DNA from: Bacteroidota bacterium
Lineage (GTDB): Bacteria > Bacteroidota > Bacteroidia > B-17B0 > Aurantibacillaceae
Direction of reading: 5' to 3'
Length of the DNA: 64,000 nt
Assembly: GCA_013697245.1 (NCBI GenBank)
Contig: JACCXH010000050.1
Span: 124,001-188,000 of the forward strand
A program made the position numbers and the translations under genes. The notes under the pieces are model-generated. The model did no database searches and was not told the DNA's origin. It was given only the letters and a program-made list of their open reading frames with translations. Below, piece by piece: positions 1-64,000 of the stretch (positions are counted from its first letter, which is position 1; every line of letters starts with the position of its first letter).

Positions 1-713
1 CACCGGTAATTTGGAATGATTTTATTACCAACAATGGTGTATTAAACAGTGCTTTAGGTTTTACGTTCGATCTTGCAAATTTTTCTCAAACAAGTTCCAA
101 TATTCCAAATTTACCAACCGATTCTATTTTACATGGCCCAATGGGAAATGTGACCCAGGTAAAATGGTCAGGAGGCACAACGCTAGCGTTGGACCCCATA
201 CAAAACCCAACCGTTAAAGGAGTAGTTTATAAAACAGGTTCTTCTTTTGGCAATTCAAATGTATTATTTGCCTATGCGCGTGTTGGTAATGGTAAAGTAG
301 CTGCTATTGGTGATAGTTCGCCGCCCGATGATGGTAGTGGCGATCCAAATGATGTTTTATACGATGGCTATATTACTGATGCTGCAGGAAATCATCAACG
401 TTTATTAATGAATGCTACTATTTGGCTTGCAAGGGGTGGATCTTCCATTACAGGTATTCCTGAAAATAGCATCGCTCCTATTTCGGTTTATCCAAACCCG
501 GTATCTGATCAATTAAATTTTTCATTTGAAAATAATTCATCAAGAACTATTCAACTAACCGACCTCAGCGGCCGAATGATAAGATCTGTCAACGTAAGTG
601 ATAAAACTACTTCTATTGACCTTAAAGATCTAAAAGCGGGCATTTATTTTTTGAAACTACTTTCGGAGAATAAATTAATATTATCTCAAAAAATAATTAA
701 GCTCGATAATTGA
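1..713 (+). CDS. T9SS-secreted protein, C-terminal part (partial)
   Basis: The reading frame is open from base 3 to the stop at 713, so this is the 3' end of a longer gene whose start lies outside the window. The visible protein has an extracellular-type domain rich in Gly, Asn and Asp, with a segment around GDSSPPDDGSGDPND followed by MNATIWLA. It ends in a typical type A sorting domain: SVYPNPVSDQL, then a beta-rich stretch, then KAGIYFLKLLSENK and a final basic IIKLDN. In Bacteroidota such domains direct export across the outer membrane by the type IX system and are then cleaved. The catalytic or binding role of the main domain cannot be told from this fragment. Confidence 0.85.
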   Translation, partial: PVIWNDFITNNGVLNSALGFTFDLANFSQTSSNIPNLPTDSILHGPMGNVTQVKWSGGTTLALDPIQNPTVKGVVYKTGSSFGNSNVLFAYARVGNGKVAAIGDSSPPDDGSGDPNDVLYDGYITDAAGNHQRLLMNATIWLARGGSSITGIPENSIAPISVYPNPVSDQLNFSFENNSSRTIQLTDLSGRMIRSVNVSDKTTSIDLKDLKAGIYFLKLLSENKLILSQKIIKLDN

Positions 714-752
714 TTCATTTTTCAACTTCAGATTTACTTTAGATTCGCATCA

Positions 753-760
753 TAACTTTG
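753..760 (+). promoter_or_regulatory. -7 promoter box
   Basis: TAACTTTG matches the Bacteroidota -7 consensus TAnnTTTG and lies 28 bases before the ATG at 788. A clear -33 TTTG at the right spacing is not visible. Confidence 0.45.
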
Positions 761-787
761 TTCTATAAACAATATAAAACCATAAAC

Positions 788-1210
788 ATGAAAACGATCA
801 TCATCACAGCCGCAGCCCTTGTGTTTTCAATAAACACCGCTTGCGCACAAAAAGTTAAAGCAGCCGAAGTTCCAAAAGCAGTTATAGACTCTTTTAATAA
901 AAATTTTAGCGGTACAAAAGTAGAAACCTGGGAAAAAGAAAAAGATGGTGCTTACGAAGCAGAATTTGATCTTAATAAAGTAGAAACTTCTGCCACATTT
1001 AGCGCCGATGGAAAATTATTGGAAACAGAGACTGAAATTGCAGTTAGCGCTTTGCCAAAAGCCGTTACTGATTATTTAGCAAAAAATTATGCCGGTAAAA
1101 AAATAAAAGAAGCCGCAAAAATAGTGGATGGCAACGGTAAAATAAAATACGAAGCCGAAGTAGATAAAAAAGACCTGTTGTTTGATGAGCAGGGAAATTT
1201 TATTAAATAA
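788..1210 (+). CDS. Secreted PepSY-like (BLIP-like) domain protein
   Basis: A 140-residue exported protein. The ATG at 788 starts a clear signal peptide (MKTIIITAAALVFS, ending near TACAQ). The frame is open back to 758, but that stretch overlaps the -7 box and has no signal peptide. The mature part holds two copies of a short motif: A(E/L)(V/P)PKAV, a GTKVETWEKEK or GKKIKEAAKIV strand, then YEAEFD or YEAEVD. This is the pattern of the putative beta-lactamase-inhibitor-like PepSY family (PF11396). Bacteroidota have many such periplasmic proteins of unknown ligand. It stands alone between a promoter and a strong terminator, so it is probably monocistronic. Confidence 0.8.
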   Translation: MKTIIITAAALVFSINTACAQKVKAAEVPKAVIDSFNKNFSGTKVETWEKEKDGAYEAEFDLNKVETSATFSADGKLLETETEIAVSALPKAVTDYLAKNYAGKKIKEAAKIVDGNGKIKYEAEVDKKDLLFDEQGNFIK

Positions 1211-1217
1211 AACTAAA

Positions 1218-1249
1218 AAGCCTTTACGAAAAATGTAAAGGCTTTTTTA
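1218..1249. terminator. Rho-independent terminator, bidirectional
   Basis: Perfect 10-bp stem AAGCCTTTAC / GTAAAGGCTT with a 7-base loop and a T run after it. An A-rich run before it lets it also serve the convergent gene ending at 1272. Confidence 0.9.
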
Positions 1250-1271
1250 TTTATTGCAGTTTTTTATATTT

Positions 1272-1787
1272 CTATTTAGTTTTTTCTTCGTCCATCATCA
1301 CATCTCCCATTAAATGAGCGGGTTCTTTTTTAGTTTTATTTTTTGGTTGTTTTGAAGTAGCAGATACCCTTCCCTTTATGGGTGCTTTATGCGTAGTATC
1401 TTTTGCGCATTTTTTTGTAGTATCCATAGGTGTATACGCAACTTTACCCATAAGCACTTCTTTATCGCGCGGTTGGTTTTGGGCTTTACCAAATAAGCTC
1501 AAGCCAAAAACAAAGAAAACAACCAAGGCGGCTTTATGAAAAAATTTCCATGATCTAAAATCATTAAAAAAATCATCAAAAGTTAATGCGTTTAGCTGGT
1601 CTTGTTCAAAGCGTCCACAAACAGATTCGGTTTCAGGTTTTTTTCTGAAAAAATCTTTTATCTGTGTAATGGTCTTGCTGCTAAAATCAACAACATTTTT
1701 TTGACAGGATAAACAAAAAGCACCTTTATCGTTTGGCGACATTTTATCCCAGTTCTCGTGGCAGGGTTCGTTAATTGAAAGTTTCAT
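1272..1787 (-). CDS. Four-cysteine N-terminal domain plus single TM protein (copy 1)
   Basis: A 171-residue protein. The N-terminal 60 residues carry C9, C25, C28 and C57 in the arrangement C-x15-CLSC-x28-CGRF, including the motif GAFCLSCQKNVVDFS, which suggests a small metal- or disulfide-stabilised domain. A hydrophobic helix follows at about 86-100. The rest is a Lys/Thr-rich tail with repeats of MG(K/D)V and DTTKK. The cysteine motif is widespread in Bacteroidota membrane proteins, sometimes ahead of carboxypeptidase-regulatory or TonB-type domains, but no function is established here. It lies 24 bases after a near-identical paralogue on the same strand, so the two are probably co-transcribed. 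Confidence 0.75.
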   Translation of the reverse strand: MKLSINEPCHENWDKMSPNDKGAFCLSCQKNVVDFSSKTITQIKDFFRKKPETESVCGRFEQDQLNALTFDDFFNDFRSWKFFHKAALVVFFVFGLSLFGKAQNQPRDKEVLMGKVAYTPMDTTKKCAKDTTHKAPIKGRVSATSKQPKNKTKKEPAHLMGDVMMDEEKTK

Positions 1788-1811
1788 ATGATCTAAATCT
1801 AATTTACAAAA

Positions 1812-2327
1812 TTATTTGGCATTTTTATCTTCTATCATGGGTTCGCCCATTATCCTTTTATTTTTTTTCGGTTTTGTTGTCCCATTATCAACGCGTTTTA
1901 CATCACCTTTTATCATTGGTTTAGCAAGCGTATCTTTTTTGCATATTTTTTTGGTAGTATCCTGAGGTACATAAGCAACCGCTCCCATTTTTGGGCGTGG
2001 TATATCTTTTGGTTTTGTTTGTGCGCCTGCAAATAAGCTTAAACCAAAGATAAAGAACACAATTAAAGCTGCTTTTTTTACGACTCTCCATGTCATGAAC
2101 TCGTTAAAAAAATCATCAAAGGTTAAAGCATCTAATTGGCTCTCGTCAAATCGTCCGCACACAGATTCGTTTGCATTTTTTTTCTTGAAAAAATCTTTTA
2201 TCTGTGCGATAGTCTTGCTGCTAAAATCAACAACATTTTTTTGGCAGGATAAACAAAAAGCACCTTTATCGTTGGGTGTCATTTTATCCCAGTTTTCGTG
2301 GCAGGGTTCGTTAATTGAGATCTTCAT
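1812..2327 (-). CDS. Four-cysteine N-terminal domain plus single TM protein (copy 2)
   Basis: Tandem paralogue of the downstream gene and of the same length (171 residues). The first 60 residues differ at only about a dozen positions and keep C9, C25, C28 and C57 (here GAFCLSCQKN and ESVCGRF). The helix KAALIVFFIFGLSLF is conserved, while the Lys-rich tail has diverged, with short MGAVAY / MGEPMI repeats. This pattern indicates a gene duplication with the N-terminal domain and membrane anchor under constraint. It is first in a two-gene transcription unit, and its upstream region (2328-2440) abuts the left edge of the cassette array. Confidence 0.75.
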   Translation of the reverse strand: MKISINEPCHENWDKMTPNDKGAFCLSCQKNVVDFSSKTIAQIKDFFKKKNANESVCGRFDESQLDALTFDDFFNEFMTWRVVKKAALIVFFIFGLSLFAGAQTKPKDIPRPKMGAVAYVPQDTTKKICKKDTLAKPMIKGDVKRVDNGTTKPKKNKRIMGEPMIEDKNAK

Positions 2328-2426
2328 AGCGTTTGTTTTATATTTAGATGCTGCATATAAAGTAATTCCATAAAAATAAATTAAGAATTTCTAAAAGCTA
2401 ATTAGCTGGTTTTTAAGGATTTTTGT

Positions 2427-2434
2427 TAAATTTG
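2427..2434 (+). promoter_or_regulatory. Candidate promoter entering the cassette array
   Basis: TAAATTTG is a perfect TAnnTTTG box pointing into the array, about 80 bases before the first cassette gene. It could act like an integron Pc promoter. A -33 element is only weakly visible (TTAG at 2402-2405, 21-base spacer). Confidence 0.35.
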
Positions 2435-2437
2435 ATC

Positions 2438-2507
2438 TGGCTAAGTCGTTTTTAAACGTTTGTAAGTATTTGTAAACGTCTTTATGGCGCTTAGCCACAA
2501 GTTAGGC
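2438..2507 (+). repeat. Left boundary half-site of the cassette array
   Basis: TGGCTAAG (2438-2445) and CTTAGCCA (2490-2497) form an inverted repeat around an internal ACGTTT / AAACGT pair. It ends in GTTAGGC (2501-2507), an exact match to the integron core site GTTRRRY. The segment GCGCTTAGCCACAAGTTAGG is nearly the reverse complement of the left arm of the third spacer (CCTAACAGCGGCTAAGCGC), so it looks like the right arm of an attC of the same family. No RYYYAAC partner lies about 190 bases upstream. It could be an attI-like site or the remnant of a deleted cassette. Confidence 0.55.
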
Positions 2508-2515
2508 ATAACTTT

Positions 2516-2911
2516 ATGACGACACATCCAATAGCACTTGACAAAAAAAAGGTAGGGACTTATCCTGCTAAAACCTTTTCTGGAGGTGGTTACTTTTATG
2601 ATGACGTTCTTGAGTATCGGGTTTGGGTTCATCCAGCTGATGACGCAAATGACACCGACTACTTTAAAGCCTTTGCAGACTATGAATCTGCTAAAAAATA
2701 TGCTGAGAACACGGACGGGTCAGAAGATCCCTGTGTCTTGATCTTGCAAAAAGAATATATTGACGAACCTGAAGACGGAGTCTTTGTTAAAATAAAAAAG
2801 CGCAGAATTACAGAATGGTTAGTGCCTTGGCTCAGTGACAGCAAAAGGGACACGGACAGCCTTGACAAGTTCATTGCAGACCGAAAAGCAACGCCTAACA
2901 CGGGGCCATAG
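2516..2911 (+). CDS. Cassette 1 hypothetical acidic protein
   Basis: A 131-residue soluble-looking protein with no signal peptide or membrane segment. It contains GGYFYDDVLEYRVWVHP near residue 25, an Asp-rich middle (PADDANDTDYFKAF), then ILQKEYIDEP and a basic KIKKRRITEWLVPWL near 93-107. The ATG at 2516 follows the cassette junction directly. The last residues TPNTGP and the stop at 2909-2911 are encoded by the attC arm itself, so the C-terminus was shaped by the recombination site. Proteins with the KKRRITEWLVPWL ending occur beside or within cassette-like arrays, sometimes labelled acetyltransferase-like, but I see no acetyl-CoA motif. Function unknown. Confidence 0.75.
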   Translation: MTTHPIALDKKKVGTYPAKTFSGGGYFYDDVLEYRVWVHPADDANDTDYFKAFADYESAKKYAENTDGSEDPCVLILQKEYIDEPEDGVFVKIKKRRITEWLVPWLSDSKRDTDSLDKFIADRKATPNTGP

Positions 2912-3084
2912 CGCCAGCCGGACAGACACTTTACATGCAAAAGCAATTTTAATTTGGTGCCTTCGGCGTGACATCGTTTTGCTTTTGCTCAAAATATTTT
3001 AACTTCACGGTGGACTTCGGAACACTTTAGCAACTGGCGGCAATTGGACACGCGGCCGGCGCAAGCCCCGAAACCGTTACTTGC
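2893..3084 (+). repeat. attC-like site A
   Basis: GCCTAAC (2893-2899, exact RYYYAAC) opens the site and GTTACTTGC (3076-3084) closes it. The arms pair well: ACACGGGGC and GCGCC-GCCGG on the left, CCGGCGCAAGCCCCG on the right. An inner promoter-like pair lies at 2978-3007. At about 190 bases it is longer than the usual attC range of roughly 60-140. Confidence 0.65.
2978..3007 (+). promoter_or_regulatory. Promoter-like pair inside attC-like site A
   Basis: TTTG (2978-2981), 18-base spacer, TAACTTCA (3000-3007). It faces the cassette 2 gene, whose ATG is at 3129. Confidence 0.4.
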
Positions 3085-3128
3085 AATTTTAGACACTAAT
3101 TCGTACATTTAATATTTAGACGCATAAA

Positions 3129-3725
3129 ATGAAAAAATTTATTTCAATTTTTATATTTCTTGGACCCCTCTTGACAATCGGACAAGAGAGTTCAAATAAA
3201 GTCATTCCGAAGAGAAATACGATTTATCTGGAGGCATACGGACAAGGGGTTTATAATTCCCTTTCATTTGACCGCCTTTATCGTTTGGACAAAAAAGTAA
3301 GAACTTCATTTACTGCTGGGCTGACTTTTCTTCCTCTTTTACATAGACCTGCTGAAATGCTAGCCATAGGAACTCCTGTTTCATATAATTGGTTGTTTGG
3401 ACAAAAAAGAAGTCATTTAGAATTAGGTATAGGGTTGACATTTTTGAGTTTAACAAAGCGAACTAACTCCGACATAGAACCAGCAATGTATTCCACGAAT
3501 AGTTTTCTATACTTGACTCCAAAAATCAGTTACCGATTTCAAAATCCAAACGGAGGACTTTTCTTTCGTGTATCATTTGCTCCCACAGTCGCTTTATGGT
3601 CGAGAGAAAGATATCGTTCCCTCGCATACAACGACCTTTTACGTCAAGCAGACAATCCAATTCCTGGATCCGGGGATATGATATTCCCATGGCCTGGCTT
3701 TAGTCTAGGTTATACATTAAAATAA
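3129..3725 (+). CDS. Cassette 2 outer-membrane barrel-like protein
   Basis: A 198-residue exported protein. Residues 1-18 form a signal peptide (MKKFISIFIFLGPLLTIG, cleavage before QESS). The rest alternates polar and hydrophobic residues in short strands, with aromatic girdle residues (YLEAYGQGVYNSLSFDRLY, LELGIGLTFLSL, YLTPKISYRF, FFRVSFAP). The last strand is FSLGYTLK, an aromatic-rich ending with no sorting domain, as in small 8-strand outer-membrane barrels. No specific family is recognised. It is the only gene in its cassette and has its own upstream promoter-like pair within attC site A. Confidence 0.7.
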   Translation: MKKFISIFIFLGPLLTIGQESSNKVIPKRNTIYLEAYGQGVYNSLSFDRLYRLDKKVRTSFTAGLTFLPLLHRPAEMLAIGTPVSYNWLFGQKRSHLELGIGLTFLSLTKRTNSDIEPAMYSTNSFLYLTPKISYRFQNPNGGLFFRVSFAPTVALWSRERYRSLAYNDLLRQADNPIPGSGDMIFPWPGFSLGYTLK

Positions 3726-3730
3726 AAACT

Positions 3731-3923
3731 GCAAGTAACACGGGGCAATTTCGTCAGCGGGCGGACGAGCGAATCGCAAAGCCAATTTAATGTTTGGCCG
3801 ACGCCAGAACTTTTTTTCATTTGGCTTTGCTAATAAACATTAGTACATTTAATAAACATTTGTGGGTATAGACAGTTGAATGTTCCAAACGCCAACTACT
3901 TGTAGTCGCAAACCGTTAGGTGC
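3731..3923 (+). repeat. attC-like site B
   Basis: GCAAGTAAC (3731-3739) to GTTAGGTGC (3915-3923), 193 bases. An inner hairpin pairs AAAGCCAA with TTGGCTTT. The block TAATAAACATTAGTACATTT is shared almost base for base with sites C and D. The outer arms pair less well than in site A. Confidence 0.65.
3820..3851 (+). promoter_or_regulatory. Promoter-like pair inside attC-like site B
   Basis: TTTG (3820-3823), 20-base spacer, TACATTTA (3844-3851), pointing at the cassette 3 gene. Confidence 0.45.
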
Positions 3924-4074
3924 AAGTTTAGAAGACACAACGGTTCGACAGTTTTCTAAATTGTCATTTCAATTTATGGACAAAGGAGTAATCAGAAAAT
4001 CCAACCTGACAAAAGAGTATGAGGCGGACGCTGAAAAGCCAATGAGTAAGCAACAACTAAAAACAGTAAAAAAA

Positions 4075-4938
4075 ATGAAAACAATAACAATTATTCTTAT
4101 TGGTGTTTTACAACTAATTTATTCAGTTTCAGTTAAAGGACAGGTATTAACGGCGACATCAGTACCTACAAGTTATGTTAATTGTTATACTTGTGTTGGA
4201 ACTGCGACTTGGACTCCTAATTTCGCTGTAACTTATACAATCCCTTTGGTACTAAATACGTATTCGATAAACGAATTATCAAAACCTATTTATTTAACAA
4301 ATTATAATTTTAATATTCCATCAAACTCAATTATACAGGGCGTAGAACTAACATTAGGCACCTATACTGCCAATTATTATTTTTATAAAGACAGTACAGT
4401 AAATTTAATTTACAATAATACTGCAATTGGATTAAATAAAGCATTAAATTCAAATTTTACTTTTTCTCCAAATCCACGCTTTTATGGTAGTTCAACAGAT
4501 TTGTGGGGAACTACATTAACCGCAACAACCATAAACAGCCCATCTTTTGGTGTAGCAGTTGCAGTAAAATATAATTCTACACAAACTTCGGACGCTATGG
4601 CAATGGCAGGTACAACTTATACAACTTTTCCAAGTTTAAAAATATTTTATTCATTAACTACAGACGTTAACGCAATAAGTATTGATACTAAGGAAATTGA
4701 CGCTTATTGTTCAGAAAGTAAAATAATTTTAAGATTAAAAAATACTAATGTCAAGCAAAGCTATAACGTTAGACTTTATGACGCTATTGGTAAATTAGTT
4801 TTAGACGAAAAAATTATTTATGATAATAATCATAGCGAATATATTATCGATTTGAAAAAAGACATTAAAGGGATTTATTATTTGAATATCAATAATGATG
4901 CTTTTATAAGTAAAACGAAAAAAATATTTGTTGACTAA
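4075..4938 (+). CDS. Cassette 3 secreted protein with T9SS sorting domain
   Basis: Start chosen at the ATG at 4075, which opens a signal peptide (MKTITIILIGVLQLIYSVSV). The frame is open back to 3880, but that start would sit in the preceding attC and before the cassette edge. The 287-residue product has a Thr/Asn-rich beta domain (CYTCVGTATWTPNF, then SNSIIQGVELTLGTYT) resembling an extracellular lectin- or jelly-roll-type fold without a recognised family. It ends in a C-terminal sorting domain: VRLYDAIGKLVLDEK, DIKGIYYLNINN, and a basic end. The sorting domain predicts outer-membrane export by the type IX system, so the cassette is useful only in hosts with that pathway. Confidence 0.75.
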   Translation: MKTITIILIGVLQLIYSVSVKGQVLTATSVPTSYVNCYTCVGTATWTPNFAVTYTIPLVLNTYSINELSKPIYLTNYNFNIPSNSIIQGVELTLGTYTANYYFYKDSTVNLIYNNTAIGLNKALNSNFTFSPNPRFYGSSTDLWGTTLTATTINSPSFGVAVAVKYNSTQTSDAMAMAGTTYTTFPSLKIFYSLTTDVNAISIDTKEIDAYCSESKIILRLKNTNVKQSYNVRLYDAIGKLVLDEKIIYDNNHSEYIIDLKKDIKGIYYLNINNDAFISKTKKIFVD

Positions 4939-4943
4939 AACCA

Positions 4944-5136
4944 GCACCTAACAGCGGCTAAGCGCAAGGCGGGCGGAACGGCGCATCGCAAAGCCAATTT
5001 ATTGTCCGGTCGACACCGGAACTTTTTTGCATTTGGCTTTGCTAATAAACATTTGTACATTTAATAAACATTTCGGCGTGTAGACAAAGGAAGCTTCGTA
5101 AGCCCGCCGAACGCAAGCCCCGAAACCGTTAGGTGC
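4944..5136 (+). repeat. attC-like site C
   Basis: GCACCTAAC (4944-4952) to GTTAGGTGC (5128-5136), 193 bases, with the AAAGCCAA / TTGGCTTT inner stem. Its left arm CGGCTAAGCGC differs from the CACGGGGC arms of A and B and matches the array's left-boundary half-site instead. The right arm GCAAGCCCCGAAACCG is the A type. It may be a hybrid site. Confidence 0.65.
5032..5063 (+). promoter_or_regulatory. Promoter-like pair inside attC-like site C
   Basis: TTTG (5032-5035), 20-base spacer, TACATTTA (5056-5063), the same geometry as in site B. It faces the lipoprotein gene of cassette 4. Confidence 0.45.
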
Positions 5137-5167
5137 AAGTGGCGGACAGACCTCGATAAAAACTGAC

Positions 5168-6202
5168 ATGAGAAAAACATTCATACTGACTCTTTCCATT
5201 TTCATCTTAGTTATACAAGGTTGCCATACCTATTTAATTGACAAAGAATCAGCGGCAAGGCAAATGACTAATTTAAAAGTTGAACGAGGAAGTGGCAAGA
5301 GGAGCGGGAACATAAAATATTCCAACGACTGGACATATTTAATAATAAAAAATGAAAAATTAAGTTTTGATACTATATTTCCATTTGATATTAAATTTCT
5401 TTTGAAATCAGGTATTAATAGTGGCTGGTGGGGTACAACTAGACTAATTTATAAAGAAGGCTATTTTATTTCTTATAATGATACTACGCTTAATACCAGT
5501 CCTAAGTGTAAGTTTTGCAATATAAATATTGATTCTATAGAAAAAATAGAAATAAGAGGTCCCCGAAAAATTAATTTTGTTTCTTACAACGACTCTCATT
5601 GGCATGTTGACTATCGAATGGGTTTGACTTCCAACTTTGTTAATCTAAAGACAAAAAGCTATCTAGACAATTATTTTAATCTCGGTTTTGGTGCATCAAT
5701 TTACTACAGAAATTTTATTTTTTCTTATTGCTTTAACCCCACGACACTATTAAGAGTAAAAGAACAATTCAAAAATACTGCCGGTGACTCAATCAGACCA
5801 TACGCCAATACTTTTTGGAAAACAAATGGTCCTTACTCAATAAATATAATTAAACACAATTTTGACTTCGGTTATGAATTTAAAATCAATAACAAAATTA
5901 GTTTAACCCCAACAATTGGTGCAGGACTATGGCATTTCACCATAAAAGACTCTGCAAACTACAGAAAAAATATTAATTCACTTTACGACATTAATCTCGG
6001 ACTCTCTTTGAAACGTTTTGTATATGTATCAGAAGGCGCTCGCTTTTTTTATGGACTTCAAGGTTATGCCAGTTATAGTAATGTAACCGACAAACTTTCT
6101 TCTTTTGGTAATCCGTATTGGACCATCACAATTAATTGCGGCTTTAAATTTGTACCACGAGGGTTGGTTGCCCTTAGTCTTTTGTCAGGTTTAGGCAATT
6201 GA
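5168..6202 (+). CDS. Cassette 4 lipoprotein
   Basis: A 344-residue protein with a lipoprotein signal peptide: MRKTFILTLSIFILVIQGC, lipobox VIQGC with lipidated C19. The ATG at 5168 lies 39 bases into the cassette. The N-terminal half has a YKEGYFISYNDT segment and a CKFCNIN pair near 115. The C-terminal half is strand-rich and glycine/aromatic-rich (LGFGASIYYRNFIFSYCF, DFGYEFKINNKISLTPTIGAGLW, FFYGLQGYASYSN), like an outer-membrane-associated beta structure. No family is recognised. A role at the cell envelope is inferred from the lipobox only. Confidence 0.75.
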   Translation: MRKTFILTLSIFILVIQGCHTYLIDKESAARQMTNLKVERGSGKRSGNIKYSNDWTYLIIKNEKLSFDTIFPFDIKFLLKSGINSGWWGTTRLIYKEGYFISYNDTTLNTSPKCKFCNINIDSIEKIEIRGPRKINFVSYNDSHWHVDYRMGLTSNFVNLKTKSYLDNYFNLGFGASIYYRNFIFSYCFNPTTLLRVKEQFKNTAGDSIRPYANTFWKTNGPYSINIIKHNFDFGYEFKINNKISLTPTIGAGLWHFTIKDSANYRKNINSLYDINLGLSLKRFVYVSEGARFFYGLQGYASYSNVTDKLSSFGNPYWTITINCGFKFVPRGLVALSLLSGLGN

Positions 6203-6251
6203 TTTCAGTAAGCAGACACGTCAACAAGACGCATCTGTGTGCCGCCACCAG

Positions 6252-6435
6252 ACACCTAACACGGGACAATTGCGTCAGCGGGCGGACCGGGGCATCTCAA
6301 AGCCAATTTATTGCCTGCTTCGCAGACTTTTATTTTTCTTTGGCTTTACTAATAAACATTTGTATCTTCATATAAACATTTCGGCAAACAATACTTCATA
6401 AACCCGAATGCGCCAAGCCGCAAACCGTTAAAATA
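6252..6435 (+). repeat. attC-like site D
   Basis: ACACCTAAC (6252-6260) to GTTAAAAT (6427-6434), about 184 bases. It has the same central block (CAAAGCCAATTTATTG, then TTTGGCTTTACTAATAAACA). The closing core GTTAAAA is one base off GTTRRRY. Confidence 0.6.
6339..6370 (+). promoter_or_regulatory. Promoter-like pair inside attC-like site D
   Basis: TTTG (6339-6342), 20-base spacer, TATCTTCA (6363-6370), facing the cassette 5 gene. Confidence 0.4.
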
Positions 6436-6923
6436 TGACTAAAGACTTTACACAAGTAATGTCCGAGCGGACAGACAAACAATTGGTTGACATTCTGACC
6501 CTAAAACGTGACGAATATCAACCAGAGGCAATTTTTGCTGCAGAGAAAGAAATCGAACATCGACAAATTAATGTTGAGACATTTTATTCAGAAGTACAAA
6601 TTCATGAAATTCAAAATTCCACTCAAATAGACAAGGCGGACATGGAATTTGAGTGGTATCATAAAATACTAACTATTTTCCTCCCTGCTACCATTATTGC
6701 TGTAGTGACTTATTTATTTAACCTTCTAGGACAGGGTCCAATATTAAAGGCACTTGGTTTTCCGATAATGATTCTTATTCATTACGCTATTCATAATCGT
6801 CTTAAGGACACCGGTTATATAAAAATGGCTAAAGACTTTTTAAAATGGGTTAATTATACACTATATATATACATTGGACTGATTTTAGTTGCAGGACTGT
6901 CAATTTATTTCTTTTTCATGTGA
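6435..6923 (+). CDS. Cassette 5 membrane protein
   Basis: A 162-residue protein. Residues 1-50 are soluble and contain MSERTDKQLVDILTLKRDEYQPEAIFAAEKEIEHR, split over two helices. This N-terminal module recurs in many Bacteroidota integral membrane proteins of unknown role. Three hydrophobic segments follow, about 75-97, 103-120 and 138-161 (ending IYIGLILVAGLSIYFFF), so the C-terminus is in the membrane. The ATG at 6435 is 7 bases inside the cassette with no ribosome-binding site. Function unknown. Confidence 0.75.
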   Translation: MTKDFTQVMSERTDKQLVDILTLKRDEYQPEAIFAAEKEIEHRQINVETFYSEVQIHEIQNSTQIDKADMEFEWYHKILTIFLPATIIAVVTYLFNLLGQGPILKALGFPIMILIHYAIHNRLKDTGYIKMAKDFLKWVNYTLYIYIGLILVAGLSIYFFFM

Positions 6924-6934
6924 CAGGAAAGGCT

Positions 6935-7039
6935 GCGACTAACAGCAAGCGGGCGAGCGCATAAGGCTTTTGCAAATTTAAGTTCGCTTCGCGGAAAGAA
7001 ATTTCCATTTTGCAAAAATCTAAAAAACATTTATCTTTA
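6935..7039 (+). repeat. Right boundary attC-like half-site with promoter-like pair
   Basis: GCGACTAAC (6935-6943) followed by AGCAAGCGGGCGAGCGC matches the left arms of sites B-D. TTTG (7009-7012), 19-base spacer and TATCTTTA (7032-7039) give a promoter for the gene at 7057. No GTTRRRY follows, so the right half of the site is missing. Confidence 0.45.
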
Positions 7040-7056
7040 AATATAAAACAGATATA

Positions 7057-7488
7057 ATGAAAATTTATTTTTTGATCTTTATTTTCACACTCAACTTTGC
7101 AGCTTTTGGAAACAGCAAAACCACTTTTGGCGATACCACAAAAATGGGTCTCACTAGATCAAAAAAAGCAGTCTTAACTGCCGTTACTTATACCGGCACG
7201 GTAGATAAGGGTAACCGTAAAATGGAACTGGTAGTGGCTATTATTGATGAGGCCATAAGTATTGGTGCGCCTACATACAATGAAGGCAACCGCGCGGCCT
7301 GTTACAAAATATACGAAGGTGCGGCATACAAGATCTTGCACAAGTATGGCAAAAAATGTACTGAAACCGCCGACATTTTAGAAACTGCCCTCGAAAAATC
7401 ATACGGTAATTATTCTATCACCGATAAGGCTTGGATCATGCGCATGGCTTTTGATAAAATAGAAGGTGTGCAAACACAAACGCAGTAA
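7057..7488 (+). CDS. Small secreted protein
   Basis: A 143-residue product with signal peptide MKIYFLIFIFTLNFAAFG. The mature part has no recognised domain. Visible features are a central LVVAIIDEAISIGAPTYNEGN segment, two cysteines (C92-like in RAACYKIYEG and C111-like in GKKCTETA) that could form a disulfide, and a helical C-terminus (ADILETALEKSYGN). It is transcribed from the promoter-like pair at the right edge of the array and followed by a very strong terminator, so it is probably a single-gene unit. Whether it belongs to the array or to the old chromosome is unclear. Confidence 0.65.
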   Translation: MKIYFLIFIFTLNFAAFGNSKTTFGDTTKMGLTRSKKAVLTAVTYTGTVDKGNRKMELVVAIIDEAISIGAPTYNEGNRAACYKIYEGAAYKILHKYGKKCTETADILETALEKSYGNYSITDKAWIMRMAFDKIEGVQTQTQ

Positions 7489-7501
7489 TTTATTTTTAAA
7501 T

Positions 7502-7535
7502 AAAAACCCCTTTCAGAAATTCTGAAAGGGGTTTT
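7502..7535. terminator. Rho-independent terminator, bidirectional
   Basis: AAAACCCCTTTCAGAA and its reverse complement around a single A form an almost perfect palindrome with T and A runs on both sides. It separates the convergent 7057 gene and accC. Confidence 0.9.
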
Positions 7536-7545
7536 AATATTTAAG

Positions 7546-7569
7546 CATTTCTCGGCTACGCTCGAAATG
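7546..7569. repeat. Short palindromic element
   Basis: CATTTC-TCGGCTACGCTC-GAAATG. CATTTCTCGGCTACGCTCG-type motifs are a familiar dispersed element in Bacteroidota intergenic DNA. Only one copy is seen here. Confidence 0.4.
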
Positions 7570-7576
7570 ATATAAA

Positions 7577-8920
7577 TTAAGCAGATTTAAAATCCCAGGT
7601 CTCTAAAAACTTGGTAGTATAATTACCGGCTTTAAAATCTTCGTTCTGCATTAATTTTAAATGGAAAGGAATGGTTGTTTTAACACCTTCAATGACATAT
7701 TCACTTAAAGCACGGTGCATTTTTGCTATAGCTTCTTCGCGTGTTTGTGCCACAGTAATTAATTTACCAACCATACTATCGTAATTTGGCGGGATCCTGT
7801 ATCCACTATACACATGCGAGTCTACGCGTATACCATGTCCGCCAGGTGTATGTAAAGTTGTTATTACGCCGGGTGAAGGAACGAAATTTTTGAAAGGATC
7901 TTCAGCATTGATGCGGCATTCGATGGCGTGCAATTGCGGGTAATAATTTTTTCCGGAGATTGGAACACCGGCTGCCACTAAAATTTGTTCGCGGATAAGA
8001 TCGTAATTAATTACTTCTTCTGTAATTGGATGCTCAACCTGTATCCTTGTATTCATTTCCATGAAGTAAAAATTACGGTGTTTGTCCACCAAAAATTCTA
8101 CTGTACCTACTCCTTCATAAGCAATAGATAATGCTGCTTTAACCGCTGCGTTGCCCATGGCTTCTCTTAATTCAGGTGTCATAAAAGGCGAAGGCGTTTC
8201 TTCTACCAGTTTTTGATGACGACGTTGAATAGAACAATCTCTCTCACTTAAATGACAGGCTTTGCCATGTTGGTCGCCAACAATTTGAATTTCGATATGT
8301 CGAGGTTCTTCAATGTATTTTTCCATGTACATAGCACCATTACCAAACGCAGCCGCAGCTTCGTGTGTAGCACTATCCCAGGCAGCCTGAAAGTCTTCTT
8401 CTTTCCAGATAATGCGCATACCTTTTCCACCACCACCGGCAGTAGCTTTAATAATAACAGGATAAACAATGCCTTTTGCCAATTCTTTTCCCTGTTCAAC
8501 ACTTTCTAATAAACCTACAGAACCCGGTACACAAGGTACGCCCGCAGCTATCATCGTAGCTTTGGCATTACTCTTATCACCCATTTGGTTGATCATTTCA
8601 GGACTTGCTCCAATAAATTTTATTTTATTCTGGCGACAGATCTCTGAAAATCTTGCATTCTCGCTTAAGAAACCATAACCTGGATGAATCGCATCGGCAT
8701 TCGTAATTTCTGCGGCCGCAATAATACTGGCCATATTAAGGTAACTGTCTTTACTTGGCGGCGGGCCAATACAAACAGCTTCATCAGCAAATTTTACGTG
8801 CAATGAATCTCTATCGGCAGTTGAATAAACAGCAACCGTTTTTATGCCCATTTCACGGCAGGTACGAATTACCCTTAAAGCAATTTCCCCGCGATTGGCT
8901 ATTAATATTTTTTTAAACAT
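7577..8920 (-). CDS. accC: Biotin carboxylase subunit of acetyl-CoA carboxylase
   Basis: At 447 residues it has the full length of the family. The N-terminal domain starts [19 protein letters not shown] and includes [13 protein letters not shown] at 79-91. The ATP-grasp glycine loop GGGGKGMR is at 162-169, and the catalytic [10 protein letters not shown] segment at 288-297 includes R292. It carboxylates biotin on AccB with ATP and bicarbonate, the first half-reaction of malonyl-CoA formation for fatty acid synthesis. accB lies 68 bases upstream on the same strand with a stable hairpin between them, so they form the usual accBC operon. The carboxyltransferase genes are not in the window. Confidence 0.97.
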
Positions 8921-8940
8921 ATGTTCGGATTTAAAAGTTA

Positions 8941-8973
8941 AAGATTCAAGATTGAGTTAAAATCTTGAATCTT
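8941..8973. repeat. Hairpin repeat between accB and accC
   Basis: AAGATTCAAGATT (8941-8953) and its exact reverse complement (8961-8973) with a 7-base loop. There is no T run on either side, so it is probably not a terminator. It may stabilise or attenuate the accBC mRNA. Confidence 0.7.
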
Positions 8974-8988
8974 AAATTTTGAATTTGC

Positions 8989-9480
8989 TTAAGAAGGATC
9001 TACTAAAAATAACGGCTGGTCATATTCAACCGGGGTTGAATCGTTAACAAGAACCTTTACAATTTTTCCTTTAACGTCGCTTTCAATTTCGTTAAAAAGT
9101 TTCATGGCTTCAATAATGCAAACAGGTTTGCCCGGAGCAATTTCATCGCCAATATTAACAAAAGAAGCTTTATCCGGTCCGGCAGAACGGTAAAAGGTAC
9201 CGATCATAGGCGATTTAATAGTTATGTATTTTGCGTCTTCAGACACGTTGTTTGCCGGCGGTGTGCTTTTATTTTCACTTACCGCAGGGCTGTTTGTAAC
9301 ATTAGCAACAGGTGTAGTAATTACCGGATTTGTGATAACGGGCGCAGCCTGTGTAATAAACTGTGACGCGCTTTTTGGAGTTCTGATTACAATTTTAATT
9401 TCTTTTGTTTCAAGCTCAACTTCGCTTACCCCGCTTTTTGAAACAAATTTTATTAAATCCTGAATTTCGTTTAATTTCAT
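8989..9480 (-). CDS. accB: Biotin carboxyl carrier protein
   Basis: A 163-residue protein started at the ATG at 9480. An in-frame TTG six bases earlier is less likely. It has an N-terminal helix region (MKLNEIQDLIKFVSKSGVSE), an Ala/Pro/Thr-rich linker at about 35-80, and a biotinyl domain from about 84 to the end. EAMKL at 124-128 holds the biotinylated K127, and PMIGTFYRS at 91-99 is the usual start of the domain. It carries carboxybiotin between AccC and the carboxyltransferase. The length is typical. Confidence 0.96.
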   Translation of the reverse strand: MKLNEIQDLIKFVSKSGVSEVELETKEIKIVIRTPKSASQFITQAAPVITNPVITTPVANVTNSPAVSENKSTPPANNVSEDAKYITIKSPMIGTFYRSAGPDKASFVNIGDEIAPGKPVCIIEAMKLFNEIESDVKGKIVKVLVNDSTPVEYDQPLFLVDPS

Positions 9481-9612
9481 GATCAAAATATTTAGTTAGT
9501 TAGTGGGGCAAAAATAACTGTATTTTTAATTAAAAAAAGGGATTTTTAGGTTGTTTCTTAACAAAATGATGATTTTTTAGCTCATTTTCGTCAAAAAACC
9601 CCATCTTTTCGA

Positions 9613-9639
9613 CAAAAAAAAGCTACCCCAAAGGTAGCT
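9613..9639 (-). terminator. Rho-independent terminator
   Basis: On the minus strand AGCTACC / GGTAGCT with a 5-base loop, followed by seven T. It ends the PorT-like gene. Confidence 0.85.
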
Positions 9640-9668
9640 CTTCAATAAAATCAAATAAATTGGTCTTT

Positions 9669-10571
9669 TTAGAACAAAAGGCCGATATTAATTCTTACTG
9701 CCCTCATAAAATACCCTTGGTTTAAAGGATCATAAATTCCGGGATTTGTATATTTTTGAAGGTATCTTGAATCATTTCTCATTAAATTAGTAAAAGATTG
9801 GAAATAATTTGCCGAAAACAGTAAAGAAGTGCTTCCACCCAAGCGGTATTCCATACCCAAACCTAAATTCATCCCTAATCTTAAAGGCACTAACGAAGCA
9901 TCTTTACCAATATTAATATTTGATTTGGTTAACTCATCTGCCTGTGGCGTTGTAACCTGGGTTCCTGACACTACTGCTTTTACACCACTTACATAAGTAT
10001 CATTAGCTATTGTTTTAGCCCTGATACCTAGTTCTAAACCCGCATTGGCAAAATACCTTGCTCCGCTATATTCTTCCGTTAGCATTTTCAACATTAAAGG
10101 AATAGATACAAAGGTTGTTTTAAATCTTCTATCTTTTAGAATGTATTGTGTATTACCATTAGCAAATTGCTGTTCCGGTGTAAACTTGCCATCTTTAGAT
10201 TCAACGTATTCTCCTTCGCTGGTGATAATAGCATTTACGTTAAAATCCGGATCATTTCTATAGGAGATATAACCACCTTCAAAATCACCGCCAACACCTG
10301 TTGAGAAATGAATGATCTGTGACAATTTAAATTCCATTATTATACCAAAACCAAAACCAAATACCGCACCTGCCCCTTTTGAATTGTTATTATTACTTTT
10401 ATACCAGGTTGGTTGCGGTGTAGCGCGAATCCCGAAACGGAATTTTTTATCAAATTCTGCCTCTTTACGATCTACTTCCGGTGTAGGTGTTACAGTGCTA
10501 GGTGTTTGAGCGTTTAATGAAACGCATAACATACTAACTGAAATAAAAGCGAATAGTATTTTTTTCATCAT
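9669..10571 (-). CDS. PorT-family outer-membrane beta-barrel protein
   Basis: A 300-residue exported protein. The signal peptide is MMKKILFAFISVSMLCVSLNA. After it comes a polar stretch with PEVDRKEAEFDKKFRFG, then repeated amphipathic strands with glycine (GAVFGFGFGIIMEFKLS, FANAGLELGIRAKT, LRLGMNLGLGMEYRLG) and a final strand RINIGLLF. The layout fits PorT and related Bacteroidota barrels. PorT itself is needed for type IX secretion, but several paralogues exist and this one is not certain to be the T9SS component. It is divergent from gldB, 44 bases between starts, with its own terminator downstream. Confidence 0.75.
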   Translation of the reverse strand: MMKKILFAFISVSMLCVSLNAQTPSTVTPTPEVDRKEAEFDKKFRFGIRATPQPTWYKSNNNNSKGAGAVFGFGFGIIMEFKLSQIIHFSTGVGGDFEGGYISYRNDPDFNVNAIITSEGEYVESKDGKFTPEQQFANGNTQYILKDRRFKTTFVSIPLMLKMLTEEYSGARYFANAGLELGIRAKTIANDTYVSGVKAVVSGTQVTTPQADELTKSNINIGKDASLVPLRLGMNLGLGMEYRLGGSTSLLFSANYFQSFTNLMRNDSRYLQKYTNPGIYDPLNQGYFMRAVRINIGLLF

Positions 10572-10615
10572 TATTTTATTTTATAATTAACTTTACAAAT
10601 ATAAAAATTTACTTC

Positions 10616-11635
10616 ATGTATAAAAGAATTCTTTTTTTACCATTTTTACTTTTGTTAATATCTGCCTGCAAAAACAATGCCCTGGATGTAGACATCTCTG
10701 GCGTTGAAGTAAAACCGCTGGAAGTTCTAAGGCTAGAGAACGATATATTTGCTTTGAATGCAGCTAATTTTGATGAAAAGACTAAAACGCTGAATGTAAA
10801 GTATGGCGCTTACTATGAGCATTATATTTCCGGTTTTCTTAACCCAAATGGCGGTACACGCGATAGCTTATACAAAGCAAAATTATTGGATTTTACCCAG
10901 GATAAAGATATGAAAGAGACGTATGCTTATGTGCGGAAACTTTACCCCGATGCTACCATAGAAGAAATAAACAATGAATTAACAAATTGCGTAAAACGTT
11001 TTAAATATCATTTTCCGAAAAGAAAACTGCCAACAAAATTAATTACCTGTACAACCGGATATAATTACGCGGTTGCTTATATGGATAGTGCTTTAGTATT
11101 GGGTCTTGACATGTATTTGAACGATACAGCAAAATTTTATCAAATGCTAAATACACCTAAGTACCAATTAAGAAGCATGAACCAAACTTACATTTTACCA
11201 AACTTAGCAAAGGGTTGGCTTTTAATTGAGTTTGATAATGATAAACCCGTTAATACACTTTTATACCATACCATCTTTTACGGAAAATTATTTTATGCCA
11301 TTAACGCTTTGTTACCAAACACAAATGATAGTATCTTAATTGGTTATACATCTAATCAAATGAAATTTGTAAATAAAAACGAAAAAAACATCTGGAGCTA
11401 TTTTGCAGAAAAGAACAGGTTGTATGAGAACAGTTTAAAAACAGTTCAAGAACTTACCACAGATGGTCCCTTTACCGGCACAATAAATAAAGAATGCCCG
11501 CCGCGTATTGCCATGTGGGTGGGGTGGCAAATTGTGCGCAGTTATATGAAAAACAATAAAGATGTTACGCTGCAGCAATTAATGGATGAGAGTGATAGCC
11601 AAAAGATCCTTAGCAAAAGCAAGTATAGGCCTTAA
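10616..11635 (+). CDS. gldB: Gliding motility lipoprotein GldB
   Basis: A 339-residue lipoprotein with signal MYKRILFLPFLLLLISAC (lipidated C18). The mature sequence matches GldB in length and landmarks: the early LRLENDIFALN, KYGAYYEHYISGFLNP, YVRKLYPDATIEEINNELT, and near the end CPPRIAMWVGWQIVRSYMKNN. GldB is required for gliding and is linked to the type IX secretion machinery in Flavobacteriia. It fits the many T9SS substrates in this window. The organism need not glide, since GldB homologues also occur in non-gliding species. Confidence 0.85.
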   Translation: MYKRILFLPFLLLLISACKNNALDVDISGVEVKPLEVLRLENDIFALNAANFDEKTKTLNVKYGAYYEHYISGFLNPNGGTRDSLYKAKLLDFTQDKDMKETYAYVRKLYPDATIEEINNELTNCVKRFKYHFPKRKLPTKLITCTTGYNYAVAYMDSALVLGLDMYLNDTAKFYQMLNTPKYQLRSMNQTYILPNLAKGWLLIEFDNDKPVNTLLYHTIFYGKLFYAINALLPNTNDSILIGYTSNQMKFVNKNEKNIWSYFAEKNRLYENSLKTVQELTTDGPFTGTINKECPPRIAMWVGWQIVRSYMKNNKDVTLQQLMDESDSQKILSKSKYRP

Positions 11636-11934
11636 GCCATTCATTGGCGTATAAAAAAATGGTTTATTGATATCAAAGAGCTAGACTTGAAGAATTTTAA
11701 TTTTTCATTGTAAAAGAATAATTTATTTAGAATTTGTTCGTGGTAAAAATTCATTAAGCTAAACAGTTGGCAATACTTTAAATATGCAGTTACAGTTTAA
11801 AAATATATTTTTTCGAATAGTGGGCCTATTTTTATTAAATCATCATCTTTCACCAAATATTTCTCCATTAGTATTATAAAAATATTTTAACTTAAGACTT
11901 CCTTTAGATTTTAAACATACCTTTATCTTTAGGA
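11636..11934. other. Intergenic gap before the efflux operon
   Basis: About 300 AT-rich bases without a credible gene or hairpin. Near its end TACCTTTA (11918-11925) and TATCTTTA (11924-11931) resemble -7 boxes. They lie so close to the ATG at 11935 that transcripts would have little or no leader. Confidence 0.4.
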
Positions 11935-13218
11935 ATGAAACTGTCTTTAAATATTATTTCACTAATCTGCTTATTAAATAGTTTTGTATTTGGTCAAAAC
12001 GACTTAAATTTTTATATTGATCAGGCTAAAGCGAACAGCCCGTTAATTAAGGATACTAAAAATCAGAATGAGGCTAGTAAAATAGAATTACAACGAATAA
12101 ACGCCTTATATACTAAACCTCAAATCACTTTTAATGCTGCTCTTGCGGTAGCTCCAATTATCAATTTTGATAATGGCAAAGCGCTTTTTCAGGTTAGCCC
12201 AAGCGATGCAACCAATTATCAGGGTTATGACATAGCGGCAAGTAATGGTGGTGTTTATCAGGGTATGTTCAATATTAATCAGCCTTTGTTTAATTCCGGT
12301 AAATTAAAAATGGCATCAGAACAACTTGCTGTTGCATATCAGATCAATCAAAATACAGTTAAGTTAAGCGAACATGATCTTGAAAAAATTGTTGGCGATC
12401 AATATGTACTTTGTTTACAGGATTTAAAACAACGCAATTACATCGATCAACTGATTCAGATAATTAGTGAGCAAAAATTGGTAGTAAATAAATTGGTTGA
12501 AGGAGGTTTACTAAAACAGTCAGATCTATTGTTGGTGAATATCGAACAGCAAACCCAGTTAAATAACTTAGAAATGTATAAGGCCACTTATCGCAGAGAT
12601 TTAATGGATCTGAATATTTTATGTGGAATAAATGACACCGGTATTGTTATTTTAAAGGACCTTGACCTTAGTTTGAACTTAAACAGCATGAAGTCAAATT
12701 TTACTGAAAAGTTCCGGATTGATAGCCTTAACTTACTGGCTTCTCAAAAACTGTTCGACTTAAAATACAAACCACAATTAAATGCTTTTGCTAATGCAGG
12801 CTTAAACGGTGTATATGTGCCTACGCTTCCCAATCGTTTCGGAGCAAGTGCCGGTTTAAATTTTTCTGTATTTATTTTTGATGGTAAGCAAAAAAGCCTA
12901 AATAAAAAGAAAACTGATGTGTTGATCCGCTCAACACAATCCTATAGATCAAATTTTATAACCATAAATGCTATTCGTAAAAATAAACTCCTAGGTGAAA
13001 TAACTTCTTTAAATGAACGAATAACTATTTCAAATAATCAATTAAAAGATTATAAGCAACTATTAGAGTATTATAAGAAAGAAGTTATTACCGGCCAACA
13101 ATCCGTTACTACTTATATTACGACAATAAAAAGTTTGGCAACTCTACAACGTGATTTTGTTTTAATGCAAACAAATAAACAATTATTAATAAATACATAC
13201 AATTATTGGAATTGGTAA
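11935..13218 (+). CDS. TolC-family outer-membrane efflux protein
   Basis: A 427-residue exported protein with signal MKLSLNIISLICLLNSFVFG. It is mostly long helices with repeated polar heptads: EASKIELQRINALYTKP, then GMFNINQPLFNSGKLKMASEQLAVAYQINQN, then SVFIFDGKQKSLNKKK in the second repeat. This is the two-repeat plan of TolC/OMF channels. It forms the outer-membrane exit duct of a tripartite RND pump. It is the first gene of a three-gene operon: the adaptor ATG follows its stop by two bases and the RND pump follows five bases after that. Confidence 0.9.
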   Translation: MKLSLNIISLICLLNSFVFGQNDLNFYIDQAKANSPLIKDTKNQNEASKIELQRINALYTKPQITFNAALAVAPIINFDNGKALFQVSPSDATNYQGYDIAASNGGVYQGMFNINQPLFNSGKLKMASEQLAVAYQINQNTVKLSEHDLEKIVGDQYVLCLQDLKQRNYIDQLIQIISEQKLVVNKLVEGGLLKQSDLLLVNIEQQTQLNNLEMYKATYRRDLMDLNILCGINDTGIVILKDLDLSLNLNSMKSNFTEKFRIDSLNLLASQKLFDLKYKPQLNAFANAGLNGVYVPTLPNRFGASAGLNFSVFIFDGKQKSLNKKKTDVLIRSTQSYRSNFITINAIRKNKLLGEITSLNERITISNNQLKDYKQLLEYYKKEVITGQQSVTTYITTIKSLATLQRDFVLMQTNKQLLINTYNYWNW

Positions 13219-13220
13219 TT

Positions 13221-14138
13221 ATGAATAAAAATTATATTTATATATTTTGTATTTCGGTTGTACTATCAGCCTGTGGTGGAAGCCAAAAGATAGAAGAACA
13301 ACCGTTAATTCCAAAATCGCCTGTTCAGGTTACAACTATCCGCATTGGGTCAATTGATGATAACTTAACCCTTTCTGCCACCTCCATTTATTTAAAACGG
13401 AATGTAATTACTTCTGAAATTCCAGCTTTTATTACTAAAGTAAATATTCATCTTGGAGATAAAGTTTTAAAAGGACAAGTATTATATGAATTACAAACAA
13501 AAGAACGTAAAGCTTTAGGCAAACAAGTGATAAGTGCGGATACAGCTTTAGCTAATTTTGGAAATATAAAAATTTATTCACCTGCATCTGGAATAATAAG
13601 CACTTTTGATAAACAACAAACAGGTGATTATGTACTAGAAGGAACACAATTATGTACAATTGCTGAAAGCAACGACCTTGCTTTCCAGATCAATGTTCCT
13701 TATGAGTTTATTCAGTTTACAAAAGTAGGAGATCCGTGTATGATCACTTTACCGGATAATTCAACACATAAAGCTACTATTACAACTCCTCTAACTGCTA
13801 TGAATACTTTGGCACAAACACAAACAATACTTGCAAAATGTCATGAAGTTCTTTTTTTACCGGAAAATTTAATCGTTAAAGTACTTGTAACTAAACCATC
13901 CAGTATCAATAAACAGGTTATTGCTAAACAATGCGTTTTGAGTGATGAGATGATGCAGGAATTTTGGGTAATGAAATTAATGAATGATAGCACAGCAGTT
14001 AGGGTTCCAGTTGTTATTGGTAATAAGAACGATAAAGAAGTTGAAATAAACTCTCCACAGTTTGGAGTTAACGACAGAATTATTACAAATGGAAATTATG
14101 GTTTAGCGGATACCGCTTTCGTAAAAATTACAAAATAA
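13221..14138 (+). CDS. RND efflux periplasmic adaptor (MFP) lipoprotein
   Basis: A 305-residue lipoprotein started at the ATG at 13221, which begins MNKNYIYIFCISVVLSAC (lipidated C18). An upstream TTG at 13206 would add residues ahead of the signal. A lipoyl-like hairpin motif, TSEIPAFITKVNIHLGDKVLKGQVLYE, is near 60-88, with the matching half IKIYSPASGIISTFDKQQTGDYV near 118-140. A beta-barrel domain follows. The central coiled-coil hairpin is almost absent, with only a dozen residues between the half-motifs, so this is a short-hairpin adaptor. It bridges the RND pump and the TolC-type channel. Confidence 0.9.
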   Translation: MNKNYIYIFCISVVLSACGGSQKIEEQPLIPKSPVQVTTIRIGSIDDNLTLSATSIYLKRNVITSEIPAFITKVNIHLGDKVLKGQVLYELQTKERKALGKQVISADTALANFGNIKIYSPASGIISTFDKQQTGDYVLEGTQLCTIAESNDLAFQINVPYEFIQFTKVGDPCMITLPDNSTHKATITTPLTAMNTLAQTQTILAKCHEVLFLPENLIVKVLVTKPSSINKQVIAKQCVLSDEMMQEFWVMKLMNDSTAVRVPVVIGNKNDKEVEINSPQFGVNDRIITNGNYGLADTAFVKITK

Positions 14139-14143
14139 GCACA

Positions 14144-17100
14144 ATGCTAACTTCTAAAAACTATTTTCAGATTTTTGCAAAGCCAATTATTTTTGTTGGT
14201 ATCCTGTTATTGATCGCAGGAGGGTTTTCGTACACCCGAATGCAAACTAATTTATTTCCCGAAGTTCTCTTTCCTCGCATAACAATTTTAGTTGATGCCG
14301 GACAGATCCCTGTTGACAGGATGATGATCACAATTACCAAACCTTTAGAGAGTGCGGTTAAACGTGTGAAAGGAGTTACAATAGTTAGAAGCAGTACCGG
14401 AAGAGGAACTTCAACCATTGATGTGTATTTTGAATGGGGATTAGATACGTACGCACAAAAAACACAAATAGAAAGTCGGATCAATGAAATAAAAAATTAT
14501 TTACCACCTGGGGTTAATCTTTCCATTGAACCCATGAATCAATCCTTGTTTCCAGTGTATGGGTTAACATTAGAAGGCCCAAATCACAGTCAGGTTGCAC
14601 TAAGGGATGAAGCAAATTTAATATTACGGCCTATTTTCTCTCAGGTTAAAGGAATTTCAAATGTCGTAGTCCGTGGTGGTAAAGCAAAAGATTTTGTAAT
14701 TATTCCCGATCCCATTAAATTATCGTCTTTAGGATTAAGTCCTAATTCTTTAATTACTTCATTTAACAACAACAATTTTGTTCTTTCAAACGGATATATG
14801 AATGATTACCGCCGTTTATATTTGTCAATAACAGATACGCGAGTAAATGATGTAGGCGCTTTAGAAAATCTAATTATTAAAAATGATGGTAACAGAATAG
14901 TAAAGTTAAAAGAGGTTGCAAAAGTAGAAATACAAGAACAACAGGAATTTTTAATTATTAACGCTAACGGAAGCAATGCCGTTTTAATTGATCTTGTAAA
15001 GCAGCCCGGTGTTAATTTAATTGATTTCGCAAAAGATGCTGAAGAAAAATTAGTTGAAGCAAGAAAGTTACTGCCAAAAGGATATATTCTAAAACCATAT
15101 TACGACCAAAGTGCTTTTGTTGGAGATAGCATTCATAGTGTTATTAAAACTATTTACGAAGGTTTATTTTTAGCGATCATCGTGATGATCCTTTTTTTAA
15201 GATCCTGGCGTGCAAGCTTGGTGGTAATGATCACAATTCCCATAACATTAGCATTTACAATGTTGGTATTGTACTTAGTGGGAATTACAATTAATATTAT
15301 GTCTTTAGGTGCCATTGCGGCATCAGTAGGTTTAATAATTGATGATGCAATAGTTATTATTGAACAAATTTATAGGGGTCATGAAGACGATCCAAAGAAA
15401 GATAAATTTACTGTTGTAAAAGAAGCCATTAAAGATTTATTTCCTGCAATGATTGGATCTTCATTAGCTACCATTGTCATTCACTTTCCTTTTCGGTTAA
15501 TGAGTGGTTTAGCGGGTAGTTTTTTTAAAGAGCTTTCCGACACCATGCAAATCACCATGATCATTTCTTTTTTAGTAACATGGTTATTACTTCCTGTTTT
15601 ACATTTAATAATAGGATACAAGCATAGTTTAAAACCAAAAGACCACAGCGCAGAAAAGGCTATACATAAATTAAGATGGTTAACCTGGTTCTTTAAAAAA
15701 CCCATCATTGCAATTTCGTTAGTTATCCTTCTCGGAATATCGGCCTATTGGGCTTCAGGTAAATTACAAACCGGATTTTTACCCGATCTGGATGAAGGAA
15801 GTATTGTCTTGGATTATATTTCTCCGGCCGGAACTTCAATTGAAGAAACAGATGCGATCTGTAAAGAAATTGAGAAAATAATTATCAAACATCCGGATGT
15901 TGAGTCGTATTCAAGAAGAACAGGAACGCACATGGCCTTTAGAGCTGATCCACCAAATATTGGCGATTATTCAATTCAATTAAAAAAAGACAGAACAAAA
16001 ACCTCAGAAGAAATAATTAGCGAATTGCGTAAAGAAGTTGAGTCAAACGTAACTACCATGGAAGAAATTTCTTTTGGGCAACGTATATCCGATTTACTTG
16101 GAGATCTAATTAGTACGCCATCGCCCATTCAAATAAAAATTTATGGCGACGATTATAAATTATTAAAAATATACGCCAAACAAGCAGATTCTCTTCTACA
16201 ACAAATACCCGGCATAGTAGATATTAATAATGGTTTGGTAACTGCCGGACCATCCATCATATTTACACCAAACCAGGAAAAATTAAGTCTATATAAGATC
16301 TCGTTAATTGATTTTCAAACCCAATTAACTGCCTATACCGGCGGCATACCATTAGGAATTAATTCTAATATGCCTATACCTTCAACAGCACAAGCAGCAA
16401 TGACAGGTGGATTACAAATTGGTCAATTGCAAGATGGAGAACAGATGAGGAGAATATTATTACGTTTTACCGATTATAAAACAAACGATTTAGAAAATGT
16501 AAAAAAGCAATTAATATTTCTTCCCGATGGAAGTACAAGGCCGTTATCTTTTTTCTGTGATGTTACCATTGTTCCCGGCGAGATAGAATACAGAAGAGAA
16601 GATTTAAAATCCGCAGTAGTATTAACAACAAGGCTAGAGAACCGTGATCTGGGAAGTGCGATAAAAGATATCCAGACTACTTTTAATCAAAATCTACCAT
16701 TGCCACAAGGTTATAGTATTGCTTACGGCGGTGCTTACGCTGAACAGCAACAATCGTTTAAAGAATTGTTGTTGATTCTTGCCATGGCCTCATTATTTGT
16801 ATTTGGCGTTTTAATGTTTTTGTTTAAAGAATGGTTGGTCTCTTTTTTAGTTTTGTTTATTTCTATCATGGGAATAGCCGGTTGTATTTTAGCACTCTAC
16901 ATAACTAATATACCTTTAAACGTTAGTAGCTATACCGGCATTATTATGATTGTAGGAATTATTGCAGAGAATGCCATATTTACCGTTAACCAGTTTAAAA
17001 CAAATATGCGGGAAGGAAATGATGTGGATGGGTCTATTAACTATGCTATTGCTTTAAGAATACGTCCGAAATTAATGACCGCGCTTGGCGCAATATTAGC

Positions 17101-17260
17101 ACTTATGCCATTAGCCCTTGGTATTGGTCTAGGCGCACAAATGCAACAACCATTGGCAGTAGCGGTTATTGGTGGCTTTACCGCAGGTTTACCTTTACTG
17201 TTACTTGTTTTCCCAAGTTTATTGAGGCTGATTTACTTAAAGAAAAAACAAGCTAAATAA
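14144..17260 (+). CDS. RND-family inner-membrane efflux pump
   Basis: A 1038-residue pump of full AcrB/CusA length. The first TM helix is near 14-30, with the family phrase MQTNLFPEVLFPRITI. A large porter domain is followed by TM2-6 from about 338. The TM4 proton-relay pair D400-D401 lies in GLIIDDAIVIIE, which is more like drug-exporting HAE pumps than metal pumps. The second porter domain and TM8-12 (ending LALMPLALGIGLGAQMQQPLAVAVIGG) are intact. It uses proton motive force to expel substrate through the adjacent adaptor and channel. The substrate cannot be told, and no regulator gene sits beside the operon. Confidence 0.93.
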   Translation: MLTSKNYFQIFAKPIIFVGILLLIAGGFSYTRMQTNLFPEVLFPRITILVDAGQIPVDRMMITITKPLESAVKRVKGVTIVRSSTGRGTSTIDVYFEWGLDTYAQKTQIESRINEIKNYLPPGVNLSIEPMNQSLFPVYGLTLEGPNHSQVALRDEANLILRPIFSQVKGISNVVVRGGKAKDFVIIPDPIKLSSLGLSPNSLITSFNNNNFVLSNGYMNDYRRLYLSITDTRVNDVGALENLIIKNDGNRIVKLKEVAKVEIQEQQEFLIINANGSNAVLIDLVKQPGVNLIDFAKDAEEKLVEARKLLPKGYILKPYYDQSAFVGDSIHSVIKTIYEGLFLAIIVMILFLRSWRASLVVMITIPITLAFTMLVLYLVGITINIMSLGAIAASVGLIIDDAIVIIEQIYRGHEDDPKKDKFTVVKEAIKDLFPAMIGSSLATIVIHFPFRLMSGLAGSFFKELSDTMQITMIISFLVTWLLLPVLHLIIGYKHSLKPKDHSAEKAIHKLRWLTWFFKKPIIAISLVILLGISAYWASGKLQTGFLPDLDEGSIVLDYISPAGTSIEETDAICKEIEKIIIKHPDVESYSRRTGTHMAFRADPPNIGDYSIQLKKDRTKTSEEIISELRKEVESNVTTMEEISFGQRISDLLGDLISTPSPIQIKIYGDDYKLLKIYAKQADSLLQQIPGIVDINNGLVTAGPSIIFTPNQEKLSLYKISLIDFQTQLTAYTGGIPLGINSNMPIPSTAQAAMTGGLQIGQLQDGEQMRRILLRFTDYKTNDLENVKKQLIFLPDGSTRPLSFFCDVTIVPGEIEYRREDLKSAVVLTTRLENRDLGSAIKDIQTTFNQNLPLPQGYSIAYGGAYAEQQQSFKELLLILAMASLFVFGVLMFLFKEWLVSFLVLFISIMGIAGCILALYITNIPLNVSSYTGIIMIVGIIAENAIFTVNQFKTNMREGNDVDGSINYAIALRIRPKLMTALGAILALMPLALGIGLGAQMQQPLAVAVIGGFTAGLPLLLLVFPSLLRLIYLKKKQAK

Positions 17261-17408
17261 TTGTAAACCACCAAAATAATACGAAATACACACTTTCGAT
17301 TCTACTTAAGATTTTCTTTAGAATTAATGTTTACATTTATAAGAATCAATTGAACTTTTTTAAATAACATACTAAAATAAATAAAAATTAATTTAAACAA
17401 AAAAAACC

Positions 17409-18731
17409 ATGAAAACTAAAACAATTTATCTTGCAATTTTGATTCTGATTTCTGTCATTTCAAAAGCACAATGGACTGTACAGGCATCTTCTTTTTCTAC
17501 TCCCGGCTTGGGCGTAAATAGTATTTCGATCATTAATGCTAATACTGCGTGGGCAACTGCATATGATACAGCCTTTGCCGCAACCGTTAATAAATATACA
17601 CGTACAATAAACGGAGGATCAACATGGGCTTCAGGAAATATAACAGGAGCTGCCGGCCTGGATATTACTTCCATCTCAGGCTATAATAAAGATACAGCAT
17701 GGGTCTCTATGGTAGACAATAACAATGGTGGCGGCGCTATTTACAAAACATTAAATGGCGGAACAACCTGGGCAAAACAAACTACTGCAACGTTTGCTTC
17801 GCCAGGCGGGTGGGCTGATTTTGTATATTTTTTTGATAAAAATAACGGGGTTTGCGTTGGCGATTCAAACACCGGTTACTGGGAAATTTATACCACCCTT
17901 AATGGTGGAACAAACTGGACCAGAATTCCATCAGGAAGTGTACCCGCAAATTTAGCAGGAGAAACAGCAAACGATAATGCTTTTTCAATTGTAGGAAATA
18001 CTGTTTGGTTTGCAACCACAACCGGAAGAGTTTATAAGTCTATTAACAAAGGATCAACATGGACTGTTGCACCTACAGGTTTAAGCAATTGCAAAAGGGT
18101 TTCGTTCAAAGATGCGAATAACGGTATTGCAACGGATGGTACTTTATTGGTTAAAACAACTAATGGTGGCGCAACATGGACAGCACTCTCATTTACCGGT
18201 AATCTTTATGATACAGATCTAACTTATGTTCCCGGTACTGCCGGCACTTATTTTAGCACAGGTAGCACTGCGGCTGGTGGCGGCACTAACGGCTCGTCAT
18301 ATAGCACCAATGATGGAGCAACCTGGATAAATATTGATGCTATTGGCCATGAAGCTGTTGCGTTTTTAAATTCAACAACAGGATGGTCAGGAGGCGTAAA
18401 TACCAGTGCGTCTGCAGGTGGTATGTTTAAATGGAATGGCTCTTTCACAACGGGAATAAAAAACAAAGATTACGTAAGTGGTACCCAGGTAATTGTTTAT
18501 CCTAATCCATTTTCAGATCATATAACAATTGAAATTAGATCAGAAAAGAACAGCACAGATAAACGTACAATAGAAATTATTGATGTTTTAGGCAATTCTG
18601 TTTTTAAAGAAAGTAATTTTGAGGGTACACAATTAACTATTCAAAGGCAAGATCTAAAAAACGGAGTTTACTTTTACAAAGTGTCTGATTCGCTTTCAAT
18701 TATTAGTATAGGTCGTTTGGTGGCAAACTAG
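17409..18731 (+). CDS. T9SS-secreted BNR/Asp-box repeat protein
   Basis: A 440-residue exported protein: signal MKTKTIYLAILILISVISKA, then at least five Asp-box repeats of the form (S/L)NGGTTW, for example TINGGSTWAS, TLNGGTTWAK, TLNGGTNWTR, SINKGSTWTV and TTNGGATWTA. This indicates a beta-propeller like the YCF48/photosystem II assembly-factor or sialidase-type fold. A type A sorting domain follows from about residue 360 (VIVYPNPFSDHITIEI, then LKNGVYFYKVSDS). It is probably surface-exposed; the ligand is unknown. It precedes a TonB receptor by 44 bases but is not clearly in the same operon. Confidence 0.85.
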   Translation: MKTKTIYLAILILISVISKAQWTVQASSFSTPGLGVNSISIINANTAWATAYDTAFAATVNKYTRTINGGSTWASGNITGAAGLDITSISGYNKDTAWVSMVDNNNGGGAIYKTLNGGTTWAKQTTATFASPGGWADFVYFFDKNNGVCVGDSNTGYWEIYTTLNGGTNWTRIPSGSVPANLAGETANDNAFSIVGNTVWFATTTGRVYKSINKGSTWTVAPTGLSNCKRVSFKDANNGIATDGTLLVKTTNGGATWTALSFTGNLYDTDLTYVPGTAGTYFSTGSTAAGGGTNGSSYSTNDGATWINIDAIGHEAVAFLNSTTGWSGGVNTSASAGGMFKWNGSFTTGIKNKDYVSGTQVIVYPNPFSDHITIEIRSEKNSTDKRTIEIIDVLGNSVFKESNFEGTQLTIQRQDLKNGVYFYKVSDSLSIISIGRLVAN

Positions 18732-18775
18732 AGTTGATGAAGATTGCAATTTTCTAACTTGCCAATAAACAAAGA

Positions 18776-21073
18776 ATGAAATTAAAGCAATTATTAAAGG
18801 CAATATTTTTGTTGCCTTTAATTTCTCTTTCTCAGAACATAACAATAAGTGGTTATATTAAAGATGCTGAAACCGGCGAGTCTTTAATAGGAGCAATTGT
18901 ATATGCCACCAAAACCAAAACCGGTGCAAGCGCCAATACATATGGGTTTTACTCTCTTACGCTAACAAAAGGAGATAGTACCGGTTTGGTATTTTCTTAT
19001 TTGGGTTACAATGCTCAAATTAAAAAAATAATTTTAACCCAAAACATCGAGTTAGATGTAAAATTAAGTTCGTCGTTAAATCAATTAAACGAAATAATTG
19101 TTACTTCAAAACGATCTGACGAAAATGTACAAAAACCACAAATGGGGGTGATGGATATACCCATCCAAAAAATAAAAGAATTGCCGGCTATACTTGGCGA
19201 AACGGATGTTTTAAAAGTTATTCAACTTCTTCCGGGTGTGCAATCCGGTAACGAAGGTACAACCGGTTTTTTTGTTAGGGGCGGTAATTCAGATCAGAAT
19301 CTCGTTCAGTTGGATGAAGCAGTAGTTTATAACCCTAATCATCTTTTTGGGTTGTTTAGTACATTCAATACACGCGCACTAAATAATGTAACCCTGATCA
19401 AGGGTGGTTTCCCTGCCCAGTATGGAGGAAGGCTTTCCTCTATTTTAGATATTACCATGAAAGAAGGTAATAATCAAAAGTACAAAGTAGAAGGCGGGCT
19501 AGGCATAATTTCATCTAATTTAACGATAGAAGGTCCTATCATAAAAGAAAAAGCGTCTTTCATAATTTCTGCCAGAAGAACTTATTTAGATCTTTTAATA
19601 AAACCATTTTTACCAAAAGGCATCACCACAACCTATAATTTTTATGATCTGAATGCGAAAATAAACTGGCAAATAACAAAAAAAGACAGGCTCTTTTTAA
19701 GTGCGTTCAAAGGCAATGATAAAGCGGGTTACACAGAAGCAAGTAGTATAAATTACGGAATTAAATTTGGAAATTCTACCGCCACTTTTCGCTGGAATCA
19801 TTTGTTCAATCCAAAACTATTCGTTAATACTTCTTTTATTTATAATACATATTTACTAAATCTAATTACAACACAAGGAAAGTATTATGCCCAGGTGTAT
19901 TCAGGCATCAAAGACTTAAACGGAAAAACGGAATTTCAATACTTTCCAAACAGTAAACATAAAATATTGTTTGGGGCAAATTATACCTATCATACTTTTA
20001 CTTCAAGAGGTAAATCTGATACGGTTTCTAAAAATTCGCAAGCACCAACAATTAAAACGGATCAAATCCCGCCGCGTTATTCTAACGAAATGGCTCTTTA
20101 TTTAAATGACGAGTACACGATCTCAAAACGAATTGCTTTAAGCGCAGGAATAAGAACGCCGGCATTTATTACCGGTAATACAGCTTATTATACCTGGGAA
20201 CCGCGCGCCACTCTAAAAGTATCCGTAGATTCTTCTTCATCAATTAAAGCAGCCTATACAGTGATGAACCAATTCCTACACATTGTGCCAAGTTCGAGCG
20301 CATCTTTGCCGTTCGACCTTTGGATTCCTTCGAGTAATATTACCAAACCAGAACGCTCTGAACAATATGCATTAGGTTATTTTAGAAATTTTAAAGAAAA
20401 CAAATATGAAGCAAGCGTTGAACTATATTATAAAACAATGCAAAATCAGGTAGCTTTTAAAGAAGGCACTCAGTTACTGGAAAAATCAAATATTGACAGT
20501 TCTTTGGTATTTGGTAAAGGCTGGAGTTATGGGGCAGAATTTTTTCTAAAGAAAAATGCCGGTAAATTCTCGGGTTGGATAGCGTATACATTGTCATGGA
20601 CTTTTCAACAATTTAAAGACCTGAACTATGGAGAGAAATTTCCATTTAAATATGATAGAAGACATGTGATGTCACTTGTAGGAACATACAAGCTAACGAA
20701 AAGATGGACTTTATCTGCCGATTTTGTTGTTTCAAGCGGAAGTGCATATACATTGCCTACGGGTAGAGCAAATATTTCAAACGGTGGCAGTTTATACGAT
20801 GGTGTTTATTACGTTTATGATAAAAGAAATAATTATCGCTTAAACCCATATCACCGTTTGGATTTTGGCGCTACTTATAAGAAACACAAAACGCTCTTTA
20901 AAGGAAAAGTTCCTTTTATTGCTGAGTGGGTATTTAGCATATATAATGTGTATAGTCACAGGAATCCTTATTTTGTTTACCTAACTGTTGATCCTCTTAG
21001 CCAGGTGCCAAAAGCTAAACAGGTTTCGTTATTGCCAATAATACCAAGTGTAACCTATAATTTTAATTTTTAA
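18776..21073 (+). CDS. TonB-dependent outer-membrane receptor with carboxypeptidase-like N-domain
   Basis: A 765-residue receptor. After a signal peptide (MKLKQLLKAIFLLPLISLS) comes a carboxypeptidase-D regulatory-like domain (ISGYIKDAETGESLIGAIV, about 24-105). The plug follows with GTTGFFVRGGNSDQN and VTLIKGGFPAQYGGRLSSIL, and then a 22-strand-type barrel ending IIPSVTYNFNF. This is the Bacteroidota receptor type that imports a bulky ligand using TonB energy. The next gene, four bases downstream, encodes a DUF4249-type surface lipoprotein. That pairing occurs in many Bacteroidota and suggests a two-part uptake complex. The ligand is unknown. Confidence 0.93.
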   Translation: MKLKQLLKAIFLLPLISLSQNITISGYIKDAETGESLIGAIVYATKTKTGASANTYGFYSLTLTKGDSTGLVFSYLGYNAQIKKIILTQNIELDVKLSSSLNQLNEIIVTSKRSDENVQKPQMGVMDIPIQKIKELPAILGETDVLKVIQLLPGVQSGNEGTTGFFVRGGNSDQNLVQLDEAVVYNPNHLFGLFSTFNTRALNNVTLIKGGFPAQYGGRLSSILDITMKEGNNQKYKVEGGLGIISSNLTIEGPIIKEKASFIISARRTYLDLLIKPFLPKGITTTYNFYDLNAKINWQITKKDRLFLSAFKGNDKAGYTEASSINYGIKFGNSTATFRWNHLFNPKLFVNTSFIYNTYLLNLITTQGKYYAQVYSGIKDLNGKTEFQYFPNSKHKILFGANYTYHTFTSRGKSDTVSKNSQAPTIKTDQIPPRYSNEMALYLNDEYTISKRIALSAGIRTPAFITGNTAYYTWEPRATLKVSVDSSSSIKAAYTVMNQFLHIVPSSSASLPFDLWIPSSNITKPERSEQYALGYFRNFKENKYEASVELYYKTMQNQVAFKEGTQLLEKSNIDSSLVFGKGWSYGAEFFLKKNAGKFSGWIAYTLSWTFQQFKDLNYGEKFPFKYDRRHVMSLVGTYKLTKRWTLSADFVVSSGSAYTLPTGRANISNGGSLYDGVYYVYDKRNNYRLNPYHRLDFGATYKKHKTLFKGKVPFIAEWVFSIYNVYSHRNPYFVYLTVDPLSQVPKAKQVSLLPIIPSVTYNFNF

Positions 21074-21077
21074 GCAA

Positions 21078-21974
21078 ATGAAAACCTGTATAAAATTATT
21101 TTTTTGCGCATTTGTAATAATATGTATTTACGCCTGTCAAAAAGATATTATTCTTAAGCCGGTTGCCTATGATAACAAGTTATCGATCGAGTGTATTTTA
21201 TATCCCGGTAAGGTGCCACAACTATTTTTATACACAAGCGTTCCGTTTTTTAATACGAACACAACCCCTTCACAATTATTTGCGAGAGGGGCAACTGCAA
21301 GTATAACAGGAAATACAATTGATAACCTGGTTGTGGATTCAATTTTTGATAATTTTAGGTGCAGATGGGTACTTTTTTATAAAGGCTTTGTTCCTTCTCA
21401 AATAGGGCAAACTTATAATTTATTGGTCAATTATAGCGGTAAAACATACACAGCAATAACAACAATTAGCCAGCCTAAAGTAAACATAAATAAAGTTTCT
21501 TATATCAGTAATTTCCATGATATATATGGAGGGCATGAAGGGGTTATTGTTAATTTTAATGACATTGCCGGAAGTGAAAATTTCTATCGCTTCCAATTAA
21601 ACAGAGCTATAGATAGCTCGGTATATGGCGCTTCCAATCTTGGTCTTATTCATAGTACCTGTACAAATGGAAGCAAATTTTACATTCACGAATTTGGAAG
21701 ATCTATTTATTTTGATAAAGGTATTGATGGGCAGGTAATAGAATTTGTTACTGAACCAGCCTATTTACATCAACTTGATGATACCGCCTATGTCTTTGTT
21801 CAATCCTTAGATAAAAACTCTGCAGAGTTTTACGATAATCTTGACAAGCAAAAACTAGCACAATTTAATCCTTTTATTGAGCCTGTATTTTTGAAAACAA
21901 AGATAGATGGTTGTATTGGTGTATTTGGCTCAATAGTGGTATCAGATTCTGTATTATTTGTATATCCTGAATAA
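21078..21974 (+). CDS. DUF4249-family lipoprotein, partner of TonB receptor
   Basis: A 298-residue lipoprotein with signal ending YACQKD (MKTCIKLFFCAFVIICIYAC, lipidated C20). The mature start DIILKPVAYDNKLSIECILYPGKVPQLFLYTSVPFF is characteristic of the DUF4249 family, which has an Ig-like N-domain followed by a beta-rich body. Family members sit next to TonB receptors with a carboxypeptidase-like N-domain, as here with a four-base gap. The role is inferred to be capture or handover of the receptor's ligand at the cell surface. The length is slightly short for the family. Confidence 0.8.
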   Translation: MKTCIKLFFCAFVIICIYACQKDIILKPVAYDNKLSIECILYPGKVPQLFLYTSVPFFNTNTTPSQLFARGATASITGNTIDNLVVDSIFDNFRCRWVLFYKGFVPSQIGQTYNLLVNYSGKTYTAITTISQPKVNINKVSYISNFHDIYGGHEGVIVNFNDIAGSENFYRFQLNRAIDSSVYGASNLGLIHSTCTNGSKFYIHEFGRSIYFDKGIDGQVIEFVTEPAYLHQLDDTAYVFVQSLDKNSAEFYDNLDKQKLAQFNPFIEPVFLKTKIDGCIGVFGSIVVSDSVLFVYPE

Positions 21975-22008
21975 TTTATTGGCTATTTTATGGCGCCAAA
22001 TAATTATA

Positions 22009-22038
22009 AAAAAAGCGAAACAAATGTTTCGCTTTTTT
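22009..22038. terminator. Rho-independent terminator, bidirectional
   Basis: GCGAAAC-AAAT-GTTTCGC between A and T runs, shared by the convergent lipoprotein gene and topA. Confidence 0.9.
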
Positions 22039-22058
22039 CTTTTTATAAAGAGTAAAAA

Positions 22059-24758
22059 TTATTTGCGTTTCGCAGCTTTTTTTGCAGCGCCCTTTTTAAT
22101 TACCTTTTTTATGACCGCTTTATTTGTTGAAGCAACTTTTTTAGGTGCGGCTTTTTTAACAGGAGTGGCTTTTTTAGCAGCCGCTTTTTTTACAACCGTT
22201 TTAGCAACTACATTTTTTATTGAGATTGTTTTAACTACTGTTTTTTTAGCAGCAGCTTTCTTTCCGCCTTTTTTATCAAATGCTTTTGGCACTTGAGCCA
22301 CGATCATTTCTTTTACTTTATCCAACGATAAATTGCTTAATTCGTCAGGTGTATATTTTCCACCACCATCTTTAATTAATTTTAATTTCAGCTTGCCAAA
22401 TTTAACGATTGGTCCCCAACGGTCATTTTCAATCGAGATCTTTTCGTCTTCCCAATTTTGAATATAACGGTTCGCTTCTTTTTCTAATTTTTTATCGATC
22501 AATTCATTAATGTCTTTTTGCGATAAATTATCAAAATCATACGCGCGTGGTACGTTTATAAATAAACCTTCGTATTTAATAAACGGTCCAAAACGTCCTT
22601 TGCCTTTTGTTACACCTTTGCCTTTATATTGTGCAACCGGCGCATCTGCCAGTTCTTTTTCTTTAATGATAGCAACAGCGCCATCCATATCTAAACTTAA
22701 TGGATCAATCGTTCTTGGAATAGAAATAAAAGCTTCTTCTAATTTAATATACGGACCAAAACGACCAACACCTACAACAACTTCTTTGCCTTCGTAAGTA
22801 CCCAAATTCATTGGCAATTTAAAAAGGTCCAATGCTTCTTCTAAAGTAATAGTTTCAATACTTTGCGTTTTTCTTAAACTTGCAAAGCGTGGTTTTTCTT
22901 CTGAACCTTCAATAGTTTCGCCTATTTGTGCTAAAGGACCAAAACGGCCAATACGCACAGTTATAGGCTTACCCGATACAGGATCTTTTCCCAAAGTACG
23001 TTCGCCGCTTGCACGTTCGCTATTTTCTGAAGTTGTTTCAACTGTTTTATGGAAAGGGGTATAAAAGCCTTTCAACATTTTTTGCCAGTCTAAATTTCCT
23101 TCTGCAATCTCATCAAACTCTTCTTCAACTTTTGCAGTAAAATTAAAATCTAATATGGTTGGAAAATATTGTAGTAAAAAATCATTTACAACCATACCAA
23201 TATCAGTTGGAAATAGTTTTGCTTTTTCAGCACCGGTATTTTCTGTTTTAGTTTCTTTTTTTAAATTTCCTTTTACTAAAGTTAGCTGAACATAATTTCT
23301 TACTGTTCCCTCTCTATCAGTCTTCTCAACATAATTGCGCTTTTGAACGGTACTGATGGTTGGCGCATAAGTACTCGGACGGCCAATGCCTAACTCTTCT
23401 AATTTTTTTACCAGACTTGCTTCAGTATATCTTGCCGGGTGATGCGAGAAACGTTGAGTGGCAGTTATTTCCTGGCTCTCTAATTTTTCACCAACTTTCA
23501 TGGGTGGTAACATCGATGAGTTTTCTTCGTCAGTATCTTCATCATCTGTTCCTTCCATGTATACTTTTAAGAAACCATCAAACTTTAATACTTCACCTTG
23601 TGCTACAAATAATTCGGTTGCACCGCTTACTTTTACTTTAGCAGTTGTTTTTTCTAATTCTGCATCGCTCATTTGCGAAGCAATAGTACGTTTCCAGATC
23701 AGGTCATATAAACGTTGCTCGTTGCGCTCGCCTTCAATAGCAGTTCTATCAATATATGTTGGGCGAATAGCTTCGTGGGCCTCTTGCGCACCTTTACTTT
23801 TATTTTTGTATTTACGCGGGTTATAATATTTTGCACCGTAGTTAGCATTAATGGCTTTGTTTGCCTGGTCCATGGCTGTTTCCGATAAATTAACGGAGTC
23901 AGTTCTCATATAAGTAATTTTACCTGCCTCGTACAAACGTTGTGCTACCTGCATGGTTTGCGCTACCGAAAAACCTAACTTACGTGCGGCTTCCTGCTGC
24001 AAAGTAGATGTAGTAAAGGGTGCAGCCGGCGAACGTTTCGCAGGTTTGGTCTCTAAACTTTCAATGGTATAAGAAGCGGCTTTACATTTTTCTAAAAATG
24101 CCTGCGCTTCTGCCTCTGTATTAAAACGTTTATCTAATTCTGCTTTTAAGATCCCGCTTCCTACTTTAAATAATGCAGATACTTTATAAGCAGATGTGGA
24201 CGTAAATTTTTGAATTTCTCTTTCGCGTTCAACAATTAACCTAACGGCTACGGATTGTACACGGCCAGCAGATAAACTCGGCCGGATCTTACGCCATAAA
24301 ATGGGTGATAATTCAAAACCTACTAATCTGTCTAACACACGGCGGGCCTGCTGTGCATTCACTAAATTAATATCGATTTCACGCGGATTCTCAATTGCTT
24401 TTAAAATAGCAGGTTTAGTGATCTCGTGAAAAACAATGCGTTTTGTATTCTTTTTTGTTAAACCTAAGGTTTCGTATAAATGCCAGCTGATAGCTTCTCC
24501 TTCGCGATCCTCATCGGATGCGAGCCAAACCATATCGGCTCCTTTTGATAATTTTCGTAATTCTTCTATTATTTTAGTTTTATCAGGCTGTACTTCGTAA
24601 GTGGGTGTAAAATTATTCTCTATATCAACGCCAAATCCTTTCTTCACAAGGTCTCTGATGTGACCAAAACTTGACTTAACTGTAAAATCTTTTCCTAAAA
24701 ATCCTTCTATTGTTTTGGCTTTTGCCGGGGACTCATCTATAACTAAATTTTTCGCCAT
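22059..24758 (-). CDS. topA: DNA topoisomerase I
   Basis: An 899-residue type IA topoisomerase that relaxes negative supercoils. TOPRIM domain: ESPAKAKTIEGFLG near 9-22 and DEDREGE at 82-88. The active-site region ITYMRTDSVNLS puts the nucleophile at Y283 with R285 beside it. GRVQSVAVRLIVERERE (165-181) is also standard. The usual C-terminal zinc ribbons are replaced by four copies of a (G/D)R(F/W)GP repeat (GRFGPLAQIGE, GRFGPYIKLEE, GRFGPFIKYEG, DRWGPIVKFGK). The last 80 residues are a Lys/Ala/Val tail resembling histone H1 tails, likely adding DNA affinity. It is divergent from miaB. Confidence 0.96.
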   Translation of the reverse strand: MAKNLVIDESPAKAKTIEGFLGKDFTVKSSFGHIRDLVKKGFGVDIENNFTPTYEVQPDKTKIIEELRKLSKGADMVWLASDEDREGEAISWHLYETLGLTKKNTKRIVFHEITKPAILKAIENPREIDINLVNAQQARRVLDRLVGFELSPILWRKIRPSLSAGRVQSVAVRLIVEREREIQKFTSTSAYKVSALFKVGSGILKAELDKRFNTEAEAQAFLEKCKAASYTIESLETKPAKRSPAAPFTTSTLQQEAARKLGFSVAQTMQVAQRLYEAGKITYMRTDSVNLSETAMDQANKAINANYGAKYYNPRKYKNKSKGAQEAHEAIRPTYIDRTAIEGERNEQRLYDLIWKRTIASQMSDAELEKTTAKVKVSGATELFVAQGEVLKFDGFLKVYMEGTDDEDTDEENSSMLPPMKVGEKLESQEITATQRFSHHPARYTEASLVKKLEELGIGRPSTYAPTISTVQKRNYVEKTDREGTVRNYVQLTLVKGNLKKETKTENTGAEKAKLFPTDIGMVVNDFLLQYFPTILDFNFTAKVEEEFDEIAEGNLDWQKMLKGFYTPFHKTVETTSENSERASGERTLGKDPVSGKPITVRIGRFGPLAQIGETIEGSEEKPRFASLRKTQSIETITLEEALDLFKLPMNLGTYEGKEVVVGVGRFGPYIKLEEAFISIPRTIDPLSLDMDGAVAIIKEKELADAPVAQYKGKGVTKGKGRFGPFIKYEGLFINVPRAYDFDNLSQKDINELIDKKLEKEANRYIQNWEDEKISIENDRWGPIVKFGKLKLKLIKDGGGKYTPDELSNLSLDKVKEMIVAQVPKAFDKKGGKKAAAKKTVVKTISIKNVVAKTVVKKAAAKKATPVKKAAPKKVASTNKAVIKKVIKKGAAKKAAKRK

Positions 24759-24948
24759 GTATATATATGTATAAGATCAATTCAATGAACGCCAAAAAAG
24801 AGACATTCTTATCTTTTTGGACTGGCAAATTACCTTCCCAAAAGTTTGCAAAGGAAAAAAATAAATAACACAAATTCCAAAAATTTCGTTTTTTTTGAAA
24901 AATGAACCCTAAAAATGTTAAAAATATGTCAAATTGGCATAAAATTCG

Positions 24949-24956
24949 TATTTTTG
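24949..24956 (+). promoter_or_regulatory. -7 box upstream of miaB
   Basis: TATTTTTG fits TAnnTTTG, 10 bases before the ATG at 24967. No clean -33 element at the right distance, so the call is tentative. Confidence 0.35.
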
Positions 24957-24966
24957 ATGGTTCAAA

Positions 24967-26403
24967 ATGAATCTCGAGGAAAAAATAATAGACGAAACCA
25001 TCCAAGGAAAACCTTTAATGGTGGAATCAAAAGTTTTAAATGGCAAAAAGCTCTTTTTAGAAAGTTATGGTTGCGCCATGAATTTTAGCGATAGCGAAAT
25101 TGTAGCCTCTATCTTGATAAAAGATGGTTACACTACCACTCAAAATTACGAAGAAGCTGATATTATTTTTGTGAATACCTGCGCTATCAGGGAGAATGCA
25201 GAACAAAAAGTACGTAACCGGTTAAATGATTTTAAACGCGTAAAACAAAAAAACCCAAAAGCCTTAGTTGGCGTTTTAGGTTGCATGGCCGAACGTTTAA
25301 AATCACAGTTCTTAGAGCAGGAAAAATTAGTGGACATTGTTGTTGGGCCAGATTCCTACCGCGATCTGCCAAATTTAATTGAAGAAGCCGAAGATGGCCA
25401 CAAAGCCATAAACGTTATATTAAGTAAAGAAGAAACTTATGCCGACCTAACGCCCGTGAGATTGGGTACAAATGGTGTAACTGCATTAATTAGTATTATG
25501 CGTGGTTGCGATAACATGTGTAGTTTTTGCGTGGTGCCTTTTACAAGAGGAAGAGAAAGAAGTCGCGACCCTGAAAGTATTGTTGCAGAAGCAAAAGATC
25601 TTTTTGAAAAAGGATATAAAGAAGTTACATTATTAGGGCAGAACGTAGATAGTTACCTATATAGCGGTGGCGGATTAAAAAAAGAAACGCTCACTGAAGA
25701 TCAAAAAAAGTCTGCCACTAATTTTGCGCAATTATTAGAAAGAGTTGCTCTAGTAAGTCCGGAATTACGAATTCGTTTTTCTACTTCGCATCCAAAAGAT
25801 ATGAGTGATGAAGTATTGGAAACGATGGCGAAGTATGAGAACATTTGCAAATATGTTCACTTACCGGTGCAAAGCGGTAACAGCAAAATTTTAGAAGCCA
25901 TGAACCGTGGTTATACGCGCGAATGGTATTTAAATAGGATTGAAGCGATAAACAGAATATTGCCGGGCTGTGGCATTAGCACAGATATTATTACCGGTTT
26001 TTGTGGTGAGACAGAAGAAGATCATGCAGATACGTTGAGTTTATTAAAACAAGTGCAATACGATTACGCGTTTTTATTTATGTACAGCGAGCGCCCGAAA
26101 ACATTAGCAGAACGTAAGTTTAAAGATGATGTACCGGAAGAAATTAAAAGTCGCAGGCAAAGCGAAATTGTTGCGGTGCAACGCGAAAACAGTGCTATTA
26201 AAACAAAAGCCGGTGTTGGAAAAATACACAAAGTTTTAATTGAAGGCTTCTCAAAAAAATCGAATGAAATGTTTATGGGAAGGAACACGCAGAATACTGT
26301 TTGTGTTTTCCCGAAAGAGAATTATAAAAAAGGAGATTATGTGAACGTGATGGTTACAAGTTGTACGGCATCAACATTGATCGGTGAAGTTGTAAAGGAT
26401 TAA
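24967..26403 (+). CDS. miaB: tRNA-2-methylthio-N6-dimethylallyladenosine synthase
   Basis: A 478-residue radical-SAM methylthiotransferase. The N-terminal UPF0004 domain holds the second cluster's cysteines ([33 protein letters not shown]). The radical-SAM motif is [21 protein letters not shown]-terminal TRAM domain is near 415-478. It adds the methylthio group to i6A37 in tRNAs reading UNN codons. It heads a run of genes on the same strand (activator, lptE, TPR-like protein, secG) whose order is common in Bacteroidota. Confidence 0.97.
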
Positions 26404-26467
26404 TTATAAACGGAACTAAATAAATGTGTCTTGACTCCTGCTGTCTTGACTCTTGAATCTAGAACAA

Positions 26468-27700
26468 ATGAATACACAGGATCTTAAACAAAAATTCGGA
26501 ATAATAGGAAGTAATACATTACTTGAACGTGCTGTAGATATTGCGCGTCAGGTTGCCCCAACCGATCTTAATGTTGTAATTAATGGCGAGAGCGGAACCG
26601 GTAAAGAAGTTTTTCCGCAGATCATTCACCAAAACAGCGCAAGAAAACATGGTCCGTATATTGCCGTTAACTGCGGCGCTATACCCGAAGGAACGATTGA
26701 TAGTGAATTATTTGGCCACGAAAAAGGTGCATTTACCGGTGCAACAGAAGCGCGGAAAGGCTATTTTGAAGTGGCCAACGGCGGCACAATTTTTTTAGAC
26801 GAGGTTGGCGAATTACCTCTTGCCACACAAGCGCGTTTATTGCGCGTGTTAGAAAGTGGCGAATATATTAAAGTAGGAAGCAGCAAAGTTTTAAAAACAG
26901 ATGTACGTGTTGTGGCGGCCACTAACATTAATTTTTACCAGGCTTTGGAAAAAGAAAAATTCAGGGCCGATCTTTATTACCGTTTAAACACTGTGCCCAT
27001 CTATCTTCCGCCATTACGCGAAAGAAAAGACGATATCCATTTATTGTTTAGAAAGTTCACAAATGATTTTGCAGCCAAATACAGAATGCCTGTAATAAAA
27101 CTAACCGGTGATGCTGAGCAGGTTTTAATAAATTATTTTTGGCCCGGTAATATTCGTCAGCTAAAAAATATTGCAGAACAAATTTCTATTATTGAAAAAA
27201 ACCGAGAAATAAATGCGGAGCTACTTTTAAAATATTTGCCGCAATACAATTCAAGCAATGTACCAACAGTTTTAAGGAATGATAATTTTTCTTCCGGCTC
27301 TACTTTTGAAAACGCTGATAAAGAAATTATTTTTAAAGTAATGCGTGACACTCGTGCAGAATTAAATGATCTTAAAAAAGTGGTATACGACCTTGTTACA
27401 GCAGCAAGCGGAAAAATAAATAAAGAGGATGTTCAGATCATAAACAGGATATACAATAATGGTAATGACCATACCAACGATAATAGCGGCATTAGCTATA
27501 CACCGGTTATTCAGTCAGGTAATGCAAACCCACATGTTATTGAAGTAGAAGAGACTCTTTCTTTACAGGATAAAGAAATTGACATGATCAAAAAAGCTTT
27601 ACGCAAACACAAAGGCAAACGCAAATACGCTGCTAAAGAATTGGGGATAAGCGAAAGAACACTTTACCGGAAAATTAATGAATATAAAATTGAAGAATAA
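26468..27700 (+). CDS. Sigma-54-dependent Fis-family transcriptional activator
   Basis: A 410-residue protein started at the ATG at 26468. An in-frame TTG 15 bases upstream lies in a repeat-like stretch. The AAA+ domain begins almost at once, with Walker A GESGTGKE at 40-47, the sigma-54 contact loop GAFTGA at 87-92 intact, and Walker B GGTIFLDEVGEL at 105-116. A Fis-type helix-turn-helix ends the protein (KYAAKELGISERTLYRKINEY). There is no receiver or other sensory domain, so activity may be set by level or a partner protein. The intact GAFTGA loop implies real work with RpoN. Confidence 0.93.
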   Translation: MNTQDLKQKFGIIGSNTLLERAVDIARQVAPTDLNVVINGESGTGKEVFPQIIHQNSARKHGPYIAVNCGAIPEGTIDSELFGHEKGAFTGATEARKGYFEVANGGTIFLDEVGELPLATQARLLRVLESGEYIKVGSSKVLKTDVRVVAATNINFYQALEKEKFRADLYYRLNTVPIYLPPLRERKDDIHLLFRKFTNDFAAKYRMPVIKLTGDAEQVLINYFWPGNIRQLKNIAEQISIIEKNREINAELLLKYLPQYNSSNVPTVLRNDNFSSGSTFENADKEIIFKVMRDTRAELNDLKKVVYDLVTAASGKINKEDVQIINRIYNNGNDHTNDNSGISYTPVIQSGNANPHVIEVEETLSLQDKEIDMIKKALRKHKGKRKYAAKELGISERTLYRKINEYKIEE

Positions 27701-27702
27701 AC

Positions 27703-28203
27703 TTGCGTAATTTATTTACATATTTAATTTTATTTGTATTAACAATAAGCGCTTGTAAAACAAAAGTTTCGTTAAATGGCGCCACAATTCCACTAGAAGC
27801 AAAAACAATTAGCGTTGGTTTTTTTACAAATAATACTTCGTTGGGTGCGCCAAGCTTATCACAACGTTTTACCGAAAAATTGCGTGACGTTGTTTCACAA
27901 CAAACAAACCTTGCTTTAATAAAACAAAATGGCGACCTTCAATTTGAAGGTTATATATCTGATTACAATGTTTCGCCCATTGCTGTATCGGCCGATCAGG
28001 CCAGCCAAAACAGGATGACAATAAGTGTTAATGTAAAATATATAAATAAATTTGAAGAATCTAAAAGCTTTGAACAAACATTTACACGTTTTAAAGATGT
28101 AGCAAGCGATAAAAATATTTCAAGCATTGAACCAGAATTGGTGCAGGAAATATACAGACAACTAACAGAAGATATTTTTAACAAAGCATTTAATAATTGG
28201 TAA
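27703..28203 (+). CDS. lptE: LPS-assembly lipoprotein LptE
   Basis: A 166-residue lipoprotein with signal RNLFTYLILFVLTISAC. The only start that keeps the signal peptide is the TTG at 27703, two bases after the stop of the activator gene, so a non-ATG start is likely real. The mature part matches the Bacteroidota LptE family: TISVGFFTNNTSLGAPSLSQRFTEKLRD, NGDLQFEGYISDYNVSP, ISVNVKYINKFE, then a C-terminal helix. LptE plugs the LptD barrel and helps deliver lipopolysaccharide to the outer surface. The stop overlaps the next ATG (TAATG), so translation is coupled. Confidence 0.9.
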   Translation: MRNLFTYLILFVLTISACKTKVSLNGATIPLEAKTISVGFFTNNTSLGAPSLSQRFTEKLRDVVSQQTNLALIKQNGDLQFEGYISDYNVSPIAVSADQASQNRMTISVNVKYINKFEESKSFEQTFTRFKDVASDKNISSIEPELVQEIYRQLTEDIFNKAFNNW

Positions 28204-29111
28204 TGCAAGTAGCAGAACTTTTAAAATACATAAAAAACCCGGCTTTGCTTGATAAACAAAGTACCACCGACCTGCAAAAGTTGGTAAATGATTTCCCGTA
28301 TTTTCAAACTGCGCATTTATTACTAAGCATGTCATCAAAAAAATGGGATGCATCGGTTTACCAGCAAAGCCTTAAAAAAACAGCCATTGTTGCCACCAAC
28401 CGCTCGCATTTATTTCATTTGATCCACCAATTGGAAAATAATGTAGTTGTAGAAGCTGAAGAAAAAAATGAGCTTATTGCAAATGTTATAGAGCAAAATA
28501 ATAATAAAGAAGACCAAAAACACGAACTAGATATTTTAAAAGCAACCGAAGTTGTAACTGAAAATAAAAAAGAAGAGACTGTTGTTTCCACAAAAAAAAT
28601 ATTAGATCCTGAAGAGATTCTTGAAAAAGAAATTCAAAAACAAGTAGTAGAATCTTTTGTAGAAAAAGAGATCTTAAAAACGCAGGAGCTGCATCACCCA
28701 ATTGAAATTAAAAAAGAAGAGCCTTCCAACTTTAGTGACTGGTTATTATTTTTAAGGAAAAATAATGGTCAGTCGTATGAAAATATTGAAGAAAAAGTAA
28801 ACGAACAAAAAGAAAAAAATAAAATATCAACTAAAAAGGAAAAAAATAAAGCCTTAATTGATAAAATAATTGATACCAATCCCGGCCTGATAAGGAACAA
28901 AGAAGAACCTAAATTTTACACTCCTGATAGCAAGGCAAAAGAGAGCCTTGTTGAGAACGAACACCTGGTTACAGAGACTTTGGCCAAGATCTACGCTTTG
29001 CAAGGTAGTGTAAATAAGGCAGTTAGAGCTTATGAAATATTAAGTTTGAAATTTCCACAAAAAAGTGCTTACTTTGCATCCCTGATTGAAAAATTAAAAA
29101 ACAACCAATAA
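28203..29111 (+). CDS. TPR-like hypothetical protein of the lptE-secG cluster
   Basis: A 302-residue protein started at the ATG at 28203, which overlaps the lptE stop. Residues 1-75 are a folded helical domain (VAELLKYIKNPALLDKQS, DLQKLVNDFPYFQTAHLLL). The middle, about 80-220, is a highly charged Lys/Glu stretch likely disordered or coiled. The last 60 residues form a TPR-like pair (LVTETLAKIYALQGSVNKAVRAYEILSLKFPQKSAYFASLIEKLK). No signal peptide or membrane segment is visible. This gene sits between lptE and secG in many Bacteroidota, but its role is unknown to me. Confidence 0.8.
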   Translation: MQVAELLKYIKNPALLDKQSTTDLQKLVNDFPYFQTAHLLLSMSSKKWDASVYQQSLKKTAIVATNRSHLFHLIHQLENNVVVEAEEKNELIANVIEQNNNKEDQKHELDILKATEVVTENKKEETVVSTKKILDPEEILEKEIQKQVVESFVEKEILKTQELHHPIEIKKEEPSNFSDWLLFLRKNNGQSYENIEEKVNEQKEKNKISTKKEKNKALIDKIIDTNPGLIRNKEEPKFYTPDSKAKESLVENEHLVTETLAKIYALQGSVNKAVRAYEILSLKFPQKSAYFASLIEKLKNNQ

Positions 29112-29123
29112 AAAATATATAAC

Positions 29124-29465
29124 ATGATCTTTTCGATTTTAATTATTGTAGTGTGTATCTTACTGATCTTAGTTGTATTAGTACAAAACTCAAAAGGTGG
29201 TGGTATCCAAAGTCAATTTGGTGCTGCAACTCAAATTATGGGTGTTAAACGTGGTACTGAGTTCATTGAGAAAGCAACCTGGGGTTTAGCTATGGTACTA
29301 ATAGTTCTAAGCATTTTAATGGCTCCTAAAAGCAGCATGACCCAAACTTCAAACGAAGACAATGGTTCTATTGCTAAAAAGAAAGCACAAACTGCTGTGC
29401 AACAACAAGCACCGGTGCAACAAACACCGGTACAACAAATGCCGCCTTCAGAAAAACCTAAATAA
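29124..29465 (+). CDS. secG: Preprotein translocase subunit SecG
   Basis: A 113-residue membrane protein: TM1 at about 1-20 (MIFSILIIVVCILLILVVLV), the family motif QNSKGGGIQSQFG, then TM2 at about 50-70 (KATWGLAMVLIVLSILMAP), and a Gln/Pro-rich C-terminal tail. It is the auxiliary SecYEG subunit that assists export of precursors, including the Sec-dependent T9SS substrates seen here. The start lies 12 bases after the TPR-like gene, and a terminator follows. Confidence 0.95.
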   Translation: MIFSILIIVVCILLILVVLVQNSKGGGIQSQFGAATQIMGVKRGTEFIEKATWGLAMVLIVLSILMAPKSSMTQTSNEDNGSIAKKKAQTAVQQQAPVQQTPVQQMPPSEKPK

Positions 29466-29485
29466 TAAAATTCACTGACGATTTA

Positions 29486-29514
29486 AAAAGCCACCTTTAA
29501 CAGGTGGCTTTTTT
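29486..29514 (+). terminator. Rho-independent terminator after secG
   Basis: AAGCCACCT / AGGTGGCTT stem with a 5-base loop, then a T run. Confidence 0.9.
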
Positions 29515-29554
29515 ATTTATACACAGTTTTTAGTTATTAATTGATTAGTCTTTT

Positions 29555-29562
29555 TAACTTTG
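29555..29562 (+). promoter_or_regulatory. -7 box of the aspartate kinase gene
   Basis: TAACTTTG, an exact TAnnTTTG match, 13 bases before the ATG at 29576. Confidence 0.5.
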
Positions 29563-29575
29563 TAAAAAATAATTT

Positions 29576-30853
29576 ATGCAGGTTTTTAAATTTGGTGGTG
29601 CCTCTGTTAAAGATGCGGATTCGGTAAAAAATGTTGCCTCTATTTTAAAGAAACATGCTGACCGATCTACTCTTGTTGTTATTTCGGCAATGGGTAAAAC
29701 TACAAATAAACTTGAAGAATTAGTTAACGCTTATTTTTATAAAGAAGGAGATATTCAAACTATTTTAGCAGAACTTAAAACCTATCACCTTTCTATTTTA
29801 GAGCAATTAGTTCCTGACAAAAAAAATACCATTTATAACGATATTGAAAATGTTTTTGTAGAATTGTTATGGGCACTCGAAGAAGAGCCTTCTTCAACCT
29901 ACAATCATCATTACGATCAAATGGTTTCGCAGGGCGAAGTACTGGCCACAAAAATAGTTTCAGGTTATTTAAATGAAACTGGCATAAAAAATAAATGGAT
30001 AGATGCGCGCGGATTTATTCAAACCGATAATTCGTATCGCGAAGGAAAAGTAGATTATGAATTAAGTCAGCAGTTGGTCACAAACGAATTGTTGCCGATA
30101 TTTAATTCGCAAAACATTATTATTACACAAGGTTTTATTGGCGGCACATCTGAGAATTATACAACCACCCTTGGTCGCGAGGGAAGTGACTACACCGCCG
30201 CCCTACTCGCTTATTTTACAGATGCTACGCAGGTAATTATTTGGAAAGATGTGCCCGGTGTTTTAAATGCCGATCCGAAATATTTTAAGAACACAAAAAA
30301 AATTGATGAGTTAACCTATCATGATGCTATTGAGCTGACCTATTTTGGCGCTTCGGTCATTCATCCCAAAACAATTAAGCCACTGCAAAATAAAAACATT
30401 CCTTTATTCGTTAAATCGTTCATTAAACCTGATGACGAAGGCACAGTGATAAAAGACAGCGACAAGCGTAACAATGTGCCAAGCTATATTTTTAAAACAA
30501 ATCAAATCCTTTTATCCATTCAGCCAAAAGATTTCAGTTTTATTGCCGAAGATAATCTAAGCGCTATTTTTACTTTGTTCTCGAAGAATAATGTACATGT
30601 GAATATGATGCAGAACTCAGCCATTAGTTTTAGTGTTTGTATGGATGATGATCATCATAAGATAGAACCGCTTTTGAATGACCTGCAACAACAGTTTAAG
30701 GTACTTTATAATAAGAATGTGCAATTAATGACCATTCGTAATTACGACCAGGAAACCATTGCTAAATTAAGTCAGGATAAGATTATTATTATTGAGCAAC
30801 GAAGCCGTAACACGCATCAAATGGTAATGAAAGAGGATTCGGCCTCATCCTAA
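29576..30853 (+). CDS. Aspartate kinase
   Basis: A 425-residue monofunctional enzyme that phosphorylates aspartate, the entry to lysine, threonine and methionine synthesis. It begins with KFGGASVKDADSVKNV, has FIGGTSENYTTTLGREGSDYTAALLA in the catalytic domain and WKDVPGVLNADPKYF near 225-240. A C-terminal ACT-type region starts near 310 (ILLSIQPKDFSFIAEDNLSAIFTLFSKNNVHVNMM). It is monocistronic, with its own -7 box. The last codons and the stop lie inside a palindromic repeat element, so the final residues (KEDSASS) may be shaped by that insertion. The exact paralogue type (lysC, thrA-like) cannot be decided. Confidence 0.93.
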   Translation: MQVFKFGGASVKDADSVKNVASILKKHADRSTLVVISAMGKTTNKLEELVNAYFYKEGDIQTILAELKTYHLSILEQLVPDKKNTIYNDIENVFVELLWALEEEPSSTYNHHYDQMVSQGEVLATKIVSGYLNETGIKNKWIDARGFIQTDNSYREGKVDYELSQQLVTNELLPIFNSQNIIITQGFIGGTSENYTTTLGREGSDYTAALLAYFTDATQVIIWKDVPGVLNADPKYFKNTKKIDELTYHDAIELTYFGASVIHPKTIKPLQNKNIPLFVKSFIKPDDEGTVIKDSDKRNNVPSYIFKTNQILLSIQPKDFSFIAEDNLSAIFTLFSKNNVHVNMMQNSAISFSVCMDDDHHKIEPLLNDLQQQFKVLYNKNVQLMTIRNYDQETIAKLSQDKIIIIEQRSRNTHQMVMKEDSASS

Positions 30854-30924
30854 ACCCTTCTCCTTTAGAGAAGGACTTCACTAAGAGTTTCCCTCTCCTA
30901 TGGAGAGGAACGGAAGGGTGAGGC
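30842..30924. repeat. Three-way palindromic element
   Basis: The outer stem pairs GCCTCA (30842-30847) with TGAGGC (30919-30924), extended by an ACCCTT / AAGGGT pairing. Two inner hairpins follow: CCTTCTC/GAGAAGG (30856-30874) and CCTCTCC/GGAGAGG (30892-30908). It lies between two converging genes, overlapping one stop codon and touching the other. Related sequences are seen at 55180-55211 and 55626-55651. Confidence 0.7.
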
Positions 30925-33195
30925 TTATTCCTTTACGATTTTTATCGTTTTCAATACAGAATTTGAACCGCTGACTTTTAAAAGATAAACGCCGGATGAT
31001 AACGCTTCAGTATTCATTTTTAAATTTCCTTCACTGGAAATATTATCGAATGTAGAACTTATTACTAACTTGCCTTGCATATCTATAACTTCAAGAGTTA
31101 GTTCTTTTGCTTCTACATTTTTGTAGTTAAAGTTCAACGTGTTGCCTACCGGCGATTCTACAAAGAATTCAGAAGCAGTTGCCAACTCATTGATACCCGT
31201 TGCCAAACAAACCGGCAGCGTTACAATGTATGGTAATTTATTATACTCTGTAATGGTCAATAATAAACTTTGGCTTGTGCTAAATGTTTGCGTTAAAGCA
31301 ATATTTGTATTTGCAGAAGTAATTAGTGAGGCACCAATTATTTGATTGTTTTGCGAAATACTTGCATAAGTATTCACACCAAAAGAAGAGGTCACAGAAA
31401 AAGAGGTAACGTTTTGTTGGATACATGGATCGTGATTTGCCGTAATATTTGTTGGCACCAAACAACGGAACATGCACGATGGATCGCCAAATAATACCCA
31501 AGTCTCCATTAACTCATCGCCGGTTGCAGTTGGATAATCATCCAGCATGTGCATTTGTCCGTTATAGAATAAACCACCCATGGTATATTTTTTATTGTTC
31601 AGATATTGATCGGAGATGATATCGCCTATCTCATCTTCAGTATCCATAGGCTCTGCCCAGGCCATTAAAATAGATGAGCCGGCAGAAGCAATTGCACCGG
31701 TTGGCCCTGTTGCATTTTTTGCACGCAAAAATGTTTCAGACAAACAAGTGCCCCCAATAAAAGTTCCATTATTGCAAGCCACTTGAACAGAGAACGGATA
31801 CATACCGTTATTAGTTGCGGCATTAATATTACTGCTACTGTAATTACTGGTTACACACACATTTTGTGCGCCATGACCACAATATAAAAAAATAGAAGAA
31901 CCGCCATTAACCGCATTTGAAACCATTGTAGCATTCGGATCTCCGGCCGCGTCATTACCGGCGTGTGAGCTATCGTAAAATTCGTGAAAATACGTGTAAC
32001 CATTTGCCACTAACTTATTTCCGATCTTGCGAATATGTTGCCAATCTGCTTCACCCTCGTCACCAATACCATAGCCCTGATTTGAACCAATACCGATTCC
32101 TTTTGTATACCAAGATCCGGCCATCGGAGTTTTCTCATATTCTAAAGTACGGTTAACCATGGTGGTAATATCGGTTGCTAATGCAGATGAAAAACGGCCT
32201 ACCATAATTTCAGGATAATGATCGTTACCACTTAACAAACCATAATAAGAATCACTCCATTTTGTTTCAGAACCCGAGGGCCCGGCATTGTAAGCATTAA
32301 TTTGCTCATGATCGCCAACTATTAAAACATATAATAAATTTGGATGCGAGGCGTAATAATTTTGAATATAGGTTTGAACCTGGGCATAAGTTGTACCGCT
32401 TGTTGCAGATGAAACCAGTTCTGTTTTAATTCCTTTTTGATTTTTCCAATCTGCCAAAGGTTGTATGTTTGTTAAAAAAGCTGGGTGGTAAAGAATTAAC
32501 ATGTCACCAAATTCATTAATTGGCGTATATTGAACTTTAGCATTTGCAAGAACAGAAGGCAAATTCAAAAAACGGTTAGTCATTAGTTCTTTTTCTTCAT
32601 TAGAAGTAAATGTTGGTGCATTAAAATTTATTTTTCGACCGTTTGCACTTACATAAGAAATTTTAAAAACGATTTTATTAATTACTCTTAATTTATTTGT
32701 AACAGGATTTGTTTGAACCGGAAAAATACTTAACGAAACGCCTTTTTGATCCCTTAATAAATATGTAGAGTTAATTGCGGCAGGATCTGCCGGGTAAAAA
32801 CTATTTTTTTGATACACATTTCCAAAAACATAAGGTATTTCTTCGGGGTTAATATTACGTGTTAAACTTCCTTTAGATGGTGCAAGCGCCACGTTATTGA
32901 CCTCGGAGTAATCGTTAGAAAGAATCTCTAATTTTGGAAATGCGTTATTTGGAATAGCTAAAGAAACAGAAGAACGCAGTACCTGTGGAAAGCCCACATT
33001 TAAAACCGGCACGCAACCAGTTGCATATATTTTTTGATAGTTTTTACCGTTGATATTAACGGACTGTTGATCCATACCTGAAAAAGTATATTCAACCGTT
33101 ACCGAATTTGCTTCGGATTTAATTATTTTAAAACCATCTTTTGCGATGATCGAAAATGAAGCGGCAATAAAAAGAAATGATAAGAGTTTTTTCAT
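30925..33195 (-). CDS. Gingipain-family (C25) cysteine peptidase, T9SS-secreted
   Basis: A 756-residue exported protease. Signal peptide MKKLLSFLFIAASFSIIA, then a propeptide of about 200 residues (ending near SNEEKELMTNRFLN), then the caspase-fold peptidase domain. Catalytic H441 lies in LYCGHGA and the nucleophile C474 in VACNNGTF. An Ig-like segment follows (PTNITANHDPCIQQNVTSFS). It ends with a sorting domain (FFVESPVGNTLNFNYKN, then LSSGVYLLKVSGSN). In the family this domain cleaves after Arg or Lys, but specificity cannot be read here. It stands alone on the minus strand. Confidence 0.9.
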   Translation of the reverse strand: MKKLLSFLFIAASFSIIAKDGFKIIKSEANSVTVEYTFSGMDQQSVNINGKNYQKIYATGCVPVLNVGFPQVLRSSVSLAIPNNAFPKLEILSNDYSEVNNVALAPSKGSLTRNINPEEIPYVFGNVYQKNSFYPADPAAINSTYLLRDQKGVSLSIFPVQTNPVTNKLRVINKIVFKISYVSANGRKINFNAPTFTSNEEKELMTNRFLNLPSVLANAKVQYTPINEFGDMLILYHPAFLTNIQPLADWKNQKGIKTELVSSATSGTTYAQVQTYIQNYYASHPNLLYVLIVGDHEQINAYNAGPSGSETKWSDSYYGLLSGNDHYPEIMVGRFSSALATDITTMVNRTLEYEKTPMAGSWYTKGIGIGSNQGYGIGDEGEADWQHIRKIGNKLVANGYTYFHEFYDSSHAGNDAAGDPNATMVSNAVNGGSSIFLYCGHGAQNVCVTSNYSSSNINAATNNGMYPFSVQVACNNGTFIGGTCLSETFLRAKNATGPTGAIASAGSSILMAWAEPMDTEDEIGDIISDQYLNNKKYTMGGLFYNGQMHMLDDYPTATGDELMETWVLFGDPSCMFRCLVPTNITANHDPCIQQNVTSFSVTSSFGVNTYASISQNNQIIGASLITSANTNIALTQTFSTSQSLLLTITEYNKLPYIVTLPVCLATGINELATASEFFVESPVGNTLNFNYKNVEAKELTLEVIDMQGKLVISSTFDNISSEGNLKMNTEALSSGVYLLKVSGSNSVLKTIKIVKE

Positions 33196-33261
33196 AATCA
33201 GTGTTTTAGCTTATTAAAGATAAACTAAAAACAGTTAAAAGACAATAATTAGTATAAAAAT

Positions 33262-33885
33262 TTACATTTTATAATAAACTACTTTTTTGGTCTCAAAAAA
33301 CTCTTCATTAAAGTAATCTTTAAGATCATAGAATTTAGCATGATCAAAGAATTTTCCGAATTCTTCTTTTAGATCGCCACCTTTTAAATACAGAATGCCG
33401 TGAGGCAGATCATTAAAGTTTTCTTTTAAGAATTTATTCCTTACCCAGTTGTAAAACACCGGAAACTCAGTAACAGCCCTACTAACTACGAAATGAAATT
33501 TTTGATCAATGTCCTCTGCCCTGCTATGCATACCTCTAACATTGCTAAGCTCAAGTGCGGTTGCTATTTCATTCACCACTTTTATTTTTTTACCGATACT
33601 ATCTGCCAATAAAAATTGCGAGTCGGGAAATAAAATAGCTAAGGGAATACCTGGAAAACCACCACCGCTGCCAACATCCAGTATCTGTGTATTTGGTTTA
33701 AACTTTATTACTTTTGCAATACCTAACGAATGCAGCACATGGCGTTCGTACAACAGATCAATGTCTTTTCTAGATATCACATTTATCTGCTCATTCCAAT
33801 GACTGTACAATTTAAACAATTGCTCAAATTGTGAAAACTGTGTTGGCGTTAGCTCCGGAAAATATTTTGTAATAATAGAAAGCAT
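33262..33885 (-). CDS. rsmG: 16S rRNA (guanine527-N7)-methyltransferase
   Basis: A 207-residue SAM-dependent methyltransferase. SAM-binding motif I ILDVGSGGGFPGIPLAILFP is near 68-87, motif II FLLADSIGKKIKVVNEIA follows, and HFVVSRAVTEFPVFYNWV marks the catalytic region. It methylates N7 of G527 in the small-subunit rRNA. It is the last of three minus-strand genes (glycosyltransferase, ECF sigma, rsmG), 16 bases after the sigma factor. Confidence 0.94.
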   Translation of the reverse strand: MLSIITKYFPELTPTQFSQFEQLFKLYSHWNEQINVISRKDIDLLYERHVLHSLGIAKVIKFKPNTQILDVGSGGGFPGIPLAILFPDSQFLLADSIGKKIKVVNEIATALELSNVRGMHSRAEDIDQKFHFVVSRAVTEFPVFYNWVRNKFLKENFNDLPHGILYLKGGDLKEEFGKFFDHAKFYDLKDYFNEEFFETKKVVYYKM

Positions 33886-33901
33886 TTAAAAAGAATTAAA
33901 C

Positions 33902-34525
33902 TCAGATCTTTTCGTCACGTTTCTTTAATGCATTGTATAAAAGATCGCGGGCCCTAAATAATTGGGCCTTAATAGTACCAATTGGTAAACCTAAACGTTG
34001 CGAAATTTCTTCGTGACTCATTTCCTGGAAATAAAAAAGTTCGATCATCTCTTTATACTTTGGTTTTAAATTATCCACCAAAAGACGTACTAACTCTACT
34101 TTTTGTTTACGAATAAAATGTTCTTCTGGGTCAAGGGTGTTGGACTTAATATTGCCAGCATGATCAGAGCTTTCATCGTTACCGGATTTATTATCAATAG
34201 AAATAGAATATTTTTGTTTCTTGCGGCGAATAAAATCGATCGCATTATTACTGGCAATTTTAAATAACCAAGTGCTAAAAGCAAAATCGGGACTATAATG
34301 TTCTAGTTTTTTAAATGCCCGGCCAAAAGCCTCTATCGTAAGATCTTCAGCATCGTCCTTATTACTGCACATCTTAAGCATCATAAAATAAACGCTCTCA
34401 CGGTACCTTTGCAGCAATTCGGCATAGGCTTTCTGATCGCCTTTATCCAAAGCCAACCGCACTAATCTATAATCATAAACAGCTTTAGTGGTAAGATGTT
34501 GCTCGTGATTTTCTAGTTCGTCCAC
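33902..34525 (-). CDS. ECF-type RNA polymerase sigma factor
   Basis: A 207-residue sigma-70 family protein with region 2 (YAELLQRYRESVYFMMLKMCSNKDDAEDLTIEAFGRAFKKLEHYSPDFAFSTWLFKIASNNAIDFIRRKKQ, split by turns) and region 4 (LKPKYKEMIELFYFQEMSHEEISQRLGLPIGTIKAQLFRARDLLYNAL). About 30 acidic residues link them. No anti-sigma gene is adjacent. Its ATG lies 13 bases inside the 3' end of the glycosyltransferase gene, so the two are translationally coupled. This gene order is common in Bacteroidota. Confidence 0.93.
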   Translation of the reverse strand: MDELENHEQHLTTKAVYDYRLVRLALDKGDQKAYAELLQRYRESVYFMMLKMCSNKDDAEDLTIEAFGRAFKKLEHYSPDFAFSTWLFKIASNNAIDFIRRKKQKYSISIDNKSGNDESSDHAGNIKSNTLDPEEHFIRKQKVELVRLLVDNLKPKYKEMIELFYFQEMSHEEISQRLGLPIGTIKAQLFRARDLLYNALKKRDEKI

Positions 34526-35655
34526 TTGTTAGGTTTATTAAAGAGTTTTACTACGTGAAAGATAGGATAAATAAATAAAAGAATCAACTCATATAGGATA
34601 CTGCCGACCAAAAGATCTCTTTCATTTAGCTTTTTTGTGACTTTATTCAGAAAAATTAATTGAAAGATAACTTTTAACAGCAGAACTATTGGGAGCAAAA
34701 TAAGTGTTTTAAGTGTAAGGGCCATTGCAAACAACGAAACATAAAAATAGTACTGCGAAAAATATGAAAAAGCCAGTTTTGTTTTAGATGCCGGGCTATA
34801 CAACGGCGAAGTTGTTAAATGCCTTACCTTTTGCAAGCGCCACTCCCTAAAGGTTTTTTTTGCAAGCGAATAAGTAATAGCATTCCTATCTACGCAAACA
34901 TTTGTATTCTCTTTATTGGCTGCCTGGTTCACGAAAAGATCATCATCTCCTGAATTAATGTGGTAATGATTTGAAAAACCCTTTTCTTTATAGAACAACT
35001 CTTTGGTATAAGCTAAATTTCTACCAACACCCATATAGGCATTGCCTCTAATAGCGCCCGATAAATAATTAACGGCGATCATAAAAGCATCATAACGAAT
35101 TAATTTATTTAAAAAGCCTTTCTCCTTTTCGTAAGCGCCATAACCTAAAACAATTTCTTTTGGCATGGCAAAACCCATGGCCATTTCTTTTAACCATTGG
35201 TCAGATGCAGGAAAACAATCCGCATCGGTAAACACCAATAAATTATTTTTAGTGGCTTTTATACCAACTAAAACAGCGAATTTTTTCCCGTGTTTGTAAT
35301 AACCATCTTCTTTAATAGAAGCTTTGCGCAGGTTTGGGAAGATCTTGGCAAATTCGTCTATCACATTTTCGGTATTATCAAAGCTGCAATCGTTCACAAC
35401 TATTACTTCAAAGTCAGGATAATCCTGCGTTAATACCTTTGGTAAAAACTCGGTTAAGTTCTCATCTTCGTTCTTGGCGCATATAATTACCGAAACCGGT
35501 TCGAGAACTTCGTTATTACTAATTCGCGTCGTTTTTAACTGGTTTACAGGAAAACAATTTATGATGTAGTTAATTAAAATTAAAATAAATCCAAGGGCGG
35601 CTAAAACAGTCAACAACTCAGGTAAACCAAATTCTTTAAATTCAGGGAAAAGCAT
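34513..35655 (-). CDS. Family 2 glycosyltransferase, membrane-bound
   Basis: A 380-residue protein. One N-terminal TM helix at about 12-35, then a GT-A domain: VSVIICAKNEDENL, VIVVNDCSFDNT, the DxD-type metal site FTDADC near 145, GDDDLFVNQAA as acid/base region, and REWRLQKVRH as the QxxRW-like motif. Two further helices lie near 300-340 and one near 355. It probably adds a sugar to an envelope glycan at the inner membrane. Acceptor and donor are unknown. It heads the sigma/rsmG operon. Its promoter region overlaps that of the divergent HAD gene. Confidence 0.88.
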   Translation of the reverse strand: MLFPEFKEFGLPELLTVLAALGFILILINYIINCFPVNQLKTTRISNNEVLEPVSVIICAKNEDENLTEFLPKVLTQDYPDFEVIVVNDCSFDNTENVIDEFAKIFPNLRKASIKEDGYYKHGKKFAVLVGIKATKNNLLVFTDADCFPASDQWLKEMAMGFAMPKEIVLGYGAYEKEKGFLNKLIRYDAFMIAVNYLSGAIRGNAYMGVGRNLAYTKELFYKEKGFSNHYHINSGDDDLFVNQAANKENTNVCVDRNAITYSLAKKTFREWRLQKVRHLTTSPLYSPASKTKLAFSYFSQYYFYVSLFAMALTLKTLILLPIVLLLKVIFQLIFLNKVTKKLNERDLLVGSILYELILLFIYPIFHVVKLFNKPNKWTN

Positions 35656-35660
35656 AGCTG

Positions 35661-35702
35661 CAAAGTTATTACCTGTGCAAGAGGCAAAATAAGATATCTT
35701 TG
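35661..35702. promoter_or_regulatory. Overlapping divergent promoters
   Basis: On the plus strand TATCTTTG (35695-35702) precedes the HAD gene. On the minus strand TAACTTTG (35668-35661), with TTTG 16 bases upstream, precedes the glycosyltransferase gene. The two face apart across about 40 bases, so polymerases could exclude each other. Confidence 0.5.
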
Positions 35703-35727
35703 CATTTATTAAACAAAATAATTAACA

Positions 35728-36393
35728 ATGCAAGCCTTGATAAAAGCGGTGATATTTGACATGGATGGGGTTCTTATTGATAGCGAACCTCTTTGGGAAC
35801 GAGCCATGGTAAAGGGTTTTCGCCAATTTGCCATGCCTGTTTCAGATGAAGATTGCCGTTCGACCATGGGCCGTAGAATAAACGAAGTGGTTGATCTTTG
35901 GGTAAAACATCACAAAGTTACCAAATTTACCAGCGCTGAAATTGAATTGGCCATTATAGACAATTTGATCGAAATGATCGAAACGGAAGGCAAGGCCATA
36001 GAAGGTATTCCTGCGCTTTTAAAATTTTGCAAAGATGCAAAACTGAAAATTGGTTTAGCGACCTCATCGTCGGAAAGACTCATGAATACAGTATTAAAGA
36101 AACTTCAATTCGCAAATTATTTTGATGCAAAAATATCAGCTGAGCATTTAAAATATGGTAAACCACACCCTGAAGTGTTTTTAGTTTGCGCTGAGAAAAT
36201 AGCTGTAGAACCTTCGGAATGTATTGTGATAGAAGATTCTGTAAATGGCGCCATTTCTGCAAAAGCAGCACAAATGCAGTTGATTGTAGTGCCCGATCCG
36301 GGAATAAAACATCCTGAAAAATTTGTCATTGCCGATCACGTACTTCCAAATATGCACGAGGTATTAACATTATTTAAATCGCTCGTAAAATAG
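35728..36393 (+). CDS. HAD-superfamily sugar-phosphatase-like hydrolase
   Basis: A 221-residue HAD subfamily IA enzyme. Motif I FDMDGVLIDSEPLWERA holds the nucleophile aspartate at 10 with the general acid at 12. A helical cap follows (about 20-85), then motif II ATSSSERLM near 112, motif III lysine in KYGKPHPEVF near 143, and motif IV VIEDSVNGAISAKAA near 169. The overall pattern (VLIDSEPLW and GRR(I)NEV) is closest to hexitol-phosphate phosphatases of the YniC/HxpB type and beta-phosphoglucomutases. The substrate is uncertain. It is monocistronic and divergent from the glycosyltransferase. Confidence 0.85.
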   Translation: MQALIKAVIFDMDGVLIDSEPLWERAMVKGFRQFAMPVSDEDCRSTMGRRINEVVDLWVKHHKVTKFTSAEIELAIIDNLIEMIETEGKAIEGIPALLKFCKDAKLKIGLATSSSERLMNTVLKKLQFANYFDAKISAEHLKYGKPHPEVFLVCAEKIAVEPSECIVIEDSVNGAISAKAAQMQLIVVPDPGIKHPEKFVIADHVLPNMHEVLTLFKSLVK

Positions 36394-36479
36394 AATAAGG
36401 ACGGAGGATTCAAGAGATAAGACGTGAAATATTACAACTTTCCAACTTTCTAAATATTAACCATTTTAACTAAAATAAT

Positions 36480-36487
36480 TATCTTTA
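36480..36487 (+). promoter_or_regulatory. -7 box just ahead of tgt
   Basis: TATCTTTA ends seven bases before the TTG start at 36494. A start of transcription at the usual distance would give a leaderless or nearly leaderless message. Confidence 0.4.
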
Positions 36488-36493
36488 AGAACT

Positions 36494-37624
36494 TTGAAAT
36501 TTAACCTTTTACATACCGATAAAAACTCTAAAGCCAGGGTTGGCACTTTAGAAACAGACCATGGCGTAATAGAGACGCCCATTTTTATGCCTGTTGGCAC
36601 TGCCGGCACTGTTAAAGCCGTACATCAACGTGAATTAAAAGAAGATATTAAAGCGCAAATAATTTTAGGTAACACCTATCATTTATATCTTAGGCCGGGC
36701 CTGCAAGTAATTGAAGGTGCAGGGGGTTTGCATAAATTTAACGGCTGGAATAAGCCCATATTAACGGATAGCGGCGGTTACCAGATCTTTTCTTTATCCA
36801 ATCAACGTAAGTTAAGCGAAGAAGGCGCCACATTTAAAAGTCATATCGATGGCAGCTCACATTTTTTTTCACCGGAAAATGTCATGGATATTCAGCGTAC
36901 GATTGGCGCCGATATTATTATGGCCTTTGATGAATGTACACCCTACCCTTGCGACATTAAATACGCAAAAAATTCTTTAGCATTAACGCATCGTTGGTTA
37001 GACAGGTGCGTAAAACGTTTTAACGAAACAGAACCAAAATACGGATATACGCAAGCATTATTTCCAATTGTGCAGGGAAGCACTTACAAAGATCTGCGAA
37101 TTGAATCGGCAGAATTTATTGCTTCAAAAAATTGTTTTGGCAACGCCATTGGCGGTTTAAGCGTTGGCGAACCCGCCGAAGAAATGTATGCCATGACAGA
37201 AGTGGTAACGACTATTTTACCAAAAGACAAACCGCGTTATTTAATGGGTGTTGGCACGCCTGTAAACATTTTAGAATGTATTGCTTTAGGCATTGATATG
37301 TTTGATTGTGTTCTGCCTACGCGCAATGCACGACACGGCTTGTTGTTTACAGAGAACGGTATCATCAACATTAAGAACGAGAAATGGAAAAATGATTTTT
37401 CAGTTTTGGATGAGAACGGAACTACCTTTGTTGACAAGGCATACAGCAAAGCCTATTTAAGACATTTAGTACATTGCGAAGAGATCCTGGCGGCTCAAAT
37501 TGCCAGCATACATAATTTGGGTTTCTATTTGCGCTTGGTAAAAGAGGCACGGACGCGCATTATTGACGGCACATTTATGGAATGGAAAAATAAAATGGTA
37601 ATTCAATTAGCACAACGCTTATAA
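36494..37624 (+). CDS. tgt: Queuine tRNA-ribosyltransferase
   Basis: A 376-residue enzyme that exchanges G34 for a queuosine base in GUN-anticodon tRNAs. The start is TTG. The N-terminus it gives (KFNLLHTDKNSKARVGTL) matches the family, and no ATG fits. Active-site landmarks are ILTDSGGYQIFSLS (base-binding Asp near 93), GGLSVGEPAEEM and the nucleophile region MFDCVLPTRNARHG. The zinc-binding C-x-C-x2-C that normally precedes the final helices is absent: the segment reads VDKAYSKAYLRHLVHCEE. An LptF/G-type permease gene follows after four bases. Confidence 0.94.
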   Translation: MKFNLLHTDKNSKARVGTLETDHGVIETPIFMPVGTAGTVKAVHQRELKEDIKAQIILGNTYHLYLRPGLQVIEGAGGLHKFNGWNKPILTDSGGYQIFSLSNQRKLSEEGATFKSHIDGSSHFFSPENVMDIQRTIGADIIMAFDECTPYPCDIKYAKNSLALTHRWLDRCVKRFNETEPKYGYTQALFPIVQGSTYKDLRIESAEFIASKNCFGNAIGGLSVGEPAEEMYAMTEVVTTILPKDKPRYLMGVGTPVNILECIALGIDMFDCVLPTRNARHGLLFTENGIINIKNEKWKNDFSVLDENGTTFVDKAYSKAYLRHLVHCEEILAAQIASIHNLGFYLRLVKEARTRIIDGTFMEWKNKMVIQLAQRL

Positions 37625-37628
37625 ACAC

Positions 37629-38747
37629 ATGTTAAAGATCCTGGATAGATATATTTTAAGGAAGTTCTTAAGCACTTTCTTTTTTTCTATTACGCTGATC
37701 CTGTTGATCTTTATTGTATTTGATATCAAAGAAAAAATACAAACCTATACCACAAAAGATATTCCTTTAAAAGAAATTATTTTCGATTATTACTGCATGT
37801 TCATTCCGTATTACGGTAATTTATTCTCGCCGCTATTTACATTTATTGCCGTAATATTTTTTACTTCTAAAATGGCGCATCAAACCGAGTTTGTGGCTAT
37901 TTTAAGCAGCGGCACCAGCTTTAAGCGCATTATGCGGCCATATATTATTGGCGCATCTATTTTAGCTTCCTGTTCGTTAATACTTAATCATTTTATTTTA
38001 CCAAAAGCGGTAGAAATAAAAATTGGTTTTGAAGATAAATGGATAAACAACAGTTATAATAATGACGAACATAACATCCACAAAAAAATTGGGCCAAACA
38101 GGTTATTGTATATGGAGAGTTATGATAACCATTTAAGATCTGCTTTTAAAGTAAGTATTGAAGATATTGTAAATAACAAACAAACTTATTTTTTAAGCGC
38201 CGATAACATGACCTGGGACAGTTTGGGTAGCGAATGGAATTTAGTGAACGTTTATGAACGCAAAATAATTGCGCAAGACAGGCTGGACACTTTAAAAACC
38301 GGCAAACCCATTTTTAAACAAATAAATACTTTTTATCCTACAAAAAAATTAAAACTTGCCTTTACACCTATTGATATGAACCGCTATGAAAGCAAGATAG
38401 AGACCATGCCTTATTTTGAATTCAGGGAATACATTATCCGCGAAAAATTAAAAGGCTCAAATAAAATTGAGTTCTTTGAAGTAGAACAATACCGCAGAAC
38501 TTCTTTTCCATTTGCCACTTTTATATTAACTATAATAGGTGTTTGTGTATCATCTCGTAAAGTGCGTGGTGGCGTGGGCTTACAAATTGCCTTGGGCTTA
38601 TTATTAAGTTGTATCTATATCATGTTCATGTATATTTTTACAACCATTGCCACCACAGGATTTGCACCACCTTTATTAGCCGTGTGGACGCCCAATATCA
38701 TTTTCTCCTTCGTGGCATTGTATTTTTATAGAACCGCGCAGAAATAG
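37629..38747 (+). CDS. LptF/LptG-family lipopolysaccharide export permease
   Basis: A 372-residue inner-membrane protein of the YjgP/YjgQ family. N-terminal signature LDRYILRKFLSTFFFSITLILLIFIVFD, TM helices at about 12-32, 58-78, 100-122, a large periplasmic jelly-roll domain (about 125-270), then three helices near 285-370. It moves LPS from the inner membrane to the LptC bridge together with LptB. With lptE at 27703 this is the second Lpt component in the window. I cannot tell LptF from LptG by eye. Confidence 0.9.
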   Translation: MLKILDRYILRKFLSTFFFSITLILLIFIVFDIKEKIQTYTTKDIPLKEIIFDYYCMFIPYYGNLFSPLFTFIAVIFFTSKMAHQTEFVAILSSGTSFKRIMRPYIIGASILASCSLILNHFILPKAVEIKIGFEDKWINNSYNNDEHNIHKKIGPNRLLYMESYDNHLRSAFKVSIEDIVNNKQTYFLSADNMTWDSLGSEWNLVNVYERKIIAQDRLDTLKTGKPIFKQINTFYPTKKLKLAFTPIDMNRYESKIETMPYFEFREYIIREKLKGSNKIEFFEVEQYRRTSFPFATFILTIIGVCVSSRKVRGGVGLQIALGLLLSCIYIMFMYIFTTIATTGFAPPLLAVWTPNIIFSFVALYFYRTAQK

Positions 38748-38754
38748 CGCATAT

Positions 38755-38845
38755 TTTTTAACACATACGACAAAGAGATACTCAAAGTACATAAAGCATA
38801 ATTTACTTATTGTTTCTATGTGCTCTTAGTGTCTTAGTGGTTAAA
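38755..38845. repeat. Imperfect inverted repeat between convergent genes
   Basis: The left arm TTTTTAACACATACGACA then AAGAG (38755-38777) pairs imperfectly with CTCTTAGTGTCTTAGTGG then TTAAA (38823-38845). Sequences of the type CACTAAGACACTAAGAGCAC are widespread in Bacteroidota intergenic DNA. The stop codon of the E1 gene (38841-38843) lies inside its right arm. Confidence 0.5.
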
Positions 38846-40934
38846 ATTTCAATAATTTCCTTATCGCCACTTCAACCTTCTCGGCATTTGGTAACATGGT
38901 TTTTTCTAAGATAGAATTTAAAGGAATAGCCGGTAAATTTTCGGCACCAATAACTTTTACAGGCGCATCTAAAGCTTGAAAACAATTTTCAGATATGCGT
39001 GCGGCAATACTTTGCGCAAAACCATTATGAACAGGCTCTTCGGTTAACACCATAACTTTATTATGTTTGCGTGCACTTTCAAAAATGCAGTTCTCATCAA
39101 TTGGTGCTAATGTTCTTAGGTCAATAATTTCTATTTGCCCTTCAAACTTTTTAGCAGCGGCTTTTGCCCAATACACACCCATACCATATGTAATGATAGT
39201 CAATGTTTTTCCTGCTTTTATATTTTCTTCCGTCGCTTCAATTACTTTACGTGCTTTTCCAAAAGGAATCACATAATCTTCATCCGGTTCAATGGTCTTT
39301 GCATCTTCGGTACCTTTTATTTTACTCCAGTATAAACCTTTATGTTCCAACATCACAACAGGATTTGGATCATAATAGGCAGCTTTCATCAAACCTTTAA
39401 GATCGGCTCCGGTACTTGGGTACGCTATTTTAATTCCTTTAATATTTACTAAAACACTTTCTACAGAACTTGAGTGATATGGTCCGCCGCTACCATAGGC
39501 ACCAATAGGCACACGTAAGATCATACTTACCGGCCATTTACCATTGGTTAAATAACAACTGCGACTAACTTCTGTAAACAATTGGTTAAGGCCCGGCCAA
39601 ATATAATCGGCAAACTGCACTTCTACAATTGGCTTTAAACCAACAGCGCTCATACCAACGGTTGATCCAACTATAAATGCTTCCTGTATGGGTGTGTTAA
39701 AAACGCGGTGCTCTCCAAATTGTTGTGATAAAGTTGCTGCTTCCCTAAAAACCCCGCCTAATCTTGCTCCCACGTCTTGCCCGTACAATAAACATTCAGG
39801 GTGTTTGCTCATTAATTCACGTATCGCAAATAAAGCGCTATCTACCATAACGGTTGGCTGTTTGCCGGCAGGTGCTCTTTCTCCTTTTTCTTCGGTAATT
39901 GGGGTGGCCGCAAATTCATGTAAAAAAAGGTCTTCCGGTTTTGGGTCTTCTTCCAATAATGCTTTTTGGTAATCGGCCTCTACTAAATTCCTAGCATCAT
40001 CCTCTATCTTTTTAAGTTCAGAAGCATCTATTCCTGCAATGATCAATTGATTTCTTAAGCGAGGTAACGGGTCGCGTTTTGCAGCTTCTTCAAGATCATC
40101 ACGGTACCATTCTTTACGCACACCACTTGTATGATGGTTCAATAATGGCACTTTCGCATGAATTAGCATCGGTCTTCTTTCAGAACGAATAATATCCAAA
40201 CACTCTTTTAACGTGTTATAACTTAAAATAAAATCAGAACCGTCAATGGTTCTTGTTTCCAGTCCTTTAAATCCTTTGGCAAACTCTGTAATATCCTGCG
40301 CACGGAATTCCTCTGCATGCGCACTAATATCCCATTCGTTATCCTGTACAAAATATAAAATTGGCAATTGTTTTAGTACTGCCATTTGAAAAGCTTCAGA
40401 AACCTCTCCCTCTGTGCAACTGGCATCGCCTAAAGAGCATACCGAAACCGGATTATTGCCTTTATAGTCGATGTTCATGCCATTCTTTTCAATGTACTGC
40501 ATGCCCATAGCAATACCCGTTGCCGGGATGGCCTGCATACCGGTGGCACTTGACTGGTGGGGGATCTTAGGCATATTATCCCTTCTTAAACTTGGGTGCG
40601 CGTAATAGGTCCGGCCACCTGAAAATGGATCATTCCTTTTAGCTAAAAGTTGCAGCATCAGTTCAAATGGCTGCATACCAATGGCCAGTAGAATACTATC
40701 GTCGCGGTAATAGGGACTAACAAAATCCTGTGGTAAAAGCTGTAAACCCAAAGCCAGCTGAACAGCCTCGTGGCCGCGGCTTGTAGCGTGAACATACTTA
40801 GCGGTTATATCCTTATTGGCCTCATATAGTTCGGTCATACTTTTAGCGGTACACATAAGTAAAAAAGCATGCTTAAGTGTATCTAAAGGTATTTTGGTTT
40901 TCACGGCAGTAGGTTTCAACGTAAAATCATCCAT
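38841..40934 (-). CDS. Fused alpha/beta 2-oxo acid dehydrogenase E1
   Basis: A 697-residue single-chain E1. Residues 1 to about 345 are the alpha subunit: the thiamine-diphosphate motif runs from GDASCTEGE (169-177) to N199 in VQDNEWDIS, and SRGHEAVQLALG (52-63) is typical. Residues about 360-697 are the beta subunit (LLYGQDVGARLGGVFREA, FNTPIQEAFIVGSTVGMS, YGMGVYWA). Fused E1 of this kind is common in Bacteroidota and usually acts on branched-chain 2-oxo acids, feeding iso-fatty acid synthesis. E2 and E3 are not nearby. Pyruvate or acetoin as substrate cannot be excluded. Confidence 0.9.
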   Translation of the reverse strand: MDDFTLKPTAVKTKIPLDTLKHAFLLMCTAKSMTELYEANKDITAKYVHATSRGHEAVQLALGLQLLPQDFVSPYYRDDSILLAIGMQPFELMLQLLAKRNDPFSGGRTYYAHPSLRRDNMPKIPHQSSATGMQAIPATGIAMGMQYIEKNGMNIDYKGNNPVSVCSLGDASCTEGEVSEAFQMAVLKQLPILYFVQDNEWDISAHAEEFRAQDITEFAKGFKGLETRTIDGSDFILSYNTLKECLDIIRSERRPMLIHAKVPLLNHHTSGVRKEWYRDDLEEAAKRDPLPRLRNQLIIAGIDASELKKIEDDARNLVEADYQKALLEEDPKPEDLFLHEFAATPITEEKGERAPAGKQPTVMVDSALFAIRELMSKHPECLLYGQDVGARLGGVFREAATLSQQFGEHRVFNTPIQEAFIVGSTVGMSAVGLKPIVEVQFADYIWPGLNQLFTEVSRSCYLTNGKWPVSMILRVPIGAYGSGGPYHSSSVESVLVNIKGIKIAYPSTGADLKGLMKAAYYDPNPVVMLEHKGLYWSKIKGTEDAKTIEPDEDYVIPFGKARKVIEATEENIKAGKTLTIITYGMGVYWAKAAAKKFEGQIEIIDLRTLAPIDENCIFESARKHNKVMVLTEEPVHNGFAQSIAARISENCFQALDAPVKVIGAENLPAIPLNSILEKTMLPNAEKVEVAIRKLLKF

Positions 40935-41110
40935 TTTAAAGCGAGTTAGAAGTTTTAAAAATAGCGAAAATTAACAGTAATTCATAGTAAACATAACAGA
41001 TTTTTAACATTGAGTTTTGGTAGCAATAGTCGGTAATTAACAGGCCTATGTACAAAATTGCATTTTATTTAGGTTCAAACCCTTGCTGCATTGATGTATT
41101 TTTATAGTAA

Positions 41111-41650
41111 ATGTGCTTTTACCGGTTAAAAACTATTATGGTTTTGTGTATTCTATTAGTAGGATATGGCTGCAGGCATAAAAAAGAATCGGTTAAAACC
41201 GTTACCAAAACTAAGGCAGAGGCCAAATCGGGCTCTGTGGTATTTAGAGAAAAAATGGGGCTTAGCAACAAAGAAGTAAAAGAAAGTAAGTTATATTCTT
41301 TTATCAGCGACTGGTATGGCACGCCCTATAAATACGGTGGGTGCGAGAAAACCGGTATTGATTGCAGTTGTTTTACCATTAATTTATTTGAAAAGGTTTA
41401 CAGTAAAAAAATACCGCGAACTGCCGGGGAGATCTATAAAGAATGTGACAAATTAAAAATAGAAAAAGCAGAAGAAGGCGATCTGATTTTTTTTAAAATA
41501 AACAGTAATTCAATTACACATGTAGGCGTTTACCTGCGCGATAATAAATTTGTACATGCCAGCACTACGCGGGGCGTATTGGTTAATAGCTTAACAGAAA
41601 CCTATTACCAAAAATATTTTTATTCTGCCGGCAAACTAAAAAATAAATGA
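41111..41650 (+). CDS. NlpC/P60-family lipoprotein peptidase
   Basis: A 179-residue lipoprotein. The signal may start at the ATG at 41111 or at 41138 (MVLCILLVGYGC); both end at lipobox VGYGC. The C40 domain spans about 60-175 with the catalytic cysteine in GIDCSCFTINLF, the histidine in ITHVGVYLRDN and a second polar residue in FVHASTTRGV. It likely cleaves the D-Glu to diamino acid bond in peptidoglycan stem peptides in the periplasm. Its stop overlaps the next ATG by four bases (ATGA), so the two genes are coupled. Confidence 0.9.
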   Translation: MCFYRLKTIMVLCILLVGYGCRHKKESVKTVTKTKAEAKSGSVVFREKMGLSNKEVKESKLYSFISDWYGTPYKYGGCEKTGIDCSCFTINLFEKVYSKKIPRTAGEIYKECDKLKIEKAEEGDLIFFKINSNSITHVGVYLRDNKFVHASTTRGVLVNSLTETYYQKYFYSAGKLKNK

Positions 41651-42795
41651 TCGAAGGACTCTCAATACCAATACCACAACGTTTATTGTTTATAAGGGTC
41701 ACAGTTTGTGTATCGCTTATTATCTCGGTTCTTTTATCGCTGCATCTTTGGGCAGGCGAGCGTCTCTTTCCTTATGCAAACGTATTTGAAACCGCTGTTA
41801 TAAAAGCGCCTTACGATTATTTTTTTATTTTTATTTTTATTTTTTTCATTATCGCGTCGTTATTTTTAAAAAGGCATCGTTTGTTTATTTTTTTAGCGCT
41901 TTTAATAGGTGCTGGTTTGGTGTTAATTGACATGAACCGTTTGCAGCCCTGGTTCTATATTTATTCTGCATTTTTATTTGTGCTGATGTTTTACAATGGT
42001 CGGATCGATGATGCAAACAAATTCACTTCCTTTTTTATTGTTCTGCAGCTGATCTTTTGTTCTATTTATATTTTTAATGGTTTGAGCCAGTTGAATTCTT
42101 TTTTTACCGAAACAGATTTTCCGGAACTTATTTCGCCATTACAAAACATGATGAGCGAGCGTCAATTTCTTTTCATAAAAAAAATTGGTGTATTTATTCC
42201 ATATATGCTTATATTGATAGGGGTTTGTTTATTGATAAGGCCAATAAGGTATCTTGCCATTACTTTTGCGGTTATTTTTCACGTTTTGCTAATTATTTTT
42301 TTATTTCCTTCGGCACGCAATCAAAATTATGCTATTTGGTTTTGCAATATCACTTTTATTCCTTTACTTTTTTTATTGTTCTCAGGAAAAACAAAACAAC
42401 GTTATTACAGCCCTACCCTTTTACTTCAATTCCCTTTGTTCTACCTCATTTTTGGTTTGTTTTGGGTAATGCCCTGGTTCAATCAAAAAGATCTTTGGCC
42501 CGATCATCTTTCGGCAAATTTTAAAAGTGGTAATATGAAAGCAGTAGAAATCAGATTTACAAAAATCGTTTTAGATAAACTTCCTGCTTACGTTCAACAT
42601 TTTTCCACACAAAAAGACTCGTTTTTTGTTCTGGATTATAACGGTTGGTGCAGAGATGAATTAAGCGCAAATTGCTTTCGCGAACCGATCGTATTTAACA
42701 ACATTTACCAGTATATACAAGCGCAAACGGGCGCAACTGTTAATGATTTACAAATGGAGTTAAAACCTAAACAAAAATTATTGTTTAAACCGTAA
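41647..42795 (+). CDS. Polytopic membrane protein, HTTM-like
   Basis: A 382-residue protein with about nine hydrophobic segments: near 15-33, 52-70, 76-92, 100-115, 128-150, 175-197, 203-222, 230-245, 258-275. A soluble C-terminal domain of about 100 residues follows (SANFKSGNMKAVEIRFTKIV, NGWCRDELSANCFREPIVF). The layout recalls HTTM/DoxX-like membrane proteins of the gamma-carboxylase-related group, but I do not see diagnostic residues. It is coupled to the NlpC/P60 lipoprotein gene, which hints at an envelope role. The function is not established. Confidence 0.7.
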   Translation: MIEGLSIPIPQRLLFIRVTVCVSLIISVLLSLHLWAGERLFPYANVFETAVIKAPYDYFFIFIFIFFIIASLFLKRHRLFIFLALLIGAGLVLIDMNRLQPWFYIYSAFLFVLMFYNGRIDDANKFTSFFIVLQLIFCSIYIFNGLSQLNSFFTETDFPELISPLQNMMSERQFLFIKKIGVFIPYMLILIGVCLLIRPIRYLAITFAVIFHVLLIIFLFPSARNQNYAIWFCNITFIPLLFLLFSGKTKQRYYSPTLLLQFPLFYLIFGLFWVMPWFNQKDLWPDHLSANFKSGNMKAVEIRFTKIVLDKLPAYVQHFSTQKDSFFVLDYNGWCRDELSANCFREPIVFNNIYQYIQAQTGATVNDLQMELKPKQKLLFKP

Positions 42796-42826
42796 GTAAC
42801 TTTATATTTGCATAAAATTAGTTTAA

Positions 42827-43483
42827 ATGAACAAAGCAATTATTGGTGTTAATGTATTATTAGTTGCCGCTGTAGGATTTTTATTTTACAAGGTAAATAA
42901 TTTGTCTGACCCAACTTCTGAGAAAAAAGAAAATACCGAAGACATAAAAACAGATACAAAAACAGCCGACACAAAAACGGTTGCGCCGGTTGGAAATGTA
43001 CCAACAGGTAAAATTGCATTTGTGAATATTGATGTTTTAAATGATAAAAGTCTAGAAGTTATAGATCTTATTGCAGAGTCAAAAAGAAGAAGATCCAGCA
43101 TTGAAGCAAGCGTAGAAAGTTTAAGCATGCAATATCAAAAGAAAATGGAAGAACTTCAGATGTCGCAAAAAGCAGGCATAGCGCCGCAAAGCGAATTAGA
43201 AGCAAAAGCACGAGAGATACAAGCCATTGAAAAAGAAGCACAGAACAAACAGATACAGATGGACAATTTGTCAATGGACATCAGTGAAAAAAATGCCTCT
43301 TTCCAAAAGAACGTAAAAGATTTTTTAGTGAAATGGAATAACGGCAAATACGATTACATTCTTTCCTATAGCGATGCCGTGCCTACTATGCTGTTAGGTA
43401 ATGCTACACTGGATATTACCGACCAGATTGTTAACCAGTTTAATGACGAATACAAATTACGTAAAGGCAAAAAAAACAAATAG
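42827..43483 (+). CDS. OmpH/Skp-family periplasmic chaperone-like protein
   Basis: A 218-residue protein with an N-terminal signal or anchor (AIIGVNVLLVAAVGFLFYKV) and an acidic linker with a TDTKTADTK repeat. The Skp-type domain starts GKIAFVNIDVLN and continues as a long helical hairpin (SIEASVESLSMQYQKKMEELQ ... KEAQNKQIQMDNLSMDISEK, shortened here). Skp traps unfolded outer-membrane proteins in the periplasm. The uncleaved-looking anchor and the long linker differ from enterobacterial Skp. The next gene follows after three bases. Confidence 0.82.
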   Translation: MNKAIIGVNVLLVAAVGFLFYKVNNLSDPTSEKKENTEDIKTDTKTADTKTVAPVGNVPTGKIAFVNIDVLNDKSLEVIDLIAESKRRRSSIEASVESLSMQYQKKMEELQMSQKAGIAPQSELEAKAREIQAIEKEAQNKQIQMDNLSMDISEKNASFQKNVKDFLVKWNNGKYDYILSYSDAVPTMLLGNATLDITDQIVNQFNDEYKLRKGKKNK

Positions 43484-43486
43484 GTC

Positions 43487-43879
43487 ATGAGCAAGCTGTA
43501 CGAAAAAATAAAGTCGGTTGAAGAATTTCATGAGGTCTTTAAAATAGGTAATGCTTCTGAAATGAAACTCATTGATGAAAAAGATTACACCTTACGTTAC
43601 AATTTAATAAAAGAAGAGAACGAAGAATACCTTGAGGCTTGCAAGAATGGGGATATGATTGAAATTGCCGATGCTTTGGGCGACCAGTTATATATTTTAT
43701 TCGGCAGCATTCTAAAACACGGCTTACAGCATAAGATCGAAGAAGTTTACGATGAAATTCACCGCAGTAATATGAGTAAACTTGACGAGAACGGCCAACC
43801 TATTTTTAGGGAAGATGGTAAGATCCTAAAGTCTAATCTTTATTTTAAGCCCGAGATTAAAAAGATCCTGGATAAGTAA
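43487..43879 (+). CDS. MazG-like nucleotide pyrophosphohydrolase
   Basis: A 130-residue soluble protein of the all-alpha NTP pyrophosphohydrolase superfamily. The metal-binding helices show KEENEEYLEA near 45-55 and EIADALGDQLYILFG near 65-79, the EExxE and ExxD pattern of the fold. The following segment with KLDENGQPIFREDGKI is typical of the small phage- and bacteria-type members that contain a phosphoribosyl-ATP-pyrophosphatase-like core. It probably hydrolyses an NTP or dNTP to the monophosphate. The substrate is unknown. It lies three bases after the Skp-like gene. Confidence 0.8.
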   Translation: MSKLYEKIKSVEEFHEVFKIGNASEMKLIDEKDYTLRYNLIKEENEEYLEACKNGDMIEIADALGDQLYILFGSILKHGLQHKIEEVYDEIHRSNMSKLDENGQPIFREDGKILKSNLYFKPEIKKILDK

Positions 43880-43930
43880 TTCAATCGAAATTGAACGCAT
43901 ACAGCAACAGTAGGCGAAGTCAATTCCATA

Positions 43931-44254
43931 ATGAGCGTAAAATCGAAAATATTTTTTTGCTTGACTTTTTTAACTTTCTGTGTCTATGGACAGAATTCCC
44001 ATCTCAAAATTAGTTTACATAATAAGTTAACAAAAGATGCTATTATCAATAAAGAAGTCACTATTACACTTAATGATACCCTTACAAAGATATTGATGAC
44101 TGATAATGATGGTCTAACTATATTTAAACTTATATACGGCGGTCGTTATAAAGTTAAAATTACCGCAACCGGTTATAAACCCGAAACATTCAAACGGGTT
44201 GGAGTTGACGATGCAAGAGGAAGATTTTTTAGTGTTGGTTTAACACCACAATAA
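43931..44254 (+). CDS. Small exported single beta-domain protein
   Basis: A 107-residue protein: signal MSVKSKIFFCLTFLTFCVYG, then one Ig/CNA-B or carboxypeptidase-regulatory-like domain (LHNKLTKDAIINKEVTITLNDT, GLTIFKLIYGGRYKVKITATGYKPETFKRVGVDDARGRFFSVGL, in two halves). Such a lone domain has no enzyme motif and probably binds or caps another envelope protein. A similar small protein lies 50 bases away on the opposite strand, ends facing. Confidence 0.65.
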   Translation: MSVKSKIFFCLTFLTFCVYGQNSHLKISLHNKLTKDAIINKEVTITLNDTLTKILMTDNDGLTIFKLIYGGRYKVKITATGYKPETFKRVGVDDARGRFFSVGLTPQ

Positions 44255-44306
44255 AAGATCTGCGAAATATTACAGATCAGAGTCTTCTGCGTTCCATCAC
44301 TTATAG

Positions 44307-44663
44307 TTACTTAGGTTTCTTTTTCTCCTCTATTTGCGCAGCAGTTAAAGGCACTACATTAATGGTAAGGTTATTTGAGCGCGATTCTTCCACTACAACA
44401 TCTTTTATAACGGCATCTGCAAATTCAGGATTTTGGATCATTACTTTATAGGTACCTTTATCCAAGGCGATCCTTCCAAGTAAACCATTATTACCCGAAG
44501 TTAAATTAAGTTTCATGGTATCATTGATGGTAATTTCAAAATCTCTTCGCTCAATAGGGATCTCCACCTCTTTTATTTTTTCTGCAACATAAATGCGAAT
44601 ACATTGTGCTTTGATACTATAAGCATAAATAATAAAAAAGCTAAGCGCTAATAAATGTTTCAT
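44307..44663 (-). CDS. Small exported single beta-domain protein
   Basis: A 118-residue protein with signal MKHLLALSFFIIYAYSIKA. The mature part is one beta domain (IERRDFEITINDTMKLNLTS, GNNGLLGRIALDKGTYKVMIQNPEFADAVIKDVVVEES). The shared pattern of ITINDT then (G/D)NNGL then a (K/R)YKV strand suggests distant kinship to the convergent 43931 gene. It ends with a Lys-rich tail. No function recognised. Confidence 0.65.
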   Translation of the reverse strand: MKHLLALSFFIIYAYSIKAQCIRIYVAEKIKEVEIPIERRDFEITINDTMKLNLTSGNNGLLGRIALDKGTYKVMIQNPEFADAVIKDVVVEESRSNNLTINVVPLTAAQIEEKKKPK

Positions 44664-44749
44664 AAGGTTGTGTTATAAAGCTAAGGTAATTATTAATTAA
44701 AAACAAAACCTTATAAGACAAAAAAACTATTAAAGTGGCTTTGTTAAAA

Positions 44750-45388
44750 CTAGAATGCCTTTTTAATTTGACCGATAAAATCCTGCAAAACCTCGTGCCT
44801 GATTGCCAAAATAAAGGCAACACCAAACAAAGCACCCCAAAAGTGAGATTCATGACTGATATTATCGCTATAGTCACTTGTTTTTTTTCGTCGGATCAGA
44901 TAATAACTTATTCCCAGCAATAAAATTCCTGCTATCCAACCCTGCATTGGGAAAAAGAACAGCGAGATCTGGCTCAAAGGGCTTATCATGATATAACAGA
45001 ACATGATGGAAGAAATAGCGCCACTCGCCCCTAATGAAGAGTAATCGGGATTGTTTTTATTTCGGTAATACTCTGTAAATGAGGCAGCATAAATGCCACC
45101 GGTAAATAAAATAATATAGCAGAGTTTGCCGATTCTTATATCTGCAAAAACATGTGGGTTACCAAAATATCCTTCTTCCAACGCCAGGCCGAAACTATAT
45201 AGTGCAAGGCAATTAAATGCCAGGTGAATAAAATCGCCATGAATAAATGCATGGGTTAAAAACCGGTAATGTTCTTTATTGTGATAAATAGAATAAGGAT
45301 GGAATAAATATTTGTTCATGGCATTCCTGTCGTTAAAACAGTAAAGCGAAAAAACCAAAATTATAGCTAAAAAAGTATAAGTGATCAT
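44750..45388 (-). CDS. Rhomboid-family intramembrane serine protease
   Basis: A 212-residue, six-helix membrane protein. RFLTHAFIHGDFIHLAFNCLALYSFG (42-67) has the HAxxHxxxN signature of helix 2. GASGAISS places the catalytic serine at S122. H182 in SHFWGALFG is the general base. Rhomboids cleave membrane-spanning segments of substrate proteins within the bilayer. The substrate is unknown. It forms a minus-strand run with the VUT transporter gene 26 bases upstream. Confidence 0.92.
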   Translation of the reverse strand: MITYTFLAIILVFSLYCFNDRNAMNKYLFHPYSIYHNKEHYRFLTHAFIHGDFIHLAFNCLALYSFGLALEEGYFGNPHVFADIRIGKLCYIILFTGGIYAASFTEYYRNKNNPDYSSLGASGAISSIMFCYIMISPLSQISLFFFPMQGWIAGILLLGISYYLIRRKKTSDYSDNISHESHFWGALFGVAFILAIRHEVLQDFIGQIKKAF

Positions 45389-45414
45389 AACTAAGCCTTC
45401 GCCTAATTTACCCT

Positions 45415-46080
45415 TTATTTAGCTATGTTTTTATCCTTATCTAAAAATTTATTAATGGCGTAATGGCCAAGATAAATAAAAGGAATAAGTGCAACGGCAA
45501 TTAACAATTTAAACGAATAGCCCCAACAGGCGTTGTGTATAAACTCATCCGTTGTCCATTTACCGGGTAAAACAAAAGCTACGTACTGCACAATAAATGT
45601 ATCTACTAACTGGCTTACTACTGTGCTACCGGTGGCACGAAGCCAGATCATCTTATTGCCGGTCTTGTTCCTAAAGATCCAAAAAACGTAAACATCCACC
45701 AATTGCGAAGCAAAAAAAGCAATAATGCTTCCAACAATTATCCATTGGCTTTGCCCAAAAACAATTCTAAAATTCTCATCATTTACCGGGCTAAACTGAA
45801 CGGCATTAATGTTTAATCCAATTGAAATTAAAATAAAAGTATAAGCAATTAAACCAACGGTAATATAGGTTAGCTTGCGAACACCTTGTTTACCATAATG
45901 CTCATTAATAAGATCGGTTAGTATAAAAACAACCGGCCATAAAATAATACCAATACTTTGGGTAAACAAACCAAAGAATTGAATTAGTTTTCCACCGATC
46001 AATTCGGCAACAATAGCATTGGTAATAAAAAATCCTGCCAGAATTATAAATACAAGATCTTTACGTTTATTAAAATCCAT
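45415..46080 (-). CDS. Queuosine precursor transporter (VUT/QPTR family)
   Basis: A 221-residue protein with about six hydrophobic helices. Family landmarks are AGFFITNAIVAELIGGKLIQFFG, LWPVVFILTDLINEHYGKQGVRK (split here), ASQLVDVYVFWIFRNKTG, and RATGSTVVSQLVDTFIVQYVAF. This is the YhhQ/DUF165 transporter that imports preQ0 or preQ1. With tgt at 36494 and no de novo queuosine genes in view, salvage of the precursor is plausible. Start and stop are separated from crcB by five bases. Confidence 0.88.
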   Translation of the reverse strand: MDFNKRKDLVFIILAGFFITNAIVAELIGGKLIQFFGLFTQSIGIILWPVVFILTDLINEHYGKQGVRKLTYITVGLIAYTFILISIGLNINAVQFSPVNDENFRIVFGQSQWIIVGSIIAFFASQLVDVYVFWIFRNKTGNKMIWLRATGSTVVSQLVDTFIVQYVAFVLPGKWTTDEFIHNACWGYSFKLLIAVALIPFIYLGHYAINKFLDKDKNIAK

Positions 46081-46085
46081 AAAAA

Positions 46086-46469
46086 TTAAACTGTTTGCCG
46101 GTTAAAAACATAAAATAACAGAAGGCAAATTAATGTGGTAAAAATGATATTAAAAAATGCCGTTAGATGCAAACCTTGTTTAAGCAGCAAAAAAGTTTCG
46201 TACCCAAATGATGAAAAGGTGCTTAAACCGCCACAAAAACCCGTTAAAATTAACAGTTTAAGCGTTGCCTGCCCTTGCTCGCCGGCTTGGTTTAAAATAG
46301 CTTTATTCGAAATTACCCACATGGTAATAGCAAAAATAGTACAGGCAACAATATTTGAAACAAAAGTTGCCCAGGGTAATGACGTAGTTATTTTAAGAAA
46401 GCCTAAACCTATTATGTACCTAAGAACACAACCTATTCCACCACCAATAAATACCAATAAAAAATTCAT
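46086..46469 (-). CDS. crcB: Fluoride efflux channel CrcB/Fluc
   Basis: A 127-residue, four-helix channel subunit. Diagnostic residues: GGGIGCVLRYIIG near 9-21, the LPWATFVSNIVAC segment and GFCGGLSTFSSFGYE (Fluc phenylalanine/threonine pore residues). A dual-topology dimer exports fluoride. The upstream minus-strand region (46470-46590) shows no recognisable fluoride riboswitch. It is the first gene of a likely crcB-QPTR-rhomboid transcription unit. Confidence 0.93.
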   Translation of the reverse strand: MNFLLVFIGGGIGCVLRYIIGLGFLKITTSLPWATFVSNIVACTIFAITMWVISNKAILNQAGEQGQATLKLLILTGFCGGLSTFSSFGYETFLLLKQGLHLTAFFNIIFTTLICLLLFYVFNRQTV

Positions 46470-46570
46470 TATTTTATCGTATAATTTCTCAAATTTAAGG
46501 GATTTTTAGTTAAAAAATAACTAAACATTATTTTAGATAGATCTTAAGATCAACTTAAAGCGGTCGGCTA

Positions 46571-46601
46571 TTTGATTTAAATCTACGATTTTGTATATTC
46601 G
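46571..46601 (+). promoter_or_regulatory. Promoter of the M17 aminopeptidase gene
   Basis: TTTG (46571-46574), 19-base spacer, TATATTCG (46594-46601), close to the Bacteroidota consensus. The ATG follows at 46621. Confidence 0.5.
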
Positions 46602-46620
46602 TACACAACCAAAACCCATT

Positions 46621-48051
46621 ATGACCCAAATAATATCAAAAAACAAGTTAAATACTGGTTCTAATTTATTAATTGTTACTGATAAGTTTTTAAACTCTGC
46701 CGATTTTTCTTTTCCGAAAGATGTAAGCGAGTATATTTTCAGTGAATTAAAAAAAGAAGATAAAAAAACGGTTTCCTTAAATTATTTAGGAAGATATATT
46801 TCGATTATCGTTATTAATGCTAAAAGCGATCTTAATGCTTTAAAAGAAAAGATCCGCAAACATGCCGCTACTGTTACAGATGCTTTAAATTCTTTAAAAG
46901 AAAAAGAAGTGGCCGTTTACAATCAAACAAAACTACAGTCCCTTTCTTTAGCAGCAGCAGAAGGATTGGCGCTTGCCAATTACCAGTTTAACCGCCATAT
47001 TACCTCGGCTAAAAAACCGGTAAACACATTACAAAACATTACTTTGGTTGGCGCTTTAAAACCAAATGATATTGCGCAACTAAATATTGTTATTGATGCT
47101 ACTGCAAAAGCAAGAGACTTGGTTAACGAACCTGTAAATATTTTAAATGCCACCGATCTTGCCAATGCCTTTAAAGATATGGGTAAACAAGCCGGCTTTA
47201 CTGTAGAGGTTTTTAATAAAACAAAAATTAAACAATTAAAAATGGGTGGTTTGTTAGCGGTTAATGCAGGAAGTGTGGATGAGCCTACATTTAGCGTTAT
47301 GGAATACAAACCAAAAAATGCAAAAAATAAAAATCCTTATGTTTTGGTTGGGAAAGGCGTTGTATACGATACCGGTGGGTTAAGTTTAAAACCTACCGCT
47401 AACAGTATGGATATGATGAAGTGTGATATGGCCGGTGGCGCTGCGGTTGGTTGTGCATTATACGCGATTGCAAAAGCAAAATTAAATATTCATGTTATTG
47501 GCTTGGTTCCTGCCACAGATAATCGCCCTGGCTTTAACGCCTTTGCACCCGGCGATATAATTACCATGATGGATGGCACAACCGTTGAAATGCTAAACTC
47601 AGATGCGGAAGGCCGTATGATCTTAGCCGATGCCTTACATTACGCCAAACGTTATAAACCCGAATTGACGATAGACCTTGCTACCCTTACCGGTGCGGCT
47701 GTTGCAGCAATAGGCACATTTGGCATGGTAGGGATGGGCACTGCAAAGCAACGTCAAAAAGAAAGATTATACACCAGCGGGTTTAATGTTCATGAACGCA
47801 TTGCTGAAATGCCATTTTGGGAAGAATACGATGAATTAATGAAAAGCGATATAGCCGATCAAAAAAATCTTGGCGGACCATACGCAGGTGCCATTACTGC
47901 CGGTAAATTTTTAGTGAAGTATACGGATTATCCATATTATCATTTAGACATAGCAGGTCCTGCATTTCTTACCGCTAAAGATAGTTACCGCGGTAAAGGC
48001 GGAACCGGCTATGGCGTTAGATTATTGTTTGATTTTTTTAAAAATTTATAA
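46621..48051 (+). CDS. M17-family leucyl aminopeptidase
   Basis: A 476-residue enzyme started at the ATG at 46621. A TTG 30 bases earlier falls inside the -7 box. The C-terminal catalytic domain has metal ligands in VGKGVVYDTGGLSLKPTANS and MMKCDMAGGAAV, and the signature NSDAEGRMILADALHYAK. DLATLTGAAVAAIG follows. It removes N-terminal residues from peptides in the cytosol with two metal ions. The next gene starts two bases after its stop. Confidence 0.93.
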   Translation: MTQIISKNKLNTGSNLLIVTDKFLNSADFSFPKDVSEYIFSELKKEDKKTVSLNYLGRYISIIVINAKSDLNALKEKIRKHAATVTDALNSLKEKEVAVYNQTKLQSLSLAAAEGLALANYQFNRHITSAKKPVNTLQNITLVGALKPNDIAQLNIVIDATAKARDLVNEPVNILNATDLANAFKDMGKQAGFTVEVFNKTKIKQLKMGGLLAVNAGSVDEPTFSVMEYKPKNAKNKNPYVLVGKGVVYDTGGLSLKPTANSMDMMKCDMAGGAAVGCALYAIAKAKLNIHVIGLVPATDNRPGFNAFAPGDIITMMDGTTVEMLNSDAEGRMILADALHYAKRYKPELTIDLATLTGAAVAAIGTFGMVGMGTAKQRQKERLYTSGFNVHERIAEMPFWEEYDELMKSDIADQKNLGGPYAGAITAGKFLVKYTDYPYYHLDIAGPAFLTAKDSYRGKGGTGYGVRLLFDFFKNL

Positions 48052-48052
48052 A

Positions 48053-49162
48053 ATGAAAAAGCTATTTATCTTTCTTTTATTTTTTTTAGTGACTGCTGCT
48101 TTTTATGCTCAGGAGATAAAGCAGGGTTTGGTAGTAGTGCACGTTGACCCAACCGGCAAGGCAGAGTTTAAACAAAAAATAATGGTTTACCATTTTTTGA
48201 ACGGGCATTATATTGGGCGAAATGAATTGCTAACCGTAAGCGGAAAAAAAGACGGCAAAGATAATATCCGCACAGATCTTGGCATTAATACCATTTACAA
48301 CAACCGTTATTTAATTACAGGCATTGGTAATATTATTGACTTGCAGGATAAAAAAGTTCTATTCGACGGTCGTGCTAATTTGATTCGGTGCAGTAATGAT
48401 AGTGCGATATTTTATACAAACGATATTTTTAAAGGGAAATATTATTCGGTATACAATTTTAAGACCAACCAATATGGCGAAGTAAAGAATTTATTGTTTA
48501 AACCAAAGATTGGTGCCGATGTTGAATATGATAAAACAACTGCTCCATTTAAAATAAATTTTTACCCCCAAAGCAAGCCAAAAGTTCTATTAGTGGCCGA
48601 TGCAGGTTATGGTCAGTCGGGTACTAAAGATGGCCGTGTGCCCGATCCGCCAATGTACTGGATCGATAATTCCACTTTTGTATATACCAACTTTAATAAA
48701 GACAATACTGAGATTTCTTTTTACAAAGTAAACATCAATTCAAAAAGTAATTCATTGGTTGGAAAGATCGCCATCAAACCTGAAGCACAAGTGGCACAGG
48801 TACAAAAAGTAAATGATACACAAGCGCTTTTCTTTTTGGGAAATAAACAAATCCTTATCGACCACAGTGCGAATACTGTTACAGAACTTCAATTTACAAA
48901 ACCAACAGATGGCTTTAGTTACGAATGTAAAACAAACAGCTACGGTCATTTAGTTAAATTAAATGATAAGGATGTTGGTAAATATCATTTTCAATCAAAG
49001 AACTTTAAAACAGAAAGCAATATTGCATCGCTGGTAAAAGAAATGGTTGTTGGCCCGGAAAGCTACCAGCAAGGCATGGCCGTTTGGAACTTTAATAAAC
49101 AGGGTTGGGAAAATGTTGATTCGGAAGATGTATTAACTTTAGTAGGCTGGATAAAAGAATAA
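48053..49162 (+). CDS. Exported protein of unknown function
   Basis: A 369-residue protein started at the ATG at 48053. The frame is open to 48011, but only this start begins a signal peptide (MKKLFIFLLFFLVTAAFYA). The rest is strand-rich with repeats of WD/YVTN-like blades: YNNRYLITGIGNIIDLQDKK, SAIFYTNDIFKGKYYSVYNF, PPMYWIDNSTFVYTNFNKDN, TQALFFLGNKQILIDHS. I see no catalytic motif. A periplasmic propeller is plausible. It is coupled to the aminopeptidase gene (two bases between). Confidence 0.7.
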   Translation: MKKLFIFLLFFLVTAAFYAQEIKQGLVVVHVDPTGKAEFKQKIMVYHFLNGHYIGRNELLTVSGKKDGKDNIRTDLGINTIYNNRYLITGIGNIIDLQDKKVLFDGRANLIRCSNDSAIFYTNDIFKGKYYSVYNFKTNQYGEVKNLLFKPKIGADVEYDKTTAPFKINFYPQSKPKVLLVADAGYGQSGTKDGRVPDPPMYWIDNSTFVYTNFNKDNTEISFYKVNINSKSNSLVGKIAIKPEAQVAQVQKVNDTQALFFLGNKQILIDHSANTVTELQFTKPTDGFSYECKTNSYGHLVKLNDKDVGKYHFQSKNFKTESNIASLVKEMVVGPESYQQGMAVWNFNKQGWENVDSEDVLTLVGWIKE

Positions 49163-49169
49163 AAAACAA

Positions 49170-49406
49170 ATGGAATATTACACTGTAAAATATCCAACAG
49201 AAAATTGTACGCGCTGCGGAACCGAATTTACCTGCAAACCAAAGGATATAAGCCAATGTGATTGTATGAAGATCCGCATATCGCCAGAAGAACAAACTTT
49301 TATAAATTCAAAAGCAACTACTTGCGTTTGCAATAAATGTTTAAAAGAATTAAAGGTTGAATACTATCAACATTATCACAATACAGTCGCAAAACAAAAT
49401 GCATAA
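49170..49406 (+). CDS. Cysteine-rich CWC-type small protein
   Basis: A 78-residue protein with eight cysteines in a zinc-finger-like layout: CTRCGTEFTCKPKDISQCDC, then CVCNKC. This matches the cysteine-rich CWC family (PF14375), thought to bind metal. It overlaps the following gene's start by eight bases (ATG at 49399), so the two are coupled. Function unknown. Confidence 0.8.
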   Translation: MEYYTVKYPTENCTRCGTEFTCKPKDISQCDCMKIRISPEEQTFINSKATTCVCNKCLKELKVEYYQHYHNTVAKQNA

Positions 49407-50382
49407 TTATAATTTCTTTAAACTGCTTGGTTTAATTTTAGCAACTGTTCTTTCTGCCAAAGCCCAAACTTATCCCCCACCTGTTGGCCAGCCAGGCACA
49501 ACTGCTATGTATAAAGACAGTTCTGCTTTTGTAAATTGGGTTACCGGCTGTCACGTTACAAGAGGTTACCAAAATATTTCAAATACATCTTTAGGTTATG
49601 CGAGCGCCGGTGATAGCAGCATGGCATTAGGTGTTGGGCTTGCAAATGGTGTTGTTAGTTTAGGCGATGGAGGTTCCGCAATTTGCACATTTCAATATCC
49701 AATAAAAAATGGCGCTGGGTTTGATTTTGCTGTTTTCGAAAATAGTTTTGATGATTCTTTTTTAGAGCTTGCACTTGTTGAAGTGAGTAGTGACGGTATA
49801 AATTATGTGCGTTTTGCGGCGCATTCATTAACCGACACTACAACACAAACAGGAAGCTTTGGCGCCACCGATGCTACAAAAATAAATAACCTGGCCGGTA
49901 AATACAGAGGCGGTTACGGCACGCCTTTCGATTTGCAGGAATTATCGGGCAACCCAAACATAGATATTAATGCTGTTACGCATGTAAAATTAATTGATGT
50001 TGTTGGTTCTGTAAATAAAGCCTATGCTAAAAGAGATAGTTACAATAACATGATCAATGATCCCTGGCCAACAGGCTTTGCCAGTGGAGGTTTTGACCTG
50101 GATGCCATCGGTGTTATCAACCAAAATACAAGTGTGGGCGTAAAAGAAAATTCAATGGAGAAAAATATTTCTATTTACCCAAACCCGGTAACAAAAGGAG
50201 ATAATATTATTTTAAGTTCAGTAGAGGAAATAAATTCAACCACGCTTTATAATTTTTCGGGACAAAAATTATTTACAACTCACGATACTACTTTAGCAAC
50301 CAAAGATCTTTCTTCGGGCATCTACTTTCTTCAACTCACAACGGCAAAAGGTGTTCTTACCAAAAAAATAGTCATTCGTTGA
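49399..50382 (+). CDS. T9SS-secreted surface protein
   Basis: A 327-residue exported protein started at the ATG at 49399, giving the signal MHNYNFFKLLGLILATVLSAKA. Its body has the pattern GFDFAVFENSFDDSFLELALVEVSSDG, AGKYRGGYGTPFDLQEL and GFASGGFDLDAIGVIN, as in the surface proteins often found near cobalamin or heme TonB receptors. It ends with a sorting domain (ISIYPNPVTKGDNIIL, LSSGIYFLQLTTA). No TonB receptor is adjacent here. The upstream CWC gene overlaps it. Confidence 0.8.
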   Translation: MHNYNFFKLLGLILATVLSAKAQTYPPPVGQPGTTAMYKDSSAFVNWVTGCHVTRGYQNISNTSLGYASAGDSSMALGVGLANGVVSLGDGGSAICTFQYPIKNGAGFDFAVFENSFDDSFLELALVEVSSDGINYVRFAAHSLTDTTTQTGSFGATDATKINNLAGKYRGGYGTPFDLQELSGNPNIDINAVTHVKLIDVVGSVNKAYAKRDSYNNMINDPWPTGFASGGFDLDAIGVINQNTSVGVKENSMEKNISIYPNPVTKGDNIILSSVEEINSTTLYNFSGQKLFTTHDTTLATKDLSSGIYFLQLTTAKGVLTKKIVIR

Positions 50383-50429
50383 TCGCGGGCAAGATCAGAA
50401 TAAAAATTAAATTGATAAGTAATTTTACC

Positions 50430-53400
50430 ATGAGGCATTTTTTTATTTTATTCTCTTTTCTGTTAAATAGTATTTTTAGTTACAGCCAACTAAAAGATAT
50501 TAAAATAATTATTCCAAAAGAGACCGGCTTTAGTTATTACGATTTCGTTCAATTCTTTCCCAACGAAAAATTTTTCGCGGTTTGCGGCAATGCCCTTTCT
50601 ATTATTAATACAGAAACCTCGGAGGTAATAGATGAATATGATCTTACCTATGGCGCTAAGAACCTTTCTATTAGTCCAGACGGTAATTCTATGCTGCTAA
50701 CTATTAATAATGAACTGTATATTTTTAGTTTTGTCAATCAAAAAATCAATTTTCTTTATAAAATAACTACAGCTGATCTCATCAAAGGTCAACCAAATAG
50801 TCAATACTATTCTTCCCTGCCCATTGGTGGTTGTTTTTTTACAGGGAAGGTCAACGAGATCTATGCAAGCATTGGTTCTTTCACACTTAAATACGATCTC
50901 GAAAAAAAAGCAGTACTTAGCTCACATGCCTTTCCGTTAACAGATTATGTTATCCATTCCTCCTACTTTACTAAAAAACGCGAGGTCATTTTAGCCAAAT
51001 CTTCGGGCACGCTTTCTGCTATAGTACGTCAGTCGCTTGATGACCTTACCAATGTAAGCGAGTTGATCGTAGATGCTGCCACGCCCACAAAAATTAAAGT
51101 GCGTGATTCTTTAGCTTTTTGTTTTACTTCCAATAAATATTTTATTCTAAACCTTGAAACAGAAAAGATCGTACATGAAGTACGTATGCCTAAATATGAT
51201 AATTATGGTTTGTACGATAAAAAAATATTGAACGATATTAATAAACGTCCTTCCATTACAAAACCCGACACCCTTAATTTTGCCAAAGACGAATACGTTT
51301 ACGATATAGATTATTTAACACGTTCAGGCCTGGCCGTTTACGCAACTTTAAAAGGCATTAAATTCATCGATCTTAAAACAAAAAAAATAGTGCGCCAATA
51401 TAAAGGCATGGCCATGAACGTAAAAATTTCACAAGAAGGCAACCGCATGGTCGCTAATACCTATATGCCTTACAGGGCTATCCGCGTATACGATCCGGGA
51501 GATATGAAATTAATTTCCGAGCGCCCCTCTATGGGCAATTCTATTTACTCTGCACACATTAGTCCTAATAAAAGATGGTTGTATACAAATGGTGTGTCTT
51601 CCGGATTTTTTTGGGACATGAAGAATTTTTCTAAGTATGCCGAGTTAAAAGATGTTTCAGGAAGCGATTCTGCTTACATCAGTAATGTTTTTTTTCTGAA
51701 CGATTCAGAAGTTGTCGTTAATTCCGGTAAAAACTTTCAACATTTAAACCTGACCATTTATAATATCAATAAGAAAAAATACGGTAAGGTGATCCGAAAA
51801 AACTTTTACTCTATCGCGTCGGGGTTTTTAAATGGCGAATTTTATTATGTGGATTATACCAGCTTGCATATCTTAAATTTAAAGACCATGCAGGAAGAAA
51901 AATATGAAGGCTTATATTCTTTAGCCGCCTCACCATCTTACAAGATCATCAACTTTACAAAAAACCTGGTTTTTGTGCCCGACGCCGGCAAATATAAAAT
52001 TGTGAACCGCAAAACAAAAAAAGTTGAATACGAAAGCGCTTCCTGGTCGGTGAATGCAAAAGTTGAAATTAGTCCCGATGAAAGATCGGTTTATACTGCG
52101 AGCCAGGTAATGAAGAAAAAAAACATTAACGGTTATGATGTAGATATGCAAACCAATGCTATTGTAAAAATTGATATGGTTAAAAAAGAAATTGTAAGGG
52201 ATTACGCTCAAACATTTTATCCTTACGATTTTAAAATAAAAAATGAGGGCAAGCTAATTGGCATTTGGTATGTAAAGTATGAATTGGGCGTTGCCAATAC
52301 CGATGGTTACGAAGTAATGTATACAGAATATGATACCGAGACCGGAAAAGAGCTATATTCAAAAACGCTCATCAAAACAAAAGAGATAGTTCCTTTTCAT
52401 GCCAGCAGCGAAACCGGAAACTATTTTGTGCTGCACAATGCCTTTGGCGAGTTCTTTAAAGTGTTCAATGAAAAAGGCGATTCATTAATAGATCTTAAAG
52501 AGCTTAAGATTTCTATGCCGAATTGTTTTTTTATTGAAGGCCAGAATAAAATGATTGTTACCAGCTCTATTAATTCTTTAGCCACATTTGTTGACCTTAA
52601 CAAAAAAGAGATCATTGGACAATTAGCAAATGCAAAGGACGATAATTTTTTCCTGATCACTTCCGATCTTCATTATATGGGTTCTAAAGAATTTATAAAA
52701 AGTATTCGTTTTAAATACCAGTCAGAGATCTTTAGCTTTGAGCAGTTTGATGCTTATTTAAACCAACCACATAAAGTACTGCGTAGCTTTGGTTGCTCTG
52801 ATAGTTCGTTGATACAAGCTTACGAGACGGCCTATTTAAAGCGGATGCGTGTTCTTGGTTTTAAACCAGATAACAAAATTAATTTTTCGGTGTTGCCAAC
52901 ATTTCAAACCATTAAAATGGTGGAAGAAAAACCGGGCTTTGTGAAGTTTGCTTTAAGCGCTAACAAAGGGCAAAGTAAATTATCGAAGCTCGAAGTTCAT
53001 AATAACGGCACCCAGGTTTTATCGGAAGTAATTACAGAAAATCAAAGTTCGAGGTTTGATAAGAGCTTATCTTTTGAGACCTCATCGGGCATTAACCGTT
53101 TTGAATTTATTTTAAAAGATGTGAACGGTCTAGAGAGTCCGCGTTTGACTCGCTATTTTAATAATACCTCTACAGCCAAATCGGACCTTTATTTAGTGGT
53201 TATTGCCAGCGAAAAATTTAAGAATAATAAATACGACCTGGCCTATGCCGTAAAAGATGCTACCGATATGGCCAATAACATGTCGAACTCAAAATCGTTT
53301 AACTCTATTAAAATAAAAAAATTATTCAACCAATCATTCACTAACGATTCCATCAAAAATTTAAACAGCTTTTTTGACAAAGCAGGTGTTAACGATGTGG

Positions 53401-53987
53401 TAATGGTATTTTATGCAGGCCATGGTTATTTGGATAACGACATGAGTTATTATTTTCCTACTTATTATACTGATTTTACAGATCCAAAAACAAATGCGGT
53501 GGCTTATAAAAGCTTTGAAAAGATCTTTAAAGAAATGAAGCCATTAAAAAAGTTGATGTTTATTGATGCTTGTTTTAGTGGCGAAGTAGACGAGGAAGAA
53601 TTGTACATAGACCCTTCGGATAAGGGCACAAAGAAAGATAGTTCGCGTGCCGTGCGCCTTGCCGGTAGTAGCTTTGCACAAAGTACCGCATTGGAAATGT
53701 CGAAAGCGGTTTTTTCTGACCTACGGCAAAATTCGGGGGCCACTATTATTTCTTCTGCGGGTGGAACAGAAGCTGCTTTTGAAGGAGAGAAATGGAACAA
53801 TGGTTTATTTACACATTGTTTATTGGATGGCATGAAAAATTATAAAGCCGATGCCAACGGCGATAAAAAAATAACCCTTAACGAATTACAAAAATTTGTA
53901 GCCGACGAAGTTTACAAACTCTCTGACGGAAAACAATCCCCTACTTACAGAATGGAGAATACGGTGTTGGATTATGAGTTGTGGTAG
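50430..53987 (+). CDS. Very large exported beta-propeller/caspase-like protease
   Basis: An 1185-residue protein started at the ATG at 50430, which opens the signal MRHFFILFSFLLNSIFSYS. The frame reaches back to 50379 without improving it. Residues about 25-830 form two or more WD40/YVTN-like propellers (repeats such as LSISPDGNSMLLTI, HISPNKRWLYTNG, VEISPDERSVYTAS). From about 920 a caspase (C14/CD-clan) domain carries H998 in FYAGHGY and C1048 in DACFSG. An EF-hand-type loop (D1141-E1152, DANGDKKITLNE) lies near the end. It is probably a secreted, possibly calcium-responsive, Arg/Lys- or Asp-specific protease. No sorting domain is visible. Confidence 0.85.
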   Translation: MRHFFILFSFLLNSIFSYSQLKDIKIIIPKETGFSYYDFVQFFPNEKFFAVCGNALSIINTETSEVIDEYDLTYGAKNLSISPDGNSMLLTINNELYIFSFVNQKINFLYKITTADLIKGQPNSQYYSSLPIGGCFFTGKVNEIYASIGSFTLKYDLEKKAVLSSHAFPLTDYVIHSSYFTKKREVILAKSSGTLSAIVRQSLDDLTNVSELIVDAATPTKIKVRDSLAFCFTSNKYFILNLETEKIVHEVRMPKYDNYGLYDKKILNDINKRPSITKPDTLNFAKDEYVYDIDYLTRSGLAVYATLKGIKFIDLKTKKIVRQYKGMAMNVKISQEGNRMVANTYMPYRAIRVYDPGDMKLISERPSMGNSIYSAHISPNKRWLYTNGVSSGFFWDMKNFSKYAELKDVSGSDSAYISNVFFLNDSEVVVNSGKNFQHLNLTIYNINKKKYGKVIRKNFYSIASGFLNGEFYYVDYTSLHILNLKTMQEEKYEGLYSLAASPSYKIINFTKNLVFVPDAGKYKIVNRKTKKVEYESASWSVNAKVEISPDERSVYTASQVMKKKNINGYDVDMQTNAIVKIDMVKKEIVRDYAQTFYPYDFKIKNEGKLIGIWYVKYELGVANTDGYEVMYTEYDTETGKELYSKTLIKTKEIVPFHASSETGNYFVLHNAFGEFFKVFNEKGDSLIDLKELKISMPNCFFIEGQNKMIVTSSINSLATFVDLNKKEIIGQLANAKDDNFFLITSDLHYMGSKEFIKSIRFKYQSEIFSFEQFDAYLNQPHKVLRSFGCSDSSLIQAYETAYLKRMRVLGFKPDNKINFSVLPTFQTIKMVEEKPGFVKFALSANKGQSKLSKLEVHNNGTQVLSEVITENQSSRFDKSLSFETSSGINRFEFILKDVNGLESPRLTRYFNNTSTAKSDLYLVVIASEKFKNNKYDLAYAVKDATDMANNMSNSKSFNSIKIKKLFNQSFTNDSIKNLNSFFDKAGVNDVVMVFYAGHGYLDNDMSYYFPTYYTDFTDPKTNAVAYKSFEKIFKEMKPLKKLMFIDACFSGEVDEEELYIDPSDKGTKKDSSRAVRLAGSSFAQSTALEMSKAVFSDLRQNSGATIISSAGGTEAAFEGEKWNNGLFTHCLLDGMKNYKADANGDKKITLNELQKFVADEVYKLSDGKQSPTYRMENTVLDYELW

Positions 53988-54093
53988 ATAAAATATTATT
54001 GAATAAGTTATTTTATTTGTACCTTAGAATTAGATTTATTACCAAGCGCTTCTACTAAATATTTTTTCATTACAGAATAAAATTAGTTAAAAA

Positions 54094-55173
54094 ATGAAAA
54101 CGAAAAAATACGCTATACTTTTAGTACTTACTCTATTCTTTTATAAAAATAATATTGCCCAAAAATACCAACCTTTTGATACTAACATGGTTTGGAAAGT
54201 GTTTCAAACCGGCAGTGCATCTGCTTTTTCAAACCAATGTTACAGAACAGATGCATACAACTATTTTGTAAAGGGCTATATTACAAATAACGGTAGATTA
54301 TGGCATAAAGTTTACGCTAATGTAATGCAAGGTGCTTTTATTCATCAGCAATTTGGCGGCAACTGTGATCCGTCCATTGTGCCTGTAAATTCTACCCAGT
54401 TTATTGGCATGTTCTCGAATGATACTTTAAATAAAAAAGTTTATTTTATTCCAACAGCAACGCTTGCTTCAAACTATACGGCTGATGATACACATTTGAT
54501 CTTCGATTCAAAAAATAAAAATATTGGCGATACCATGCACATTTATTCAGGTGACGATCCGTCAATAACCATTGGATTAAATTATAAGATCACACTTATC
54601 GATTCTGTTTTGTTGGGCACAAAATATCATAAACGTTTTAAGGGAACAACTACGTTTTGGCAAAACTACAGCCCAACATATGCCTATTTTATTGAAGGAG
54701 TAGGCGCTACTGGCGGTGTGTTTAATAGTTATTTCGATATTTTTAATTACAAGTCATCAAAATTGGCCTGTTTTTCTAATATTAATTACACAAAATATTA
54801 TATGGGGCAAAATACCTCAAACGTTTCAATTCAAACTCTTCCAACTGCTTTAAGAGATACAACCGTTTGTTTTACGAGTTTAATAGCTGGAATTAACAGG
54901 CATGATATAAATGAGGGATCTTTTGGTATTTATCCTAATCCTGCTAACGATATTTTAAACATTGATATTGGTAATTCTGAAAGCAAATTCGTTCAAATAG
55001 AAATTACAAATAGTCTTGGACAAATAACCCAAAACGAAGAGCTTGTTTTTAAAAATAAAAATGCTTCAATAAATACAAAAGAATTACCCAATGGGGTTTA
55101 TTTAATTTCCCTTCGACAAGCTAAGGGTGACCATCTACAGGGTGTTAGTAAACGTTTTGTGATAGCGAGGTAG
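54094..55173 (+). CDS. T9SS-secreted protein
   Basis: A 359-residue exported protein with signal MKTKKYAILLVLTLFFYKNNIA. The main domain is Tyr/Asn-rich (MVWKVFQTGSASAFSNQCYR, KVYFIPTATLASNYTADDT, YFIEGVGATGGVFNSYFDIF) without a family I recognise. The C-terminus is a sorting domain (FGIYPNPANDILNIDIGN, LPNGVYLISLRQAKG). It is followed by a long stretch of repeat elements. Confidence 0.8.
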   Translation: MKTKKYAILLVLTLFFYKNNIAQKYQPFDTNMVWKVFQTGSASAFSNQCYRTDAYNYFVKGYITNNGRLWHKVYANVMQGAFIHQQFGGNCDPSIVPVNSTQFIGMFSNDTLNKKVYFIPTATLASNYTADDTHLIFDSKNKNIGDTMHIYSGDDPSITIGLNYKITLIDSVLLGTKYHKRFKGTTTFWQNYSPTYAYFIEGVGATGGVFNSYFDIFNYKSSKLACFSNINYTKYYMGQNTSNVSIQTLPTALRDTTVCFTSLIAGINRHDINEGSFGIYPNPANDILNIDIGNSESKFVQIEITNSLGQITQNEELVFKNKNASINTKELPNGVYLISLRQAKGDHLQGVSKRFVIAR

Positions 55174-55183
55174 ATCCTCTCCC

Positions 55184-55211
55184 GCCCTTCGGGCACCCTC
55201 TTTGTAGAGGG
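55184..55211. repeat. Palindromic element
   Basis: Hairpins GCCC-TTC-GGGC (55184-55194) and CCCTC-TTTGTA-GAGGG (55196-55211) follow CCTCTC. They resemble the palindromes at 30856-30908. Confidence 0.5.
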
Positions 55212-55271
55212 ACACTTTCTTTACACATGGAAGCAAAAAGAAGGTTAATATCTTTATAAAAATATTTTGAT

Positions 55272-55460
55272 CCACTTTTTCTTGATAAAAAGTGGAGTAA
55301 AAATCAAGGCTGAAAAGAAATTCCTTGATTTGTTGCTTTAATTTTTTTGTGTCGCCCTGAATTGAATTTCTTTGGAATTATTGACTAGTCAGGGCTCAAT
55401 TGTAATTTCAAGATGGCAATATTACCTAAATATTTTAATTGAATTACATCTTGCAATTAC
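55272..55460. repeat. Four-hairpin repeat unit
   Basis: Four consecutive inverted repeats. H1: CCACTTTTT (55272-55280) with AAAAAGTGG (55287-55295). H2: AAATCAAGG (55301-55309) with CCTTGATTT (55323-55331). H3: GCCCTGA (55354-55360) with TCAGGGC (55389-55395). H4: GTAATTTCAAGATG (55402-55415) with CATCTTGCAATTAC (55447-55460), 13 of 14 paired. CTTGATAAAAAGTG-type units recur in Bacteroidota genomes; whether it is a relic element or a structured RNA is open. Confidence 0.6.
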
Positions 55461-55634
55461 CGGTGGTTAAAAAATTAAAACACAAATCTTACAAAATTTC
55501 TTTTAGGCCGTGAAGCTATGTTTGCTTACGTTATATAGTTCGTGTCAGCAAAAAGTGCGGCCAAATCTATTATGGAAAAGGTTGGAATTAAGTTTTACAT
55601 AGACCCGCGTAAACAGAAGTTCAATCACCCTAAC

Positions 55635-55651
55635 CCCCTTTTACAAAGGGG
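55635..55651. repeat. Palindrome CCCCTTT-TAC-AAAGGGG
   Basis: Preceded by ACCCTAAC, like the CCTAAACCC start of the element at 30842. It lies 14 bases beyond the M1 peptidase stop. Confidence 0.5.
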
Positions 55652-55664
55652 AACAGTTTATGAA

Positions 55665-57365
55665 TTACTTTTTAATTTCTGTTGTTACTTTTTTTGTGGT
55701 AACATAAAAATTTGCGTCTGCATTAAAAATAGAACTTTTATAATTTATACTCTGCCATTTTTCTGTTGGTTGCAACAAAATATCCTTCTTTCCATCGTTG
55801 GTCTTTAAAGGCATATTAAAACCATTTACACAATTGCTCCAACGGTACGAGAGTTTTCCTGCACTTATTTTGTATTGCAGTTCCGGAATTTTTATAGTGC
55901 GCAAATACTGATCGAATATTTTTTGAAGGTCGCGTTTTAAAAAACTGATCATATAATCTTCAATCTGTTTTGTGCTTACTGTTTGATGCCAGAAGGTCTT
56001 ATTAAGCCCTTGCAGCGTAGCTTTCCATAAACTGTCGTTATTTACAATGGTACGCATGGTATGCAGCATATTTGAAGCTTTGTAATATTTATCGCTGGAA
56101 CCATCGCGGTTAACATTGTAATCACTTATTACGGGCACATCATTCTTAATTTCACGTTGCGTGCCAATAACATATTCCGCTCCGGCTTTTTTTCCGTAAA
56201 GGGATTCGGTAAATAAATTTTCGGAGTAAGCTGTAAAACCTTCGTGCACCCAATTATCCGCTACATCTTTAACAGTAATATTATTTCCAAACCATTCGTG
56301 ACCCGATTCGTGCACAATAATAAAATCCCATTTCATTCCCCAACCTGTAGCAGAAAGATCGCGGCCCTTGTAACCATTTAAGTATTTGTTACCATAGGCA
56401 ATGGCGCTTTGGTGTTCCATACCCAAAAAAGGCGCTTCCACTAATTTATAACCGTCTTCATAAAAAGGATATTTACCAAACCAATTCTCAAAACAACGCA
56501 ACATGGGCTTCACTTGTTGAAATTGCAGTTTTGCTTTTTCTAAGTTTTCTTCCATCACCCAAAAATCAAGATCAAGCACGCCACCCTTTCCGCTAAACGT
56601 ATCTTTAAAATTAACATACTTACCAATGTAGGGAATGATGTTATAATTATTAATTGGGTTTACAACCGCCCAATTATAGGTTGCTGTTCCGTCTGCATTT
56701 ATTTTTTTAGAACGTAAGCGTCCATTAGAAACCGTGACAAGATCTTGCGGCGCGGTAATGTAAAGCGAAGAACTATCCGGCTCATCGTATTGGTGATCTT
56801 TACAAGGATACCAAGCACTACCGGCCATTCCCTGGCAGGCAATGGCTATCCAAGGGTTTTTAAGACTGTCTTTAGACCAAATAACACCACCATCCCAGGG
56901 TGCATTTTTTGCAGCAACGGGTTTGCCATGATAATAAACTGTTATTTTATTTTTAGCGTTAATAATTTGCGGGTTTGGAACGTTTATAAAATAAACATTT
57001 CCGGTGTTAATTGAATTCCCGGTATTTATCCATTTACAGCGTTTTGAGTCCTGCAAAACACTATCAATTTCCAAAGGAACGATCAGATCAATTTGTAATA
57101 TGTTTAGAGGTTCTTTTAACTTACAGGTACTGCAATATTTTTCGAGTACTTTGTAGGTGATGGTATTGTAACCGATAATACTGCTGTCTTTGTAATTAAA
57201 TGCAACGTGCAGATCATAATGCGTTACATCCCACCATTTGCGCTGTTCTGTTATTGATCCCTTAAGGGTATCGAAGTGAGTATATTTTTCGGTTTGTGCA
57301 TTTAAAATAAATGCAGAAAAAATAAAGCTTATAAAAAAATATTTTACTGCGGAAGCTGATCTCAT
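55665..57365 (-). CDS. M1-family zinc metallopeptidase
   Basis: A 566-residue exported peptidase with signal MRSASAVKYFFISFIFSAFILNA. The N-terminal beta domain (about 40-250) precedes the catalytic domain. GMEHQSAIAYGN is the exopeptidase-type loop (GxMEN variant). The zinc site is H352-E353-S-G-H356 with E375 (HESGHEWFG, then WVHEGF). Family members are aminopeptidases, probably acting on peptides in the periplasm or outside. It is shorter than the full-length enzymes and lacks the C-terminal helical domain. It stands alone on the minus strand. Confidence 0.9.
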   Translation of the reverse strand: MRSASAVKYFFISFIFSAFILNAQTEKYTHFDTLKGSITEQRKWWDVTHYDLHVAFNYKDSSIIGYNTITYKVLEKYCSTCKLKEPLNILQIDLIVPLEIDSVLQDSKRCKWINTGNSINTGNVYFINVPNPQIINAKNKITVYYHGKPVAAKNAPWDGGVIWSKDSLKNPWIAIACQGMAGSAWYPCKDHQYDEPDSSSLYITAPQDLVTVSNGRLRSKKINADGTATYNWAVVNPINNYNIIPYIGKYVNFKDTFSGKGGVLDLDFWVMEENLEKAKLQFQQVKPMLRCFENWFGKYPFYEDGYKLVEAPFLGMEHQSAIAYGNKYLNGYKGRDLSATGWGMKWDFIIVHESGHEWFGNNITVKDVADNWVHEGFTAYSENLFTESLYGKKAGAEYVIGTQREIKNDVPVISDYNVNRDGSSDKYYKASNMLHTMRTIVNNDSLWKATLQGLNKTFWHQTVSTKQIEDYMISFLKRDLQKIFDQYLRTIKIPELQYKISAGKLSYRWSNCVNGFNMPLKTNDGKKDILLQPTEKWQSINYKSSIFNADANFYVTTKKVTTEIKK

Positions 57366-57545
57366 TTACGGTTAAAGATAAGCATCTTCTGCTTACTAAA
57401 AATTCCCCCTTTTAGCGGTAATTTTACGGAATATTAACGTGAAAAAGTATCTAAAATTGCTTTATATGCGGTAGAAAATAATGTATTGTACTGCGGTTTG
57501 TCTAAACAAAGCATGAGGGCTAAGCCTTTATTTATTTTAAAATAC

Positions 57546-57803
57546 TTAATGTAATAATTTTTCGATCTCTTTCAGATCCAGATCTTTTACGTATTCATAA
57601 AGTATCTGATCACTTTCCTGGATATTGATGCCAACAATTTCATTTAAGATTCGGTTATAAAAAACCTCAACATAGAAGCCATCTAATAAAAAGAGGGTAA
57701 TATTGCATTCATAATACACTTTCTCGGAAACGATTTCAGCATATTTCCAAAGAAATTCTGTTTTATCTTCAAAAGTTAGTTTTATAAATTCCTCTTTGTT
57801 CAT
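57546..57803 (-). CDS. Small soluble hypothetical protein
   Basis: An 85-residue acidic protein (MNKEEFIKLTFEDKTEFLWK, then NITLFLLDGFYVEVFYNR, then KDLDLKEIEKLLH). No signal peptide or known domain. TACCTTTG on the minus strand (57818-57811), a good -7 box just ahead of the ATG, supports expression. Similar small proteins occur in Bacteroidota; the function is unknown. Confidence 0.65.
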   Translation of the reverse strand: MNKEEFIKLTFEDKTEFLWKYAEIVSEKVYYECNITLFLLDGFYVEVFYNRILNEIVGINIQESDQILYEYVKDLDLKEIEKLLH

Positions 57804-57810
57804 CTACCAG

Positions 57811-57818
57811 CAAAGGTA
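57811..57818 (-). promoter_or_regulatory. -7 box of the small hypothetical gene
   Basis: TACCTTTG on the minus strand, 8 bases before the ATG at 57803. Confidence 0.4.
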
Positions 57819-57863
57819 CTATAATGTATAGATTTTTATTGCTATGAAATGTAGTAAGTAGAA

Positions 57864-57899
57864 TAAAAAAAACTCCACCGGTTTTGGTAGAGTTTTTTT
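57864..57899 (-). terminator. Rho-independent terminator of the SBBP-repeat gene
   Basis: On the minus strand AAACTCTACC and GGTGGAGTTT (one mismatch) with a six-base loop, then a T run. The plus-strand T run is equally good. Confidence 0.8.
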
Positions 57900-57918
57900 G
57901 TTTAACTATTTAAGAACC

Positions 57919-60357
57919 TTATTCTTTAATTATTTTTTTTGTGACTGTTTGGTTATCACTAATAATTTTAACGAAATAAATTCCTTTAGCAACATTTGTT
58001 ATATCAATATTAATTGAACGATCTGAAATTTTATTTTTTTCAAAAACAATTTTACCAGTATAATCATAAACAATAATATTTTTTTCATAATCAGCATCAA
58101 CAGTTAGATCAAATTTACCATTATTTGGATTTGGATAAATAGATAAAGAAGATGCATCAGCCTCAATAGAATTAATTTGCGTTGTTAACGATCTTGGACA
58201 ATCATTCTTCTTTAAAACATTTACAACATCTGTACTTACATTTCCGCATTTATCAGTAATTGTAACTGTATAATTAGTACTCGTAGCTGGTGGTGTTGCT
58301 AAAGGCGTTGCAGCAGTTGGGGAGCTTAAACCAGTAGTAAGTGCCCACGAAAATGTAGCACCAAGCAATCCACTTCCGATAGTGGTACTTGTTTGTCCCA
58401 GGTTTGTGCAAATAATTTTATCCGGGCCGGCACTACCGGTTGACGCTAATGGATAATTAAATAAAGTAACCGGACTTGTAGAAGGTGGGCAACCCCCTAC
58501 TCCGCTAGTTGAAAATATAACAGTTGTAAAAGAGTTTGCTACCGGGGTTACATTTAATGAACTAGAAGTGCCTAAAGTAGTACCGCCTGTGTTTGTCCAT
58601 AAAAAAGGGGCTGTTCCGGTACCAAAAAAAGTTACAGCTGCGGGTCCGCAAGAATTTAAATTAGAAGAAATTGTTGCTGCATTTTCTCTTATTGATAGAA
58701 AACCATCGTTTTTACCGCTAACTGTATTCATAATATTTCCAAAATACGTTTTTGCATTAAAAGCTCCACCAATTCTTACACCACATCCAACTCTATAACT
58801 TACTGCGTATCCGCGTGAGTTTACATTAAAATCAAGACCAGCTCCACCGGTACCATCTGCGCCACCTAAGTTTTGAGTAATCCCATCTGTAAAATTTCCA
58901 GTATTAGATACATCAAAATTAGAAATTGCTGAATTATAAGCAATACGTGTTACAAAGCCAGAATATTCCGGCGCAAAAACATTATTGCGAACCAAAACGC
59001 CATTTATTTTAGAATTTGATTGTGCCAATCCTGTTACAAATAAAGTTGAGATCCCTCCAGAATAAACCGGATATAAACCATAACCTTCACTTTGATTTTC
59101 GGTTCCTGTATATAAGGAAGGCGTATTGGTTAAATTTAAATCATAACGCGCAAGAAACATATAACTTACTCCAAAATCAGAGGCCTGAGGATCGACTGTT
59201 GTTGAGCCAAACGTTGCACTGTTTAAAAATCTTCCTGTAACAAAAACACCATCATTTGTACTCGCAATTGCAAAAGCACCATCGGGCCTGTATGGTAAAT
59301 TGCCAACTGCTGATTGATATAAGGTACTATTACCACCAGCAGTTACTGCGCTAGTAGCAAAAGGCATTCCACTCGATGTACTAAAAGCTGAAGGGTATTT
59401 TGCCACAAAAATATCACTGATCCCTGAACATGGTATTGTAGAAGAACTGTTTAATTTTATATTTCCTTTATAAGTTCCTGTAATATAAATATCAGATCCT
59501 CTTAAACAAATCGCATGGCTTTCTATTTGTTCATCCGAACGATACGAGCTAACTGCATCGCTAAAAACGCCAGCGCTAGAAAATCTTGCAACAAACATAT
59601 CCCTACTCGGAAACTCAAGGTATCCCGGAGTTGGTGTAGTAAATCCGGTTGTACTTCCGTTCAACATTGTTTTTTGCATATGTATATTTAAGGTAATTGG
59701 ATTATCAATCCACTCAGTATAATATCCTGTTATAAAAACACTAGAACTGTTAGCGGCAATGCCAAGGCCATTGGTTTCACTACCGCCACCAAAATTTTTC
59801 CACCAAGATGCTACGGGTGTTACAGCTAAACCTGCAGTATATTTAATTACAAAAGCATCTGTAAAACCATTTGTAGAATAAAGTGTATTTGCAGCTATGT
59901 TCATTGATACATCAAATTTGCCGGTGATGTAAAACTCCGTAGGTGCAGCAGGGGAACCATTAAAACAAATTGAATTTCCTTCATCGTAACCCGTACCGCC
60001 AATAGATGTTGCCCATGTACATTTTCCATCTCTATCGTATCGTGCTAAAAACACATCCTGATCGCCATTACTTGTTATCGTTTTAGGAGATCCTGCACCT
60101 GAAGCTAAACCACTTCCGGCAGTAGGTGTATAAACCTGCAGTATAAATGTTCCGGTAAAATTACCAATTACATAAGTATTACTATACCCATCTTCAACTA
60201 TACTTTTTATTGCATCAGCCTTACCTTTGGTTGGATCTTCTGCGGCAATTGGAGCTGGATTATTTCCGCCCATGGTATTAGCCCATCTTACCATTTGTGT
60301 TTGTGCGCTTAGTGCAACATTTGCACATATAAACGCTGCTAGAAGTTGTTTTTTCAT
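57919..60357 (-). CDS. T9SS-secreted SBBP-type beta-propeller protein
   Basis: An 812-residue exported protein with signal MKKQLLAAFICANVALSAQ. Residues about 25-560 are SBBP-like propeller repeats with GxGYDEGNSI and (D/V)FITG(Y/R)F phrases, for example TWATSIGGTGYDEG, VFITGYYTEW, VFVTGRFLNS and TLFVTGLAQS. A Gly/Ser/Thr-rich Ig/PKD-like segment follows (ATSTNYTVTITDKCGNVST). The C-terminus is a type A sorting domain (LSIYPNPNNGKFDLTV, VAKGIYFVKIISDN). It is likely a cell-surface structural protein. The length and repeat plan are typical of the group. Confidence 0.85.
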   Translation of the reverse strand: MKKQLLAAFICANVALSAQTQMVRWANTMGGNNPAPIAAEDPTKGKADAIKSIVEDGYSNTYVIGNFTGTFILQVYTPTAGSGLASGAGSPKTITSNGDQDVFLARYDRDGKCTWATSIGGTGYDEGNSICFNGSPAAPTEFYITGKFDVSMNIAANTLYSTNGFTDAFVIKYTAGLAVTPVASWWKNFGGGSETNGLGIAANSSSVFITGYYTEWIDNPITLNIHMQKTMLNGSTTGFTTPTPGYLEFPSRDMFVARFSSAGVFSDAVSSYRSDEQIESHAICLRGSDIYITGTYKGNIKLNSSSTIPCSGISDIFVAKYPSAFSTSSGMPFATSAVTAGGNSTLYQSAVGNLPYRPDGAFAIASTNDGVFVTGRFLNSATFGSTTVDPQASDFGVSYMFLARYDLNLTNTPSLYTGTENQSEGYGLYPVYSGGISTLFVTGLAQSNSKINGVLVRNNVFAPEYSGFVTRIAYNSAISNFDVSNTGNFTDGITQNLGGADGTGGAGLDFNVNSRGYAVSYRVGCGVRIGGAFNAKTYFGNIMNTVSGKNDGFLSIRENAATISSNLNSCGPAAVTFFGTGTAPFLWTNTGGTTLGTSSSLNVTPVANSFTTVIFSTSGVGGCPPSTSPVTLFNYPLASTGSAGPDKIICTNLGQTSTTIGSGLLGATFSWALTTGLSSPTAATPLATPPATSTNYTVTITDKCGNVSTDVVNVLKKNDCPRSLTTQINSIEADASSLSIYPNPNNGKFDLTVDADYEKNIIVYDYTGKIVFEKNKISDRSINIDITNVAKGIYFVKIISDNQTVTKKIIKE

Positions 60358-60515
60358 GAAAAATTATTTAGTGATTAATATAATTCAAAGAAAAAATAAA
60401 TTCGAGCTATTTAATATCTTAAACCAACATGAGGTTATATAAGACCAATAAATGGCATAATGGACTAATAAATGGTAAAGTGAAATAAGAAAAAGTGAAG
60501 ATATAACTTTTGATC

Positions 60516-61271
60516 TTACATTTGCACCATCGAAAGCTTACTTAACAAATCGTTCTTTTTTCTGCGTGATACTTCAACGCTAGAACCATCCATCATTACA
60601 ACATAACCACCATCTCCTTTCACATATTTGGTTACGTGCGCCATATTAATTAAACAAGAGTTATGCACTCTAAAAAAATTGAGGTCGGATAATAGCTCTT
60701 CATACTCTTTTAGAATACGCGATACTGTTATTTTTGTTTTATCAATTAAAGTAATATGTGTATAGCTTTCGTCTGCGGTACATTTAATAATATCGCTTGT
60801 GTTTATCATTTGTAAGCCTTCGAATGTAGGAACGGCAATTTTAGCATTATTACCTTTTTGCTTAAGATTAGATAACAAGGCTTCAAAGTTTTGAGATGTT
60901 TGAGCGGGCGTATGTTTATTGTCTTTTAATTTTGCTACTGCCGCCTTTAATTCATCCGAGTCTATTGGCTTTAATAAATAATCAATTGCACTATATTTAA
61001 TTGCCTTAATTGCATAATGGTCATAAGCGGTTGTAAAAACAACTTTAAAAGCCGGATCTTTTACTTTTTCAAGCAAAGCAAATCCATTATGAAAAGGCAT
61101 TTCAATATCTAAAAAAACAAGATCGGGCATTTGTTTATTTATTGCCGCTAAAGCAGAATTAACAGAATCGCATAATTTAATTACTTCAACAGAAGGACAA
61201 TACATAGAAAGTAAATTTTTAAGCGCTATCCTGCTTTTTTCTTCGTCGTCCACTATAAGTGCTTTGATCAT
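60516..61271 (-). CDS. LytTR-family response regulator
   Basis: A 251-residue protein. The receiver domain (1-120) has DDEEKSRIALKNLLS, phospho-acceptor D55 in DLVFLDIEMPFHNG, and K104-like in YLLKPIDSDE. The LytTR DNA-binding domain spans about 150-250 (IIKCTADESYTHITLIDKTKITVSR, LNFFRVHNSCLINMAHVTKY). It lies 22 bases after a matching histidine kinase and is almost certainly its partner. Targets cannot be seen. Confidence 0.92.
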   Translation of the reverse strand: MIKALIVDDEEKSRIALKNLLSMYCPSVEVIKLCDSVNSALAAINKQMPDLVFLDIEMPFHNGFALLEKVKDPAFKVVFTTAYDHYAIKAIKYSAIDYLLKPIDSDELKAAVAKLKDNKHTPAQTSQNFEALLSNLKQKGNNAKIAVPTFEGLQMINTSDIIKCTADESYTHITLIDKTKITVSRILKEYEELLSDLNFFRVHNSCLINMAHVTKYVKGDGGYVVMMDGSSVEVSRRKKNDLLSKLSMVQM

Positions 61272-61293
61272 ATCCAGCTAAAATAATAAAAGT

Positions 61294-64000
61294 TTAATAA
61301 AAAGGTAAATTTAATTCAACGCGTGTTCCAATTGCATTTCCGACAGAATCCTCCAAATCAATAACAGTAACGGTTAAATTACTATTATATTGTTGATTTA
61401 TAATATCTAATCGTTCTTGCGTAATTGACATGCCTACCGATTTGTGAAATTCATTATTTTTTTCACGAAGGATCTCTTGCGCCTTCTTTCTTCCAATTCC
61501 ATTATCTTCAACTATACATATCAATACATTATCTGTAATATTAATCTCTATTTTTATTTTACCCGTTGTATCTTTATGCATTAATCCATGCCATATGGCA
61601 TTTTCAACATAAGGCTGGATTAACATAGAGGGTATTTGAACATTCTCAACATCAATACTTTTGTTTACATTAACTATATATTCAAATTTATTTTCAAACC
61701 TTAGCAATTCAAGATCAAGGTATAAATATAGTGCCTCCAATTCTTTAGTTAAAGGAATTACGGAAGGTTTTGAATTGTCAACGACATACCGTATTAATCT
61801 TGCAAATTTGGATAAATATTTTTGTGAAGACATTGGGTCGTTATTAGTAATGAAATATTGTACAGAATTTATAGCGTTAAAAATAAAATGGGGATTCATT
61901 TGAGACCTCAAAGCCTTTAACTCTGCAATTGATAATTTAGCCTGATGAATAGCTTTTAAACGCTCTCTTTTTTTAATCGCATTTAGCCTGTATTTAAATA
62001 TTAAACCAATTATCGCCATTGCCACAATAGCGGCAAAAACTATAAATAGCCATGTTTTCCACCAGGGTTGTAATATTTTAAAGTAGATTATTGCGGGATG
62101 AGAACTCCAATACCCATCGTTATTTTTTGCAGCCACTATAAAACTGTAAGATCCGGGCGGAATAGTATGATAGCTAACTGTTGTGTAATTAGAATATATC
62201 CAATTAGAATCAATACCTACAACTTTATACCTATACTCAACATTACCGGCATCTTTATAGGAAAGGCCAATAAAATTGATCTTTAAATAATTTTGGTCGT
62301 AGGACAGGTTCATAAGCTCTTCTTTTTTTCGTAAACTATCATTTACGAAAACCTGCTCAATATAAACTGGTGGCGGGTATTTATTAGGTTTAATATTTGT
62401 AATATCAAAAACAGACACACCATTATTATGTGCCAGCCATAATTTTCCATCATGCTTTATTATTGCATTGACCTCATTTGTTAGCAAGCCATTTTTTGCG
62501 TAAAAATTATCTATCGTAAAAATATCGTTTCCCATTATTGATATCCTGCTTAAACCTTTATTGGTACCAACCCATACAACATTTGAATCAACAAATAAGC
62601 TCCTGCACATGTTACCCGATAAACCCTGTTGCTCGGTAATTTGATCGATTTTTTTGCCTTTTTTTATAATCACGCCTCCTCCTCTTGTTGCTATCCAAAT
62701 ACTTTTATCGCTTGATTCAGAAATGTCTGATGCCCTTAACGAAAAAAGTTCATTGCTCAAATTTAACGGACTCAACTTTTTATAGTTGTAGGTGTATATA
62801 CCATTTGCAGAACATAGCCAGATTAAATTATTACTGTCTTCGAAAATATTGTCAACACGCATGTGAATCGGCAAGAAATGTATAGGACGAAACCCTGCTT
62901 TGGGATCATATTTACCAATAGCTCTATAATACAAGGCAATAATATTTCCATCGCCACTTTTAATAAAACGTTTTATACCACTATTTTCAAACACAGGAAT
63001 GTCTTTATATTTTGACTTCTCGAAATATCCTGCATTTTTCATTGTTGCAATAATTGTTCTGCCTTCATAATTGCATATTCCTGTAAGTCTGCCCGCCTGG
63101 TCATAATCATTTTTGGGATTAATGGTTATACTACAAACAGAATCTTCAAACAATATACTTGCCGTTCCATCCAAATGGCCTACCAAAACTTTTGATCCGT
63201 AAGCACCTATGCAGGTAATTTTACTTTCAGAAACGCCATTTTGCGATGTGTAATACAAAAAATTACGATACGGGATATAATACAAACCATGCCCTTCTGA
63301 AGTTAACCAAAGGCCATTTTCTTTATCATTACAAACACCGGTGATGACCTTATTTGAAAGTTGCCTGATTACTTTCCTATTTTCTAAATTTTTATCAGCG
63401 TAAACCGAAACACCATTATAAGTAGTTACGATAATAGAACTATCGTTGCACTGTTTTATATTTATAATAACTGAATTTTCTTCTTTTTGAATTATTATCC
63501 CAGTATTATTAAACCTAATTATTTTTTTATCGAAGGATGCCAAATAACTTCCATCATTTAATTGTGTTAGAATAAATCGCATATAAACTTTTAGTTCACA
63601 ATCAATACCCACAGGAAAACTTATAATTTTATTCAAACTTTTATTATATTTTGTGATAGTAAGTTGCTTTGTATTATCGCCGCCAAATATTTTTCCTTTT
63701 CCATCGATATCAATAAAATATTTTCCATGTGGAATATTTATTTTTTGGAAGCCCGATTTTTTCCAGCCAGGGTTTATTTTCATGAAAAAATTTTGGTTAT
63801 TCGTCATGGTTTTTGCCACGCCTATCCATGCTGTATCACCCTTATCAACATAAATAGAAGTAATAAACATATCTTTAATTGTTTTTTCAAGGGTGTAATT
63901 ACAAGGTAAAGCGTATATCTTACCATTGTCATAAAACGATAATTTACCCGAAAAGCTAGAGAACCATATACGTTCCTTTCTATCTTCGTACATAAAAAAA
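61294..64000 (-). CDS. LytS-type histidine kinase with Reg_prop propeller (partial)
   Basis: An N-terminally truncated sensor kinase, about 900 residues visible. The frame is open to the window end, and the first in-frame ATG at 63993 falls inside a propeller repeat (YEDRKERIWFSSFSG). Residues about 1-500 are two-component regulator propeller repeats (IFEDSNNLIWLCSANGIY, ISESSDKSIWIATRGGGV, LFVDSNVVWVGTNKGLSRI). A Y_Y_Y domain follows (YSNYTTVSYHTIPPGSYSFIV), one TM helix (LFIVFAAIVAMAIIGLIF), and the His_kinase domain with its phosphorylated His in SQMNPHFIFNAINSVQYF. It senses an external signal and controls the downstream LytTR regulator. Confidence 0.92.
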   Translation of the reverse strand, partial: FFMYEDRKERIWFSSFSGKLSFYDNGKIYALPCNYTLEKTIKDMFITSIYVDKGDTAWIGVAKTMTNNQNFFMKINPGWKKSGFQKINIPHGKYFIDIDGKGKIFGGDNTKQLTITKYNKSLNKIISFPVGIDCELKVYMRFILTQLNDGSYLASFDKKIIRFNNTGIIIQKEENSVIINIKQCNDSSIIVTTYNGVSVYADKNLENRKVIRQLSNKVITGVCNDKENGLWLTSEGHGLYYIPYRNFLYYTSQNGVSESKITCIGAYGSKVLVGHLDGTASILFEDSVCSITINPKNDYDQAGRLTGICNYEGRTIIATMKNAGYFEKSKYKDIPVFENSGIKRFIKSGDGNIIALYYRAIGKYDPKAGFRPIHFLPIHMRVDNIFEDSNNLIWLCSANGIYTYNYKKLSPLNLSNELFSLRASDISESSDKSIWIATRGGGVIIKKGKKIDQITEQQGLSGNMCRSLFVDSNVVWVGTNKGLSRISIMGNDIFTIDNFYAKNGLLTNEVNAIIKHDGKLWLAHNNGVSVFDITNIKPNKYPPPVYIEQVFVNDSLRKKEELMNLSYDQNYLKINFIGLSYKDAGNVEYRYKVVGIDSNWIYSNYTTVSYHTIPPGSYSFIVAAKNNDGYWSSHPAIIYFKILQPWWKTWLFIVFAAIVAMAIIGLIFKYRLNAIKKRERLKAIHQAKLSIAELKALRSQMNPHFIFNAINSVQYFITNNDPMSSQKYLSKFARLIRYVVDNSKPSVIPLTKELEALYLYLDLELLRFENKFEYIVNVNKSIDVENVQIPSMLIQPYVENAIWHGLMHKDTTGKIKIEINITDNVLICIVEDNGIGRKKAQEILREKNNEFHKSVGMSITQERLDIINQQYNSNLTVTVIDLEDSVGNAIGTRVELNLPFY

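Follow-up and report, generated by a model that had tools for sequence, protein, structure and literature searches.

The five-gene array near the start of the 64,000-nucleotide stretch of Bacteroidota DNA analysed here (the window) raises the question of whether its genes are integron cassettes and, if so, what kind of enzyme would have moved them. A sequence-only reading had described an integron-type cassette array without an integrase. Our main reading, to which we give a probability of roughly 85%, is similar in that the window array would be an integrase-less gene-cassette cluster of a Bacteroidota integron system. Judged from sequence comparison, the system is integron-like in its working, yet it falls outside the canonical IntI type. 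Integrase-less clusters (CALINs) are defined for IntegronFinder, in the part of PMC9024848 cited here, by at least two attC sites found by covariance model and no integrase nearby. In the present work, spacers were located by our own model, R1, in place of the IntegronFinder covariance model, and 10 of 105 R1 rows that were weak or doubtful were removed before counting, including window positions 45699-45795 and 6965-7061, the latter being a weak match of the truncated spacer 5 (E 0.037).

The window array spans 2501-6943 and holds five plus-strand genes, one per unit, in units that open with GTTR and close in RYYYAAC-like cores, as had been described (Table 1). The start proposed earlier, 2438, has to be moved, as the first core lies at 2501 and 2438-2500 is part of a left boundary. 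This boundary aligns flush right with the attI sites of relatives (for example TTTATGGCGCCTATAAGCTA followed by GTT in L166) and contains a hairpin with a z of -4.2; its TTTATGGCGCTTAGC is also present at the left end of another array of this genome (C73) and of clusters in L297 and L317. The cassette 3 ORF has a sub-threshold match to Por_Secre_tail (E 8.5e-6, 26.4 bits against a cut-off of 27), and an Rfam scan of the 64-kb window gave zero matches.

Table 1. Predicted features of the window array, with positions counted from the first letter of the window.
Feature	Position	Strand	Basis or remark
Left boundary, attI-like end without integrase (TTTATGGCGCTTAGCCACAA before GTT)	2427..2500	+	attI alignment with relatives, hairpin
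Cassette 1	2501..2899	+	131-aa ORF 2516-2911, no Pfam family; own cores GTTAGGC/GCCTAAC, 7 bp (counted by eye)
Spacer 1, attC-like	2900..3075	+	arms pair
Cassette 2	3076..3739	+	198-aa ORF 3129-3725, no Pfam family; own cores GTTACTTGCA/TGCAAGTAAC, 10 bp
Spacer 2, attC-like, chimeric	3740..3914	+	arms of two different types, the right one being CGCCAACTACTTGTAGTCGC; arm score third lowest
Promoter-like element in spacer 2, TTTG-N20-TACATTT, facing cassette 3	3820..3850	+	motif match
Cassette 3	3915..4952	+	ORF 3880-4938; own cores GTTAGGTGC/GCACCTAAC, 9 bp
Spacer 3, attC-like	4953..5127	+	R and L arms pair in the fold
Promoter-like element in spacer 3	5032..5062	+	motif match
Cassette 4	5128..6260	+	344-aa ORF 5168-6202, no Pfam family; own cores GTTAGGTG/CACCTAAC, 8 bp
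Spacer 4, attC-like	6261..6426	+	weak arm pairing
Cassette 5	6427..6943	+	162-aa ORF 6435-6923; end core unlike start core, GTTA/TAAC, 4 bp only (counted by eye)
Spacer 5, truncated	6944..7040 (end approximate)	+	left arm and loop present, right arm and next core gone

The start of each of cassettes 1 to 4 was said to complement the inverse core at its own end, and this holds over 7, 10, 9 and 8 bp, the divergent cassette 2 included. When the ends in the window are instead paired with the start of the next unit, as in the integrated site, the matches are 4, 4, 9 and 4 (counted by eye), and the value of 9 arises because cassettes 3 and 4 have a common start. Across 56 adjacent units of the genus the mean run of own matches is 8.23, compared with a mean of 4.75 and a maximum of 5.36 in 2000 shuffles. 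As in canonical integrons, the cassette start is complementary to its own 3' inverse core, with a match of at least 7 bp, in 43 of the 56 units (shuffled 4.1, maximum 13), and the same-site control gave a mean of 4.49 with 3 of 79 at 7 bp or more. These 43 units were preselected for agreement over positions 1-7. Beyond that stretch, position 8 is complementary in 98% of them and position 9 in 91%, where shuffles give 64 and 41%, and positions 12-15 are complementary in 79-86%, compared with 26-55% in shuffles. Core matching shows each unit to be a gene module between inverted cores (GTTAnnnnn ... nnnnnTAAC).

Gene modules alternate with attC-like spacers, and arm scoring shows that the predicted arms tend to pair mutually, as the L'' and L' arms of attC do in canonical integrons. 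Over 71 distinct pairs the own arms scored 13.4, against 7.19 (sd 0.26, maximum 8.24) in 2000 shuffles, and in 38 of the 71 no other partner scored higher than the own one. The four lowest arm scores include those of window spacers 2 and 4, and extra bases together with an A.C mismatch are seen by eye in many left arms. The folding of each spacer as a single bottom strand, proposed earlier as a check, came out unevenly for the sites as integrated: spacer 3 beats its shuffles (z -4.03, 0 of 200 as low), and spacers 1, 2 and 4 do not (z 0.15, -0.92 and 1.13); truncated spacer 5 gave -1.91. In addition, 60 of 79 spacers contain TTTG-N19..21-TANNTTT on the top strand and none on the bottom strand (Markov mean 1.4, maximum 6), an element that we take to be promoter-like by comparison with the Bacteroidota promoter consensus. 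It may drive the next gene, a weaker suggestion because the full TANNTTTG promoter form occurs in 0 of 79 spacers and the spacers are mutually related.

The description "integrase-less" fits the window and does not extend to the system. In relatives, arrays begin approximately 100 bp behind a tyrosine recombinase, which retains the catalytic motifs and in alignment lacks the I2 insertion. The spacing from GxxKDR to HxLRH is 63-68 in the 79 of 80 recombinases measured and 107 in 19 of 20 measured IntI, the two outliers (242 in a member from the genus, 347 in an IntI) being taken as the pattern matching an earlier place, and the RHH motif is present in 0 of 80 array-family recombinases compared with 20 of 21 IntI. 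The standard IntI model scores one family member (L144) below its cut-off. On these motifs the recombinase linked to the arrays resembles IntI but is distinct from it and lacks I2. No relative of the recombinase was found in phages at 1e-50.

An attI-like site is conserved approximately 100 bp downstream of the integrase in relatives and likewise in this genome (L043), so that attI adjoins the integrase gene as in canonical integrons. Strict chains of cores (9 of 9) lie 40-180 bp past the recombinase at 34 of 80 loci, compared with 1 of 80 in the reversed upstream control and a Markov mean of 0.7, and strict chains of at least two at 17 of 80 loci compared with 0 in both. A looser match of 8 of 9 gave chains of at least two in 24 loci (upstream 1, Markov mean 3.4), and another looser match gave 29 against 5 reversed upstream controls, the controls thus rising along with the loci. 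The strict chain is absent at 46 of 80 loci; the contig ends within 1.5 kb at 39 of 80 on the 3' side and at 2 of 80 on the 5' side. No attI is visible downstream of the same-clade integrases L145 and L148, at the 334-aa recombinases L158-L160, or at L154 and L155. One genome (G001) has the integrase and attI and lacks an R1 match because its spacer is of another loop type; another (G021) has 5 array sites, yet only Xer-like matches at the cut used.

Arrays of this type occur in 26 of 40 genomes of the genus, and this genome has eight further contigs with such arrays besides the window contig. Of 395 genomes sampled from the class, 198 have a recombinase of the array-linked family, a count of presence in which only part of the members are shown to head arrays. 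The IntI-type recombinase that was to be sought elsewhere in this genome is absent over the TIGR02249 cut-off; the genome has a copy of the array-linked family on contig C13, split between two frames, whose attI-like site has a start core but lacks an end core to match it over 4 kb. With its integrase gene broken up in this way, this genome probably can no longer move the window cluster by itself. This genome's own XerC and XerD (C53, C56) were rejected as the cassette enzyme: with the XerD of two relatives they stand apart from all other rows on a branch marked 98* of a quick tree, the base of which is not resolved and the XerC branch of which is long. Around XerC and XerD (L044, L045), loop-motif matches did not rise above background.

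Evidence that cassettes are exchanged comes from sister clusters. The right-flank gene of the window (7057-7488) occurs only in this genome among the 40 of the genus, so no empty site can be read there, and clusters C22 and C12 were used instead. Left of the C22 array, the flanking sequence is 75-77% alike in L297 and L317, which belong to two other species of the genus. The likeness ends 45-66 bp short of the first core, and no two of the three species have the same first cassette, which agrees with the earlier expectation of other cassettes at the same site. Similarly, the C12 cluster and L308 have both flanks alike and different contents, and cassettes homologous from core to core are present in other genomes.

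These homologous cassettes often carry another spacer. Families were picked by eye from a looser unit search, whose 62 noisy rows were mostly self-overlaps and flanking genes that were removed by eye so that only array cassettes were retained, and from further comparisons; the L093/L150 pair, from outside the 62 rows, brought them to 12. The 3' attC-like spacer differs in 9 of 12 families (L287/L309 being ambiguous) and is kept in 3, so the attC is frequently not inherited with the gene as it is in canonical integrons. In the nine reassorted pairs, the 12 nt ending at AAC have 97% identity and the following 12 have 55%, and at the 5' border the 12 starting with GTT have 98% and the preceding 12 have 54%. 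A cassette of this genome is among the nine (C73: gene module 86%, next 100 nt 49%). The aligned pairs show gene modules and spacers reassorting at their GTT and AAC borders. As such, the earlier view that both cassette ends come from one site is upheld for the cores, and the rest of the attC-like spacer is often not carried along with the gene.

A working model can be proposed. The recombinase would cut G^TT and would excise and insert circles, each of one gene and one hairpin site, acting in trans on scattered clusters, the window cluster included. Without I2, it may complete the second strand exchange between two folded sites, and this would swap the hairpin heads and give spacer reassortment. 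We give somewhat less than even odds to such a living I2-less integron with folded attC-like sites and a second strand exchange, in which heads are swapped and genes keep their cores. The main competitor, which we consider unlikely, is that ordinary cassette movement of the integron type is accompanied by homologous recombination or gene conversion, which exchanges spacers among their repeated copies. Genus spacers are indeed alike (65.6% between random pairs, sd 8), and chimeric spacers such as window spacer 2 resemble crossovers in the loop; however, the breaks fall directly after AAC and directly before GTT over nine families, and the left arms of the L220 pair diverge from the second base onward.

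It is far less probable that an ordinary IntI integron placed the cassettes and that its IntI gene was lost later, which would make this a canonical CALIN. The cassette anatomy and own-end cores are integron-like, 3 of the 12 families retain their 3' spacer, and other classes of the phylum frequently have IntI over the cut-off (a draw across the phylum gave 105 of 395 overall). Against this, only 1 of 395 genomes of the class has such an IntI and none of the 60 nearest genomes does (this one, 36 others of the genus and 23 of the class), an I2-less recombinase occupies the head of the arrays, and spacers often part from the gene. With IntI over the cut-off absent from 394 of 395 class genomes and a linked enzyme without I2, the idea of a canonical integron merely minus IntI is not sustained. 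Finally, gene modules as transposon-like units with terminal inverted repeats among resident spacer repeats are considered highly improbable: their inverted ends of 9 to approximately 15 bp and the end of homology at both borders would suit such units, but the five window genes include no Pfam transposase, the entry point is fixed approximately 100 bp behind a tyrosine recombinase, modules and spacers alternate in the arrays read throughout, and three families retain the spacer.

If the I2-less integron is a living system, it would be common in Bacteroidota, would account for cassettes gaining new attC sites, and would represent either a missing intermediate of integron origin or a parallel invention. 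Reviews count the phylum among integron hosts (PMC8618304, in the section cited), and the cited part of PMC9024848 states that Bacteroidetes proper had earlier yielded only cassette-less integrases, to which it adds a single complete integron from Salinibacter ruber. The I2 insertion is described in the passages cited from PMC4792948 and PMC7790495 as recognising extrahelical bases and impeding the second cleavage, and these passages ask how attC was selected before I2, intermediates being lacking. This question becomes directly testable through the present system, which could reveal the first origin of integrons. No account of this cassette system was found in searches of open-licence PMC papers. 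Furthermore, a tet(X3) plasmid has, around that gene, a member of the array-linked recombinase family together with an attI-like end and a spacer that is truncated; therefore, the system may bear on resistance genes leaving Bacteroidota.

Among known systems, NCBIfam NF040815 ("site-specific tyrosine recombinase/integron integrase") already provides the NCBI name of some members, a name without an account of a cassette system, and the member L144 scores 211.8, below the cut-off of 220. The top Foldseek match of the predicted recombinase structure is IntI4 (PDB 2A3V; Z 19.4 over 257 residues, rmsd 5.4, 32% identity), and XerA (5HXY) is level with it at Z 21.2 (VIA-align); unlike IntI4, the array-linked recombinase lacks the IntI insertion (LPxALxRKYPNA...RRHH in 13 IntI of the phylum). 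XerC, XerD, XerA and the CTXphi-type elements that exploit Xer, as treated in the cited parts of PMC4792948 and PMC7790495, share the lack of I2 and possibly action on folded sites, whereas the array-linked recombinase owns an attI and a cassette array and lies apart from this genome's XerC and XerD. Canonical integrons differ in that the integrase here is without I2 and in that a gene is often inherited without its spacer; core pairing over approximately 15 nt with a fixed mismatch is listed as a further difference, having been read in this system alone. An attI downstream of the integrase gene is also found in archaeal integrons (PMC9668308, in the part cited) and so is not unique. Nevertheless, the system shares with canonical integrons and CALINs, as set out in the cited part of PMC9024848, tandem one-gene units in a single orientation with inverted cores at start and end, and it likewise has hairpin-forming spacers, an attI at the head and integrase-less arrays elsewhere in the genome.

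The window array, five gene units at 2501-6943 all on the plus strand, works like an integron cassette array. As the sequence-only reading had proposed, each of units 1-4 begins with GTTR followed by a variable core whose reverse complement stands at the end of the same unit (7, 10, 9 and 8 bp); unit 5, for which this was not claimed, matches over 4 bp. Within single sites, a unit's end matches the next unit's start over 4, 4, 9 and 4 bp. The four complete inter-unit spacers measure 166-176 bp each, and spacer 5, behind unit 5, is truncated. In a folding test against shuffles, spacer 3 alone of the four complete ones did better than its shuffles. The proposed integrase-less (CALIN) cluster stands as an integron-like cassette array; as a canonical CALIN, two tested features would fail. 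As a scattered cluster, the array sits at an orphan attI-like end; one of its spacers is chimeric, its last unit is worn, and the genome's integrase, located elsewhere, is broken. No Pfam family exceeded its cut-off in the array genes, one of which has a sub-threshold sorting-tail match. Just left of the array, the minus strand carries a tandem duplication of a 171-aa gene (1272-1787 and 1812-2327; 82% DNA identity over 288 nt). Another gene, at 7057-7488, begins directly behind truncated spacer 5 (region 6944-7057), whose promoter-like element it may use, and was found in no other of 40 genus genomes.

BLAST of spacer 3 against the whole own genome found more sites on contigs C22, C73, C36, C52, C12, C33 and C9, and R1, a covariance model of the central spacer hairpin, added C69. 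At E <=0.001, R1 matched in 26 of 40 genus genomes (the window's counted) and in 23 of 33 good ones. Run on 28 sources it gave 105 matches at E <=0.5, 95 of which, with window spacer 1, formed a set of 96 sites; a fixed pattern located both cores in 79 of these, giving 56 neighbouring units. Own-core runs averaged 8.23 in these units (43 at >=7 bp) against 4.75 in shuffles (4.1 units at >=7 bp), and same-site core pairing averaged 4.49 (3/79 at >=7 bp). Spacer arms paired with their own partner at 13.4 against 7.19 when shuffled (71 distinct pairs), the own partner being top or tied in 38. These comparisons indicate that the window's spacer and core pattern is a family, not chance. In the 43 units, preselected for a match at positions 1-7, own cores also matched at positions 8 (98%) and 9 (91%), almost never at 11 (2%), and again at 12-15 (79-86%), no position being prominent beyond about 19. 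This outer stretch is not known to belong to described attC sites. The element TTTG-N19..21-TANNTTT occurs on the top strand of 60 of 79 genus spacers and on the bottom strand of none, so that each attC-like site may hold the next gene's promoter. One array, in genome G030, carries an IS3-type-like insertion (by eye) within a cassette (locus L093, 5132-7258), and this unit is the only one there with non-matching cores.

That related genomes should carry different cassettes at one site was borne out at the sister cluster C22, across three genomes. Its left flank aligns with those of loci L297 (G021, 77%) and L317 (G026, 76%), the alignment stopping 45-66 bp short of the first core; three different first cassettes follow, with cores GTTAGGGGC, GTTATGTGC and GTTAGCGGT. 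An orphan attI-like end, TTATGGCGCTTAGCGAGTA|GTTA, is common to L297 and L317 and also opens the own C73 array; the window array's left end agrees with it up to TTAGC. Similarly, both flanks of cluster C12 are alike in G007 (L308), enclosing about 2.8 kb in the own genome and 5.9 kb in G007.

No IntI, the canonical integron integrase, exceeded the TIGR02249 cut-off in the window's own genome or in any of 60 genomes (own, 36 other genus and 23 of the class). The integrase-less claim holds for the window but not for the system. Contig C13 of the own genome carries an IntI-like recombinase split over two frames (stops counted), with an attI-like element that no matching end core follows within 4 kb. 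Of 14 genus genomes examined, 12 encode the recombinase in open frames of 375-429 aa; the copy in G035 is divergent, with 288 bits on A4, the array-integrase profile, against 574-651 for other members. Immediately 3' lies a conserved element ending ...TATANNNNA, then GTTR and a core, not in view behind loci L145 and L148. The cassette that comes first after this attI-like element in the complete genome G001 has a full own-core match, GTTATGTGC (9/9), and a short-loop spacer.

The genus recombinase aligns with IntI either side of the IntI-specific insertion, not across it. This absence is directly visible in the alignment and gives a motif spacing of 63-68 in the 79 measured among the best 80 of at least 567 relatives, against 107 in 19 of 20 IntI measured. 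Among the same 80, the catalytic motif set is complete in 72 and a C-terminal SPxD, common to the aligned IntI rows, occurs in 70. In a quick tree of 58 rows, 13 IntI formed one branch (99) with the array integrases outside it, not recovered as one clade, and XerC/XerD set apart (98). The predicted structure (pLDDT 77.6, pTM 0.47) had IntI4 2A3V as top Foldseek match, and a second aligner placed XerA level with IntI4. Given the missing insertion, tree placement, motifs and structure, the array recombinase is therefore IntI-like but not IntI.

The at least 567 relatives came from an A4 scan of named genome contigs; the best 80 include Flavobacterium, Kaistella, Chryseobacterium, Pedobacter, Algoriphagus, Runella, Rufibacter and others. 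Two MAGs in the set bear the label Nitrospirae, and one Ignavibacteria. Walking 3' of the integrase with core complementarity as sole criterion gave strict chains at 34 of these 80 loci, with >=2 units in 17 (reversed upstream 1 and 0; Markov 0.7 and 0), the first core lying 99-107 bp past the integrase match in 18 of the 34. Relaxing the match to 8 of 9 bases gave 44 loci with chains and 24 with >=2 units (7 and 1 in the upstream control; 9.1 and 3.4 in Markov sequences). Contig ends fall within 1.5 kb of the integrase downstream in 39/80 and upstream in 2/80, because assemblies break on repeats. The family occurs at E <=1e-60 in 198 of 395 class genomes, array heading being shown for part of them, and IntI over cut-off in one. 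In a phylum draw of 395 genomes, IntI exceeded the cut-off in 105 and the family reached 1e-100 in 41; some genomes outside the class (G063, G068, G077) have both.

Relatives at 1e-60 occur in 38 plasmid records, 24 of them Acinetobacter. On a complete 66-kb plasmid of Chryseobacterium sp. SNU WT5, a family integrase and attI-like end precede a mostly same-strand gene run (Crp/Fnr, RidA, metallophosphoesterase, GLPGLI, SRPBCC) with one strict core match; this plasmid is possibly a mobile form of the system. On Acinetobacter indicus plasmid p80-1-2-tetX3 (locus L281, 4001-6170), the recombinase beside tet(X3) scores 299 bits with A4. An attI-like end with GTTATGTGCC precedes tet(X3), and a TAAC core follows, then a truncated spacer of 61 nt resembling genus spacers (score 31, against a mean of 12.0 and a maximum of 19 in shuffles and <=20 for other 100-mers of the stretch); the cores before and after the gene do not match each other. 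The region order is given as xerD-tet(X3)-res-orf1-ISVsa3, and the word integron is absent from the main text of that source as available (PMC7494873).

Twelve cassette families with >=2 copies among the collected loci, picked by eye, kept their 3' spacer in three cases and had another in nine, one ambiguous; random spacer pairs share 65.6% identity (sd 8).

Cassette copies compared by unit and 3' spacer, and promoter-like elements in window spacers (spacer ends by a simple pattern, rough, for L100/L154 and the seven rows L287/L310 to L093/L150)
Feature	Location	Unit	Spacer
Spacer kept	L100/L154	98%	100%
Spacer kept	three G030 copies	95-97%	88-91%
Spacer kept	three copies in L108 (G031)	96-97%	99-100%
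Other spacer	L287/L310	97%	62%
Other spacer	L220 pair	95%	60%
Other spacer, ambiguous	L287/L309	95%	77%
Other spacer	L098/L320	93%	72%
Other spacer	L095/L104	86%	63%
Other spacer	L107/L108	77%	52%
Other spacer	L093/L150	73%	40%
Other spacer	L097 pair	88%	next 100 nt 64%
Other spacer	L037 (own genome)/L303	86%	next 100 nt 49%
Promoter-like element, TTTG-N19..21-TANNTTT	window 3820-3850, top strand		
Promoter-like element, TTTG-N19..21-TANNTTT	window 5032-5062, top strand		

Identity breaks sharply at both unit borders, from 97% to 55% at the end and from 54% to 98% at the start, which argues that gene and spacer are separate modules, the gene with its two cores forming one and the hairpin spacer with both its arms the other. 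The stretch GCAGACACGTYAACNNGACGYATCTGTGTGCCGCCACCAGACACCTAAC is common to cassettes with different genes (window 6211-6260; locus L036, minus strand, about 9940-9890), so some conservation extends into the gene module.

According to PMC4792948, I2, the IntI insertion, recognises extrahelical attC bases and so impedes second cleavage. The same paper states that on duplex sites IntI remains able to finish the second strand exchange, and that the existence of attC before I2 poses a chicken-and-egg problem; PMC7790495 points to missing intermediates. For an I2-less enzyme on two folded sites, the second exchange would be unhindered. Its product would be two sites with heads swapped, lying between unchanged genes. 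The main rival for this step is homologous recombination as the source of the head and spacer swap. In canonical integrons, attC is part of the cassette and belongs to it, whereas the spacer here differs between copies of the same cassette in nine of the twelve families, one of them ambiguous.
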